From Natronolimnohabitans innermongolicus JCM 12255 (GTDB lineage: Archaea > Halobacteriota > Halobacteria > Halobacteriales > Natrialbaceae), in contig NZ_AOHZ01000054.1 of the NCBI RefSeq assembly GCF_000337215.1, forward strand, positions 1 through 43,315: a stretch of DNA of 43,315 nt, in the 5' to 3' direction. The position numbers and the translations under genes were made by a program. Below, in pieces: positions 1 to 43,315 of the stretch (the stretch's first letter is position 1; every line of letters begins with the position of its first letter). The notes beneath the pieces are model-generated. The model was not told the origin of the DNA. It did not search any database and saw only the letters and a list, made by a program, of their open reading frames with translations.

Positions 1-304
1 CGCCGACGACCTCCCCGCGGCCGGCTCGCTCGAGGTTCGAACCGCGGCGGAGACGACGACAGCCGATCCGATCGCTCTCGCGCCCGGCGAGACCGGGGCG
101 CTCGAGCGCGAGGTCGCGTTCGAAGAGGCCGGCGAGCACGAACTCAGGGTCGGTGAGGCATCGACAACGGTGACCGTCGGCGGCCTCCGCTCACGGCTCG
201 AGTCGATGCCCGGCTTCGGCGCCGCTGGGGCGGCCGTCGGGCTGGCGCTCGCGCTCGCGGTGGCGTTCGCAATCAGTGTGGCTGGCCGAGGCCGGCGGCG
301 CTGA
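1..304 (+). CDS. C-terminal end of a PGF-CTERM surface protein (5' truncated)
   Basis: An open frame enters from the left edge (first full codon at base 2) and ends at TGA 302-304, giving about 100 residues. The visible part has a short beta-rich, Ig/CARDB-like stretch (PGETGALEREVAFEEAGEHE), then a tripartite tail: PGFG, a hydrophobic segment of about 20 residues (AAGAAVGLALALAVAFAI), and a basic end GRGRRR. That architecture is the PGF-CTERM sorting signal, which in haloarchaea is processed by archaeosortase A (ArtA) and replaced by a lipid anchor. The protein is therefore probably exported and bound to the cell surface. The N-terminal domains lie outside the window, so no function can be assigned. 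It is convergent with the next gene, 22 bases away. Confidence 0.8.
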   Translation, partial: ADDLPAAGSLEVRTAAETTTADPIALAPGETGALEREVAFEEAGEHELRVGEASTTVTVGGLRSRLESMPGFGAAGAAVGLALALAVAFAISVAGRGRRR

Positions 305-326
305 GACGGTCGTCACGCGGCGGCCG

Positions 327-887
327 TCACCCGTCCCGCTCGCGCTCGACGAAAAATACGCAGGCGTCACCGCCGTCCTCGACGCAGGCCACCTTCGTTA
401 CAGTCGTCGCTTCGGCTCCGGCGTCGTCGAAGGTCGCGACGAAGCCCTCGAGGAGTCCCCGCGCCAGTCCGCAGTAGGTCGGCTCTCGGTGCGTGCGGTA
501 GGTAACGCGGACGCGGTCGGCTCCCTCGCGACGCCCGGTAACGGTCGGCAGCGCGGTTTCGTCGCTCGACGCGTCGACGCTCTCGACGATCACCGCCAGG
601 TTCTCGAGGGCGGCGAAACAGTCGTCGTCGCGGATGTGTGCGGTAAACGTCGTCCGGAGTTCGGGCGCGAGCGTCCGGCCGAAGTCGCGTTCGATCTGGG
701 CTCTGTTCTGGGTCGCCATCGACGACAGCGTGGCGAGGATCGCGTCGATCTCGTCGTCTGCGTACGTCGTCACGGGAAGGTAGAGCCGCGGCTCGATGCC
801 CGCACGCTCGAGGACGGTCTCCCAGGTGTCCTCGTCGGTTCGGCTGACGACGTACTCCTTGAGCGTCTTGTGGACGATTCCGTGCAT
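327..887 (-). CDS. H-NOX-like (heme-NO-binding domain) protein, heme ligand apparently lost
   Basis: The product is 186 residues and resembles the HNOB/H-NOX fold over its whole length: MHGIVHKTLKEYV at the N-terminus, DDEIDAIL near residue 45, and ARGLLEGFV near residue 142, where H-NOX proteins have a GLLRG-type helix. H-NOX domains bind heme through a proximal His in a D-x-x-H type helix and a Y-x-S-x-R motif holding the propionates. Here the helix reads ENLAVIVESV, with Val 101 where His is expected in my by-eye alignment, and the second motif reads YRTHR (130-134), Thr replacing Ser. The C-terminal tail (CVEDGGDACVFF) resembles that of V4R-type domains. I start at ATG 887 because MHGIV matches family starts; an in-frame start at 908 is possible. 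Role inferred: stand-alone sensor, perhaps heme-independent. Confidence 0.7.
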   Translation of the reverse strand: MHGIVHKTLKEYVVSRTDEDTWETVLERAGIEPRLYLPVTTYADDEIDAILATLSSMATQNRAQIERDFGRTLAPELRTTFTAHIRDDDCFAALENLAVIVESVDASSDETALPTVTGRREGADRVRVTYRTHREPTYCGLARGLLEGFVATFDDAGAEATTVTKVACVEDGGDACVFFVERERDG

Positions 888-1105
888 TGGGTCCCCGCCA
901 CTCGACACCGGGCGCGAGTGCCGATTCGTGGTGGCGTCGTAGCTGTACGTGGTGCGAGTAACTACTTAACAGTTGAAGTCCTTTCACGACGGTCTCGAGG
1001 CGCTCGCTCGAGTCGGCGACGCGACGGATCCGAGTCGCCCCGATGGGATTGCGTTCCGAACTGTAACCGACGGACTGAAGATGGTTTCCTTCGAGGGGTG
1101 AGGTG

Positions 1106-1696
1106 ATGGCTGACGAACTGAAACGGCGGCTCGTCCACTCGAGCGGGGCGGGACTCGTCGTCCTCTATCTCCTCTCCGAGGCCTACGACCTCGGTCTCAC
1201 CTGGGAGCGGTTTCGGATGCTGATGGTCGCCCTCGCCGTCGGAACGATCGGCCTCGAGTTCCTCCGCCTGCGGGTCGGTCTGGACTGGCAGCTATACGAG
1301 AAGCTGACCCGCGAATACGAACAGGACCAGTTCGCCGGCTACGGCTACTACATGGTCAGCATGACGGTCGCCGTACTGCTGTTCGAGCCCCAGATCGCGC
1401 TCCCGGCGATGTTGATGCTCGCGATCGGCGATCCGATCAGCGGCGCGGTCTCCGACGACAGCCTCAAATTCGTCAAGGGGCCGACGGTGCTCGTCACGAT
1501 GTTCGTCGTCTCGGCGCTGCTCGCCGCGCCGTTTCTCTACGAGACGCCGCTTGCCGTCCTCGCGGCCGCGCTGGGGGCGACTATCGCCGACGGCGTCAAG
1601 GTCCGTCTCGGCGATTTCATCGTCGACGACAACCTGACGATTCCAATCTACGCGAGCGTGCTCGCGTGGGTGGTCCTCGAGTTCGTTCCGCTGTGA
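1106..1696 (+). CDS. Dolichol kinase-type membrane protein (SEC59/VTE5 family)
   Basis: A 196-residue polytopic membrane protein beginning ADELKRRLVHSSGAG. It contains several hydrophobic segments and the conserved block AIGDPISGAV (about residues 110-120) followed by a basic KFVKGP loop. This layout matches the CTP-dependent dolichol/phytol kinase and phosphatidate cytidylyltransferase-like family, whose members phosphorylate isoprenoid alcohols in the membrane. In haloarchaea such an enzyme would supply or recycle dolichyl phosphate for N-glycosylation, but the substrate is inferred. ATG 1106 is preferred over the adjacent GTG 1103 because GAGGTG lies directly upstream. The gene is divergent from the H-NOX-like gene and the two share about 220 bases of promoter region. 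Confidence 0.72.
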   Translation: MADELKRRLVHSSGAGLVVLYLLSEAYDLGLTWERFRMLMVALAVGTIGLEFLRLRVGLDWQLYEKLTREYEQDQFAGYGYYMVSMTVAVLLFEPQIALPAMLMLAIGDPISGAVSDDSLKFVKGPTVLVTMFVVSALLAAPFLYETPLAVLAAALGATIADGVKVRLGDFIVDDNLTIPIYASVLAWVVLEFVPL

Positions 1697-1753
1697 TCGA
1701 CCGGTTTCGATACGCGAGCGATAACGCTGTGGCCAGCCGTTTCAGAATTGGAT

Positions 1754-1763
1754 AATATTAATG
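1754..1763 (+). promoter_or_regulatory. TATA-like box for the DUF5518-like gene
   Basis: An AT-rich AATATTAATG stretch in otherwise GC-rich DNA lies about 28 bases before the ATG at 1787, the spacing expected for a leaderless haloarchaeal transcript. Confidence 0.5.
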
Positions 1764-1786
1764 TAGGTTGGGGGAGACATACAACT

Positions 1787-2215
1787 ATGGGACGATCCGG
1801 GCCCGCCATCGACCGTGAGTGGACGTATCCGGTCCTCGTCGGCCTCGCATCTGTTCCGGGAACGCTGTTCGTCCAGTGGTCGAGCATCGACTCTGCCGTC
1901 ATCGTCCCGGTATTCGTCGCGGGATTGATCGTCGGCTCCCTCGGTAGTGGCCGCCCGGTCTCGAGTCGTCGCGTCGGCTGGCGAACGGGATTGATCGGGG
2001 GAATCGCTCTGCTGTGGGGCGGTGCTCGCTTCGTTGCAACCATCCCCGACTACTCGTCGACGGCGGCCATCTCGGTTCTCGCAGCGGGGCTTACTGTCGT
2101 GGCCGTAGCGCTGTATATCGCCGTGTTCGGCGTGATCGGTGCCGTCGGCGCTATCGTCGGCGACTGGGCCACCGAGCGATTCGACGACTCCCGGTCGCGG
2201 CCGACCGGGCGGTAG
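1787..2215 (+). CDS. Small four-helix membrane protein, DUF5518-like
   Basis: A 142-residue protein with about four hydrophobic segments (near YPVLVGLASVPGTLFV, VIVPVFVAGLIVGSL, GLIGGIALLW and the long AALYIAVFGVIGAVGAI-like segment at the C-terminus) and a short charged tail. The pattern of a Gly-rich GLIVGSL helix followed by an Arg-rich loop and GLIGGIALLW resembles the haloarchaeal DUF5518 family, whose function is unknown. ATG 1787 is chosen because a TATA-like box sits about 28 bases upstream; an in-frame ATG at 1748 would overlap that box. No neighbour suggests a pathway: the dolichol-kinase-type gene ends 90 bases earlier and the ABC genes converge from the other side. Confidence 0.65.
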   Translation: MGRSGPAIDREWTYPVLVGLASVPGTLFVQWSSIDSAVIVPVFVAGLIVGSLGSGRPVSSRRVGWRTGLIGGIALLWGGARFVATIPDYSSTAAISVLAAGLTVVAVALYIAVFGVIGAVGAIVGDWATERFDDSRSRPTGR

Positions 2216-2314
2216 CCACCGACTCGAGTGCGGCCACGCTCTTCTGGACGGAGGACGGACCGTCCGCTCGAGACTCGGCGCCGAGTAATTCCCGGATCGC
2301 GGTTCCCGCCGACC

Positions 2315-3145
2315 CTAGAGATCGGTCGCCTGGAACCGCCAGTAGCCGCCGCCGATCGCGAGGACGACCCAGCCGAGCAAGACGGCGAGCCCGAACGCCG
2401 GCTCCTCGTAGAACACGGGATCGGTCGGCGGCGAGGCGAACGTTCCACCCCCGAGGTCGGCGGAGAGGCCGGCGGCCAGATTCGCGTACGCGGACATCGG
2501 ATTCAACGCGGCGACGAGGTCCACCCACTCGGGCGTCGTTTCGGGATAGGAGAAGCCGTTGACGACGTAGAGGACGGCTCGCGGGAGCTGGGCCCAGAGC
2601 TGGAAGAAAAAGAGGACGAAGACGCCGAACGCGGCAACCGTCGCCCGCGTCGACGTGCGAACGACCGCCGAGATGCCGACCGCGAAAGCGGTAAACGCCG
2701 CGCCGAGCAGCGAGAGCAACGCCGCGACGCCGACGAACTGTGCGGGATCGATGGCGACGCCGAGCACCGCCCCCACCGGGACGGTGACGATCATGCCGAC
2801 GACGACGGCCGCACAGACGACGAGCGTTCGCGCGAGGAACGTGCCGACGACGACGGCGCCGCGGCCGACCGGTAACCCGAAGACGATCTTGAACGCGCCG
2901 TTCGTCCGTTTCTCGACGATCGACGACGCGAAGAAGCCGAGCGCGAGCAGCGGCGTCAGCATCGTGAAAAACGAGAACAGCACCGGGGTCAGTTCGGGTT
3001 CGGTCCCGATCGACTGCGCCTCGGCGTAGACCAGAAACAGCCCCAGCAGCGCGTAGATCCCGACCAGCGCGTACAGCTGTCGTTCGCGGATCGTATCGCG
3101 AACGTCCTCGCGGACGAACAGCGCGAGCGAATCGAAGCGACTCAC
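2315..3145 (-). CDS. ABC-2 type transporter permease
   Basis: A 276-residue protein with a cytoplasmic start (SRFDSLALFVREDVRDTIRE) and six likely membrane spans. It carries family-typical stretches: VEKRTNGAFKIVFGLPVGRGAVVVGTF after the second helix and a C-terminal FGLAVLLGWVVLAIGGGYWRFQ. These match ABC-2 (NosY-like) permeases, which form homodimers with a NatA/CcmA-type ATPase. Its ATG overlaps the stop of the upstream ATPase by four bases (ATGA at 3142-3145), so the two are translationally coupled and almost certainly form one exporter. Substrate unknown; lipids, copper-related maturation and drugs are all known for this family. A paralogous permease without an ATPase partner lies at 8937-9764. 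Confidence 0.9.
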   Translation of the reverse strand: MSRFDSLALFVREDVRDTIRERQLYALVGIYALLGLFLVYAEAQSIGTEPELTPVLFSFFTMLTPLLALGFFASSIVEKRTNGAFKIVFGLPVGRGAVVVGTFLARTLVVCAAVVVGMIVTVPVGAVLGVAIDPAQFVGVAALLSLLGAAFTAFAVGISAVVRTSTRATVAAFGVFVLFFFQLWAQLPRAVLYVVNGFSYPETTPEWVDLVAALNPMSAYANLAAGLSADLGGGTFASPPTDPVFYEEPAFGLAVLLGWVVLAIGGGYWRFQATDL

Positions 3146-4077
3146 TGGGCGACACCTCGCGTGTAGCGCTCGAAGAGGTCCTCGAGGGACGTCTCGCTCG
3201 TTTCTACGTCTCTAACGGTCGCCGGCGAGTCGTGGAAGGCCGCGATGACGGCGGCCTTCGCGCCGTCCTCGCAGCCGATTACGACCGACGAGCCGTCCGT
3301 CTTGAGGCCGGCGACGCCCTCGAGCGCCCGGACGTACCGGACCGTCTCCTCGGGGACCGAGGAGAGTTCGAGGGTGACGGTCGACGTGCCGCCCGCGGAG
3401 TCCCGAAGCGCGTCGATGGTGTCGACGGCGACGAGTTCGCCGCCATCGAGAATAGCGACGCGGTCGCAGACGGCCTCGACCTGCTCCATGATGTGACTCG
3501 AGAAGAAGACGGTCGCGCCGCGCTCGTTTTCCTCGCGGACGATCCGTCGCATGGTTCGAGCCCCGTTCGGATCGAGGCCGGTCGAGGGTTCGTCCAGGAC
3601 GAGGAGGTCGGGGTCGCCGGCGAGCGCGACCGCGAGCATGAGCCGCTGGGCCATCCCCTTCGAGTACTGCGTGACGGGGTACTCGTCGGGGCCGCGCATG
3701 CCGACGCGCTCGATGAGTTCGTCCGGGTCGTCGTCGGCGCCTTTCGCCTCGATGGCGAACTCGACGTGTTCGCGGCCGGTTCGCTCGCCGACGGCGCCGT
3801 AGCCGTCGGGGAGGACGCCGATCCGTTCGCGGACCGCGGTGCGTTCGGTGGCGACGTCCTCGCCGAGGACGGTGACGCTGCCGGCGGTCGGCGCGGCGTA
3901 GCCGAGCAGCAGGTCGATCGTCGTCGACTTGCCGGCGCCGTTCGGCCCGAGAAAGCCGAAGATCTCGCCCGATTCGACGGTGAGATCGAGGTCGTGGAGG
4001 GCGGTGACCGACCGGCCCCGAAAGAGGCCGGCGCGCTCGTAGCGCTTGGTCACGCCGCGGAGTTCGATCGCGGCCAT
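3142..4077 (-). CDS. ABC transporter ATP-binding protein
   Basis: A 311-residue ATPase of the NatA/CcmA type. Walker A GPNGAGKST is at residues 44-52, the signature is YSKGMAQR (138-145, a common variant of LSGGQ in this subfamily), and Walker B LLVLDEPSTGLDP is at 158-170, followed by an H-loop (FFSSHIMEQ). A C-terminal region of about 90 residues after the ATPase core is usual for this subfamily. ATG 4077 gives the standard MAAIELRGVTKRYE start; the longer open frame upstream has atypical composition. It overlaps the permease start by four bases. The promoter must lie in the 188 bases shared with the divergent MFS gene. Confidence 0.92.
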   Translation of the reverse strand: MAAIELRGVTKRYERAGLFRGRSVTALHDLDLTVESGEIFGFLGPNGAGKSTTIDLLLGYAAPTAGSVTVLGEDVATERTAVRERIGVLPDGYGAVGERTGREHVEFAIEAKGADDDPDELIERVGMRGPDEYPVTQYSKGMAQRLMLAVALAGDPDLLVLDEPSTGLDPNGARTMRRIVREENERGATVFFSSHIMEQVEAVCDRVAILDGGELVAVDTIDALRDSAGGTSTVTLELSSVPEETVRYVRALEGVAGLKTDGSSVVIGCEDGAKAAVIAAFHDSPATVRDVETSETSLEDLFERYTRGVAQ

Positions 4078-4265
4078 ACCTCGGCCGTCTCGCGCGGGTG
4101 CTATTAGCTTTCTGATCGGTTCGATCCCGACTCCGCTCGAGTCGGCGTCGGAAGCCGCGTCGACGGTAGCGTCGGCTGGACGGTCCGAACCGATCGGGTT
4201 CCGATATCGGCAATACCGTACCGGAAGGACGCCCTCAACACCCTCTGGCGCGAACGGTCGCACTC

Positions 4266-5495
4266 GTGGTTCGACAGTTGGGACTCGAACGGTTCGCGGG
4301 CGCGCGGTCGGTACTCGCGGACGGTCGCGGAAAGATCCTCTTCGCCGTCGCGACCGGGTGGTGTTTCTCGATCGGCGTCCGGATGGCGTATCCGGTGTTG
4401 TTGCCCTACCTTCGGGAGGCGTACGGGCTCGGGCTGACGACCGCGGGCTTGCTGTTGACCGTGCTCTGGCTGGCCTACGCGCTCGGCCAGCTTCCCGGCG
4501 GGATCCTCGCCGATCGGCTCGGCGAGGGCAACATCCTCGTCCTGAGCAGCCTCATCTCGGCGGCGACTCTGGCCGTCGTCGCCCTCGCCGGCTCGGCGCC
4601 CGTGGTCTACCTCGCGACGGCCTGTTTCGGCTTCGGAACGGCGCTGTACGGCGTCGCCCGCTTTACGATTCTCTCCGACGTCTTTCCAAATAACGACGGC
4701 ACCGCCATCGGCGTCACGATGGCCGCCGGCGAGGTCGGCAACGCCGTCCTCCCGCTGCTCGCGGGCGGCATCGCGGCGACGCTCGCCTGGCAACTCGGCT
4801 TCGGCCTCTCGGTTCCCATCTTCGGCCTCGTCGCCGTACTGGTCTGGCTCTTCGTCCCGTCACACACGTCCGGGACGACCAGCGCCGTCGACAGCCTCTC
4901 GCTCGAGACGGGCCGCTACGTCGCCGACAAGCTCTGGCAGCCCGCCATCGTCGTCGTGACGACGATCCAGATCCTTACCTACTGCGTCTGGCAGGCGTTT
5001 ACGGGCTTCTACCCGACCTACCTGATCGAGGTCAAGGGCTTCTCCGAGGCGCTGGCGACGGCGATGTTCAGTACGTTTTTCGCGCTCGGAATCGTCGTCC
5101 AGCCGCTGACCGGTCGGCTCTACGACCTGTGGGGGATCCGCCGCTCGCTGCCGGCGATTCTGTCGGTCATCATCGTCTCGCTCGTCGCGTTGCCCTTTCT
5201 CGAGGGGTTCTGGCCGATCGTCGTCGGCACCGTGTTGCTCTCGAGCATCCTCGGCTACGGCACGATGACGCTGCCGTACATGACCGCGGCGTTCCCGCCG
5301 GATATGAAGGGGACGGGGCTCGGCTTCCTCCGGACGACGTACATGACTATCGGCGCGGCGAGTCCGGTCCTGTTCGGCGCGCTCGCCGAGCGGAACTACT
5401 TCGACGAGGGCTACTTCGTGCTGGCCGCGTTCGCCCTCGGCGCGATGATCCTCGTCTACTGGCTGCCACCCGAGGCGGAAGCGCAATCGCGCTGA
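4266..5495 (+). CDS. Major facilitator superfamily transporter
   Basis: A 409-residue protein with 12 predicted membrane spans split into two halves by a cytoplasmic loop (FVPSHTSGTTSAVDSLSLE, about residues 197-215). The loop after helix 2 has the MFS motif A form GGILADRLGEGN (about 78-89), and the second half repeats it as GRLYDLWGIRR. This is a secondary transporter of the plasma membrane; the general type resembles NarK/OFA-like or sugar-acid porters, but I cannot name the substrate. The start is GTG 4266; no in-frame ATG precedes the first helix. The gene is divergent from the ABC pair and convergent with the lipoprotein gene, so it is probably monocistronic. Confidence 0.87.
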   Translation: MVRQLGLERFAGARSVLADGRGKILFAVATGWCFSIGVRMAYPVLLPYLREAYGLGLTTAGLLLTVLWLAYALGQLPGGILADRLGEGNILVLSSLISAATLAVVALAGSAPVVYLATACFGFGTALYGVARFTILSDVFPNNDGTAIGVTMAAGEVGNAVLPLLAGGIAATLAWQLGFGLSVPIFGLVAVLVWLFVPSHTSGTTSAVDSLSLETGRYVADKLWQPAIVVVTTIQILTYCVWQAFTGFYPTYLIEVKGFSEALATAMFSTFFALGIVVQPLTGRLYDLWGIRRSLPAILSVIIVSLVALPFLEGFWPIVVGTVLLSSILGYGTMTLPYMTAAFPPDMKGTGLGFLRTTYMTIGAASPVLFGALAERNYFDEGYFVLAAFALGAMILVYWLPPEAEAQSR

Positions 5496-5516
5496 CGACT
5501 CTCCGACACTGCGCTG

Positions 5517-6404
5517 CTAGTATTCCTCGTCGAGCTGGCGCCCCGCCACGGTCATCGTCATCGTCCGCTCGTCGACCTCGAGGGCGGTCACCTCGCCGCC
5601 GACCAGTTCGACCTCCGATCGGACGTCGTTCTCGGCGTCGACCGCGTCGTCGGGGTCGTCGAAGACGAGCGCCCACTCCGAGGCGTCGGCCTCGCGATCC
5701 GGCGTCGAGACGCCCCAGCAGTAGATCTCGCCGTGCTCGAGTCCCTCGAGCGGCGCCAGGTAGGCACCACTCGCGAGTTCGCCCGTCGGGAGCGTCTCGA
5801 AGACGTGGGTCATCCAGGGATCGATCTCCTCGAGGCGGTCCCGCTCGCCGCGTCCGGCGTCGATCGGCCGTTCGTAGCGCGAGCCGACGACGATGGCGTC
5901 GTCCCCGCCGGCGACCGGCCCGCCGTCTCCGTTCTCGTCGTCGGGTTCCGCGACGACGTACCCCTCGTACTCGTCGGTGACGGCGTACGCGTCGGAGCCC
6001 TCGAGCGTCGACTCGAGGTCGTCGCGATCGAACTCGCCGAAAACGACCTCCGAACCCGGTTGTCTCAGCAGGCCGTCGACCCGGTCCGGGTAGCCGTCGA
6101 TGACCTCGAGGATCGGCGACTCGACGTCGTCGACGGGCGGGAGGTCTTCGGTGTAGTTGTACTGGCCGGTGGTCTCGTTGCCGTCGTCGAACAGCCACGC
6201 GCGGAACTCGCGGGCGTCGTCCCACTCGAGATCGACGTCTGGGTCGGGCATTCGCTCGCGTCTGGACTCGATATCTTTCGGTCCGATCCCGTCGGGGTCG
6301 TCGTCATCGTCGTCGCTGCCGAGACAGCCTGCGGCGGTTACCGCGGCGACGCTCGCGCCGACGCCGGCGACGAACCGACGCCTGGTCGTTCTCCCATCGT
6401 TCAT
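5517..6404 (-). CDS. Tat-exported lipoprotein of unknown function
   Basis: A 295-residue protein beginning with a twin-arginine signal (TTRRRFVAGVG) and a lipobox ending AAGC near residue 27, followed by an Asp-rich linker (DDDDDD). This is the classic haloarchaeal lipoprotein arrangement: export folded through Tat, then lipid anchoring on the outer face of the membrane. The mature part (about 260 residues) is acidic, with stretches such as SPILEVIDGYPDRVDGLLRQ and EIDPWMTHVFETLPTGE and only a single further Cys (YCWGV). I recognise no catalytic motif and assign no function. The gene converges on the MFS gene with a 21-base gap. Confidence 0.82.
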   Translation of the reverse strand: MNDGRTTRRRFVAGVGASVAAVTAAGCLGSDDDDDDPDGIGPKDIESRRERMPDPDVDLEWDDAREFRAWLFDDGNETTGQYNYTEDLPPVDDVESPILEVIDGYPDRVDGLLRQPGSEVVFGEFDRDDLESTLEGSDAYAVTDEYEGYVVAEPDDENGDGGPVAGGDDAIVVGSRYERPIDAGRGERDRLEEIDPWMTHVFETLPTGELASGAYLAPLEGLEHGEIYCWGVSTPDREADASEWALVFDDPDDAVDAENDVRSEVELVGGEVTALEVDERTMTMTVAGRQLDEEY

Positions 6405-6503
6405 GCGAAACTGAACGTCAGGTATTTGTAAAACTTCGGTGCCCTTCGTCAGTTTCTGAGGCGCCGTCGCGTGACTCCCTCGAGTGGCGATCTGTGGCTA
6501 CTG

Positions 6504-7010
6504 TCAGGCGTTCAACCGCCAGATTTCGAAATTGAGCACCGCCGCGAACGTCACCCAGGCGAGATACGGCACGAGCAACGCCGCGGCTCGGCGGTCGACG
6601 CGGCGAAACGCCGCGATCGTCGCCGCGACGAGCACCCACAGCAGGAGGATGATCCCGAGCGCGGCGAGGGGCGCCTCGAGCGAGAAGAACGTCGGGGTCC
6701 AGGTGACGTTGACCGCCAACTGGACGGCGAACAGCCCGAGCGCGAGCCGTCGACCCGCGGCGTCGCTTCGCCAGACCAGCCAGAGCGCGACGCCGAGCAG
6801 GGTAAAGAGCGCCGTCCAGACCACCGAGAACGCGATACCCGGCGGATAGAACCAGGGCTTCTCGAGCGCCTGAAACCAGGCGCTGCCGGGCGAGGAGAGC
6901 ACGCCGGGAAGGCTGCCGATCAGGTTGACGAGGACGACGAACCCGACGGCCTGCAAGAGCGGTCTACGATCGGGCACACGCTGTGCGGCGCGAGCGAAGA
7001 CGGAGGCCAT
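6504..7010 (-). CDS. tspO: TspO/MBR family protein
   Basis: A 168-residue, five-helix membrane protein. The family signature is clear: SAWFQALEKPWFYPPGIAF (about residues 43-61), WTALFTLLGVALWLVW, then NVTWTPTFF and YLAWVTFAAVLNFEIWRLN at the C-terminus. TspO proteins bind porphyrins and related tetrapyrroles and affect stress and pigment responses in bacteria and archaea; the role in haloarchaea is not settled. ATG 7010 gives the family's usual length; the upstream extension of the frame to 7160 is not family-like and would run over the promoter of the divergent HTTM gene. Confidence 0.9.
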   Translation of the reverse strand: MASVFARAAQRVPDRRPLLQAVGFVVLVNLIGSLPGVLSSPGSAWFQALEKPWFYPPGIAFSVVWTALFTLLGVALWLVWRSDAAGRRLALGLFAVQLAVNVTWTPTFFSLEAPLAALGIILLLWVLVAATIAAFRRVDRRAAALLVPYLAWVTFAAVLNFEIWRLNA

Positions 7011-7108
7011 GGTCGGTCGACTACCCGCGTTCGCAAAGTCCTGCTGCCGGCATCGTTCCCCATCCTCGCGGCGGTTGACGGGTCCGACGCGAGGAGTGTC
7101 TGGATGAT

Positions 7109-7124
7109 AACACCTATAGGTGTT
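7109..7124. promoter_or_regulatory. 16-base perfect palindrome in HTTM promoter, operator candidate
   Basis: AACACCTATAGGTGTT is its own reverse complement over 16 bases. It ends 20 bases before the HTTM start codon at 7145 and lies 98 bases upstream of the divergent tspO start. Its centre (CCTATAGG) contains a TATA-like core, so a protein bound here would compete with TBP for the HTTM promoter. That use is inferred. Confidence 0.55.
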
Positions 7125-7144
7125 CCGTTGGATCTTCCCCCTAC

Positions 7145-8821
7145 ATGGCTCCCGCGACACTCCCCTCCCTCCGCGAGTCGGGACGCCGACTCGGTCGCCG
7201 GCTACGGCGCGGCGTTCGGATCGACGCGCGCACGCTCGCCGTCTTCCGCGTCTTCGTCGGTCTCCTCGTCGTCGCCGATTTATTCCTTCGTGCGCGAAAC
7301 TTCGGCTTTTTCTACACCGACGACGGCGTCGTTCCCCGGTCGCTCGTCCTCGAGACGATCTCCACGCATCCGTTCTCGATCTACCACGTGACGACGGACC
7401 CGCAACTGATCGCGGCGCTGATGATAATTCAGGGCCTGATCGCGGTCCAGCTCATCGTGGGTTACAGGACCCGGATCGCGACGGTTCTGACGTTCCTGTT
7501 CGTCATCTCGCTCGACAATCACAACCCGTTCGTCCTGAGCTACGCGGACACGCTCTTTCGACTGCTGTTGTTCTGGGCGATCTTCCTCCCGCTGGGCGAG
7601 CGCTGGTCGGTCGACGCCGTCCACGCCGACCGCGATCCCCGGCGGTACGTCGCGAGCGTCGCCTCGGCGCTGATCCTCGGCCAGATGGTCTACATGTACT
7701 TCACGAACGGACTGATCAAATCCCAGTCCGACGTCTGGACCGGCGGCGACGCCGCCCCGCTGGTGATGGGCATCCACGAGATGACGTTTCTGCTCGGCGA
7801 CACCCTCGCCCAGTTTCCGACGCTACTCCGTCTCGGCGGCCTGCTCTGGTTCTGCATGCTCGTCTGTTCGCCGCTGTTGTTCGTCCTGCAAGGGCGCTGG
7901 CGGATGGCGTTCGTCGGCCTCTTCGTCGGCGGCCACCTCGCGTTCGCGGTGACCGTTCGCATCGGCGCGTTCCCTTACGTCGCCCTCGCCGGCGTACTCC
8001 TCTTCCTGCAGGCGCAGTTCTGGAACGATTTGGCGACCGTCGCCCGCCGCATCGGGATCGAACCCTCGAGCGCGAGGCCGATCGAGCGCGCGACGTCCCG
8101 ACTCGAGGCGGTCGCCCGGCGCGTTCCGAACCCCCAGCCCCGACCGTTCGGCGACGACGACCGCCTCGCCGTCGCTCGAGAGCGGACGTACACGGTCACT
8201 CTCGGCGTCGTCGTCGCGACGATCCTGTTCGTCGCCGTCGCGGTCGCGTTCAACGCCGGCGGGGCCGCCCTCGACGACGGGAGCGACGAGTCGCTCGTCG
8301 AACGCGTCGACGCGTCCATCGCCGAGACGCTCGCGGAGACGACGGGCGTCAGACAGGTCGATACGGTCGCCTCGAGTCTGCGGATCGACCAGCCGATCGG
8401 CTGGGGCGTCTTCGCCGGCCCGGATCCGCGGACGACGGATCGCTACTACGTCTTCCCCGCCGAGACCGAGAGCGGGGAGTTCGTCGACGCCTACAACGAG
8501 CGGCCGCTGACGTTCGACCGCCCCCACGACGATCAGTTACAGCAACAACACGGCACGTATCGGGAGCGGTTCTACATGAACAGCGTCCGCCGCGGCGGCT
8601 ACAGCAACGACGTCCCGGACCTGCTAGCCGACCACCTCTGCGAGCGGTGGCCCGAGGACCACGGGGAGGAACTGCGCTCGCTCGAGATGTACGTCGTCGA
8701 GGAGGAGATCACCCACGACACGGTCGACGACCCCGAGAACCGCGACCGCGAGGCCGACCGGTTCTCCCGCCACAGCTGTAGCGGCGACGACGTCGCCGAG
8801 TTCCCGTCGCCGGAGTGGTGA
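7145..8821 (+). CDS. HTTM domain (vitamin K-dependent gamma-carboxylase-like) membrane protein, copy 1
   Basis: A 558-residue protein. Residues 1 to about 310 form a polytopic membrane region with HTTM-family sequence (RIDARTLAVFRVFVGLLVVAD, DDGVVPRSL, YADTLFRLLLFWAIFLPLGE, TVRIGAFPYVALAGVLLFLQ). HTTM domains are homologous to the membrane part of vitamin K-dependent gamma-glutamyl carboxylase, and in prokaryotes their reaction is unproven. After another hydrophobic segment near residue 360 comes a C-terminal domain of about 170 residues, conserved in copy 2 (YYVFPAETESGEF, YRERFYMNSVRRGGY, EMYVVEEEITHDT), probably on the outside face. A perfect palindrome sits in the promoter. Copy 2 lies 3.8 kb downstream on the same strand. 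Confidence 0.87.
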   Translation: MAPATLPSLRESGRRLGRRLRRGVRIDARTLAVFRVFVGLLVVADLFLRARNFGFFYTDDGVVPRSLVLETISTHPFSIYHVTTDPQLIAALMIIQGLIAVQLIVGYRTRIATVLTFLFVISLDNHNPFVLSYADTLFRLLLFWAIFLPLGERWSVDAVHADRDPRRYVASVASALILGQMVYMYFTNGLIKSQSDVWTGGDAAPLVMGIHEMTFLLGDTLAQFPTLLRLGGLLWFCMLVCSPLLFVLQGRWRMAFVGLFVGGHLAFAVTVRIGAFPYVALAGVLLFLQAQFWNDLATVARRIGIEPSSARPIERATSRLEAVARRVPNPQPRPFGDDDRLAVARERTYTVTLGVVVATILFVAVAVAFNAGGAALDDGSDESLVERVDASIAETLAETTGVRQVDTVASSLRIDQPIGWGVFAGPDPRTTDRYYVFPAETESGEFVDAYNERPLTFDRPHDDQLQQQHGTYRERFYMNSVRRGGYSNDVPDLLADHLCERWPEDHGEELRSLEMYVVEEEITHDTVDDPENRDREADRFSRHSCSGDDVAEFPSPEW

Positions 8822-8892
8822 CGCGCTCCGGTTCGGGGTTCGTGTCTTGGCGGACACCAACTATGAAAAACATTTACTACAGGGGCTCGAGT

Positions 8893-8940
8893 ACAGTTCG
8901 TACTGTTGAAATGTCCCTCCAACTCGAGGTGGTGCCGTGA
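8893..8940 (+). promoter_or_regulatory. Dyad and 9-codon leader frame before the orphan permease
   Basis: An inverted repeat ACAGT-TCGT-ACTGT occupies 8893-8906. Directly after it, ATG 8911 opens a 9-codon frame (MSLQLEVVP) whose TGA (8938-8940) overlaps the permease GTG (8937-8939), and GAGGTGGT lies just before that start. An AT-rich TATA-like stretch is at 8865-8878. The tiny frame may be a coupled leader or the trace of a lost upstream gene. Confidence 0.35.
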
Positions 8941-9764
8941 GCACCCTCACCGTCGCGAAGAAAGACTACCACGACGCGATTCGGTCGCGCGAACTGTGGG
9001 TACTGATGGCGCTGTTCGTCCTCTTTCTTCCCGTCGTAGCGTTGTACGACGTTACGTCCGGTACCAGCGTCGACGACGGGCTTCCGATCGGGACGCTGTT
9101 CTCGATGGTGTTCGTGATGACGGTGCTCGCTCCCGTCACCGCGTTGCTCGTCAGTATCAAGTCGATCGTCCGGGAGCGCCGACTCGGGACGATCAAGTTT
9201 CTGCTGGCCTTCCCGTACACGCGCGGAGAAGTGTACGTTGGGAAGTTCCTCGGCAGACTGGCGGTCTTTGCGACCGCGGTCCTCGTCGGCTACGTCCCCG
9301 CGTTTCTGATCCTCTTTTTCGGCATCAGCGACTTCGCCGTCGGTCCGTTCGTCGGCATGCTCGTCGTGATCCTCTTTTTCGGGCTGATCTTCGTCGTCGT
9401 CGGCTACGCCGCCTCGGCGCTGACGACCTCCGAGACGGTCGCGAGCGTCGCCGGCTTTGCCCTCTTTTTCCTCGTCTACAGCTGGCAGTCGGTGTTCTCT
9501 CTTCTCAACTGGTGGCTCGGGCTCGTCGACGGCAACGCGGAGACGTTCATCCACCGGTTCGGACTCACCGCCGTCTCCGAAGACATCGTCAACGCAGTTG
9601 CGTCCATCTGGGACAGCGATATCGACAGCGCCTCCGTGGCCGTCAGCAACGGCGGCGACGTTCCCTTCTACCTGCAACACTGGTTCGCGTTCGTCGTCCT
9701 CGGGGTCTGGATCGGGCTTCCGCTCGCGCTCGGCTACTGGCGGTTCAGACGCGCGGAGTTGTAG
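8937..9764 (+). CDS. ABC-2 type permease without an adjacent ATPase
   Basis: A 275-residue protein with six membrane spans and the same plan as the permease at 2315-3145: cytoplasmic start STLTVAKKDYHDAIRSRELW, a loop SIVRERRLGTIKFLLAFPYTRGEVYVGKF after helix 2, and a C-terminal LGVWIGLPLALGYWRFRRAEL. The IKFLLAFPYTR loop is typical of haloarchaeal NosY-like permeases that pair with a NatA-type ATPase. Unlike the other pair, no ATPase gene adjoins it on either side (HTTM before, Hef after), so it must borrow an ATPase or its partner was lost. GTG 8937 is the only sensible start; it overlaps the stop of a 9-codon frame. Confidence 0.87.
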   Translation: MSTLTVAKKDYHDAIRSRELWVLMALFVLFLPVVALYDVTSGTSVDDGLPIGTLFSMVFVMTVLAPVTALLVSIKSIVRERRLGTIKFLLAFPYTRGEVYVGKFLGRLAVFATAVLVGYVPAFLILFFGISDFAVGPFVGMLVVILFFGLIFVVVGYAASALTTSETVASVAGFALFFLVYSWQSVFSLLNWWLGLVDGNAETFIHRFGLTAVSEDIVNAVASIWDSDIDSASVAVSNGGDVPFYLQHWFAFVVLGVWIGLPLALGYWRFRRAEL

Positions 9765-9920
9765 GCGCTCGAGTTCGCGCTTCGGGTCGGGTTCGATCCG
9801 TCGCTCGAGCGGATCGGCCTCGAGTTGTGCCTCTCCCTTCTCGTCTCGAAATAGCCAGCAGCGACGCACCGGCACGGCCGATGCCCACAGCGCGTTTCAC
9901 TTCCACCGCGCTTTCTCAAC

Positions 9921-9927
9921 GTTTAAC
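9921..9927 (+). promoter_or_regulatory. TATA-like box for hef
   Basis: GTTTAAC stands out in GC-rich DNA about 28 bases before ATG 9952, consistent with a leaderless transcript. Confidence 0.5.
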
Positions 9928-9951
9928 CGCGGGCACCGCGAACCGCCGGCA

Positions 9952-12414
9952 ATGGCGACACAGGACGAGGAACCGCCGTCCATCGAGCATCCCTTGCTCG
10001 AGCCGAACTTCCTCGAGCGCCGACTCTATCAGTTGAAACTCGCCGGTACGGCGGCGAACGACCACACGCTCGTCTGTCTCCCCACGGGCCTGGGGAAGAC
10101 GACGGTGAGCCTGCTCGTCACGGCTCGCCGACTCGAGGAGGTCGGCGGCACGTCGCTGATGCTCGCGCCGACGAAACCACTCGTCCAGCAACACGCCGAT
10201 TTCTACCGCGAAGCCCTCCAGATCCCCGACGAGGAGATCGTCGTCTTCACGGGCGACGTCAGCCCGGACGACCGCGCCGCGATGTGGGAGGACGCGACGG
10301 TGGTGATGGCCACGCCGCAGGTGATCGAGAACGACCTCGTCGGCTCTCGGATCTCGCTTTCCGACGTCACTCACCTCACCTTCGACGAGTGCCACCGCGC
10401 CACCGGCGACTACGCCTACAACTACATCGCCGAACGCTACCACCCCGACGCTCGCGATCCGCTCGTGACCGGCATGTCGGCCTCTCCCGGCGGCGACGAG
10501 GAAGCGATCCTCGAGGTCTGTGAGAACCTCGGCCTCCGCGAGGTCGAGGTGATGACCGAGGAGGACGCCGACGTCGATCAGTTCACCCACGACACCGACG
10601 TCGAGTGGGAGCGCATCGACCTCCCCGAGGAAGTCATCGAGATCCGCGATGCGCTGAACGACGTCATTAAAGACCGACTCGAGAAACTGAAGGAGCTCGG
10701 GGTCGCCTCCTCGACCCAGCCCGATCAGTCCCAGAAGGACCTGAACCGGATGCGCGCGGAACTCCAGAAGCTGATCAACAACGACCAGTCGGAGGGGTTC
10801 AAGGGAATGTCCGTCCACGCCGAGGTGATGAAGCTTCGGCAGGCCGTCACGCTCGTCGAAACCCAGAGCGTCGAGGCCGTGCGGCGGTACTTCGACCGCC
10901 AGCGCAACCAGGCCCGTTCGTCAGGCGCCTCGAAGGCCAGCCAGCGGCTGGTTTCGGACCCCCGCGTCCGCGAAGCGATGCGCAAAGCCGAGCGCTTCGA
11001 CCAGTTACACCCAAAATATCGCAAGACGCGGATGTTGCTGGCCGAGACGCTCGGCCTCGAGGGCGGCGAACGAGTGATCGTCTTCACGGAGTCCCGCGAT
11101 ACGGCGGAAGCGCTCACCGACTTCCTCTCGGACAGTTTCGACGCCAAGCGGTTCGTCGGGCAGGGCGACCGCGAGGGATCCGACGGGATGACCCAGAAAC
11201 AGCAACAGGAGGTGTTGAACGACTTCCGGGCCGGCGAGTTCGAGGTACTGGTCTCGACCTCCGTCGCCGAGGAGGGTCTGGACGTCCCGGAGGTCGACCT
11301 CGTGCTCTTTTACGAACCCGTCCCGACGGCGATTCGATCGATCCAGCGCAAGGGCCGAACGGGCCGCCAGTCCGAGGGTCGGGTCGTCGTCCTCATGGCC
11401 GAGGACACCCGCGACGAGGCCTACTTCTGGATCTCCCGCCGACGCGAGAAGGAGATGGAGTCCGAACTCCGCGACCTGAAGAGCGTGTCCGACGACCTCG
11501 AGGCGGAACTCGACGACTCCCAGCAGGCGCTGACCGACTTCGACGACGGCGACGCGGAGACCGGAGCGAAAGTGAACGCAAACGGCGGCCACCCCGACGC
11601 CGTCAGCGATTCGTCCACCGGAACCGAGGGGGTCGAATCGCAGCCCGGCCTGCAGGACTTTTCGGGTGAGAAGACGGAGTCGGACGACGGCGACGGTGGT
11701 GAGAGCGAACGCGGAGACGATACCGACGACGTCGAAACCCACGAACCCCACGCCGAAGGCGATGCTATCGAGATCGTTGCCGACCAGCGCGAGATGGACG
11801 CCAACATCGCCCGGGACCTCTCGAGACGCGAGGAGATCGAGATCCGCCTCGAGACGCTCGACGTGGGCGACTACGTCTGTTCGGATCGCGTCGTCGTCGA
11901 GCGAAAATCCGTCGCCGACTTCGTCGACTCGCTGGTCGGCGGCGACCGATCCGTGTTCGAGCAGGTCGGCGCGATGGCGCGTCACTACTCCCGGCCCATC
12001 GTGATCGTCGAGGGCGACGGCCTCTACGAGCAGCGGGACATCCACCCGAACGCGATTCGCGGCGCGCTCTCGAGTCTGGCCGTCGACTTCGGCGCGAGCA
12101 TCTTGCACACCGAGGGCGAGGACGAGACGACGGAACTGCTCGCCGTGCTCGCGGGCCGCGAACAGGAGACGAGCAGCCGCGAGGTGTCGGTCCACGGCGA
12201 GAAGCAGTCGAAGACGCTGGCCGAACAACAGGAGTACGTCGTCTCCTCGATCGCCGAGATCGGTCCCGTGACGGCCCGCGCACTCCTCGAGGAGTTCGGC
12301 ACCGTCGAGGCGGTGATGATCGCCAGCGAGGAGGAGCTACAGGCGGCCGACGGCGTCGGGAAAGTGACGGCCGAGCGCATTCGGGAGGTTATCGGGAGCG
12401 AGTACACGGGTTGA
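9952..12414 (+). CDS. hef: Hef: fused SF2 helicase and XPF/MUS81-family nuclease
   Basis: An 820-residue two-part enzyme that remodels and cuts stalled replication forks. The N-terminal FANCM-like helicase has Walker A PTGLGKTT (44-51), the DECH box (145-148), and motif VI-type QRKGRTGRQ. A helical insert with long charged helices separates the RecA-like domains, as in FANCM. An acidic Ser/Asp/Gly-rich linker (about residues 520-600) leads to the XPF-like nuclease with GDYVCSD and the catalytic ERK triad near 650-652, followed by a helix-hairpin-helix pair (IGPVTARALLEEFG and ADGVGKVTAERI). All catalytic motifs look intact. ATG 9952 is chosen over the long upstream open frame because a TATA-like box lies 28 bases before it and the family starts here. 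Confidence 0.95.
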   Translation: MATQDEEPPSIEHPLLEPNFLERRLYQLKLAGTAANDHTLVCLPTGLGKTTVSLLVTARRLEEVGGTSLMLAPTKPLVQQHADFYREALQIPDEEIVVFTGDVSPDDRAAMWEDATVVMATPQVIENDLVGSRISLSDVTHLTFDECHRATGDYAYNYIAERYHPDARDPLVTGMSASPGGDEEAILEVCENLGLREVEVMTEEDADVDQFTHDTDVEWERIDLPEEVIEIRDALNDVIKDRLEKLKELGVASSTQPDQSQKDLNRMRAELQKLINNDQSEGFKGMSVHAEVMKLRQAVTLVETQSVEAVRRYFDRQRNQARSSGASKASQRLVSDPRVREAMRKAERFDQLHPKYRKTRMLLAETLGLEGGERVIVFTESRDTAEALTDFLSDSFDAKRFVGQGDREGSDGMTQKQQQEVLNDFRAGEFEVLVSTSVAEEGLDVPEVDLVLFYEPVPTAIRSIQRKGRTGRQSEGRVVVLMAEDTRDEAYFWISRRREKEMESELRDLKSVSDDLEAELDDSQQALTDFDDGDAETGAKVNANGGHPDAVSDSSTGTEGVESQPGLQDFSGEKTESDDGDGGESERGDDTDDVETHEPHAEGDAIEIVADQREMDANIARDLSRREEIEIRLETLDVGDYVCSDRVVVERKSVADFVDSLVGGDRSVFEQVGAMARHYSRPIVIVEGDGLYEQRDIHPNAIRGALSSLAVDFGASILHTEGEDETTELLAVLAGREQETSSREVSVHGEKQSKTLAEQQEYVVSSIAEIGPVTARALLEEFGTVEAVMIASEEELQAADGVGKVTAERIREVIGSEYTG

Positions 12415-12509
12415 GGCTGATCCACACCGGCGCAAGGTCGTTGTTTTCCACCGCGGCGCGCGTCTTCGGCGTTCCCGAGTCTCGACGCCGACGGACATTC
12501 CGAACAGAA

Positions 12510-12518
12510 AACATATAT
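12510..12518 (+). promoter_or_regulatory. TATA-like box upstream of HTTM copy 2
   Basis: AACATATAT in a GC-rich intergenic region of 236 bases. Initiation about 25 bases downstream would give a leader of roughly 105 bases before GTG 12651, longer than is usual for this window. I see no convincing structure or extra gene in that leader. Confidence 0.4.
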
Positions 12519-12650
12519 CCGCCGATTCTCGAGTACTACTAACACCCGTCTACGCTCTCGCGTCGTCCGTTCGACTCGAGTGACGGCGTCGGTCGATGAC
12601 GCGGAGGTCGAACGTCGGAGCGCGGGCGGCGACACCCTTGGTGATTTCAC

Positions 12651-14234
12651 GTGCGACAACGATTCGAACGACTCGCGGGACGGTTTCGACGGAACCTCGA
12701 GGACTGCATCCGCATCGACACTCGCTCGCTCGCGGTCTTTCGAATCTTCGTCGGCCTGCTGATCGTCGCCGACCTCCTGCTTCGGTCGCGGAACTTCTCG
12801 TTTTACTACACCGACGACGGCGTCGTGCCGCAGTCGCTGGCGACGGAGCTCAGCGCCGACGGCGCGTTCTCGATTTACCATCTCACGACCGATCCGACGC
12901 TGATCGCGGGGCTGTTCGTGCTCCAGGGACTGATCGCGATCCAGCTGATCGTGGGCTACAAGACCCGCATCGCGACGATCCTCTCGTTCCTGCTCGTCGT
13001 CTCGCTCGACCACCACAACCCGCTGGTCCTGAGCTACGCGGACACGCTCTTTCGACTGCTGTTGTTCTGGGCGATCTTCCTCCCGCTCGGCGAGCGCTGG
13101 TCGATCGACGCCGTCCACGCCGGCCGCGAACCTCGCGAGAGCGTCGCCGGCATCGCCTCGGCGCTGATCCTCGGCCAGATGGTCTTCATGTACTTCCTCA
13201 ACTGGTACCACAAGTCCCAGGACGAGCTGTGGACCGGTGGGGACGCAACGCCGCTGATCATGGGTCTCGACGATATGACCTACCTGCTCGCCGGAACGCT
13301 CCGTCAGTTCCCGGCACTGCTCGAGCTGGGAACCTATCTCTGGTACTACATGCTCATGGGCTCGTGGCTGTTGATCCTTCTCGTCGGGCGCAAGCGAATG
13401 GCGCTGGTCGCGCTGTTCATGGGCGGGCACGCCTCGTTCATCGTGACGGTTCGCATCGGAGCCTTCCCCTACGTCGCGCTCGCGGGGCTTACCCTGTTTC
13501 TTCAGGCGCAGTTCTGGCGGGACCTCCGGGCCGTGGTCGACTGGCTCGAGGTCGATACGTCGCGAGTGAGCGGCTTCCGATCGCGCCTCGAGACGCGGGC
13601 CGGCGCCGTCCCGTACCCACGATTGCAACGTCCCTCGATCGACCGGGCGAAGTCGACCCTCCACAGCGCCACGCTCGCCGTCGTTTTCGTCTCGCTCGTG
13701 CTCTTCTCGACGGTGACGTACCTTCCTCTCGCCGGGGTCGGCGAGGCGGGGTCGGGGCCGCCCGAACCGGTCGACGACGTGGCCTCGAGTTTCGGCGTTT
13801 CACAACCCGAATGGAGCGTCTTCGCGCCGACGCCGCGGACCACCGATCGCTACTACGTCTTCCCGGCCGAAACGGTAGACGGCGAACGAATTGACGTCTA
13901 CAACGAGCGCGACATGACGTTCGACAGGCCGTCCGACGAACTCCAGACCCAGTACGACACCTATCGGGAGCGGTTCTACATGAACAGCGTCCGCCGCGGC
14001 GGATTCGACGACAACGACGTCCCGGTTCACCTCGCCGAGTACTACTGTACGACGTGGGCCGAGGAGAACGACGTCGAACTGACCCACCTCAGCATGTACG
14101 TCGTCTACGAGGATATCACGATGGAGACGATCGACGACTACGACGAGCGAGAGCGCTCCTGGGGACTCATGTACCGCCACGGCTGCGGCGACAACGAACG
14201 GGAAGTCATCGAGCGGCCGGACTTCGAGGCCTGA
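12651..14234 (+). CDS. HTTM domain membrane protein, copy 2
   Basis: A 527-residue paralogue of the protein at 7145-8821 with the same order: RIDTRSLAVFRIFVGLLIVAD, DDGVVPQSL, YADTLFRLLLFWAIFLPLGE, TVRIGAFPYVALAGLTLFLQ, a hydrophobic segment near residue 350, and the same C-terminal domain (YYVFPAETVDGERI, YRERFYMNSVRRGGF, SMYVVYEDITMET). Some stretches are nearly identical at DNA level. Copy 2 lacks about 30 residues present in copy 1, mostly the acidic linker before the C-terminal domain. GTG 12651 is the first start after an in-frame TGA at 12642 and has GGTGAT a few bases upstream. Hef and an orphan permease separate the two copies. Function unknown; the family's carboxylase activity has not been shown in archaea. 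Confidence 0.87.
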   Translation: MRQRFERLAGRFRRNLEDCIRIDTRSLAVFRIFVGLLIVADLLLRSRNFSFYYTDDGVVPQSLATELSADGAFSIYHLTTDPTLIAGLFVLQGLIAIQLIVGYKTRIATILSFLLVVSLDHHNPLVLSYADTLFRLLLFWAIFLPLGERWSIDAVHAGREPRESVAGIASALILGQMVFMYFLNWYHKSQDELWTGGDATPLIMGLDDMTYLLAGTLRQFPALLELGTYLWYYMLMGSWLLILLVGRKRMALVALFMGGHASFIVTVRIGAFPYVALAGLTLFLQAQFWRDLRAVVDWLEVDTSRVSGFRSRLETRAGAVPYPRLQRPSIDRAKSTLHSATLAVVFVSLVLFSTVTYLPLAGVGEAGSGPPEPVDDVASSFGVSQPEWSVFAPTPRTTDRYYVFPAETVDGERIDVYNERDMTFDRPSDELQTQYDTYRERFYMNSVRRGGFDDNDVPVHLAEYYCTTWAEENDVELTHLSMYVVYEDITMETIDDYDERERSWGLMYRHGCGDNEREVIERPDFEA

Positions 14235-14344
14235 TCCCGGTCTCGAGTTCGATGCCGTACCTGGCTCGATTTCGGTCCCGATCTCGATGCTGCATCTGGC
14301 TTGATCCGGCCTGATCTAGCTCCGGCTCGGCCGGCCGTCCCACC

Positions 14345-15070
14345 TTATCGAAGCGTCTCGAGCGCCTCGCTCGCCTCGCGGGCCGCCTCGAGACACTCGC
14401 GTGCGTACCGCGGGTCGTCCGTCTCCGCGGCTTCCGCCGCGAACTTCTCTACGGCCGCGACGAGCGAGTCGCGTGCCGTCCCGAGGTCGCCGCCGGCGGA
14501 TCGGCCGGCCGACCGACGGTCGCCGTTCGGCGCGTCTCGAGACGGCGTCGAATCGGCCCCGCTCGCTGCCGACCGCGGCGTCGACGTCGGGCTCGCGTCG
14601 CGCTCGTCGGTCGACTGGCTCGAGGAGCCGAGCGTTACGGGGTCGTCGGTGGTGCTCGAACTCGCCGCGTTCGAATTCGCCTTTCCGCTCGTGCCCGCGG
14701 CGTCGGCGACGTCAGCCGCGTCCGCAGGCGACTGCGAGTCGGCCGCCGTCTCGGGCGGCTGCTGGTCGCCGTCCTCCGGTTCGGCGTCTCCTCTCTGCTC
14801 GGCGTCCGTTCCCTGTCCGGGGTCTCCGGTCGCATCGGCCTCGAGTTCCGTCCCCTCGACGGCGTCCGGGTTACCGTGACAGCTCGGGCAGAACGTGGTG
14901 CCGTCGAGCTGGAACAGCGGGTCGCCGCAGGTGCCACAGTGGGCGTTGGTCATCGTCGCGCCCTTGAGCAGCAGATCGCTCATCCGCTGGGTGGCCTGGC
15001 GCTCCTGTTTGTCGCGTTCGTACTTCTCGCGAAGCTTCTCGCGCTCGGCCTCCTTGTCGAAGTCGCTCAT
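14345..15070 (-). CDS. SSSCA1 (autoantigen p27)-like zinc ribbon protein
   Basis: A 241-residue protein in three parts. Residues 1-35 form a highly charged helix (MSDFDKEAEREKLREKYE), followed by MSDLLLKGATMTNAHC and a zinc ribbon with two Cys pairs (CGTCGDPLF and FCPSCHG). This order is typical of the Sjogren syndrome/scleroderma autoantigen 1 family, found across archaea with no settled function. Residues of about 65-185 are a low-complexity Ser/Asp/Ala-rich linker, and the last 50 residues form another helix pair (DSLVAAVEKFAAEAAE, ECLEAAREASEALETL). ATG 15070 is preferred to the in-frame ATG at 15076 or the frame opening at 15130. It lies 72 bases after the start-distal end of the fusion gene and is transcribed in the same direction. 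Confidence 0.82.
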   Translation of the reverse strand: MSDFDKEAEREKLREKYERDKQERQATQRMSDLLLKGATMTNAHCGTCGDPLFQLDGTTFCPSCHGNPDAVEGTELEADATGDPGQGTDAEQRGDAEPEDGDQQPPETAADSQSPADAADVADAAGTSGKANSNAASSSTTDDPVTLGSSSQSTDERDASPTSTPRSAASGADSTPSRDAPNGDRRSAGRSAGGDLGTARDSLVAAVEKFAAEAAETDDPRYARECLEAAREASEALETLR

Positions 15071-15142
15071 ACTCATCTCAAGACGGTGGAACGTCGAAAA
15101 AGCTGCGAAGGGGCGACGGAACCGGGTCAACGGAGTGCGGGC

Positions 15143-16075
15143 CTACTCCGTCCGGCGGAACATCCCCTTCGAAGCCGGCTGGACCCCCTCGAAACCGAAC
15201 TGCTCGTAGAAGCCGTCGATATCGGCGATGAGATTCACGTACGCCCGCGGCGGAGCCGTCTCCGCGATGTATGCCTCGAGTCGCTCCATGAGCCGCGTTC
15301 CGAGACCGCGTCGCTGGTGATCCGGATGCACCGCCATATCCGTGATCTGGTAGACGGTCCCGCCGTCGCCGACGACTCGCCCCATTCCGACGACGTCGCC
15401 GGTGGGTTCGTGGACCGCGACCGCGCCGTGCAGCGAGTTCGGCAGGCCGCGTTCGATTCCCTCGGGGGAACGCGGCGGCAGGTTCGCCGCCTCGCGGAGC
15501 GCAGCGAACGTTTCGGGGTCGGGGACTTCCTCGCGGATCGCGTAGGGATCGTCGGCGGGTATCGTCGACTCGTCCTCAGCAGCAGCGTCGGTACCGTCGC
15601 TGGTCGCCGTATCGGACTCGAGGGCGGCCTCCGCGGCGTCGACGGCCGCCTCGGGCGTCTCGACGGTCTCGAGGTCGATCCCGACCCCGACCGCGGAGAC
15701 GTCGTGGGTCTCGAGGCCGACGACGGGGCGGCCGTAGATGCCGGCGAAACCGATCTCCGTGAGGGTGCCGACGCCGCCCTCGAGCGCGATCACTGCGTCG
15801 CCGTTGAGGGCCACGAGCGCGTTGCGGGCGTGGCCCATGCCCGTCGCGATCGGGACGTCGACGTGGTTGTTGGCCTGTTCGCGGCGGTCGCTCGGGAGGA
15901 TGCCGATCGTCGTTCCGCCCGCCCGCTTGGCGCCGCGGCAGACGGCTTCCATGGTCCCGCCGCGGCCGCCACAGACGACCGTGTGCCCTCGGGCGCCGAG
16001 TTCGCGGCCGACGGCCTCCGCTCGAGCGGCCTGTTCGTCGGTAATCGCCCCACCACCAATGACGCTGACGCGCAT
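15143..16075 (-). CDS. TIGR00725/LOG-like Rossmann domain fused to a GNAT acetyltransferase
   Basis: One uninterrupted frame of 310 residues. Residues 1 to about 150 are a LOG-like (TIGR00725) domain: RVSVIGGG start, HTVVCGGRGGTMEAV (31-45), and EGGVGTLTE (99-107), the variant of the PGGxGTxxE motif usual in TIGR00725. Known LOG enzymes cleave cytokinin nucleotides, but the TIGR00725 branch is uncharacterised. After an acidic linker (about 150-175), residues of about 180-310 are a GNAT domain with DMAVHPDHQRRGLGTRLMERL (246-266, the acetyl-CoA-binding motif) and FYEQFGFEGV (289-298). ATG 16075 gives the family N-terminus. GNAT domains acetylate amines, so the two parts may act on one small molecule; that is inference. 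Confidence 0.8.
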   Translation of the reverse strand: MRVSVIGGGAITDEQAARAEAVGRELGARGHTVVCGGRGGTMEAVCRGAKRAGGTTIGILPSDRREQANNHVDVPIATGMGHARNALVALNGDAVIALEGGVGTLTEIGFAGIYGRPVVGLETHDVSAVGVGIDLETVETPEAAVDAAEAALESDTATSDGTDAAAEDESTIPADDPYAIREEVPDPETFAALREAANLPPRSPEGIERGLPNSLHGAVAVHEPTGDVVGMGRVVGDGGTVYQITDMAVHPDHQRRGLGTRLMERLEAYIAETAPPRAYVNLIADIDGFYEQFGFEGVQPASKGMFRRTE

Positions 16076-16313
16076 ACGCGGAGGACGGATAGCGCGACAT
16101 ATCATCCGTTCGATCCACCTCGAGTCGGCACGACCGCTCGCTCGGACCGGTCGCGTCCGATATTGTGGCAGACAGCCGTCGAATTTCGGCCGTGTACGGG
16201 CGGCGATCACGCCGATCTGCATCGTTTTCCGGCCGATAATACGATATTGTTCGTGACGTTCGACAGCTGTCGAGTGTGGGGTCGTCGAACCGTGCGAGAG
16301 AGCGGGTTTCGAC

Positions 16314-16322
16314 GGATTTAAC
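16314..16322 (+). promoter_or_regulatory. TATA-like box for mdh
   Basis: GGATTTAAC lies about 28 bases before ATG 16350, fitting a leaderless transcript of a highly expressed gene. Confidence 0.5.
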
Positions 16323-16349
16323 GCCTGGGGAGGTTGAGGTTTACGTGGT

Positions 16350-17264
16350 ATGACGAAAGTTAGCGTGGTCGGCGCGGCCGGGACGGTCGGGGCCGCCGCA
16401 GGCTACAACATCGCGCTTCGGGACATCGCCGACGAACTCGTCTTCGTGGACATTCCGGACCAGGAAGACACGACGATCGGACAGGCCGCCGACACCAACC
16501 ACGGCGCGGCCTACGACTCGAACACGACGATCCGCAAGGGTGACTACGAGGACACCGAGGGCTCGGACGTCGTCGTCATCACCGCCGGCATTCCGCGCCA
16601 GCCGGGCCAGACGCGGATCGACCTGGCGGGCGACAACGCACCGATCATGGAGGATATCGGCTCCTCCATCGCCGAGTACAACGACGACTTCGTCACCGTC
16701 ACCACGTCGAACCCCGTCGACCTGCTGAACCGCCACCTCTACGAGTCGGGCGACCGCGCCCGCGAGAAGGTGGTCGGCTTCGGCGGCCGACTCGACTCCG
16801 CTCGCTTCCGCTACGTCATCGCCGAACGCTTCGACGCGCCCGTCCAGAACGTCGAGGCGACGATCCTCGGCGAGCACGGCGACGCGCAGGTCCCCGTGTT
16901 CTCCAAGGTTCGCGTCAACGGCCAGGATCTCGAGTTCGACGACGACGAGAAGGAGGAACTCCTCGAGGAACTCCAGACCTCCGCGATGAACGTCATCGAG
17001 AAGAAAGGCGCCACGCAGTGGGGCCCCGCGACGGGCGTCGGCCACACCGTCGAGGCCATCCTCCGCGATACGGGCGAGGTGCTGCCCTGCAGCGTCGTCC
17101 TCGAGGGCGAGTACGGCCACGAGGACACCGCCTTCGGCGTTCCGTGTAAGCTCGGCTCGAACGGGATCGAGGAGGTCGTCGAGTGGGACCTCACCGAGTT
17201 CGAGCGCAACCAACTCGGCGAGGCCGCCGAAAAGCTTTCCGAGCAGTACGACGAAATCGCGTAG
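16350..17264 (+). CDS. mdh: Malate dehydrogenase
   Basis: A 304-residue NAD-dependent dehydrogenase of the [LDH-like] malate dehydrogenase family, very similar in kind to the well-studied Haloarcula enzyme. The nucleotide-binding loop is GAAGTVG (8-14), with Asp 34 ending strand beta-2 as expected for NAD preference. The active loop reads IPRQPGQTR: Arg 83 at the substrate-specificity position marks malate rather than lactate dehydrogenase, and Arg 89 is the second substrate arginine. The catalytic His lies in GEHGD. It interconverts malate and oxaloacetate in the TCA cycle as a soluble tetramer whose acidic surface suits high salt. The gene stands alone, divergent from the fusion gene. Confidence 0.95.
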
Positions 17265-17391
17265 TCACGCGCGAGTCGCTTCCGGTCATCCCGACTTCTT
17301 TCGCGACGGCATTTACGCCAGCGACCGCACCAGCGACTCGAGCGGTTTCTCGCGGGATTCAGTCGGCTATCGGTGGGGGCGAAACGCCGCG

Positions 17392-17637
17392 TCAGGGAAT
17401 CAACTGCTCGCCGTCGTCGTCGTAGATCGTGATCGCGTCGACGGGACACGTGCGGGCGGCGAACTTCGCGTCGAGTTCGGCGTCTTCCGGCACTTCGCGG
17501 ACGAAGACGCCGTCTTCGACCTCCTCGCTGTCTTTCAGGATCGCTTTCCCCTTCGATTTGTCCTCCTCGAACTCGCTCCACTCGGCGACACACTGGTACA
17601 TCCCGATGCAGGTCTCCTCGTCGAATTCGACCTTCAT
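17392..17637 (-). CDS. Small ferredoxin with three cluster cysteines
   Basis: An 81-residue acidic protein. It has CIGMYQC (Cys 10 and 16) and RTCPVDAI, and no other Cys. The usual first motif of a [4Fe-4S] site is CxxCxxC; here the middle position is Met, so only three ligands are available. That suggests a [3Fe-4S] cluster or an outside ligand, as in ferredoxins of P450 systems and Fer4_15-type proteins. Role: low-molecular-weight electron carrier; partner unknown. No redox gene adjoins it, since malate dehydrogenase (NAD-linked) converges on it. Start ATG 17637 is the only one that fits the family. Confidence 0.85.
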   Translation of the reverse strand: MKVEFDEETCIGMYQCVAEWSEFEEDKSKGKAILKDSEEVEDGVFVREVPEDAELDAKFAARTCPVDAITIYDDDGEQLIP

Positions 17638-17717
17638 GCGTAGCGGTTGGATCGATCGCCGTAAATCGATAGCGATCGGAAGAGATGTTCACGGTAACAG
17701 GGGACAACTATCAATCG

Positions 17718-17727
17718 TATTTTATTA
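17718..17727 (+). promoter_or_regulatory. TATA-like box for the methyltransferase gene
   Basis: TATTTTATTA is strongly AT-rich for this genome and sits 24-33 bases before GTG 17751. This spacing is the main reason for choosing that start over the in-frame ATGs at 17685 and 17826. Confidence 0.5.
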
Positions 17728-17750
17728 TCGTCCGTCTCGTCGACTCGAGC

Positions 17751-18620
17751 GTGAGTCGGAACCGTTCCGGATCTTCGAACCGGCCGGATCGACGGCGAGA
17801 CCGATCCGACGCGCTCGGCCGCGCGATGCTCGCCCACCACCGCGGGGAGCCGGGACGGCTCACCTATCGCGACGGTGGGGCTGTCCAAGAATGCAACGTC
17901 GAGGCGTTCTACTTCTCGGATCCCGACTCGTGGGAGCGCGAGACGATCGACTGCCTCGAGCGCCTCGCCGACCGCGGCCCGATCCTCGACGTCGGCTGTG
18001 GTGCGGGCAAACACCTCCTGTGGTGGGCCGACCGCGGCGTCGAAACCGTCGGCGTCGACGTCAGCCCGAACGCGGTGCTGACGGCCAGCGAGCGGTGCGA
18101 GGCCCGCAGGATCTCGAGCCGGAGCGGCGAAGCCGCGAAGCGGGGTCTCGAGGACGTCTTCGTCGGGGATATGTTTGATCTTCCCGTCTCGAGCGACGCG
18201 TTCGGCGCCGTCCACGCCGTCGGGACGCAGGTCGGGCTCGGACGTTCGCTGGCGGGGATTCGCGCGCTGTTGAACGAATTCGCTCGCGTGACCGACGACG
18301 GCGGGACGGCGGTCGTCGACGAGTACGATCCGACCCAGCTGGACGGCGACTGCTTCGGCTTCCGTCCCGATCCGCGGACGGGAATCGCCCACCGGTGTTT
18401 CCACCTCGAGTTCGAGCGCGGGCGACCCGACGGGACGCGAGCGCGCGTGGTCGGACGGACGCTGCAGTTCCTGCTGTGTTCGCCCGCTCGGCTGCGAGAC
18501 GCGACGGACGGAACGCCGTGGCGGATGACCGACGTGCTCAGGGCCGACGGCACGGCACACTACAGGGCGATCCTCGAGAAGAGATGCGACGCCTCGCCGG
18601 TCGCGCCCTCCCGTCGATGA
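17751..18620 (+). CDS. Class I SAM-dependent methyltransferase
   Basis: A 289-residue protein whose central motif I reads ILDVGCGAGKHLLWW, followed by VETVGVDVSPNAV (acidic residue after beta-2) and DVFVGDMFDLPVSSDAFGAVHAVG, the normal order for a Rossmann-fold methyltransferase. The N-terminus holds a basic, low-complexity stretch before AMLAHHRGEPGRLTYRDGG. The C-terminal half (DEYDPTQLDGDCFGFRPDP) contains no feature that tells me the acceptor. It uses S-adenosylmethionine and is cytosolic. I chose GTG 17751 because of the TATA-like box 24-33 bases upstream; starting at ATG 17826 would remove 25 residues and is also possible. The PiT gene follows in the same direction after 93 bases. Confidence 0.78.
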   Translation: MSRNRSGSSNRPDRRRDRSDALGRAMLAHHRGEPGRLTYRDGGAVQECNVEAFYFSDPDSWERETIDCLERLADRGPILDVGCGAGKHLLWWADRGVETVGVDVSPNAVLTASERCEARRISSRSGEAAKRGLEDVFVGDMFDLPVSSDAFGAVHAVGTQVGLGRSLAGIRALLNEFARVTDDGGTAVVDEYDPTQLDGDCFGFRPDPRTGIAHRCFHLEFERGRPDGTRARVVGRTLQFLLCSPARLRDATDGTPWRMTDVLRADGTAHYRAILEKRCDASPVAPSRR

Positions 18621-18713
18621 TCGTTACCTGGCGACATTTTCCATCCAGCCGTTCGTGCACCCGATTGCCGAGGGAACGCTTTTCCAACGGGTCGTCGAAC
18701 AGTGACGGACGGA

Positions 18714-19922
18714 ATGGTCGCACTGTCGTTCGCCCTCCTCGTCGGGATCGCCGTTCTCACCTGTCTGTTCATGGCGTGGGTCCTCGGAGCCAACAGTAAC
18801 TCGCCGCCGTTCGCCCCAGCGATCGGTGCGAACGCGATCTCGACGATGCAGGCCGCGTTCGTCATCGGGCTGCTCGCGGCCGCGGGGGCGCTCATGCAGG
18901 GTGGAAGCATCTCCGAGACGGTCGGTGCGGACCTCATCGACGGCGTGGCAATCACGCCGCTCGCTGCCACCGCGGGGCTGCTAACGGCGGCGGGGTTCAT
19001 GGCGATCGGGATCTACACGCGGTATCCGATCCCGGCGGCGTTCGCGACGACCGGCGCGATGGTCGGCGTCGGCCTCTCGCTCGGCGGCGATCCGGCCCTG
19101 GCTACCTACCAGCGTCTCGGGACGTTCTGGGTGATGGTCCCGTTCATGTCCGGCGGGCTGGCGTACGCGACCGGGGTCACGCTGCGCCGCGACGATATCC
19201 CCGAATCCGTCGGCGTCCCGCTACTCGGGGCCCTCGTCGGTGCAATCGTCGCAAATATCCGCCTCGGCGCGATTCCGGATCCGGCGGCCGATCAGGGGAC
19301 GCTCGCCCGGTTCGTCTCCCGACAGTTCGGCGGCGGGCCGACGCTCGCCGCGGGCGTCGACCTCGGGACGGTGCTCGTGACGGTCGCGGTCGGCGCGCTC
19401 GCGTTTTACTGGATCCGAAAGCGTGTCCTCGTCTCCGTCGACGACGGAATCCGTTCGTTCCTGCTCGTGCTTGGCGGCATCGTCGCCTTCTCCTCCGGAG
19501 GCTCGCAGGTCGGCCTCGCGACCGGGCCACTCGAGAACCTCTTTCGCGTCGAACTCGGACTGCCGGGGATCGTCCTGCTCGCGCTCGGTGCGAGCGGCAT
19601 TCTCGCTGGCGCCTGGATGGCCGCTCCGCGGCTGTTGCAGGCGACGTCGCGGGAGTACGCCCAGCTCGGCGTTCGGCGCTCGATCGCCGCGCTCGTCCCC
19701 GGGTTTATCATCGCGCAGCTGGCGATCGCCCTCGGCATCCCGATCTCGCTGAACAACATCATCCTCTCGGGCGTCATCGGAAGCGGACTGGCGGCGGGTT
19801 CGGGCGGCGTTTCGAAACAGAAGATCGGGTTCACGATCACGTTCTGGTTGCTAACCCTCGTGAGTTCGGTTGCCGTCGGCTACGGGCTCTACCAACTGCT
19901 GGCCGCGGTCATGGGTGGTTGA
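18714..19922 (+). CDS. PiT family inorganic phosphate transporter
   Basis: A 402-residue membrane protein with 10-12 spans. The two inverted repeats carry the PiT signature in the forms GANSNSPPFAPAIGANAISTMQAA (N-terminal half) and ISLNNIILSGVIGSG with GVSKQKIG (C-terminal half). A Gly-Ser-rich loop (FSSGGSQVG) is also present. PiT proteins couple phosphate uptake to H+ or Na+; Na+ is likely in a halophile. ATG 18714 is preferred; GTG 18702 in frame is an alternative. The universal stress protein gene converges on it, and PiT-Usp neighbourhoods are common in haloarchaea, which suggests a regulatory link but does not show one. Confidence 0.9.
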   Translation: MVALSFALLVGIAVLTCLFMAWVLGANSNSPPFAPAIGANAISTMQAAFVIGLLAAAGALMQGGSISETVGADLIDGVAITPLAATAGLLTAAGFMAIGIYTRYPIPAAFATTGAMVGVGLSLGGDPALATYQRLGTFWVMVPFMSGGLAYATGVTLRRDDIPESVGVPLLGALVGAIVANIRLGAIPDPAADQGTLARFVSRQFGGGPTLAAGVDLGTVLVTVAVGALAFYWIRKRVLVSVDDGIRSFLLVLGGIVAFSSGGSQVGLATGPLENLFRVELGLPGIVLLALGASGILAGAWMAAPRLLQATSREYAQLGVRRSIAALVPGFIIAQLAIALGIPISLNNIILSGVIGSGLAAGSGGVSKQKIGFTITFWLLTLVSSVAVGYGLYQLLAAVMGG

Positions 19923-20017
19923 ATCGCCCAGCACGGAACTCGAGTCGGGCGTACCGCTGCCGGAGTGGGGAGCGTCGAACCGTGATTCACCACTGGTCGT
20001 CGAACGCGACGAGACCG

Positions 20018-20458
20018 TCACTCGAGAATCGTCACCGGTCGCGGCGTCCGGTCGACGACCGTCGCTGCCACGCTCTGACCGAGGAGTCGGCCGACGAGCC
20101 CGCTCGATCGGCTGTCGTGGCCGTACAGTACGACGTGGTCGACGTCGTTGTCGGTCACGTACTGCGGTACGACATTTCCGGGGCGTCCCTCGGCGGTATC
20201 GATCCGGACGCGCTCTTCCGTCGGTGGCTCGTCGACCCCCTCTAGCATGCGAACGGCACTCGCGCGCGCCGCTTCGGTCCGTTCGTCGTGTCGCTCCAGG
20301 ACGCCGCCCTCGCTCATCGGCGCATCGAGTGGAGTGACGACCGCGAGGAGGATGACATCGGCGTCGGGGAACGTCTCGAGAGTGTACGTCAATGCCTCGT
20401 CTTCCCGCGGCCGTCCGAGCGTAGGAACGAGGATGCGGTCGGGTTCGAGGGTGGCCAT
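20018..20458 (-). CDS. Universal stress protein (UspA family)
   Basis: A 146-residue single-domain Usp: [16 protein letters not shown] at the N-terminus, VVTPLDAP near residue 41, [32 protein letters not shown], and [27 protein letters not shown] at the end. ATP-binding Usps carry G-x2-G-x9-G-S/T; here the region reads [17 protein letters not shown], so the first Gly spacing is altered and ATP binding is uncertain. Usps modulate stress and transport processes in the cytosol. It converges on the PiT transporter gene and is divergent from hel308, with 108 bases between the two starts. Confidence 0.87.
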
Positions 20459-20534
20459 GAGACGCCTACATCCGCCACGGTCATCGATCTGTTGCCGGCG
20501 TGTGGCTCCACCTATCCGAGATCTCGAGACGATA

Positions 20535-20542
20535 CTTTAAAC
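20535..20542 (+). promoter_or_regulatory. TATA-like box for hel308
   Basis: CTTTAAAC lies about 28 bases before ATG 20567, the usual spacing for leaderless transcription in this window. Confidence 0.5.
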
Positions 20543-20566
20543 CGCAACACGCGCCAAGCACGGCCA

Positions 20567-22918
20567 ATGAATATCGAGGAGCTGTCGGGGCTCCCGCCCG
20601 GCGCCACGGAGCACTTCCGGCAGGAGGGCATCGAGGAGCTCTACCCGCCGCAGGCCGAGGCCGTCGAGGCCGGCGCGACCGATGGCGACAGCCTCGTCGC
20701 CGCCGTCCCCACCGCCAGCGGCAAGACGATGATCGCCGCGCTCTCGATGCTGTCGGCGGTACAGCGCGGGGGGAAGGCGCTGTACATCGTCCCCCTGCGG
20801 GCGCTCGCCAGCGAGAAGCGAGACGAGTTCGCCGCCTACGAGGAGTTCGGCGTCACCGTCGGCGTCACGACGGGCAACTACGAGAGCACGGACGACTGGC
20901 TCGCGACGAAAGACATCATCGTCGCGACGAGCGAAAAGGTCGACTCGCTCGTGCGAAACGGGGCCGACTGGCTCTCCGAACTCACCTGCGTCGTCAGCGA
21001 CGAGGTTCACCTGATCGACGACCGAAACCGCGGGCCGACGCTCGAGGTCACCCTCGCGAAGCTCCGGCAACTGAATCCGGGGATGCAGGTCGTCGCCCTC
21101 TCGGCGACGGTCGGCAACGCCGACGAGATTGCCGACTGGCTCGACGCCGCCCTCGTCGACACCGACTGGCGGCCGATCGACCTGCAGATGGGCGTCCACT
21201 ACGGCAACGCCCTGAACTTCGACGACGGCTCGACCCGCGAGGTGCCCGTCGAAGGGAGCGAGAAGCAGGAAGCCGCCCTGGTGCGCGACATCCTCCAGGA
21301 GGGCGGCTCGTCGCTGGTCTTCGTCAGCTCCCGCCGAAACGCCGAGGCCGCCGCGAGCCGACTCGGACAGGTCTCGAGTCGCGAACTCTCCGACGAGGAA
21401 CGCGCCGAACTCGCCGACCTCGCCGCCGAGATCCGCGACGACAGCGACACCGAGACGAGCAGGGACCTCGCCGACTGCGTCGAGCAGGGGGCGGCGTTTC
21501 ACCACGCCGGGCTCTCCGCCACCCAGCGGTCGCTCGTCGAGGACGCCTTCCGTGACCGTCTGCTGAAGGTCATCTCCGCCACGCCGACGCTCGCAGCCGG
21601 CGTCAACACCCCCGCACGCCGCGTCATCGTCCGCGACTGGCGCCGCTTCGACCCCAGCGCGGGCGGAATGGCCCCGCTCGACGTCCTCGAGGTCCACCAG
21701 ATGATGGGACGCGCCGGCCGGCCGGGGCTCGACCCCTACGGCGAAGCCGTCCTGCTCGCCAAGAGCCACGACGAGAGCGAGGAGCTGTTCGATCGCTACA
21801 TCTGGGCCGAGCCCGAGGCCGTCCGCTCGAAGCTGGCGGCCGAACCCGCCCTCCGAACGCACGTCCTCGCCACCATCGCGTCGGGCTTCGCCCGCACCCG
21901 CGGCGGGCTCCTCGAGTTCCTCGAGGCGACACTCTACGCCAGTCAGTCGACCGAAGCGGGCCGACTCGAGCGGGTGACCGACGACGTGCTCGACTACCTG
22001 GCGCGAAACGACTTCATCGAACGCGACGCCGACGCCGGGGCGGACGTAGACGATGGCGCGTTCACCTCCGCCGCAGACCTCGCGGAGCAGCAGACCGCGA
22101 AAAACGAGGAGCGCCTCGAGGCGACCAGCCTCGGCCACACCGTCTCGCGACTCTACCTCGATCCGATGAGCGCCGCCGAAATCGTCCACGGCCTCGAGGA
22201 CGCAGACGAGCGCCCGACGGCGCTGGGACTCTACCAGCTGATCTCGAGGACGCCCGATATGTACGAGCTCTACCTGCGCTCGGGCGAGGACGAGGAGTTC
22301 GGCGAACTGTTCTACGAGCGAGAGCGCGAACTGCTCGGCGACGCGCCAAGCGAGTTCGAGGAAGAGCGCTTCGAGGACTGGCTGGCCGCCCTGAAGACGG
22401 GCAAACTGCTCGAGGACTGGGCCGACGAGACGGACGAGGAACGGATCACCGACCGGTACAAGATCGGCCCCGGCGACCTCCGCGGCAAGGTCGATACGGC
22501 CGAGTGGCTGCTCGGCGCCGCCGAGTCGCTGGCCGCGGAGATCGACAGCGAGTGGACCGTCGCCGTCCGCGAAGCCCGCGCTCGCGTCGAACACGGCGTC
22601 GGCGAGGAGCTACTCGAACTGGTCTCGGTCGGCGGCGTGGGCCGCAAGCGCGCCCGACACCTCTACGACCGCGGGATCGAGGAGCCCGCCGACCTCCGAA
22701 GCGCCGACAAGGGAGTCGTCCTGAGCGCGCTCAAAGGCGAGAAGACCGCCGAGACCATCCTCGAGAACGCCGGCCGCGAGGACCCCTCGATGGAAGGGGT
22801 CGAGCCGGCGAACGCGGACGCCGGCACGGTGACGACCGGCTCGAGCGACGACGACAAAGCGACGCCGGCAGAACGGGCGGAATCCGACGACGGCCAGTCC
22901 AGCCTGGGTGATTTCTGA
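20567..22918 (+). CDS. hel308: Hel308 (Hjm) ATP-dependent DNA helicase
   Basis: A 783-residue superfamily 2 helicase that unwinds lagging-strand structures at stalled forks with 3'-5' polarity. Walker A is PTASGKT (48-54), the DEVH box follows ([11 protein letters not shown]), motif III is ALSATVGN, and motif VI is [10 protein letters not shown]. The winged-helix and ratchet domains follow, then a helix-hairpin-helix-like end ([17 protein letters not shown], about residues 685-701) and an acidic tail ending SSLGDF. The tail ends with a short hydrophobic patch of the kind used for PCNA or RPA contacts; that is inference. ATG 20567 has a TATA-like box 28 bases upstream. Its stop overlaps the Cgi121 start by one base (TGATG). 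Confidence 0.95.
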
Positions 22919-23484
22919 TGGAACTGTTCGAGTGCACCCTCGCGATCGACGACCTCGACGCGTTCGTCGCCGACATCGGCGCGATCGGCGACCGTCACGG
23001 CGTGACGATCCAGGCCTTCGACGCCGACTACATCGCCGACCGCGCCCACCTCGAGCGCGCACGCGACCTCGCCGACCGCGCCATCGACCGCGGCGAGAAC
23101 GTCGCCAGGGATCGCGCCGTCGAGATCCTGCTGTACGCCGCCGGCCGCCGCCAGATCGACCGCGCGCTCGAGATGGGCGTCGACGAGGGGGAGACTCGAG
23201 CCGTCGTGTTGGTCGACGGTTCCACCGGAAACGAAGGGGTTCACGAGGGCAATGGGTCCGATTCGACCGCTGACAACGACCGAGAACGCCAGGGCGAACG
23301 GGCCGCCCTCGAGGCCCTCACCGCCCTCGAGGCCGTCGGGGACTGCGAGCCGACCCTCGAGTCTCGAGACGAGGTGACCCTCTGTGCGTTCTTCGAGATC
23401 ACCGAGGCCGAGCGCGAAGCGACCGACGCGGACCTCGGCGACCTCGTCCGCGAGCGAGTGGCGCTGCTCGAGGTCGAGAAATAA
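22918..23484 (+). CDS. cgi121: KEOPS complex subunit Cgi121
   Basis: A 188-residue protein of the Cgi121 family. The core runs from ELFECTLAIDDLDAFVADIG through ENVARDRAVEILLYAAGRRQIDRALEMGV to ALEALTALEAVGDCEPTLE. KEOPS (Kae1, Bud32, Cgi121, Pcc1) makes N6-threonylcarbamoyladenosine at position 37 of ANN-decoding tRNAs; Cgi121 binds Bud32 and helps to recruit tRNA. An acidic, low-complexity insertion (about residues 100-120, NGSDSTADNDRERQGE) is a halophile-type expansion of a loop. It overlaps the hel308 stop by one base, so the two are co-transcribed; this pairing is common in haloarchaea. A TTTTT run at 23506-23512 after the stop may end the transcript. Confidence 0.92.
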   Translation: MELFECTLAIDDLDAFVADIGAIGDRHGVTIQAFDADYIADRAHLERARDLADRAIDRGENVARDRAVEILLYAAGRRQIDRALEMGVDEGETRAVVLVDGSTGNEGVHEGNGSDSTADNDRERQGERAALEALTALEAVGDCEPTLESRDEVTLCAFFEITEAEREATDADLGDLVRERVALLEVEK

Positions 23485-23539
23485 CACCGCCGACGGACGC
23501 GGGATTTTTCTCGCCGCCAGTGGTGTGTGGCAACGACCC

Positions 23540-24583
23540 ATGCAAGCCGCCAGACTCCACGAGTACACCGACGACATGAGCGAGGCACTGCAGATCGACG
23601 AGATCGACCGCCCCGACCTCGAGCGCTCCGATCAAGTGCTGATCGAGGTCGAGGGCGCGGGATGGTGCCAGACCGATAATCACATCGTCGAGGGGATGTG
23701 GACCGACTACGCGCCACAGGACCTCCCGATGACGCTCGGTCACGAGAACGCCGGCATCGTCGCCGAGGTCGGCGAGGAAGTAACGCTGGTCGAGGAAGGC
23801 GACCCCGTGATCTGCCATCCCGTCCAGACCTGCGGTATCTGTCGTCCCTGTCGACTCGGCGAGGACATGTACTGCGAGAACAGCGCCTTCAACGGGCTGA
23901 CGACCGACGGCGGCTTCGCCGAGTACCTGCAGACCAACGAGCGCGCGGTGATCCCGCTTCCCGACGGCGTCGATCCGACCGAAATCGCACCCCACGCCGA
24001 CGCCGGAATCACCGCGTATCACGCCGTCAAGAAGGCGGTCGCCGAACTGAATCCCGGAGACACCTGCGTCGTCATCGGCGTCGGCGGCCTCGGTCACATC
24101 GGCATCCAGTGTCTCGACGCGATGAGCGCCGCGGACATCGTCGCCGCCGATATCAAAGCCGACGCCCTCGAGTTGGCCGCCGATCTGGGCGCCCGCCACA
24201 CCGTCAACTCCGCCGACGAGGACGTCGCGAGCGTGATCGCCGACCTCACCGACGACGAGGGCGTCCAGCAGGTGATCGACTTCGTCGGGCGAGACGAGAC
24301 GACCGCCCTGGCTCCCAACATCGTCGCGGCCGGCGGCGACCACCACGTCGTCGGCTACGGCGGCCACGTTCACGAGCCCAGCCAGGCGCTGGTCGACGGC
24401 GAGTTCGCGTTCCGCGGGACGCTGGTCGGCAAGTACGCCGAACTGCAGGAACTCGTTGCACTCGTCGACCGCGGCGACGTCGAACTGCGGACCGAACGTC
24501 ACGACCTTGCGGATATCAATACCGTCGCCGAGCGACTCGAGCACAACGAGATCGAGGGGCGGGCGGTCCTGACGCCGCCGTAG
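23540..24583 (+). CDS. Zinc-dependent alcohol dehydrogenase (MDR family)
   Basis: A 347-residue medium-chain dehydrogenase. Catalytic zinc ligands are Cys 43 (GWCQTDNH) and His 68/Glu 69 (GHENAGIV). The structural zinc site is complete with Cys 98, 101, 104 and 112 (TCGICRPCRLGEDMYC). The Rossmann loop is GVGGLGHIG, and AADIKADAL has Asp at the end of beta-2, favouring NAD over NADP. The reaction is alcohol to aldehyde or ketone; the substrate is not readable. ATG 23540 is chosen because MQAARLHEY is the family start; the open frame extends upstream into Cgi121. The 55-base gap from Cgi121 contains a TATA-poor sequence, so it may be read through or have a weak promoter. Confidence 0.9.
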   Translation: MQAARLHEYTDDMSEALQIDEIDRPDLERSDQVLIEVEGAGWCQTDNHIVEGMWTDYAPQDLPMTLGHENAGIVAEVGEEVTLVEEGDPVICHPVQTCGICRPCRLGEDMYCENSAFNGLTTDGGFAEYLQTNERAVIPLPDGVDPTEIAPHADAGITAYHAVKKAVAELNPGDTCVVIGVGGLGHIGIQCLDAMSAADIVAADIKADALELAADLGARHTVNSADEDVASVIADLTDDEGVQQVIDFVGRDETTALAPNIVAAGGDHHVVGYGGHVHEPSQALVDGEFAFRGTLVGKYAELQELVALVDRGDVELRTERHDLADINTVAERLEHNEIEGRAVLTPP

Positions 24584-24640
24584 CATAGTTCCCGCGACGA
24601 GCGATCGTGCCTTCCTCCTACTGACGGGCGGGAGCCACCG

Positions 24641-25048
24641 TCAGTCGGTCGTTCGCACGGGAGCGTCGTCCTGCCGTGCGAGGAGACCAACTGTGGCACC
24701 CGAAACCGTTCCGCTCAGCATTACGAGCGCGCTTCGCTTCGGTATTCGCCCTCGGAGGGCAGCCTCGAGGAGCATGAGCGTATCGAGTACGTCGATCAGG
24801 AGGGCGATGCGGTCCCACTCGCGACGGGTCGTTCCGGACGCCGTCAGCTGGCCGACCCCCAGTCCGAGCGCGCGAATGCACGCGTACCGAAGCGCGACGT
24901 CGGCAGAGTCGCCGTTCGTCGAGAGGCCGTACCACCGACCGAGCGTGCGCGGAAAGAGGAGTCCGATCGTTCCGAACACTACGCGAAACCAGGGGAGGTA
25001 TCTCGAGAGGGCGTCGACGGTTGGTCGATTCGTAGCCGATCTGGTCAT
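24641..25048 (-). CDS. Small membrane protein, DUF4267-like
   Basis: A 135-residue protein with about three or four hydrophobic segments: VVFGTIGLLFPRTLGRWYGL, ALRYACIRALGLGVGQL, LIDVLDTLMLLEAAL, and ALVMLSGTVSGATVGLL. The pattern of an Arg in the first cytoplasmic edge, R-x-L-G-L-G in the second helix, and D-x-L-D-T at the third resembles the DUF4267 family of small membrane proteins of unknown function; this assignment is by eye and tentative. ATG 25048 gives a normal N-terminus (MTRSATNRPTVD). It follows the VIT1 gene in the same direction after 70 bases, with an AT-rich stretch at 25083-25088 that could be its own promoter. Confidence 0.62.
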   Translation of the reverse strand: MTRSATNRPTVDALSRYLPWFRVVFGTIGLLFPRTLGRWYGLSTNGDSADVALRYACIRALGLGVGQLTASGTTRREWDRIALLIDVLDTLMLLEAALRGRIPKRSALVMLSGTVSGATVGLLARQDDAPVRTTD

Positions 25049-25118
25049 ACAGTCGACAGCTCGGCGGCAAGCGACGTGATGCTTTTTGTCGGCGGCTGAT
25101 ACGTCCACCCGAATCGGT

Positions 25119-25700
25119 TCAGCCGGGCAGGACGACGTTGATCGCAGCAACGACGATGCCCGCCAATCCCATGCGGACCGCCGCGACGTACCACCGCTGT
25201 CTCGAGATCGAGGCCAGGTAGATCCCGAACGTCGCCAGAATCCCGATTCCGACGAGGATCGACGCGATTACGGCCTGAAACATCGTGAAGACGACGCCCT
25301 CGAAGGCGAGCGGTGTGAGTGTCAACAGGACGGCCAGAATCGGTCCCGTCGCGCTCGCCGTGGCGTGGACGATCTGTGCCGCCCGATGTTCGCGCTGGAC
25401 GCGGGTGTCCTCGAGTTCGGTGAGCATCGCCCGCTCGAGGCGTTCTTGTTCGGCCAGCGCCTCCGCCCGCTCGATCTCCCAGACGCTCCAGACGCCCGAG
25501 GTACCGAGCCCGACGGCCGCGCCGAGGCCGATCGTGACGGCGGTGAGCCCGTCGCCGACGCCGGAGAGGTAGGCGCCGACGACGACGCCGATGCTCGTCA
25601 GCGTCCCGTCGAACCCGTTGGCGATGAAGTATCGCCGGGAGATCGACCGAACGTCTTCCTTTCCGAGGACGCGCCGGAGGCGATCGAATCGGGCGCCCAT
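25119..25700 (-). CDS. VIT1/CCC1 family membrane transporter
   Basis: A 193-residue membrane protein. The N-terminal region SRRYFIANGFDGTLTSIGVVVGAYLSG is the VIT1/CCC1 signature, with the Asp in the first helix expected for metal passage. A cytoplasmic helical segment rich in Glu (ERAEALAEQERLERAMLTELEDTRVQREHRA) corresponds to the metal-binding domain position, and three helices follow. Eukaryotic members move Fe2+ or Mn2+ into vacuoles; the archaeal ones are presumed to export or handle iron or manganese. The upstream DUF211 gene ends two bases before this ATG, so the two are one transcription unit. The Met-rich and His motifs of plant VIT1 are not evident, so the ion is uncertain. Confidence 0.8.
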   Translation of the reverse strand: MGARFDRLRRVLGKEDVRSISRRYFIANGFDGTLTSIGVVVGAYLSGVGDGLTAVTIGLGAAVGLGTSGVWSVWEIERAEALAEQERLERAMLTELEDTRVQREHRAAQIVHATASATGPILAVLLTLTPLAFEGVVFTMFQAVIASILVGIGILATFGIYLASISRQRWYVAAVRMGLAGIVVAAINVVLPG

Positions 25701-25702
25701 CG

Positions 25703-25987
25703 TCAGCCGTCGATCCAGGGATCGTCGGCCGTTCGCGAACCGCAGGCGACCTGATCGATCGAGTGAATCGACGCGCTCAGATCCTCAATCTCGGCTCGGA
25801 CCCTCTCGAGGTCGAGATCGTCACCTTCGATCGTCACGCGAAGGGTTTTGACGGTTTCGTCGACCTCGACTACCGTCGCCGTCGCCGCGTCGATCCCCTC
25901 GAGGTCACTCAGTTGCGTCGCGAAGGTGACGACGCCGGGGTCGTGCGGTTTCAGTACGTCAAGAACGAGTCGCCGTATCGGTGCCAT
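25703..25987 (-). CDS. DUF211 family protein
   Basis: A 94-residue protein starting APIRRLVLDVLKPHDPGVV and containing TVVEVDETVKTLRVTIEGDDLDLERVRAEIEDL, then SASIHSIDQVACGS. This is the DUF211 ferredoxin-like fold family of archaea, known from structures as compact oligomers with no proven function. The position directly ahead of VIT1, with a two-base gap, suggests a metal-linked or regulatory partnership (ferredoxin-like folds often sense small ligands), but this is inference. ATG 25987 is chosen; the longer open frame reaching 26428 is the reverse side of the OYE gene. Gene order DUF211 then VIT1 recurs in haloarchaea as far as I recall. Confidence 0.85.
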   Translation of the reverse strand: MAPIRRLVLDVLKPHDPGVVTFATQLSDLEGIDAATATVVEVDETVKTLRVTIEGDDLDLERVRAEIEDLSASIHSIDQVACGSRTADDPWIDG

Positions 25988-26119
25988 GACGGGGTAAACG
26001 ACAGAGCGAGTGAAAGAACTACGGGCGACGGTGGTCGTCTCCTGCTCCGAACGATCCCTCGAGTGGACCTGACCCCAGCGGCAGTCTCTTGTAGGAGTCC
26101 CTGATACCACGTGACGTAT

Positions 26120-27481
26120 ATGGCCTCCCTCGAGGATCCGATTCGAATCGGCGGCTGCGAGATCCCGAACCGACTCTATCGCGCGCCGCTGCTCGAGTGT
26201 GCGGGCAACGGTCCCGACGCCGTCGATACCCTCATCGACGACCTCGAACCCGCGGCTGCGTCGGGCGTCGGTCTCGTCTGCCAGGGGGCGACGATCGTCC
26301 GCGGCGACGGCGGCTGTGCCGCACCGGGGATGACCCGGGTCCACGATCCGAGTTTCGTCTCCACACTCTCCCGACTGACCGACCGGATCCACGACCACGG
26401 GGGCAAGATTTTCATTCAGCTCGAGCACGGTGGGTTACGAAGCATGGAAACCTGGCACGCGGAGTACCGACGCGAGCACCCGAATCTCGAGCAACTCGCG
26501 GTCTCCGAACCGCCGTGGCAGTTGCGCCTCGCGGACCGTCTCGGCTTCCTCGAGTACGATCCACACGTCCTCTCCACCGACGAGGTCTACGAGCTAGCGG
26601 CTGATTTCGGCCGTTCGGCGGCCTACTGCGTCGACGCCGGCTACGACGGGATCCACCTTTCGGGGGCCAATATGGGCATCATACAGCAGTTTCTCTCGCC
26701 GTTCTACAACCGCCGCGACGACGAGTTCGGCGGTTCGCCCGAGGCCAGACTCGAGTTTCTCGCGCTCGTCCACGACGAGATTCGCGAGCGGGCCGGCGAC
26801 GTCCCGCTGCTGACGAAGGTCCCCGCCGAGACGCCCGCGCCGCCGTCGCCGATCGTCCGACAAAAGCTCTCGCTCGAGGACGGGATCGAGATCGCCCGTC
26901 GACTCGAGCGGATCGGCTACGACGCGATCGTGCCCGTCGAAACGTCGGTCGTCTGGGATATGAGCATCGTCCGCGGCGAGTATCCCGAGCGGGCGTGGTC
27001 GAACGAACAGCTTCAGGCGGCGTACGACGCCGCGTTCGGCGGCCCGCTGCGGCGCCGACTCGTCGCGCTCGGGAACCGACTCGAGTCGCTGCCGTACGGC
27101 TTCGAACCCGCGTGGAACGAGGCGTTTTGCAGGCGCGTCCGCGAAGAAGTCTCGATCCCGGTGCTCGCGGAGGGCGGGATTCGCGAGCGAGCGCAGATGG
27201 ATCGGTTGCTTGGCGCCTCGAGCGACGCGACCGCGGACGACGGCGCGGCCTGCGATATGGTTGGTATGGCCCGGCCATTCTACGCCGAACCGAGAGTGGG
27301 TGCGCGGCTGCTCGAGTCGAACGGCAAGGACGGGCGTTCGTCGCGGAACCCGCGCGTACTCTGTGAGAACTGTAACAACTGTACGGTGCCCCAGGCGACG
27401 GGCGCACCTGGAATCTGTCGCACGCCGTCGGTGTTACGGCGGCGCGGCGACCTCGAGCGCGAGGGCGCCTACGAGCGGTGA
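26120..27481 (+). CDS. Old yellow enzyme-family NADH:flavin oxidoreductase
   Basis: A 453-residue protein with an FMN-binding TIM barrel: PNRLYRAPLLECAGN at the start, KIFIQLEHGG (beta-3), YDGIHLSGANMGIIQQFLSPFYNRRDDEFGGSPEARLEF (beta-5), VLAEGGIRER and DMVGMARPFYAEP (phosphate-binding end). A Cys cluster CENCNNC near the C-terminus suggests a [4Fe-4S] site, as in the larger trimethylamine dehydrogenase/2,4-dienoyl-CoA reductase branch, but the NAD(P)-binding domain of that branch is missing here. The substrate pair usually H-x-x-H/N after IH is spaced differently (HLSGAN). It likely reduces an activated alkene or a related compound; substrate unknown. ATG 26120 is preferred to GTG 26111. It converges with the rhodanese gene, six bases away. 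Confidence 0.85.
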   Translation: MASLEDPIRIGGCEIPNRLYRAPLLECAGNGPDAVDTLIDDLEPAAASGVGLVCQGATIVRGDGGCAAPGMTRVHDPSFVSTLSRLTDRIHDHGGKIFIQLEHGGLRSMETWHAEYRREHPNLEQLAVSEPPWQLRLADRLGFLEYDPHVLSTDEVYELAADFGRSAAYCVDAGYDGIHLSGANMGIIQQFLSPFYNRRDDEFGGSPEARLEFLALVHDEIRERAGDVPLLTKVPAETPAPPSPIVRQKLSLEDGIEIARRLERIGYDAIVPVETSVVWDMSIVRGEYPERAWSNEQLQAAYDAAFGGPLRRRLVALGNRLESLPYGFEPAWNEAFCRRVREEVSIPVLAEGGIRERAQMDRLLGASSDATADDGAACDMVGMARPFYAEPRVGARLLESNGKDGRSSRNPRVLCENCNNCTVPQATGAPGICRTPSVLRRRGDLEREGAYER

Positions 27482-27487
27482 GTCGAG

Positions 27488-28264
27488 CTACGGCGGCGTG
27501 ACGGTCTCGCTCGTGAGCTCCTCGAGGGTCACTTCCGTCGTGTAGTCGGGCGCGTCTACTTCGAGCACCGACTCTTCCTCGAGGCCGGTAAAGTGCAGCG
27601 TCAGTTCGTAGGTTCCGTCGGCGTCGACGACGCTTCGTTCGCGCTGGTCGCCGTCGACCGTCCTGACGTCGACGTACTCGCCTTCGTACGCCGGATCCGA
27701 CTCACCCTGCACGTGATAGGCCGGGAGGTCGAGGTCGGTGTCGTCGACCTCGTCGCCCTCGACCGGGTAGCCGGCGTCGACCCACTCGTTGAACCCGTCG
27801 TCCAGCGCGTAGACGTTCTCGTGTCCGTCGTCGATCAGCGCCGCGGCGCGCTGGACGGCCATCGCGTGCGGACAGACGCAGTAGGTGACGATCCGATCGT
27901 CCGTCGGCCACTCGGCGACGGGGTCGTCCGCGTCCCGTCCGTCGGGTGCGGGGCTCAACGCAGCGCCCGTGATCCGCGCGTCTTCGAACGAACTCGCGCC
28001 GCGGGTGTCGACGGCCCGTGCCTCCCGTCGCAGGTACCAGTAGTAGACGTCCTCGAGGGGCGCCAGCGGCACGTCGACGCCGTCGTGCTCGAGCGTCTCG
28101 TAGGCGTCGGTATCGATCGTCCGTTCGGCGGGCTCCGTCTCGGGTTCGGAACCGTAGCCGTCGGTCGCCCCCGTCCCGTCGTCGGCGTCGTCGTCTCCCA
28201 GACAGCCAGCGAGGGCTCCGACCGTCGTCACCGTTCCGGCCACGAGAAACCGCCGTCGATTCAT
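27488..28264 (-). CDS. Rhodanese-domain lipoprotein
   Basis: A 258-residue protein with MNRRRFLVAGTVTTVGALAGC: a short twin-arginine-type signal with a lipobox, followed by an acidic linker. Residues of about 70-170 form a rhodanese domain (LEDVYYWYLRREARAVDTRG, VTYCVCPHAMAVQRAAALIDDGHENVYALDDGFNEWVDAGYP). The active loop is CVCPHAMA instead of the usual CxxGxR, with a second Cys two residues before the expected sulfur carrier, so a disulfide or metal role is possible. The last 80 residues are a beta-rich domain (ELTLHFTGLEEESVLEVDA). Located on the outside of the membrane. An AT-rich stretch at 28281-28288 is the likely TATA box. It converges on the OYE gene. Confidence 0.82.
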   Translation of the reverse strand: MNRRRFLVAGTVTTVGALAGCLGDDDADDGTGATDGYGSEPETEPAERTIDTDAYETLEHDGVDVPLAPLEDVYYWYLRREARAVDTRGASSFEDARITGAALSPAPDGRDADDPVAEWPTDDRIVTYCVCPHAMAVQRAAALIDDGHENVYALDDGFNEWVDAGYPVEGDEVDDTDLDLPAYHVQGESDPAYEGEYVDVRTVDGDQRERSVVDADGTYELTLHFTGLEEESVLEVDAPDYTTEVTLEELTSETVTPP

Positions 28265-28390
28265 GGATTTATTCGATCCGTTTTATTCAGATAGCTCTTT
28301 CGGTTCAATAACGGTGTCGAAGACCCCTTCGTTTCGGGTGGAGAGTCGGCGTCGGGACTGGGGAGCGTACTCGAGTCGAAAGAACGGAAG

Positions 28391-28463
28391 TAGTCCATCC
28401 TGGATTCGAACCAGGGTCGAAGCCCCCAGAAGGCTTCAGGATTGGCCACTACCCTAATGGACT
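28391..28463 (-). tRNA. tRNA-Gln (CUG)
   Basis: Reading the minus strand from 28463: a seven-base acceptor AGTCCAT pairs with ATGGACT at the 3' end, and a discriminator A follows (28391). The anticodon stem AAGCC/GGCTT closes a loop TTCTGGG with anticodon CTG, which reads CAG (Gln). The T arm is CCTGG-TTCGAAT-CCAGG, perfect, with GGTTCGAATCC in place for box B. The D arm is GGGT/TCCT-like with AGTGGCCA in the loop. The CCA end is not encoded. A TATA-like CTAATATAC (28518-28526) lies about 55 bases upstream on the same strand, giving a short 5' leader. No intron is seen. Confidence 0.93.
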
Positions 28464-28590
28464 GACATGTTTCGTCGGTCTCCGATTGCCGACGACGTAC
28501 CAGATAGTAGTGGGGGTGTATATTAGAGTGTTACGAACTGATCCGAGAATGGGTCTATGTGTCGAACGGCGTTCGTATTGGTACCACCAC

Positions 28591-29382
28591 TCATAGGGGA
28601 CTCTCTCTTGGCGGTTCGTAGTGTTCTCGTCGATGACAGTTGGCACAGAGAACGGTACACTGTTCGATCTCGACTTGTATCCGTTCTCTCGTCCGATTGT
28701 CCGCGACCAACCGTGTGACGCTCGCCTCTTTCGTCGCGTCGTCGTGATGGTAATCCAGACAACCGGGGTTAGACTCTCGACACCGGTCGCAACCCGTATC
28801 GCGTTTTCGGTCGTGGACCCATCGACGGCGTTCTCCGATCGGTATCGTGTAGTGGTGTTTTCGATGACAATTTGCACAGAGAACCTCGCATTTTTCGATT
28901 TCTTCACGGAGTCGTTCTTTCCCATAGCCGTAGGTCACCATCTTCCCGACCGCCATCTCCTTCGTCTCCGTATCGACGTGGTGGAAATCGAGACATCCGG
29001 GAGTATCGATTCCACACCGCGAACACCCTCGGTTCCGTTTTATCTCGTTCAGCCACGACCGATGCCGAGAACGACGGCGTAACGATCGCTCCGTATTCCA
29101 CTCGACGTTTCGATAGTGCCACCGCTGGTCGACCGAGAGCTCCTCCCAGACGAGATCCGGGGGCAGATCGACGTCATCCGGTTTCGGCTTTACACGGGTT
29201 CCTGTCGACGGACTCGTCTCGAGTCCGGCGGCTTCTTTCGCGTCGTTCCACCCACCACACGTTCGAATGATCGTCGCCGAGGCCGGCGTCAACCCCAGTT
29301 CCTCGTACTGCGCTTTCGTCGGCGACTCGCCGAGTCGCTGTGCGGCTTCCCGCAGCGCCTCGAGACACGCTTCCTCGCTCAT
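28591..29382 (-). CDS. Tandem HNH endonuclease with homing-endonuclease-associated repeat
   Basis: A 263-residue protein. Residues 1-55 ([33 protein letters not shown]) match the small DNA-binding repeat found with homing endonucleases and HNH proteins in archaea. Two HNH/zinc modules follow, each with CxxC, CLDFHH or CLDYHH, and VLCANCHR; both keep their His-His pair, so both may be active or one may be a DNA-binding copy. ATG 29382 has GGGGGTG directly before it and a TATA-like GTTTAT (29411-29417 on the other strand). One 60-base line I counted (28621-28680) has 29 GC, well below neighbours, hinting at transfer. Its stop lies 127 bases from the tRNA-Gln gene, transcribed in the same direction. 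Host function is unknown. Confidence 0.78.
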
Positions 29383-29497
29383 CACACCCCCGTTGGCCGC
29401 CCCATCACTGATAAACCCGCGGCCGAAATCGGGACGACCAATCGACGATGATGCACAAATCGATACGCATTTTCCTCGTCGCTGTGCACAGTCGCGT

Positions 29498-30100
29498 ATG
29501 TACGTCGGACGATTCGTCGTCGTCGGCCCCGAGGTCGGCGCCTACCGCGTCTCCTCACGCTCGTTCCCGAACCGCGAGATCACCGCTCGAGACGAGGCTC
29601 TCACCGTCGGGCCCACCGCGGACGCCCCCGAGACGGACAACCCCTACGTCTCCTACAACTGCCTGCGCGTGGTCGACACGCCGACGGGCGAGACGGTCGC
29701 CTTCGGCAACGGCTCGCACGTCGATCCGATCGCGGAGAAACTCGAGCTCGGCTACCCAGCTCGAGACGCCCTCGCGGAGAGTTTGCTGGCGCTGGACTAC
29801 GAGAAAGACGACTACGACACGCCCCGCATCGCGGCGACGATCGGCGGCGGTGACGACGGCGAGGCGCTGATCGGCACGGTCAGGAAGGACGCCCTGCTCG
29901 TCGAGACGGTCGACGAGCCGACGCTCGTGGCCACCTACGAGAAGAACGCGCCCGAATCGTTCGCAGACGAGTTCACGGCCGAGAGCGCTGCGGACGCCGC
30001 GAGCGAGGCCTACGACCTCGAGTTCGAACATGCGGTCTGTGCGGCCGGCGTCGCCCGGACCGACGACGGCTTCGAGACGGCGATCGAGAACGGCGACTAG
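29498..30100 (+). CDS. purO: Archaeal IMP cyclohydrolase PurO
   Basis: A 200-residue protein of the archaeal-type IMP cyclohydrolase family, starting [20 protein letters not shown]. Conserved stretches are [34 protein letters not shown], and [10 protein letters not shown]. It closes FAICAR to IMP, the last step of de novo purine synthesis; it is unrelated to bacterial PurH cyclohydrolase. The C-terminus ([33 protein letters not shown]) is intact. ATG 29498 is chosen because it is the family start, and an AT-rich AAATCGATACGCA lies about 30 bases upstream. The gene stands alone, divergent from the HNH gene by 115 bases. Confidence 0.92.
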
Positions 30101-30510
30101 ACGACCGTTCTCGGATCAGTTCGTTTTCGTCGGTTGCTCGCCTCTCGAGTCGGTCGCTCTCGAGGAGCAGAGACGGGATCGTGGCCTCGAAACGGAGCGT
30201 TCTGGATCGTCACGCCAGAGAATCCCCACGTCGCTCGTGGGCCATCTCGCGTTCCGTTCGCCCCCTCGAGGCGACCACTCCGCGTCGCACAGTTTCATCG
30301 CGTGACCAGTTCGCAGGACCGCCGGTCCGCGCAGTTCGCGCTCGCCGTTCCCAACCGACTTCTCTTCCCGGGCGCTTCGAGCCCGCCACCGCACGTGGGC
30401 CGATCGAGCCCGAGCGAGACGTAGTTCTCGCTTTCGAACGCGCCCGTCGACCGTCCGACGGATCAGGACGTACCGCAAACGGTTTTTCCGCGTCCCACGG
30501 GAGTAGGAAT
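30101..30510. other. 410 bases without a recognisable gene
   Basis: Between purO and the peroxiredoxin gene. The open frames on both strands (for example 30116-30517 on the minus strand) are Arg/Ser-rich and lack the Asp/Glu-rich composition of real proteins here. I see no tRNA, repeat or strong hairpin. The end of the stretch (GTTTTTCC at 30482-30489) may hold the peroxiredoxin promoter. Confidence 0.45.
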
Positions 30511-30969
30511 ATGCCACTCGAGGAAGGCGACGACGCGCCGACCGTGACCGCGCGAAACCAGGACGGCGACGAACGCACGCTCGCGTTCGACGAGCCGACG
30601 GTCGTCTACTTCTACCCGAAAGACGACACGCCCGGCTGTACGATCGAGGCCAACCAGTTCCAGCGCGAGCGCGAGACCTACCGCGAGGCGGGCGTCGACG
30701 TCTACGGCGTCTCGGTCGACGACGTCGACTCCCACGAGGACTTCTGCGAGCAGGAGGGCCTCGAGTTCGATCTGCTGGCCGATCCCGACGGTGACGTCGC
30801 CGACGCGTTCGACGTCGACCTGCTGGACAGCGGCGTCACGGCACGGACGACGTTCATGCTCGCCGACGGGGAGGTCCAGGCGGTCTACGAGAGCGTCGAC
30901 CCCGACGGCCACGCACGGGACGTACTGATGGACGCGCTCGAGGACGGGCTGGTGACGCTCCCCGAGTAA
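30511..30969 (+). CDS. bcp: Peroxiredoxin, BCP/PrxQ type
   Basis: A 152-residue thioredoxin-fold peroxidase: PTVVYFYPKDDTPGCTIEANQF places the peroxidatic Cys at residue 43. BCP proteins often have the resolving Cys five residues later; here that position is Asn (CTIEAN), so it is either a 1-Cys enzyme or uses the other Cys in DFCEQEGLEF (about residue 80). It removes hydrogen peroxide and organic peroxides in the cytosol with a thiol reductant. ATG 30511 is chosen from the family start (PLEEGDDAPTVTARNQDG); the longer upstream frame has non-halophilic composition. Hsp20 follows after 94 bases with its own TATA-like box. Confidence 0.92.
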   Translation: MPLEEGDDAPTVTARNQDGDERTLAFDEPTVVYFYPKDDTPGCTIEANQFQRERETYREAGVDVYGVSVDDVDSHEDFCEQEGLEFDLLADPDGDVADAFDVDLLDSGVTARTTFMLADGEVQAVYESVDPDGHARDVLMDALEDGLVTLPE

Positions 30970-31031
30970 GTCGTCCCCGTCGACTCGACGCGGCGCTGTC
31001 CCCCTCGCTTTTGACCTCGAGTCGCGGGCAG

Positions 31032-31039
31032 AATTTATC
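31032..31039 (+). promoter_or_regulatory. TATA-like box for hsp20
   Basis: AATTTATC lies 25-32 bases before ATG 31064, the spacing expected for leaderless transcription. Confidence 0.5.
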
Positions 31040-31063
31040 TCGCTCGAGGTTCTATGATCGTGT

Positions 31064-31483
31064 ATGCGACGAAACCCGTTCGACGATATCGAGGAGATGC
31101 TCGACCGCGTCAGCCGACAGGTCGAAGAGGGAATGACGAGCGGGGGGCTGCAGGTTCCCGGCTCGGTGGCCGTCGACGTCGTCGACACCGGCGAGGAGTA
31201 CCTCGTTACGGCCGATCTGCCCGGCTACGAGACCGAGGACATCGAACTGACGCTCTCGGAGGGGACGCTGCGCCTCGAGGCCGCCCGCGAGGACGAAGAC
31301 GAGTACGCTGAAGGGCGATACCTTCGTCGCGAACGGACGCGCACGTCGGTGAACCGTCGGATTCGGCTTCCGGATCCGGTCGAAGAAGAGAACGTGTCCG
31401 CGGGCTACGAGGACGGCGTGTTGACCGTGCGGCTCCCGAAAGTCTCGGGAATCGACGAGTCGAAACAGATCGACATCGAGTAG
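31064..31483 (+). CDS. Hsp20/alpha-crystallin family small heat shock protein
   Basis: A 139-residue small heat shock protein. The alpha-crystallin core runs from about VAVDVVDTGEEYLVTADLPGYETEDIELTL to RRIRLPDPVEEENVSAGYEDGVLTVRLPK; the GVLTV signature in the C-terminal core and an acidic first half are typical. The short N-terminal region (NPFDDIEEMLDRVSRQVEEGM) would guide assembly. The usual C-terminal I-x-I anchor appears as IDIE at the end. It holds unfolded proteins without using ATP. A TATA-like box lies 28 bases upstream; no obvious heat-shock element was seen. Confidence 0.92.
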   Translation: MRRNPFDDIEEMLDRVSRQVEEGMTSGGLQVPGSVAVDVVDTGEEYLVTADLPGYETEDIELTLSEGTLRLEAAREDEDEYAEGRYLRRERTRTSVNRRIRLPDPVEEENVSAGYEDGVLTVRLPKVSGIDESKQIDIE

Positions 31484-31572
31484 CGGCCGACGCCGTCTCG
31501 AGGTCGCGGTTCGGCCGCCGCGACCGTGGGTGACGGCTCGAGCCGGCACCTGCAGTGTCTGCCGATCGTCGA

Positions 31573-31815
31573 GTCTGTGGTCCGCCGCAGTCGGTCGGCG
31601 GCGTCCGCCGGGAGCAACACGCCGTTTTCGACCGCCTCGTCGGCCGCGGCGGCCATCGCGGTCGTGTAGTCGTCGTGCGTCGGATACAGCTTTCCGAGTC
31701 GCTTCTCGCCGAACCGGAACGTCCGACCGAACAGCTCGCCGCTCGTCGCGTCGTAGCGGGCGACGGGACGTCGTCCGGCGGCAATCTCGGTCCCCTGCCG
31801 TTGGTGTATGGAAAG
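31573..31815 (-). pseudogene. Remnant of the C-terminus of an alpha/beta hydrolase-type protein
   Basis: The minus strand between hsp20 and leuS keeps a protein-like frame (GELFGRTFRFGEKRLGKLY, then PTHDDYTTAMAAAADEAVENGVLLPADA) that runs for about 80 codons. It has no start codon fitting a gene, and an in-frame TAA at 31816-31818 stops it on the upstream side. The Y-x-x-H-D-D-Y-x-x-A-x-x-A-A-x-E-A-V-x-x-G-x-L-L pattern resembles the end of alpha/beta hydrolase-domain proteins of the Abhydrolase_10 type. The natural end appears lost, since the frame continues past it to 31405 into basic, Cys-containing sequence. I read this as the stump of a lost gene, truncated near the leuS promoter. The family call is by eye. 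Confidence 0.42.
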
Positions 31816-31821
31816 TTATAC
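31814..31821 (+). promoter_or_regulatory. TATA-like box for leuS
   Basis: AGTTATAC lies about 33 bases before ATG 31851; it sits on the upstream edge of the minus-strand hydrolase remnant. Confidence 0.45.
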
Positions 31822-31850
31822 GGCGGCGACGCCCGGACACGCATACAAGA

Positions 31851-34502
31851 ATGAGCGACGCGGGTTACGACCACGCGACGGTCGAACGACGGTGGCAGGA
31901 GGCGTGGGACGAGGCGGACGCCTATCGGACGTCCGACGACGTCGAGGAACCGACGTACGTCCTCGGCATGTATCCCTATCCGTCGGGCAAACTCCACATG
32001 GGCCACGTCCGCAACTACACGATCACGGACGCCTACGCCCGATACCGACGGATGACGGGCGACGAGGTGCTCCACCCGATGGGGTGGGACGCGTTCGGCC
32101 TTCCGGCGGAGAACGCCGCCAAGGAACGCGACACCAATCCGCGCGACTGGACGTTCGACTGCATCGACACGATGCGCGACCAGATGGACGCGATGGGCTT
32201 TGGCTACGACTGGGACCGCGAAATCGCCACCTGTACGCCGGAGTACTATCAGTGGAACCAGTGGCTCTTCTCGCGGTTCCGGGAGGAAGGACTGGTCGAG
32301 CGCCGGGACGCCGAGGTTAACTGGTGTCCCCACTGTGAAACGGTGCTGGCCGACGAGCAGGTCGAGGGCGAGGCCGAACTCTGCTGGCGCTGTGATACCC
32401 CCGTCGAACAGCGCGAACTCGAGCAGTGGTTCCTTCAGATTACCGAGTACGCCGACGAACTGCTCGAGGCGATCGACGACCTCGAGGGGTGGCCCAACTC
32501 GGTCCGCCAGATGCAACGCAACTGGATCGGCCGCCAGTACGGGACCGAACTCGAGTTCGATATCGACGGCCACGGCTCCGTCGAGGCCTTTACCACCCGC
32601 GTCGACACCATCCACGGCGCGACCTTCTTCGCGCTCGCGCCGGACCACCCGATCAGCGAGGCGGTCGCCGAGGAAGACGAGGACGTCCGCCGCTTTATCG
32701 ACCACGAGGCCGACCCCGACGGCGACGAGCCAAACGGCGTCGCGACCGGCCTCACGGCGACCAACCCCGTCACCGGCGACGAGATTCCCGTCTACGTCGC
32801 GGACTTCGTCCTCTCGGACGTCGGCACCGGCGCGCTGATGGCCGTCCCCGGCCACGACGACCGCGACCACGCCTTCGCACAGAAGAAGGACCTCGAGATC
32901 GTCCCCGTTATCGCCCCCGAACCCGACGAGGGCGACGAGCCCGAGGCGCCCGACGTCAGCGAGGAAGCCTTCACCGACGACGGTGTCCTCATCAACTCCG
33001 GCGACTACTCCGGACTCGACAGTGAGACGGCTCGAGAGCGTCTTACGGAGGATATCGACACCGCCGAGGAGGCCACGCAGTACCAGCTGCGCGACTGGGG
33101 GATCTCCCGCCAGCGCTACTGGGGGACGCCGATTCCGATCGTCCACTGTCACGACGGTTGCGGCGCCGTCTCGGTCCCCGAGGAGGAGCTCCCGGTCGAA
33201 CTGCCGGAGTTCATCAACACCACCGGGAACCCCTTAGACGCCGCCGAGGAGTGGCAGGAGACGACCTGTCCGGAGTGTGGCGGCGACGCGACGCGCGAAA
33301 CCGACACGATGGACACCTTCGTCGACTCCTCGTGGTACTTCCTGCGGTACGTCTCGCCCGACCTCGAGGACGCGCCGTTCGACCGCGAGCGGACCAACGA
33401 CTGGATGCCCGTCGACCAGTACGTCGGCGGCATCGAACACGCCGTGATGCACCTCCTCTATTCGCGCTTTTTCACGAAGGTGCTTGCCGACCACGAGGAG
33501 CTAGAGCACCGCGAGCCCTTTACGAACCTGCTGGCCCAGGGGATGGTGCAACTCGAGGGCGAGAAGATGTCGAAGTCGAAGGGCAACGTCGTCTCGCCAC
33601 AGCGGATCGTCGAGGAGTACGGCGCCGACACGGCGCGGCTGTTCATGATGCAGGCCGCCCAGCCCGAGCGTGATTTCGACTGGAGCGAGGAGGGAGTTCG
33701 CTCGACGAACGCCTACCTCACACGATTGAAGGAGATGGTCGAGGAGTACGTCGCCGAGGAGCCCGACGGCGACGACGACGCCGTCGCGAGCTACGTCGCC
33801 GCGGAGATCGACGCGACGATCGCGCTGGCAAGCGAGGAGTACGACGACCTGACGTTCAACCGCGCGCTGCGCGAAGCCCAGGACCTGACCCGGACGCTGC
33901 GTCAGTACGCCGACTACACCGCCCCCCACGCTGAAACGTACGAGCGCGGGCTGTCGGCCGTCGTCCGCCTGCTCGCACCCGTCACTCCACACCTCGCCGA
34001 GGAGCTGTGGGACGAACTCGGCAACGACGACCTCGTCGTCGACGCGCCGTGGCCGACGGCCGACATCGACGCCGACCACGTCACGAAACGGCGCCGACTC
34101 GTCGAGAACACGCGCGAGGACATCCGCGACATCGTCGACGTCGCCGGCATCGAGGATCCGCAGGCGATCGACGTCGTCGTCGCCCCCGACTGGAAATACG
34201 ACGCCCTGGAGATCGCCATCGAGAGCGACGCGCCCAATCTGATCGGCGAACTCATGCAAGAGTCACACATTCGGGAGCAAGGCGACGCCGCCGCCGACTA
34301 CGGCCAGGACCTCCAGGCGGAGCGCGAGGCGCTGTCGATGACGCTCGGCCCGGACGAGGAGTACGACGCCCTCGAGGCCGCCGCCTGGCTGATCGAACGC
34401 GAGTTCGAGGCGCCGGTGACCGTCGTCCGCGCCGCGGACGCCGACGAGAGCGCGTTGAAAAACGCCGAACCCGGACGACCCGCGATCGAGATTGAGGACT
34501 GA
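31851..34502 (+). CDS. leuS: Leucyl-tRNA synthetase, bacterial type
   Basis: An 883-residue class I synthetase. The HIGH motif is HMGH (in YPYPSGKLHMGHVRNYTI), KMSKS is intact (GEKMSKSKGN), and a zinc module near residues 158-185 (WCPHCETVLADEQVEGEAEL, then CWRC) precedes a CP1 editing domain of about 180 residues containing the threonine-rich editing site (FTTRVDTIHGATFFAL). The overall length and MGWDAFGLPAENAA match bacterial LeuRS, not the longer archaeal/eukaryotic form; this replacement is known in haloarchaea. It charges tRNA-Leu and edits mischarged norvaline or isoleucine. ATG 31851 is chosen by family start; a TATA-like box is about 33 bases upstream. Confidence 0.95.
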   Translation: MSDAGYDHATVERRWQEAWDEADAYRTSDDVEEPTYVLGMYPYPSGKLHMGHVRNYTITDAYARYRRMTGDEVLHPMGWDAFGLPAENAAKERDTNPRDWTFDCIDTMRDQMDAMGFGYDWDREIATCTPEYYQWNQWLFSRFREEGLVERRDAEVNWCPHCETVLADEQVEGEAELCWRCDTPVEQRELEQWFLQITEYADELLEAIDDLEGWPNSVRQMQRNWIGRQYGTELEFDIDGHGSVEAFTTRVDTIHGATFFALAPDHPISEAVAEEDEDVRRFIDHEADPDGDEPNGVATGLTATNPVTGDEIPVYVADFVLSDVGTGALMAVPGHDDRDHAFAQKKDLEIVPVIAPEPDEGDEPEAPDVSEEAFTDDGVLINSGDYSGLDSETARERLTEDIDTAEEATQYQLRDWGISRQRYWGTPIPIVHCHDGCGAVSVPEEELPVELPEFINTTGNPLDAAEEWQETTCPECGGDATRETDTMDTFVDSSWYFLRYVSPDLEDAPFDRERTNDWMPVDQYVGGIEHAVMHLLYSRFFTKVLADHEELEHREPFTNLLAQGMVQLEGEKMSKSKGNVVSPQRIVEEYGADTARLFMMQAAQPERDFDWSEEGVRSTNAYLTRLKEMVEEYVAEEPDGDDDAVASYVAAEIDATIALASEEYDDLTFNRALREAQDLTRTLRQYADYTAPHAETYERGLSAVVRLLAPVTPHLAEELWDELGNDDLVVDAPWPTADIDADHVTKRRRLVENTREDIRDIVDVAGIEDPQAIDVVVAPDWKYDALEIAIESDAPNLIGELMQESHIREQGDAAADYGQDLQAEREALSMTLGPDEEYDALEAAAWLIEREFEAPVTVVRAADADESALKNAEPGRPAIEIED

Positions 34503-34830
34503 CGACGACCGTTCCGGTCGAGGGATACTTGCCTCGCGCCCCTCGACACGGCGTATGTCCTCCGTCCAGTGAGACCGCTCGCACCCGACACGTTTTGCCG
34601 CGAGTTCGATCGTCCAGCTATCACGTGACGAACGTATCGAATTCGTTATAAGCACTCCCGTTCGCTCTCGGAAGGACGACGGTCGACCCCGTCTGATCCG
34701 CTGAGACGCCACGCTCCGTCGGTAGCGTTCTGTGGCTTCTTTTCTTCCTCTCGAGAGCGAACGGCGCGGTTGCTTTCTACTGTTGTCGGGAGTATCCAGT
34801 ACAGGAGAGAGATGTCAAGGTATATGGCAG
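34503..34830. other. 328 bases between leuS and a small frame; TATA-like box inside
   Basis: No convincing gene is seen on either strand. A TATA-like GTTATAA (34644-34650) next to the palindrome CGAATTCG could start a transcript on the plus strand. A pyrimidine-rich run CTTCTTTTCTTCC (34737-34749) follows about 70 bases after the expected start and could end a small RNA; I cannot support a call. Confidence 0.35.
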
Positions 34831-34968
34831 ATGATATATGGGCGGAACACTATCGCAGAGACCGACGCCGGTGCTGGCGGTGACGGTGACTCCGGCGACG
34901 AAGTGACGTTTACCGATACCGACGCTGACGTCGGCGACGGATCGATCGATCCGGACCCCGCCGACTGA
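34831..34968 (+). CDS. Possible small acidic protein (45 residues)
   Basis: ATG 34831 opens 45 codons ending at TGA 34966-34968. The product begins MIYGRNTIAETDAG and continues with an Asp/Gly-rich acidic stretch ending SIDPDPAD, a composition usual for expressed haloarchaeal proteins. Many codons end in C or G, matching neighbouring genes. No motif or start-context signal confirms it. It could be the expressed product of the transcript starting near the TATA-like box at 34644. Uncertain. Confidence 0.35.
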   Translation: MIYGRNTIAETDAGAGGDGDSGDEVTFTDTDADVGDGSIDPDPAD

Positions 34969-35141
34969 TCGCGCGGTTTCGATCCGATTTCGGTCGAATC
35001 GTTCCGTTTCCGATTGTGTTCTGTACCTGTGACTACCATCTGACTTGACCGCTGACTGGCTGTTTTATGCGCCTGTCGGACGTAGCTGCCGGTACGGTCC
35101 GTTGCAAGCGGACTCGAGGCTGCCGATCACTCACTACTCGA

Positions 35142-35960
35142 ATGACACAACGAAACGAACGACAGCGACGACGTCGGTCACGCTCGCGAACCGATCCGTT
35201 CACCTGGCGATTTCTCGATGGATCGTCACCGACTGCCCCCCACGTCGCCTCGATGACGTGGCGCGACGGCCTGTTCTGTCACTGGCCCGTCGACCCCGAC
35301 GCGTTGGATCCGCACGTGCCCGACGAACTGACGCTCGAGACGTACGACGGAGACGCCTGGCTCAGCGTTCTCCCCTTCGTCCTCGCGGATATCGGGCTCC
35401 GCGGCGCGCCGCCAATCACGCGGACCGCGATCGCCGAACTCAACGTTCGAACGTACGTTCGCTACCGCGGGGACCCGGGATTGTACTTTTTCAGTGTCGA
35501 CGTCAGCAGTCCGCTTGTCGCGGCGTCCGTAGGGCGGACGACGCGGTTGCCGGTCTACCACGCACACATGCGCGTCAGTTCGAGTGGCGAGGAGGTCGCG
35601 TTCAGGAGTACGCGGGGCCAGACCGGACGGGGCGTTCGACCCGAGTTCGACGGCGACGATCCGCCGGCTCGATTCGACGCGACCTACCGCCCGAACGGCG
35701 AGGTGTTCAGACCGGCTCCCGACAGCCTCGCCTACTGGCTCGTCGAGCGGCGACGGTTCTACGCTCCCGAACGCAGGGGCGTTCTGGCCGGCAAAATCGC
35801 ACACGAGCGGTGGCCGTTACGGCCCGCCGAGGTGACGATCACCGAGAACACGATGTTCGCCGCGAACGGACTCCCGGAGCCGACGGGCGAGCCGATCGTT
35901 CACTTCTGTGGCGAACTGCCGATCACCGGTTCGGTGCCGCGGTGGCTCCGAACGACGTGA
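35142..35960 (+). CDS. DUF2071 (YqjF-like) protein
   Basis: A 272-residue protein. After an Arg-rich N-terminal segment (RQRRRRSRSR) come the DUF2071 marks: HVASMTWRDGLFCHWPVDPDALDPHVPDELTLETYDGDAWLSVLPF, ELNVRTYVRYRGDPGLYFFSVDVSSPLVAA, and near the end PLRPAEVTITENTMFAANGL. DUF2071 proteins share the acetoacetate decarboxylase-like fold and are of unknown function; the YqjF group is soluble. ATG 35142 is preferred to ATG 35067, since the earlier part (AAGTVRCKRTRGCRSL) is basic and Cys-containing, unlike the rest. A TTTTATG stretch near 35062-35068 may be the promoter. It converges with the cyclodeaminase-type gene. Confidence 0.8.
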   Translation: MTQRNERQRRRRSRSRTDPFTWRFLDGSSPTAPHVASMTWRDGLFCHWPVDPDALDPHVPDELTLETYDGDAWLSVLPFVLADIGLRGAPPITRTAIAELNVRTYVRYRGDPGLYFFSVDVSSPLVAASVGRTTRLPVYHAHMRVSSSGEEVAFRSTRGQTGRGVRPEFDGDDPPARFDATYRPNGEVFRPAPDSLAYWLVERRRFYAPERRGVLAGKIAHERWPLRPAEVTITENTMFAANGLPEPTGEPIVHFCGELPITGSVPRWLRTT

Positions 35961-36009
35961 GCGGCCTGACGCTCTCCGTCGCTTTTCGAGACCGGCGGAA
36001 CCGCCGGAG

Positions 36010-37002
36010 CTACTGTTCGGTATCGATCAGTCCGAAATCGAGCCCGGACCCGCTCTCGCGGGCGTTCTCGTAGACGACGTGGGCCGCGGCGACGTCCTGG
36101 ATCGCGAGGCCGGTCGAATCGAAGACCGTCACCCCGGTTTCGTCCGCTCGAGCGGGCTTCGAGCCGACGACGACCTCGCCGATTTCCGCGTGGATATCGT
36201 CGTCGGACAGCACGCCCGCGTGGTAGGGAACGTTGATCTCGCCCGAGTGGGTGCACTGTTCGTGGTCGTCGATGACGATCGTCGCGGACTGCAGGAGGTC
36301 GTCGGTCAGTTCGTGTTTCCCCTCGGCGTCGGCGCCGATGGCGTTGATATGGGTGTGGTCGCCGACGTCCTCGAGGTCGACGATCGGGTCCGAGACGGGC
36401 GTCACCGTCGACAGGACGTCACAGTGGCCGGCCTCGGCGACGGACCCGCTGCGGACGTCGAACTCGTCCCCGACGGTTTCGACGAACCGCGCGACGCGGT
36501 CGTCGTCCTGGTCGGTCACGACGACCTCTTCGATCGGTCGCACCTCGCTGATCGCCTGCAGTTGCGTGTACGACTGGACGCCGGCGCCGACGATGCCGAG
36601 ACTCGAGGCGTCCGCAACGGCCAGGTGGTCGGTCGCGACGGCCGCGGCGGCGCCGGTGCGTTTCATCGTGAGCGTCGTCCCGTCCATCACGGCGAGGGGA
36701 ACCGCCGTCTCCGGGTCGGAGTAGATCATCGTCCCGAGCACGGTCGGCAGGTCGTGATCCGTCGGATTGTCGGGGTGGACGTTGACCCACTTCACGCCGG
36801 CGGCGTCCCACGGCTCGGTCTCGAGATACGCAGGCATCGACCGGAAGTCGCCGTTGTACCGTGGCAGGTCGATGTAGGACTTCGCGGGCATCTGGGTGTC
36901 GCCGCGTTCGAAGGCCGCGAAGGCGGCTTCGACGGCGTCGATGACGTCGCCGAAGGCGGCGTGGGTGTCGACGTCGTCGCTGTCCAGGAGAAGCGTGTTC
37001 AT
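36010..37002 (-). CDS. Ornithine cyclodeaminase/alanine dehydrogenase family enzyme
   Basis: A 330-residue NAD-binding enzyme of the OCD/mu-crystallin family. The first domain has DTQMPAKSYIDLP and WDAAGVKWVNVHPDN; the Rossmann loop is GIVGAGVQS; THINAIGADAEGKHELTDDLL and the GLAIQDVAAAHVVYENA end are typical. The family includes ornithine cyclodeaminase (ornithine to proline) and an archaeal alanine dehydrogenase; sequence alone cannot tell which reaction it does. ATG 37002 is the family start. A TATA-like AATTAAG (37026-37033, minus strand) lies 27 bases upstream, so it has its own promoter and is not just read through from the thermosome gene. Confidence 0.88.
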   Translation of the reverse strand: MNTLLLDSDDVDTHAAFGDVIDAVEAAFAAFERGDTQMPAKSYIDLPRYNGDFRSMPAYLETEPWDAAGVKWVNVHPDNPTDHDLPTVLGTMIYSDPETAVPLAVMDGTTLTMKRTGAAAAVATDHLAVADASSLGIVGAGVQSYTQLQAISEVRPIEEVVVTDQDDDRVARFVETVGDEFDVRSGSVAEAGHCDVLSTVTPVSDPIVDLEDVGDHTHINAIGADAEGKHELTDDLLQSATIVIDDHEQCTHSGEINVPYHAGVLSDDDIHAEIGEVVVGSKPARADETGVTVFDSTGLAIQDVAAAHVVYENARESGSGLDFGLIDTEQ

Positions 37003-37025
37003 GACGGCGAATATCGCGGGAACGC

Positions 37026-37033
37026 ACTTAATT
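37026..37033 (-). promoter_or_regulatory. TATA-like box for the cyclodeaminase-type gene
   Basis: On the minus strand AATTAAGT lies about 27 bases before the start at 37002, consistent with a leaderless transcript. Confidence 0.5.
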
Positions 37034-37337
37034 GGTCCTGAATCGACGGCCTGAACGGCTCCGTCGACAGAAGCCGGTAGGAGACGAACACGACAGGAGC
37101 AAGTGTTCCCCTGAGCCAACGCGCTCGAGGGCGACGCTGTGACTGGACGGGTGCGACGACGAATCCGCAGAAGCAGGTGCGAGTGCGGATTGGGTGGACC
37201 GACTCAAGTGAAATCGGTGAACGATGGCTCGAGCGGTTAGATGGACCGTCCATCCCCAATCGAATCGTTGGTGAGTGAGCGGTTCGGAGAACCCGAACGA
37301 CGCCGTTCACCGAGCGCTTTGTACTAAATTTTGCCGA

Positions 37338-37569
37338 GGGCCGCCTTCGGTGGCCCGTGGTTCGAAAGGCGCTTCGCGCCTTTCGTCATCACGAGAGAGC
37401 TTCGCTCTCTCGAACGACAGAGCAAAATTCAGTTTCAGGCTCGCGGGTCGCGTTCGCTCCCCGTCTGCTCACGGGCGCGAAGCGCCCGTTCGCATGGTCC
37501 GCGGGATCGAAGATCCCGCGCTACTCGCCGTTTCGAGGTTCTCACTCGCTTCGCTCGTTCCGAACCTCG
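37338..37569. repeat. Array of short-loop hairpins downstream of the thermosome gene
   Basis: At least six inverted repeats sit in a row. 37338-37356: GGGCCGCC/GGTGGCCC with loop TTC (one G-U pair; the tip can form a C-UUCG-G loop). 37363-37385: CGAAAGGCGC/GCGCCTTTCG, 10 pairs, loop TTC. 37392-37412: CGAGAGAGC/GCTCTCTCG, 9 pairs, loop TTC. 37471-37489: ACGGGCGC/GCGCCCGT, 8 pairs, loop GAA. 37500-37520: CGCGGGATC/GATCCCGCG, 9 pairs, loop GAA. 37534-37569: CGAGGTTC/GAACCTCG with a 20-base loop. The stems differ in sequence but keep the loop rule. The array starts one base after the thermosome stop codon (37571-37573) and would be in its 3' untranslated region. A smaller one (GTTCGG/CCGAAC) is at 37282-37298. 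The rest of the 37003-37570 spacer holds the next gene's promoter and no gene. Confidence 0.85.
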
Positions 37570-37570
37570 C

Positions 37571-39247
37571 CTACATCATGCCGCCCATGCCGCCGCCCAT
37601 ACCGCCCATGCCGCCGCCCATGCCACCGCCGCCCGGTGGCATCTCCTCGTCATCGTCGTCGTGGGAGACTGCGAGGTCGCCCGCGGCGATGACGTCGTCG
37701 ATGCGCAGCAGCATGACTGCGGCTTCGGTAGCGGATTCGATGGCCTGGGTCTTCACGCGCAGCGGCTCGTAGACGCCTTCCTCGGCCATGTCGATCGTGT
37801 CGCCGGTGTAGGCGTCCAGCCCGGAGGCGGTGTTGCCGCCGTCGTGGTCGGCGCGAAGCTCGACGAGCGAGTCGATGGGGTCCAGCCCGGCGTTCTCGGC
37901 CAGCGTGCGCGGGATGACCTCGAGAGCGTCGGCGAACGCTTCGACGGCGAGCTGTTCGCGGCCGCCGACGGAGTCGGCGTAGTCGCGCAGGGCGAGCGAG
38001 AGCTCGATCTCGGGGGCGCCGCCGCCGGCGACGACCTTGCCGTCCTCGAGGGTCGTGCGGACCACGCCGAGGGAGTCCTCGATGGCGCGGTCGACCTCGT
38101 CGATGACGTGCTCGGTGCCGCCCCGGAGGATGAGGGTGACGGCCTTGGCGTCGTCGACATCCTCAACGAAGATGCGCTGGTCGCCGGCGATCTCCTTCTG
38201 GGCGACGGAGCCGGCGAAGCCGAGGTCGTCCTCGGTCAGGTCGTCGACGGAGGAGACGGGCGTGGCGCCGGTCGCGCGGGCCAGCTGGGACTGGTCGCTG
38301 GACTTGACGCGGCGGACGGCGATGATGCCCTCCTGAGCGAGGTAGTGCTGGGCCATGTCGTCGATGCCGCCGTCGACGAAGACGACGTCGGCGCCGGCGT
38401 CGGCGACCTGCTCGGCCATCTCGCGGAGCTGGGCCTCTTCCTGCTCTAAGAACTGCTCTAACTGGTCGGGGTCGGTGACGTTGACCTCGGCGTCGATCTC
38501 GGTTTCCTTGATCTCTAGGTCACCGTCGACGATCGCGACGGAGGCGTCCTCGGCGAAGTACGGCATGTTGTCGGAGACGCGTTCCTTGTCGACGATGACG
38601 CCCTCGACGAGCTCCGAGTTCTCGATGGAGCCGCCGACGACCTTCTCGACTTTGATGTTGTCCGTGTCGACGCCGTCGTCGTCGGCGACGGCCTGGACGG
38701 CCTCGACGACGAGTTCGGAGAGGAGGTCGCGAGCGCTTTCGGCGCCCTTGCCGGTCATCGCCGTGGCGGCGATCTGGTGGAGGATCTCGTCGTCGTCCTC
38801 CTCGACGTCGATGGCGACGTCCTCGAGGGCCTCCGTGGCTTCCTCGGCGGCCTGGCGGTATCCCTGGGCGAGGGTGGTCGCGTGGATGTCCTGGTCGAGG
38901 AGGTCCTCGGCCTGGCTGAGGAGTTCACCGGAGATGACGACGGCGCTCGTGGTGCCGTCGCCGACCTCGTCCTCCTGGGTCTCGGCGACTTCGACGATCA
39001 TGTCCGCGGCTGGGTGGTCGATCTCCATCTCCGAGAGCAGCGTCACGCCGTCGTTCGTGACGATGACGTTGCCCGAGGAGTCGACGAGCATCTTGTCCAT
39101 CCCCTTCGGTCCGAGCGTCGTTCGGACGGACTCGGCGACGGCCTTGCCGGCCTGTACGTTCATCGACTGTGCGTCTTTGCCGGAGGTCCGCTGGCTGTCC
39201 TCCGAGAGAACGATAAGGGGCTGGTTGCCCATCTGCTGTTGTGCCAT
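37571..39247 (-). CDS. ths: Thermosome subunit (group II chaperonin)
   Basis: A 558-residue chaperonin subunit. The N-terminus has [27 protein letters not shown] (nucleotide and Mg binding), then [11 protein letters not shown] with the catalytic GDGTT, the apical domain, and [20 protein letters not shown] near the end. The C-terminus ends in GGM-type repeats ([16 protein letters not shown]), which point into the folding cavity. It folds proteins in an ATP-driven double ring. Haloarchaea usually carry two or three paralogues; the [10 protein letters not shown]-terminal form looks like the beta/Cct2 group, but I would not fix the letter. Two TATA-like boxes lie upstream (39274-39282 and 39357-39364). 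An unusual hairpin array follows the stop codon. Confidence 0.95.
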
Positions 39248-39273
39248 AGTCAGTCGATGGATTGTTTGTGATT

Positions 39274-39282
39274 CTATAAAAG
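39274..39282 (-). promoter_or_regulatory. Proximal TATA box of the thermosome gene
   Basis: On the minus strand CTTTTATAG lies about 30 bases before ATG 39247, preceded by CGAAAGA, a plausible BRE-like element. A second TATA-like TATAAATA (39357-39364, same strand) and an inverted repeat CCGTAC/GTACGG (39310-39315 and 39325-39330) lie further upstream. Confidence 0.6.
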
Positions 39283-39454
39283 TCTTTCGAGACAGCCTGA
39301 GTCTAATCCCCGTACGGAGACGCTGTACGGTTGATTCCCGGCGAGATGGGTACTCCTATTTATATCCTTCTCGAGTCGGCCGACAGTGAAAACCAGTCCG
39401 TCGGTGTGACTCGAGTCGGCGGTAGCAAAGAGCGGAGAGAGTCGTTCGACGCGG

Positions 39455-40012
39455 TCAGGACTGTCCGCCGGGGAACCGGTGGTACTCCATGCCCTGATGT
39501 TTCATCTCGTTGTGTTTCTCCTCCAGGAAGGAGTAGACCGCGCCGTGTGGCGCGCCGTCTAGGAGCATCTCGGCGGCGGTGCGGACGGCGTCGACCTCCT
39601 GCGGTGCGCCGATCACGCCCAGCGTCGAGCCGTAGATGACGACGTCGGCGCCGGTCAACTCCTCCATGAGCTCTCGCGTTCGGCCGTCCTCGCCGATGAG
39701 GCGACCCTTCTTGCGTTTCATGTCGTTCGTGTTGCGCGCGGCGGCGTCGATGTCGACGACGTCGAACAGCATCATCTCGTCCTCGAGCAGTCGCAGCGCC
39801 GCGTCGGGAGCGAAGCCGCGACCGATCGCGCGGACGATATCGGGGGCTTTGAGCCCGCTGACGGGGTCGCCGACGGTCTCGACGGCGACGGAGCCGTTCT
39901 CCGAGTCGATGTCGAGTCGCACCTCGGCTTTCGCCTCGATTTCGCGCATCGTCTCGCCGCCCTCGCCGATGAGAACGCCGATGCGGTCCTGCGGAATCTT
40001 CACGTGTTGCAT
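39455..40012 (-). CDS. KH-domain RNA-binding protein (archaeal Pno1/Dim2-like)
   Basis: A 185-residue protein with two KH modules. The first contains IPQDRIGVLIGEGGETMREIEAKAEVRLDID (GxxG as GEGG), and the second has KRKKGRLIGEDGRTRELMEELTGADVVIYG (GxxG as GEDG). This is the archaeal counterpart of Pno1/Dim2, which binds the 3' end of 16S rRNA during small-subunit maturation. A Leu/Asp-rich helix pair (AALRLLEDEMMLFDVVDID) links the modules. The TATA-like CTTAAC (about 40037-40045) lies 28 bases before ATG 40012. It is followed on the same strand by the thermosome gene after 207 bases, which has separate promoters. Confidence 0.92.
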   Translation of the reverse strand: MQHVKIPQDRIGVLIGEGGETMREIEAKAEVRLDIDSENGSVAVETVGDPVSGLKAPDIVRAIGRGFAPDAALRLLEDEMMLFDVVDIDAAARNTNDMKRKKGRLIGEDGRTRELMEELTGADVVIYGSTLGVIGAPQEVDAVRTAAEMLLDGAPHGAVYSFLEEKHNEMKHQGMEYHRFPGGQS

Positions 40013-40254
40013 ACACAGCGATACTGGCTGGGCGAGGTTAAGACCTTGGTCCGCTCCCTCCAGATTCCGATACGAACACCGCTCGTCGGTCCCGACGCAC
40101 TCGCAACCGGTTGCGGTTCACCGAGACGTCGGTACGGCAGACCGTCTCACTCGAGTTCGGTTCGAGGAGACGCGTCGTGCGGTCTCCTCGTTCGTTCGCT
40201 ATTCGGGGGCGTCTTTCGACTGGTCTTCAACACGGTCTCGAGGCTACCATCCGT

Positions 40255-40899
40255 ATGAAACGTCGACTGCTGTTGACGGCGGTTGCCGGGGCGGTAGTCG
40301 CAGGGTGTGTTACCGAGTCTCCGGACGGTGGAACGGGGACGGACGCAGGCGTATCGGCCGATAGCGACGCAGAAGATGACGGCGAACCGGCCGACGAGGA
40401 GCCGAGCGAGGTGTCGCTTCTCGATGCGTTCGAATCGGCGCTCGAAGACGGCGGTCTCGAGAACGTCGCGGTCGAGTCCGTCGACGACCGCGTCGAGATC
40501 GAATACCACGCGACCGGGGTGACCGAGGACGACGTCGCTGCCGAAATCACGCTGATCGCGGACGGGTATACGACCGCGACCGAACAGGGGCTGTCGTCGA
40601 CACGGCTCGAGGCGACCGCCATCGAGCCGGCCACCGACGAGACGCTCGATCGGTTCTCGATCGAAATAGAGTGGATCGACGCGTACCTCTCGGACTCGAT
40701 CGAGTGGAACGAGTTGCTGATGCGGATCGCGGAGACGTTCGTGACGGAGACGTCCTCGGAAGATGACGCTGTTGTCGAGGACGGTTCCGACGACGAAACC
40801 GAGGGAGGAGACGACGAGGGCGGCGAGAGCGACGAGAGTGAGGAGAGCGATGGGAACGAGACGGAGCAAATCGACGATGCTGACACTGATACCGAGTGA
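40255..40899 (+). CDS. Acidic lipoprotein of unknown function
   Basis: A 214-residue protein with a short signal (MKRRLLLTAVAGAVVAGC) ending in a lipobox AGC, a low-complexity acidic linker (GTGTDAGVSADSDAEDDGE), a middle domain of about 110 residues (SLLDAFESALEDGGLENVAV, VEIEYHATGVTEDDVAAEITLIADGY, RFSIEIEWIDAYLSDSIEWNELL), and a long Asp/Glu/Ser tail. The middle part has the alternating pattern of a compact alpha/beta domain, but I do not recognise its family. It is predicted to be on the outer surface. The signal has KRR rather than a full twin-arginine motif. ATG 40255 is the only start that gives the signal peptide. Confidence 0.8.
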   Translation: MKRRLLLTAVAGAVVAGCVTESPDGGTGTDAGVSADSDAEDDGEPADEEPSEVSLLDAFESALEDGGLENVAVESVDDRVEIEYHATGVTEDDVAAEITLIADGYTTATEQGLSSTRLEATAIEPATDETLDRFSIEIEWIDAYLSDSIEWNELLMRIAETFVTETSSEDDAVVEDGSDDETEGGDDEGGESDESEESDGNETEQIDDADTDTE

Positions 40900-40951
40900 T
40901 CGTTCAGCTGCGATGACCGACGCACTCGAGCGCGCGGTCGAACGATAATTT

Positions 40952-41177
40952 CTGACCGATCGGCCGACTCACCGGTCTACCAACTAACACTTGGCGAGCA
41001 GTTCTCGGAGGCGGAACTGGTGGTAAAACGAGACCGCGACCGGTCGATCGAAACGGCGACGGAGTTTCGGCGGACGGTCCGGAGTCGATGGAGGTCTCGT
41101 CGTCGACGCTGCACCAGCATCTACGGGAGGGTGTCCACCGTCTTCTCCGGGCGTTTCTCGACGACCGCTCGGAGTGA
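40952..41177 (+). pseudogene. Degraded HTH_10 (bacterio-opsin activator-type) regulator
   Basis: The frame from about 41058 ends VSSSTLHQHLREGVHRLL plus RAFLDDRSE and stops at TGA 41175-41177. The string SSSTLHQHLR is diagnostic for the C-terminal HTH_10 domain of haloarchaeal Bat-like regulators. The start of that domain (LTDR) appears at 40952 but in another frame and at a distance too large by about a dozen codons, with an in-frame TAA soon after it. I therefore read the region as a broken gene whose upstream domains are gone. It is in a stretch with no other large gene, between the lipoprotein and three small genes. Confidence 0.5.
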
Positions 41178-41333
41178 GGCATGCGATGGCGGCGGCGCTA
41201 ACGTGCTTCGGTCGTCTGTGCCGACGTAAGTCGGCGCAGGATGGGTACTCTCCGGTCCCCTACGTTCGGATAGGACACGCGACGAGACCATCTCGCGTCG
41301 ACGATACCACCGCGCATCGAACGTCCCGTACTC

Positions 41334-41507
41334 ATGGCAGCAAACGATACGTCCAACGGCTCACGCACCGACCCCGAACGTCCCGCGATTCCGACGGCCA
41401 TCGTCGCGGACGTCGATAGCACCGGCCGCGTCATGATATACGACGAGCGAACGCAGACGGCCTGGATCAGTTCGACGAACGCGGTCGCGCTCGAGCGGAT
41501 GGTCTGA
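41334..41507 (+). CDS. Small protein, 57 residues, DUF7331-like
   Basis: ATG 41334 to TGA 41505-41507. The product starts MAANDTSNGSRTDPER and contains GRVMIYDERTQTAWISSTNA followed by VALERMV at its end. The Y-D-x-x-x-x-x-A-W-I-x-S-T-N pattern resembles a family of small haloarchaeal proteins (DUF7331) of unknown function; the assignment is by memory. Codons follow the GC-ending habit of the genome. A single hydrophilic domain with no membrane span. It is the first of three small genes transcribed in the same direction. Confidence 0.68.
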   Translation: MAANDTSNGSRTDPERPAIPTAIVADVDSTGRVMIYDERTQTAWISSTNAVALERMV

Positions 41508-41683
41508 GTCGGACGACCGTCAGACAACCGGACGGCCTCTCCGTCGAAGACGCTCGTCTCTTCCCGATCGACGCCGCTGCTTCGACTGCAATTTAGGTTC
41601 GTTGCCGGCGTCTCCGTCGACGACACGACTGCACTCACACTCGCCGGCCGTGACGGTCGGCACCGTGTCCAGCGACGTACAAT

Positions 41684-41851
41684 ATGAACCGAGAACGCTC
41701 CCCGCGAGCCGATACACCGCTGTGCGAGGACGAGCGAGCGGCCTGGGAACACTTCCGGCGGACGGGGTGTATCCTCCCAGGATACGCACACGTGATCGCC
41801 AGGGAACTGAAAGCGAGTCGCGAGCGCGACGGCGAGCACGAATCGACGTGA
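41684..41851 (+). CDS. Small hypothetical protein, 55 residues
   Basis: ATG 41684 to TGA 41849-41851. The product begins MNRERSPRADTPLCEDERAA and continues WEHFRRTGCILPGYAHVIAR, with a charged end ELKASRERDGEHEST. The middle is a helical, amphipathic stretch with two Cys. Codon use fits the genome. No family recognised; position between two other small genes suggests an unexplored cluster. An AT-rich AATATG-type start context (TACAATATGAAC) hints at a leaderless start but no clear TATA box is seen. Confidence 0.55.
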   Translation: MNRERSPRADTPLCEDERAAWEHFRRTGCILPGYAHVIARELKASRERDGEHEST

Positions 41852-41987
41852 TCGGCCGACCCGGTCCCGCGACCGTACTCGAGGCGGACGCTGGACTGGG
41901 TCCGTCTCGCCCGACGTCGGTCGGGGGTTCTCCGCTCGAGAAACCGCGGACGTACGGCCGACTCGCGACCAGTCACCGGCACACAGC

Positions 41988-42155
41988 ATGACGACACACA
42001 TCAAACTACACGGATCGAAGGCCCAACGGTTCGAGGCGATCAAACTCGAACTGAGCGAACGGATGGGGTACGAACTGAGCAACCCCGAGGCGCTCGGACT
42101 CCTGATGGCCGGTTTCGAGCCCGACGGACGTTCCGACGGGGCGGACGATCACTGA
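41988..42155 (+). CDS. Small hypothetical protein, 55 residues
   Basis: ATG 41988 to TGA 42153-42155. The product begins MTTHIKLHGSKAQRFEAIKL, continues ELSERMGYELSNPEALGLLM, and ends AGFEPDGRSDGADDH. The order beta strand (THIKLHG), helix, and helix with an NPEALGLLM turn is reminiscent of small ribbon-helix-helix DNA-binding proteins, such as those in toxin-antitoxin modules or phage regulators, but I see no toxin gene next to it. Codon use fits the genome. Function unknown. Confidence 0.62.
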   Translation: MTTHIKLHGSKAQRFEAIKLELSERMGYELSNPEALGLLMAGFEPDGRSDGADDH

Positions 42156-42224
42156 CCGGACCGCACCGACCGAATCCGTGCTCCGGAGGTGACCCCGAAA
42201 CGCCCGATTCGGACCCCTCGACGG

Positions 42225-43315
42225 CTACTCGCCGAGCGTGACCCGCGTGGTCTCTTCGGTCGTCTGTCCGAAGTAATCGGTCGCACGGATCGTGACGTCG
42301 TACGGCGCTTCGTCGCCGTCGAGGGCATCGTCCCGGAGCGACTCGCTCCCCGATGCCTCCTCACCCCGCGCCATCGAACTCGTGTCGGCGACGACCGTCT
42401 CGTCGTCGGCGCGGACTAACTCGAGTTCGACGCCGTCGAGTTCCGCGCCCTCGTCCGAGACGGACCACTCGACGACGGCCTCGGGCGTTCCGAGGAAGTC
42501 GTCGATCGCCACCTCGAACCGATCGATCTCGGGTGCGGGAGAGCGTTCGTCGAGCGAAACCGTGTCGCTCTCCTCGGCGGTGTTGCCCTCGGCGTCGGTG
42601 ACCGTCAGCGTAACGTCGTACTCCTCGCCCGCTCCCTCGAGTCGGTCGCTGTTTCTGACCGTGTGAACGCCGCTCTCCTCGCCGCCCTCGACCTCGGAGG
42701 CCACGCGGTGGAGCGCCTCGTCGTCGTCCGCGTACCGGAGTTCGGATTCGACGAGTTCGAGTTCGCCATCGCGGTCCGAGACGTCCCAGTGGACGGCACA
42801 GCGGACGAACTGGCCGTTGCTGTCGTCGGTGAGTTCGAAGCGTTCGACCGTCGGCAGCCCGGGCTCCGGATCGGTTTCGACTCGCACCGTCTCTCCGGTC
42901 GCGCGTTCGTCGTCCCCGTCGGCAACCGCTTCGATCTCGTACTCGGTTTCGGGCTCGAGTCCCGCAAGGTCGTCCTCGTAGGCGCCGATGGACTGCAGGG
43001 ACTGTGAGTCCGTGGCGTCCCACTCGTCGTCGCCGGCCTGACGGACGCGAAACGACACCGCGACCTCGTCGGCGTCGCTCAGTCCGTCGAGTCGCCCGCT
43101 CGCTTGGAGCGTGCGGTGATCGACGGCTTCGACGTCGCCGGTTTCGACGGCGAGGTCCTCGAGGCCCGTCGCGAACGTCACGACGTTCGCGGTCGCCGTC
43201 TCGTCGCCGTCGTCGAGAACGGCGCGGACGTCGTACTCGGTTTCGGGAGTCAGGTCCTCGAGCGCGGCGCTGAACTCGTCCTTCTTGGTGGGCGTCCAGT
43301 GCCTCATCGATGATC
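42225..43315 (-). CDS. Secreted-type protein with fibronectin III-like repeats (5' truncated)
   Basis: An open frame enters from the right edge and ends at the stop at 42225-42227, giving more than 360 residues. At least three beta-sandwich modules are visible: DEFSAALEDLTPETEYDVRAV (end of an FN3 module, near the edge), GAYEDDLAGLEPETEYEIEA (a second), and two later modules with EYDVTLTVTDAEGNTAEESD and APYDVTIRATDYFGQTTEE, of PKD/Ig-like type. There is no Cys-rich, catalytic or anchor motif, and the C-terminus lacks a PGF-CTERM tail. Met at 43307 is unlikely to be the real start because it lies inside an FN3 module. Such arrays are typical of surface or extracellular enzymes in haloarchaea; the function-bearing domain would be further upstream, outside the window. 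Confidence 0.8.
   Translation of the reverse strand, partial: SSMRHWTPTKKDEFSAALEDLTPETEYDVRAVLDDGDETATANVVTFATGLEDLAVETGDVEAVDHRTLQASGRLDGLSDADEVAVSFRVRQAGDDEWDATDSQSLQSIGAYEDDLAGLEPETEYEIEAVADGDDERATGETVRVETDPEPGLPTVERFELTDDSNGQFVRCAVHWDVSDRDGELELVESELRYADDDEALHRVASEVEGGEESGVHTVRNSDRLEGAGEEYDVTLTVTDAEGNTAEESDTVSLDERSPAPEIDRFEVAIDDFLGTPEAVVEWSVSDEGAELDGVELELVRADDETVVADTSSMARGEEASGSESLRDDALDGDEAPYDVTIRATDYFGQTTEETTRVTLGE

Follow-up and report, generated by a model that had tools for sequence, protein, structure and literature searches.

The closest described relatives of the repeats reported here are the small mobile repeats SMR-A and SMR-B of Haloquadratum walsbyi, multi-copy elements of ∼80–110 bp that have neither a transposase nor a target duplication and that insert into palindromes (PMC3119063). 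Extragenic palindromes of the REP, BIME and REPIN type provide a second point of reference; proposals for a role in DNA topology or protein binding exist for REP elements (PMC1525189), and a survey of REP sequences contains no mention of haloarchaea (PMC3733652). With regard to gene ends, T stretches and some hairpins terminate transcription in Haloferax volcanii, where one hairpin stopped 59% of transcripts in a reporter (PMC7237163). A structured RNA of the same class of organisms, the haloarchaeal S15 leader, is a 5′ leader with a set ligand (PMC7247131).

The locus analysed here is an array of hairpins directly 3′ of a thermosome gene of Natronolimnohabitans innermongolicus JCM 12255. It lies in a window of 43,315 nucleotides, the term denoting the whole stretch of DNA that was analysed. 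On the thermosome sense strand, dispersed hairpin repeats form a nested mosaic in the array: a gene-end element (motif C) and a further hairpin (E) are interrupted by two inserts (modules A and B). Like the SMRs, these units are haloarchaeal, multi-copy and without a transposase, and modules A and B insert in palindromic elements with no target duplication; they differ in being 60 nt long with covarying hairpins, whereas the SMRs are ∼80–110 bp long with prominent inverted terminal repeats. The hosts here are gene-end hairpins, in contrast to the PATEs and IS605-type transposons that host SMR-A. Module A and motif C span most of the class. The comparison of modules A and B with the SMRs is drawn from the published description of the latter. 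With REP, BIME and REPIN elements the repeats share a location behind or between genes, many copies, mosaic clusters, often convergent neighbours and use as targets for other insertions, but the stems here are perfect, capped by triloops and change in sequence from copy to copy, and no RAYT transposase is linked to them; no GTAG/CGTC tag stood out in the repeat alignments. ERIC-like repeats and MITEs are similarly intergenic, palindromic and non-coding with internal insertions, but the gene-end copies of motif C have no constant terminal repeats or target duplication and their stem sequence is not conserved; intergenic copies do carry inverted ends (TCACTACAGG/CCTGTACTGA) within longer palindromes. 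The H. volcanii terminators resemble motif C in lying behind genes, in the T4 stretch and in the hairpins upstream of some 3′ ends, whereas motif C is far more complex and forms a conserved sequence family. The S15 leader and other Rfam cis-regulatory RNAs are comparable as covarying structured motifs in Halobacteria, but the genes ahead of motif C have many different functions, and no Rfam family matches it. A known Rfam RNA was ruled out by searches of Rfam 15, which matched nothing in the array at E ≤ 1 and nothing at the gathering score in five full motif C loci, in agreement with an initial annotation of this DNA that knew of no described family with such a pattern. Literature searches found no description of these repeats and only the Haloquadratum SMR/PATE elements as relatives. 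Integron sites of the attC type, considered for their position behind genes, were dropped on context, as copies follow core genes at orthologous sites and not cassette arrays. By analogy, the array appears to behave like the extragenic palindromic mosaics (REP/BIME, SMR), with membership in either not established.

As the minus strand encodes the thermosome, the array reads from right to left. Its features in the window are as follows, in the order in which they are read.

37571–39247, minus strand: thermosome (chaperonin) subunit coding sequence, an open reading frame whose protein ends in GGMGGMM, with stop codon TAG at 37573–37571.
37534–37569, minus strand: stop-proximal hairpin, CGAGGTTC..GAACCTCG, 8 bp with a 20-nt loop; loci L272 and L277 have the same hairpin in the same place.
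37524–37528, minus strand: left part of hairpin E, GCGAG, separated from the right part by module B; the uninterrupted hairpin (CGAGCGGGG..CCCGCGAG) is found at the orthologous sites L267, L272 and L283.
37464–37523, minus strand: module B, a 60-nt unit of two hairpins (37500–37520 and 37471–37489) within hairpin E, immediately 5′ of CGGGG; it recurs in the same genome and is absent from the orthologous L272.
37439–37463, minus strand: right part of hairpin E, CGGGGAGCGAACGCGACCCGCGAGC, from comparison with orthologous loci.
37435–37437, minus strand: TGA, a possible former stop codon, in the context TGAAACTGAATTTTGC, which L064 has right behind a thermosome paralogue.
37418–37432, minus strand: 5′ arm of motif C, CTGAA-TTTTGC-TCTG; a match to covariance model R1 spans 37436–37306 (E = 8.6e-5).
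37358–37417, minus strand: module A, 60 nt inserted in motif C, with TCTG on one side and CGGG on the other; a match to covariance model R2, of which the window copy is part, spans 37415–37356.
37324–37357, minus strand: apical hairpin of motif C (37338–37356) and its 3′ arm TCG-GCAAAA-TTTAG, from sequence comparison and the R1 match.
37306–37323, minus strand: tail of motif C, here ACAAAGCGCTCGG, consensus ATnAAAAGCACTCCTCC, from the R1 match and the alignment of copies.

Four of the hairpins are perfect with triloops: 37363–37385 (10 bp) and 37392–37412 (9 bp) with TTC on the plus strand, and 37471–37489 (8 bp) and 37500–37520 (9 bp) with GAA. The hairpin at 37338–37356 has a single mismatch (G:T on the plus strand, A:C on the sense strand). 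A shuffled 43-kb window contains ∼3.25 perfect triloop hairpins of at least 8 bp, corresponding to ∼0.01 in 158 bp, where four are observed. The sense-strand fold of 37320–37575 has an energy of −133.6 kcal/mol, compared with −97.3 ± 5.1 kcal/mol for dinucleotide shuffles (z = −7.14; 0 of 200). The initial annotation had described a run of six hairpins in the thermosome 3′ flank, and these are present in the positions it gave, in sense orientation and in a number beyond chance. It had missed the outer arms of motif C (37418–37432 pairing with 37324–37357), which enclose the three left-hand hairpins, and had overlooked hairpin E, split by 37464–37523. Its statement that the array is not a duplication is correct within the array, where the stems differ and the linkers define three families, which rules out simple tandem duplication, but the units belong to repeat families dispersed genome-wide. 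The TGA at 37435–37437 may be a former stop codon, with L272 lacking a TGA at this position. The best thermosome orthologues in genomes of the family have 76–96% identity.

With the array as query, blastn against the 4.59 Mb genome returned 51 matches at E ≤ 10, the array itself among them, of which 13 have E < 0.001. Most are matches to pieces of the array, and the loci resolve into three units, each with linkers that are conserved and stems that change. Motif C has the form TTTTGCKCTGC-hairpin-TCGGCAAAA with a covarying basal stem. Its outer arms are TTTTGC/GCAAAA, the bases of its internal loop (KCTGC/TCG) are conserved and its apical hairpin is exchangeable; the tail is rich in pyrimidines, which make up 84% of positions +20 to +29. 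The basal stem bears T4/A4, and each strand carries a T4 stretch. Many sites have additional segments in common behind the tail, with which the full element can extend to a few hundred bases. Exact copies number 12 in this genome and occur in 13 of the 31 genomes searched, this one included. Model R1, built without the window copy, has 22 matches at E ≤ 0.1 in the genome and also detects motif C in 99 of 145 haloarchaeal genomes, representing 47 of the 59 genera of the class; outside the Halobacteria it matches only five genomes, marginally (E of 4e-4 to 1e-3). The interrupted copy is its only match in the window. Carriers of motif C include Natrinema, Haloterrigena, Natronococcus, Natronorubrum, Natrialba, Halostagnicola, Halobacterium, Haloferax and Halonotius. 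The initial annotation had proposed a covariance search for runs of stems with TTC/GAA loops and would have regarded the array as a local accident if the region were untranscribed and no other haloarchaeon had one like it; the core was found to recur behind thermosome genes of other haloarchaea, the opposite outcome, and a local accident is ruled out by the class-wide occurrence of the units. The motif C pattern is also contained in 19 IMG/VR contigs (L293–L311). The intergenic copies mentioned above (L041, L126, L144, L161, L212 and others), with their common ends, are central in longer transposon-like palindromes whose terminal repeats are of at least two unrelated kinds (CAGTAG..GGTTTCTTTATTC and GGTTCTGTTGAAATCC).

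Module A has the form GTTCG-hairpin-TGATGA-hairpin-CGAACCACG; in the window the hairpins 37392–37412 and 37363–37385 are connected by the TGATGA joint and closed by a GTT/AAC stem. At E ≤ 1e-4 its family occurs in 92 of 97 genomes, from 43 of 45 genera, with up to 49 copies, and its ends carry only the short inverted GTCGTT/AACCAC, with one mismatch. Module B reads TAGCGC..hairpin..linker..hairpin..GAGCAGA on the sense strand, and its copies in the same genome (L002, L004, L005, L007, L008 and L010) have conserved linkers and changed stems. As judged from uninterrupted relatives, module A is inserted in motif C and module B in hairpin E. Removal of 37358–37417 joins CTGAATTTTGCTCTG to CGGGCCACC.. 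and yields a normal motif C, and the insertion point is the same in the window, L002, L063 and L259. Removal of 37464–37523 joins GCGAG to CGGGGAGCG.., which reproduces hairpin E as it stands uninterrupted in L272 and L267. Compared with the window, the thermosome 3′ ends at L272, L267 and L268, which have neither module, display intact hosts. A general rule that module A lies in complementary flanks is unsupported (2 of 40 copies with runs of at least 7, or 5% against 2% in shuffled sequences), and the assignment of hairpins as hosts therefore draws on the recurrent motif C context and on the window itself. The invariant linker GTGATGA of module A, in the window (37358–37417) and in copies generally, is identical to the archaeal box C consensus. 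A kink-turn or box C/D reading of this linker was rejected, as no conserved matching CTGA partner and no box D partner were found.

The nesting bears on the main rival explanation, in which all of the units, motif C included, would be non-autonomous mobile hairpins with no host function, comparable to the Haloquadratum small mobile repeats and to bacterial REP/BIME, and gene ends would be merely tolerated or targeted sites. Such an origin would account for dispersed copies with patchy presence, nested insertions with no target duplication seen, the deletion scars at L277 and L281 and the copies located within transposon-like palindromes, whose terminal repeats are of two unrelated kinds, and the Haloquadratum repeats themselves insert into palindromes (PMC3119063). 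We consider it improbable, given that no transposase is linked to motif C or the modules, and that the very tight spacing from stop codons described below and the repeated retention of copies at the same orthologous sites across genera would both be unusual for a neutral mobile element.

A same-strand upstream gene is called for 132 of 174 motif C copies, which overlap in species and hence are not independent, and ∼103 of the 132 begin 1–12 nt past the stop codon, a lower bound owing to further stop-anchored copies that the simple gene caller missed. At thermosome genes the spacing is 7 nt in 10 of 10 loci. The upstream genes, whose names are our reading of the sequences, recur as follows (number of loci in parentheses): EngB (12), GyrB (9), L10e (8), Lrp-like (6), probable Orc1/Cdc6 (6), TrkH-like (5), DNA polymerase D large subunit (5), TFS (4), eIF1A (3) and PurF (3). 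This range rules out a 3′ untranslated region specific to the chaperonin or to heat shock. At L178 and L189 motif C begins 6–7 nt behind a tRNA gene. At L055 and L217 it lies ∼115–150 nt past a tRNA gene, directly behind an apparent second tRNA 3′ end, and the two loci look as if the insert rebuilt the tRNA gene end by duplication. In the EngB 3′ flank, ∼25 of 29 genomes of one genus retain motif C at the same place; the basal stem, apical hairpin and optional inserts differ by species, the unpaired parts are constant, and the other loci are decayed or empty. Five EngB loci (L314, L315, L326, L331 and L335) have an extra module, TCTTCAAAAGAGC..GCTCTTTTGGACCTCGCGGGATC..GATCCCGCTCAG, inserted right behind the GGCAAAA of motif C. 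Among thermosome 3′ flanks of the family, motif C directly follows the stop codon in 7 of 30 inspected loci and is preceded by a hairpin pair in L267, L272, L283 and L288; it has been deleted with scars in L277 and L281 and is absent from many others. Motif C is missing from about half of the thermosome orthologues inspected and is thus dispensable there.

Placement at gene ends in sense orientation is that expected of a terminator, and motif C may be an extragenic palindromic element that marks transcript ends. A terminator role is favoured by the T4 stretch on both strands, the pyrimidine-rich tail and the frequency of convergent neighbours, and the element may stabilize or terminate the thermosome mRNA, as put forward in the initial annotation. 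Counting against a role at gene ends, the T4 stretch is short and some copies lie away from gene ends, in antisense positions or in transposon-like palindromes; a T5 run within 150 nt downstream follows only 4 of 103 copies. The placement past stop codons could reflect target preference or tolerated insertion instead of function. An antisense motif C between the end of a ferritin-like gene and the next promoter (L146, L167, L195 and L216) is conserved in several genera. The neighbours of sense copies with both genes called (n = 120) are convergent in 70 cases and tandem in 50. By analogy with the gyrase-binding BIMEs of enterobacteria, the hairpins might serve topology or nucleoid proteins as landmarks on the DNA where genes end; the near-perfect DNA palindromes and the many convergent pairs would suit this role, the copies between tandem genes would not, and we regard it as quite improbable.

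The stems change while remaining complementary. In an alignment (A1) of 30 motif C copies from other sites, 33 double-sided stem changes were counted against 10.6 in shuffles, and the covariation score is 0.202 against 0.057 (0 of 500); slid controls did not exceed 0.055. Changes on one side of a stem hardly occur, with 33 double against 0 single in A1 and 61 against 3 in a second alignment (A2). The covariation score for module A is 0.339 against 0.135. Apical stem pairs of motif C comprise 1183 Watson–Crick, 8 G:T and 13 A:C, and module A has 539 Watson–Crick, 6 G:T and 6 A:C. A functional RNA usually shows many single G:U steps and few A:C. The pattern expected of a cis-regulatory RNA, in which compensation is accompanied by tolerance of G:U over A:C, is thus found only in its first part: compensation is strong, but G:U and A:C number 8 and 13 in motif C and 6 and 6 in module A. 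Since G:U is not above A:C and single-sided changes are nearly missing, the covariation need not mean selection at the RNA level.

These counts weigh on the proposal of motif C as a structured RNA that functions in the 3′ untranslated region of mRNAs, for example in protein binding or stability, maintained by RNA-level selection and with the modules as optional domains. We judge this improbable in view of the lack of a preference for G:U over A:C (P = 4e-4 if G:U were three times commoner than A:C), the near-absence of one-sided changes and the copies behind tRNA genes or in antisense or non-genic places, although the sense orientation directly past stop codons, the strong covariation with an invariant internal loop, the retention at orthologous sites while stems turn over and the very stable sense-strand fold would all be natural for such an RNA.

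The loops provide a further indication. Copies that share a stem often carry loops that are exact inversions of each other (TTC/GAA, TCC/GGA), and the stem GGGCGCGAC has only GGA (seven copies) and TCC (three copies). Among pairs with the same stem and different loops, 168 of 666 are exact inversions against 17% over all pairs, a modest excess over this background because a few loop types dominate. Polymerase template switching yields both arm homogenization and spacer inversion, including ttc/gaa in triloop palindromes (PMC8604942). The initial annotation had seen a rule in the TTC and GAA loops and considered their switch in mid-array unexpected; loops vary freely among copies, and the change from TTC to GAA fits spacer inversion by template switching with no functional rule needed. 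Stems and loops together speak more for DNA palindromes that template switching keeps perfect than for RNA selection of the classic kind.

We favour, with a probability of roughly 55%, the interpretation that motif C is a gene-end element with a role there, invaded by dispersed modules in a nested mosaic and kept up at the DNA level. To the modules, their distribution, their anchoring at gene ends and the nesting with uninterrupted relatives, all of which are read directly from the copies, this interpretation adds the following steps. The arms would stay complementary and the loops flip through template switching on DNA and exchange between copies, with block exchange between dispersed copies adding to template switching. 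With less certainty, motif C may be retained behind housekeeping genes as a terminator or 3′-end protector, and modules A and B may be passengers that use hairpins as landing sites. A more far-reaching version is tentative at best: a class-wide system in which a composite stop-anchored 3′-end element of ∼75–300 nt would define the ends of housekeeping transcripts, and a process that targets hairpins without a transposase would exchange its interchangeable hairpin cassettes and insert one into another.

If the favoured interpretation is correct, a large share of the intergenic DNA behind essential haloarchaeal genes would consist of a few recognizable, uncatalogued hairpin families, and how haloarchaeal genes end would become testable at named sites. 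The nested insertions would be a natural record of small transposase-free elements moving into hairpins. For searches based on covariation a caution follows, in that template switching on DNA can create strong covariation in palindromes and covariation alone is not proof of a functional RNA. Elsewhere in the same genome, one locus (L012, on C84 near 45 kb) is a tandem array of ∼52-bp units, GCGGTTCTCACTCACTTCCCACTCGCGGGTCACTCCGTTCCCCGCTCGCCTC.
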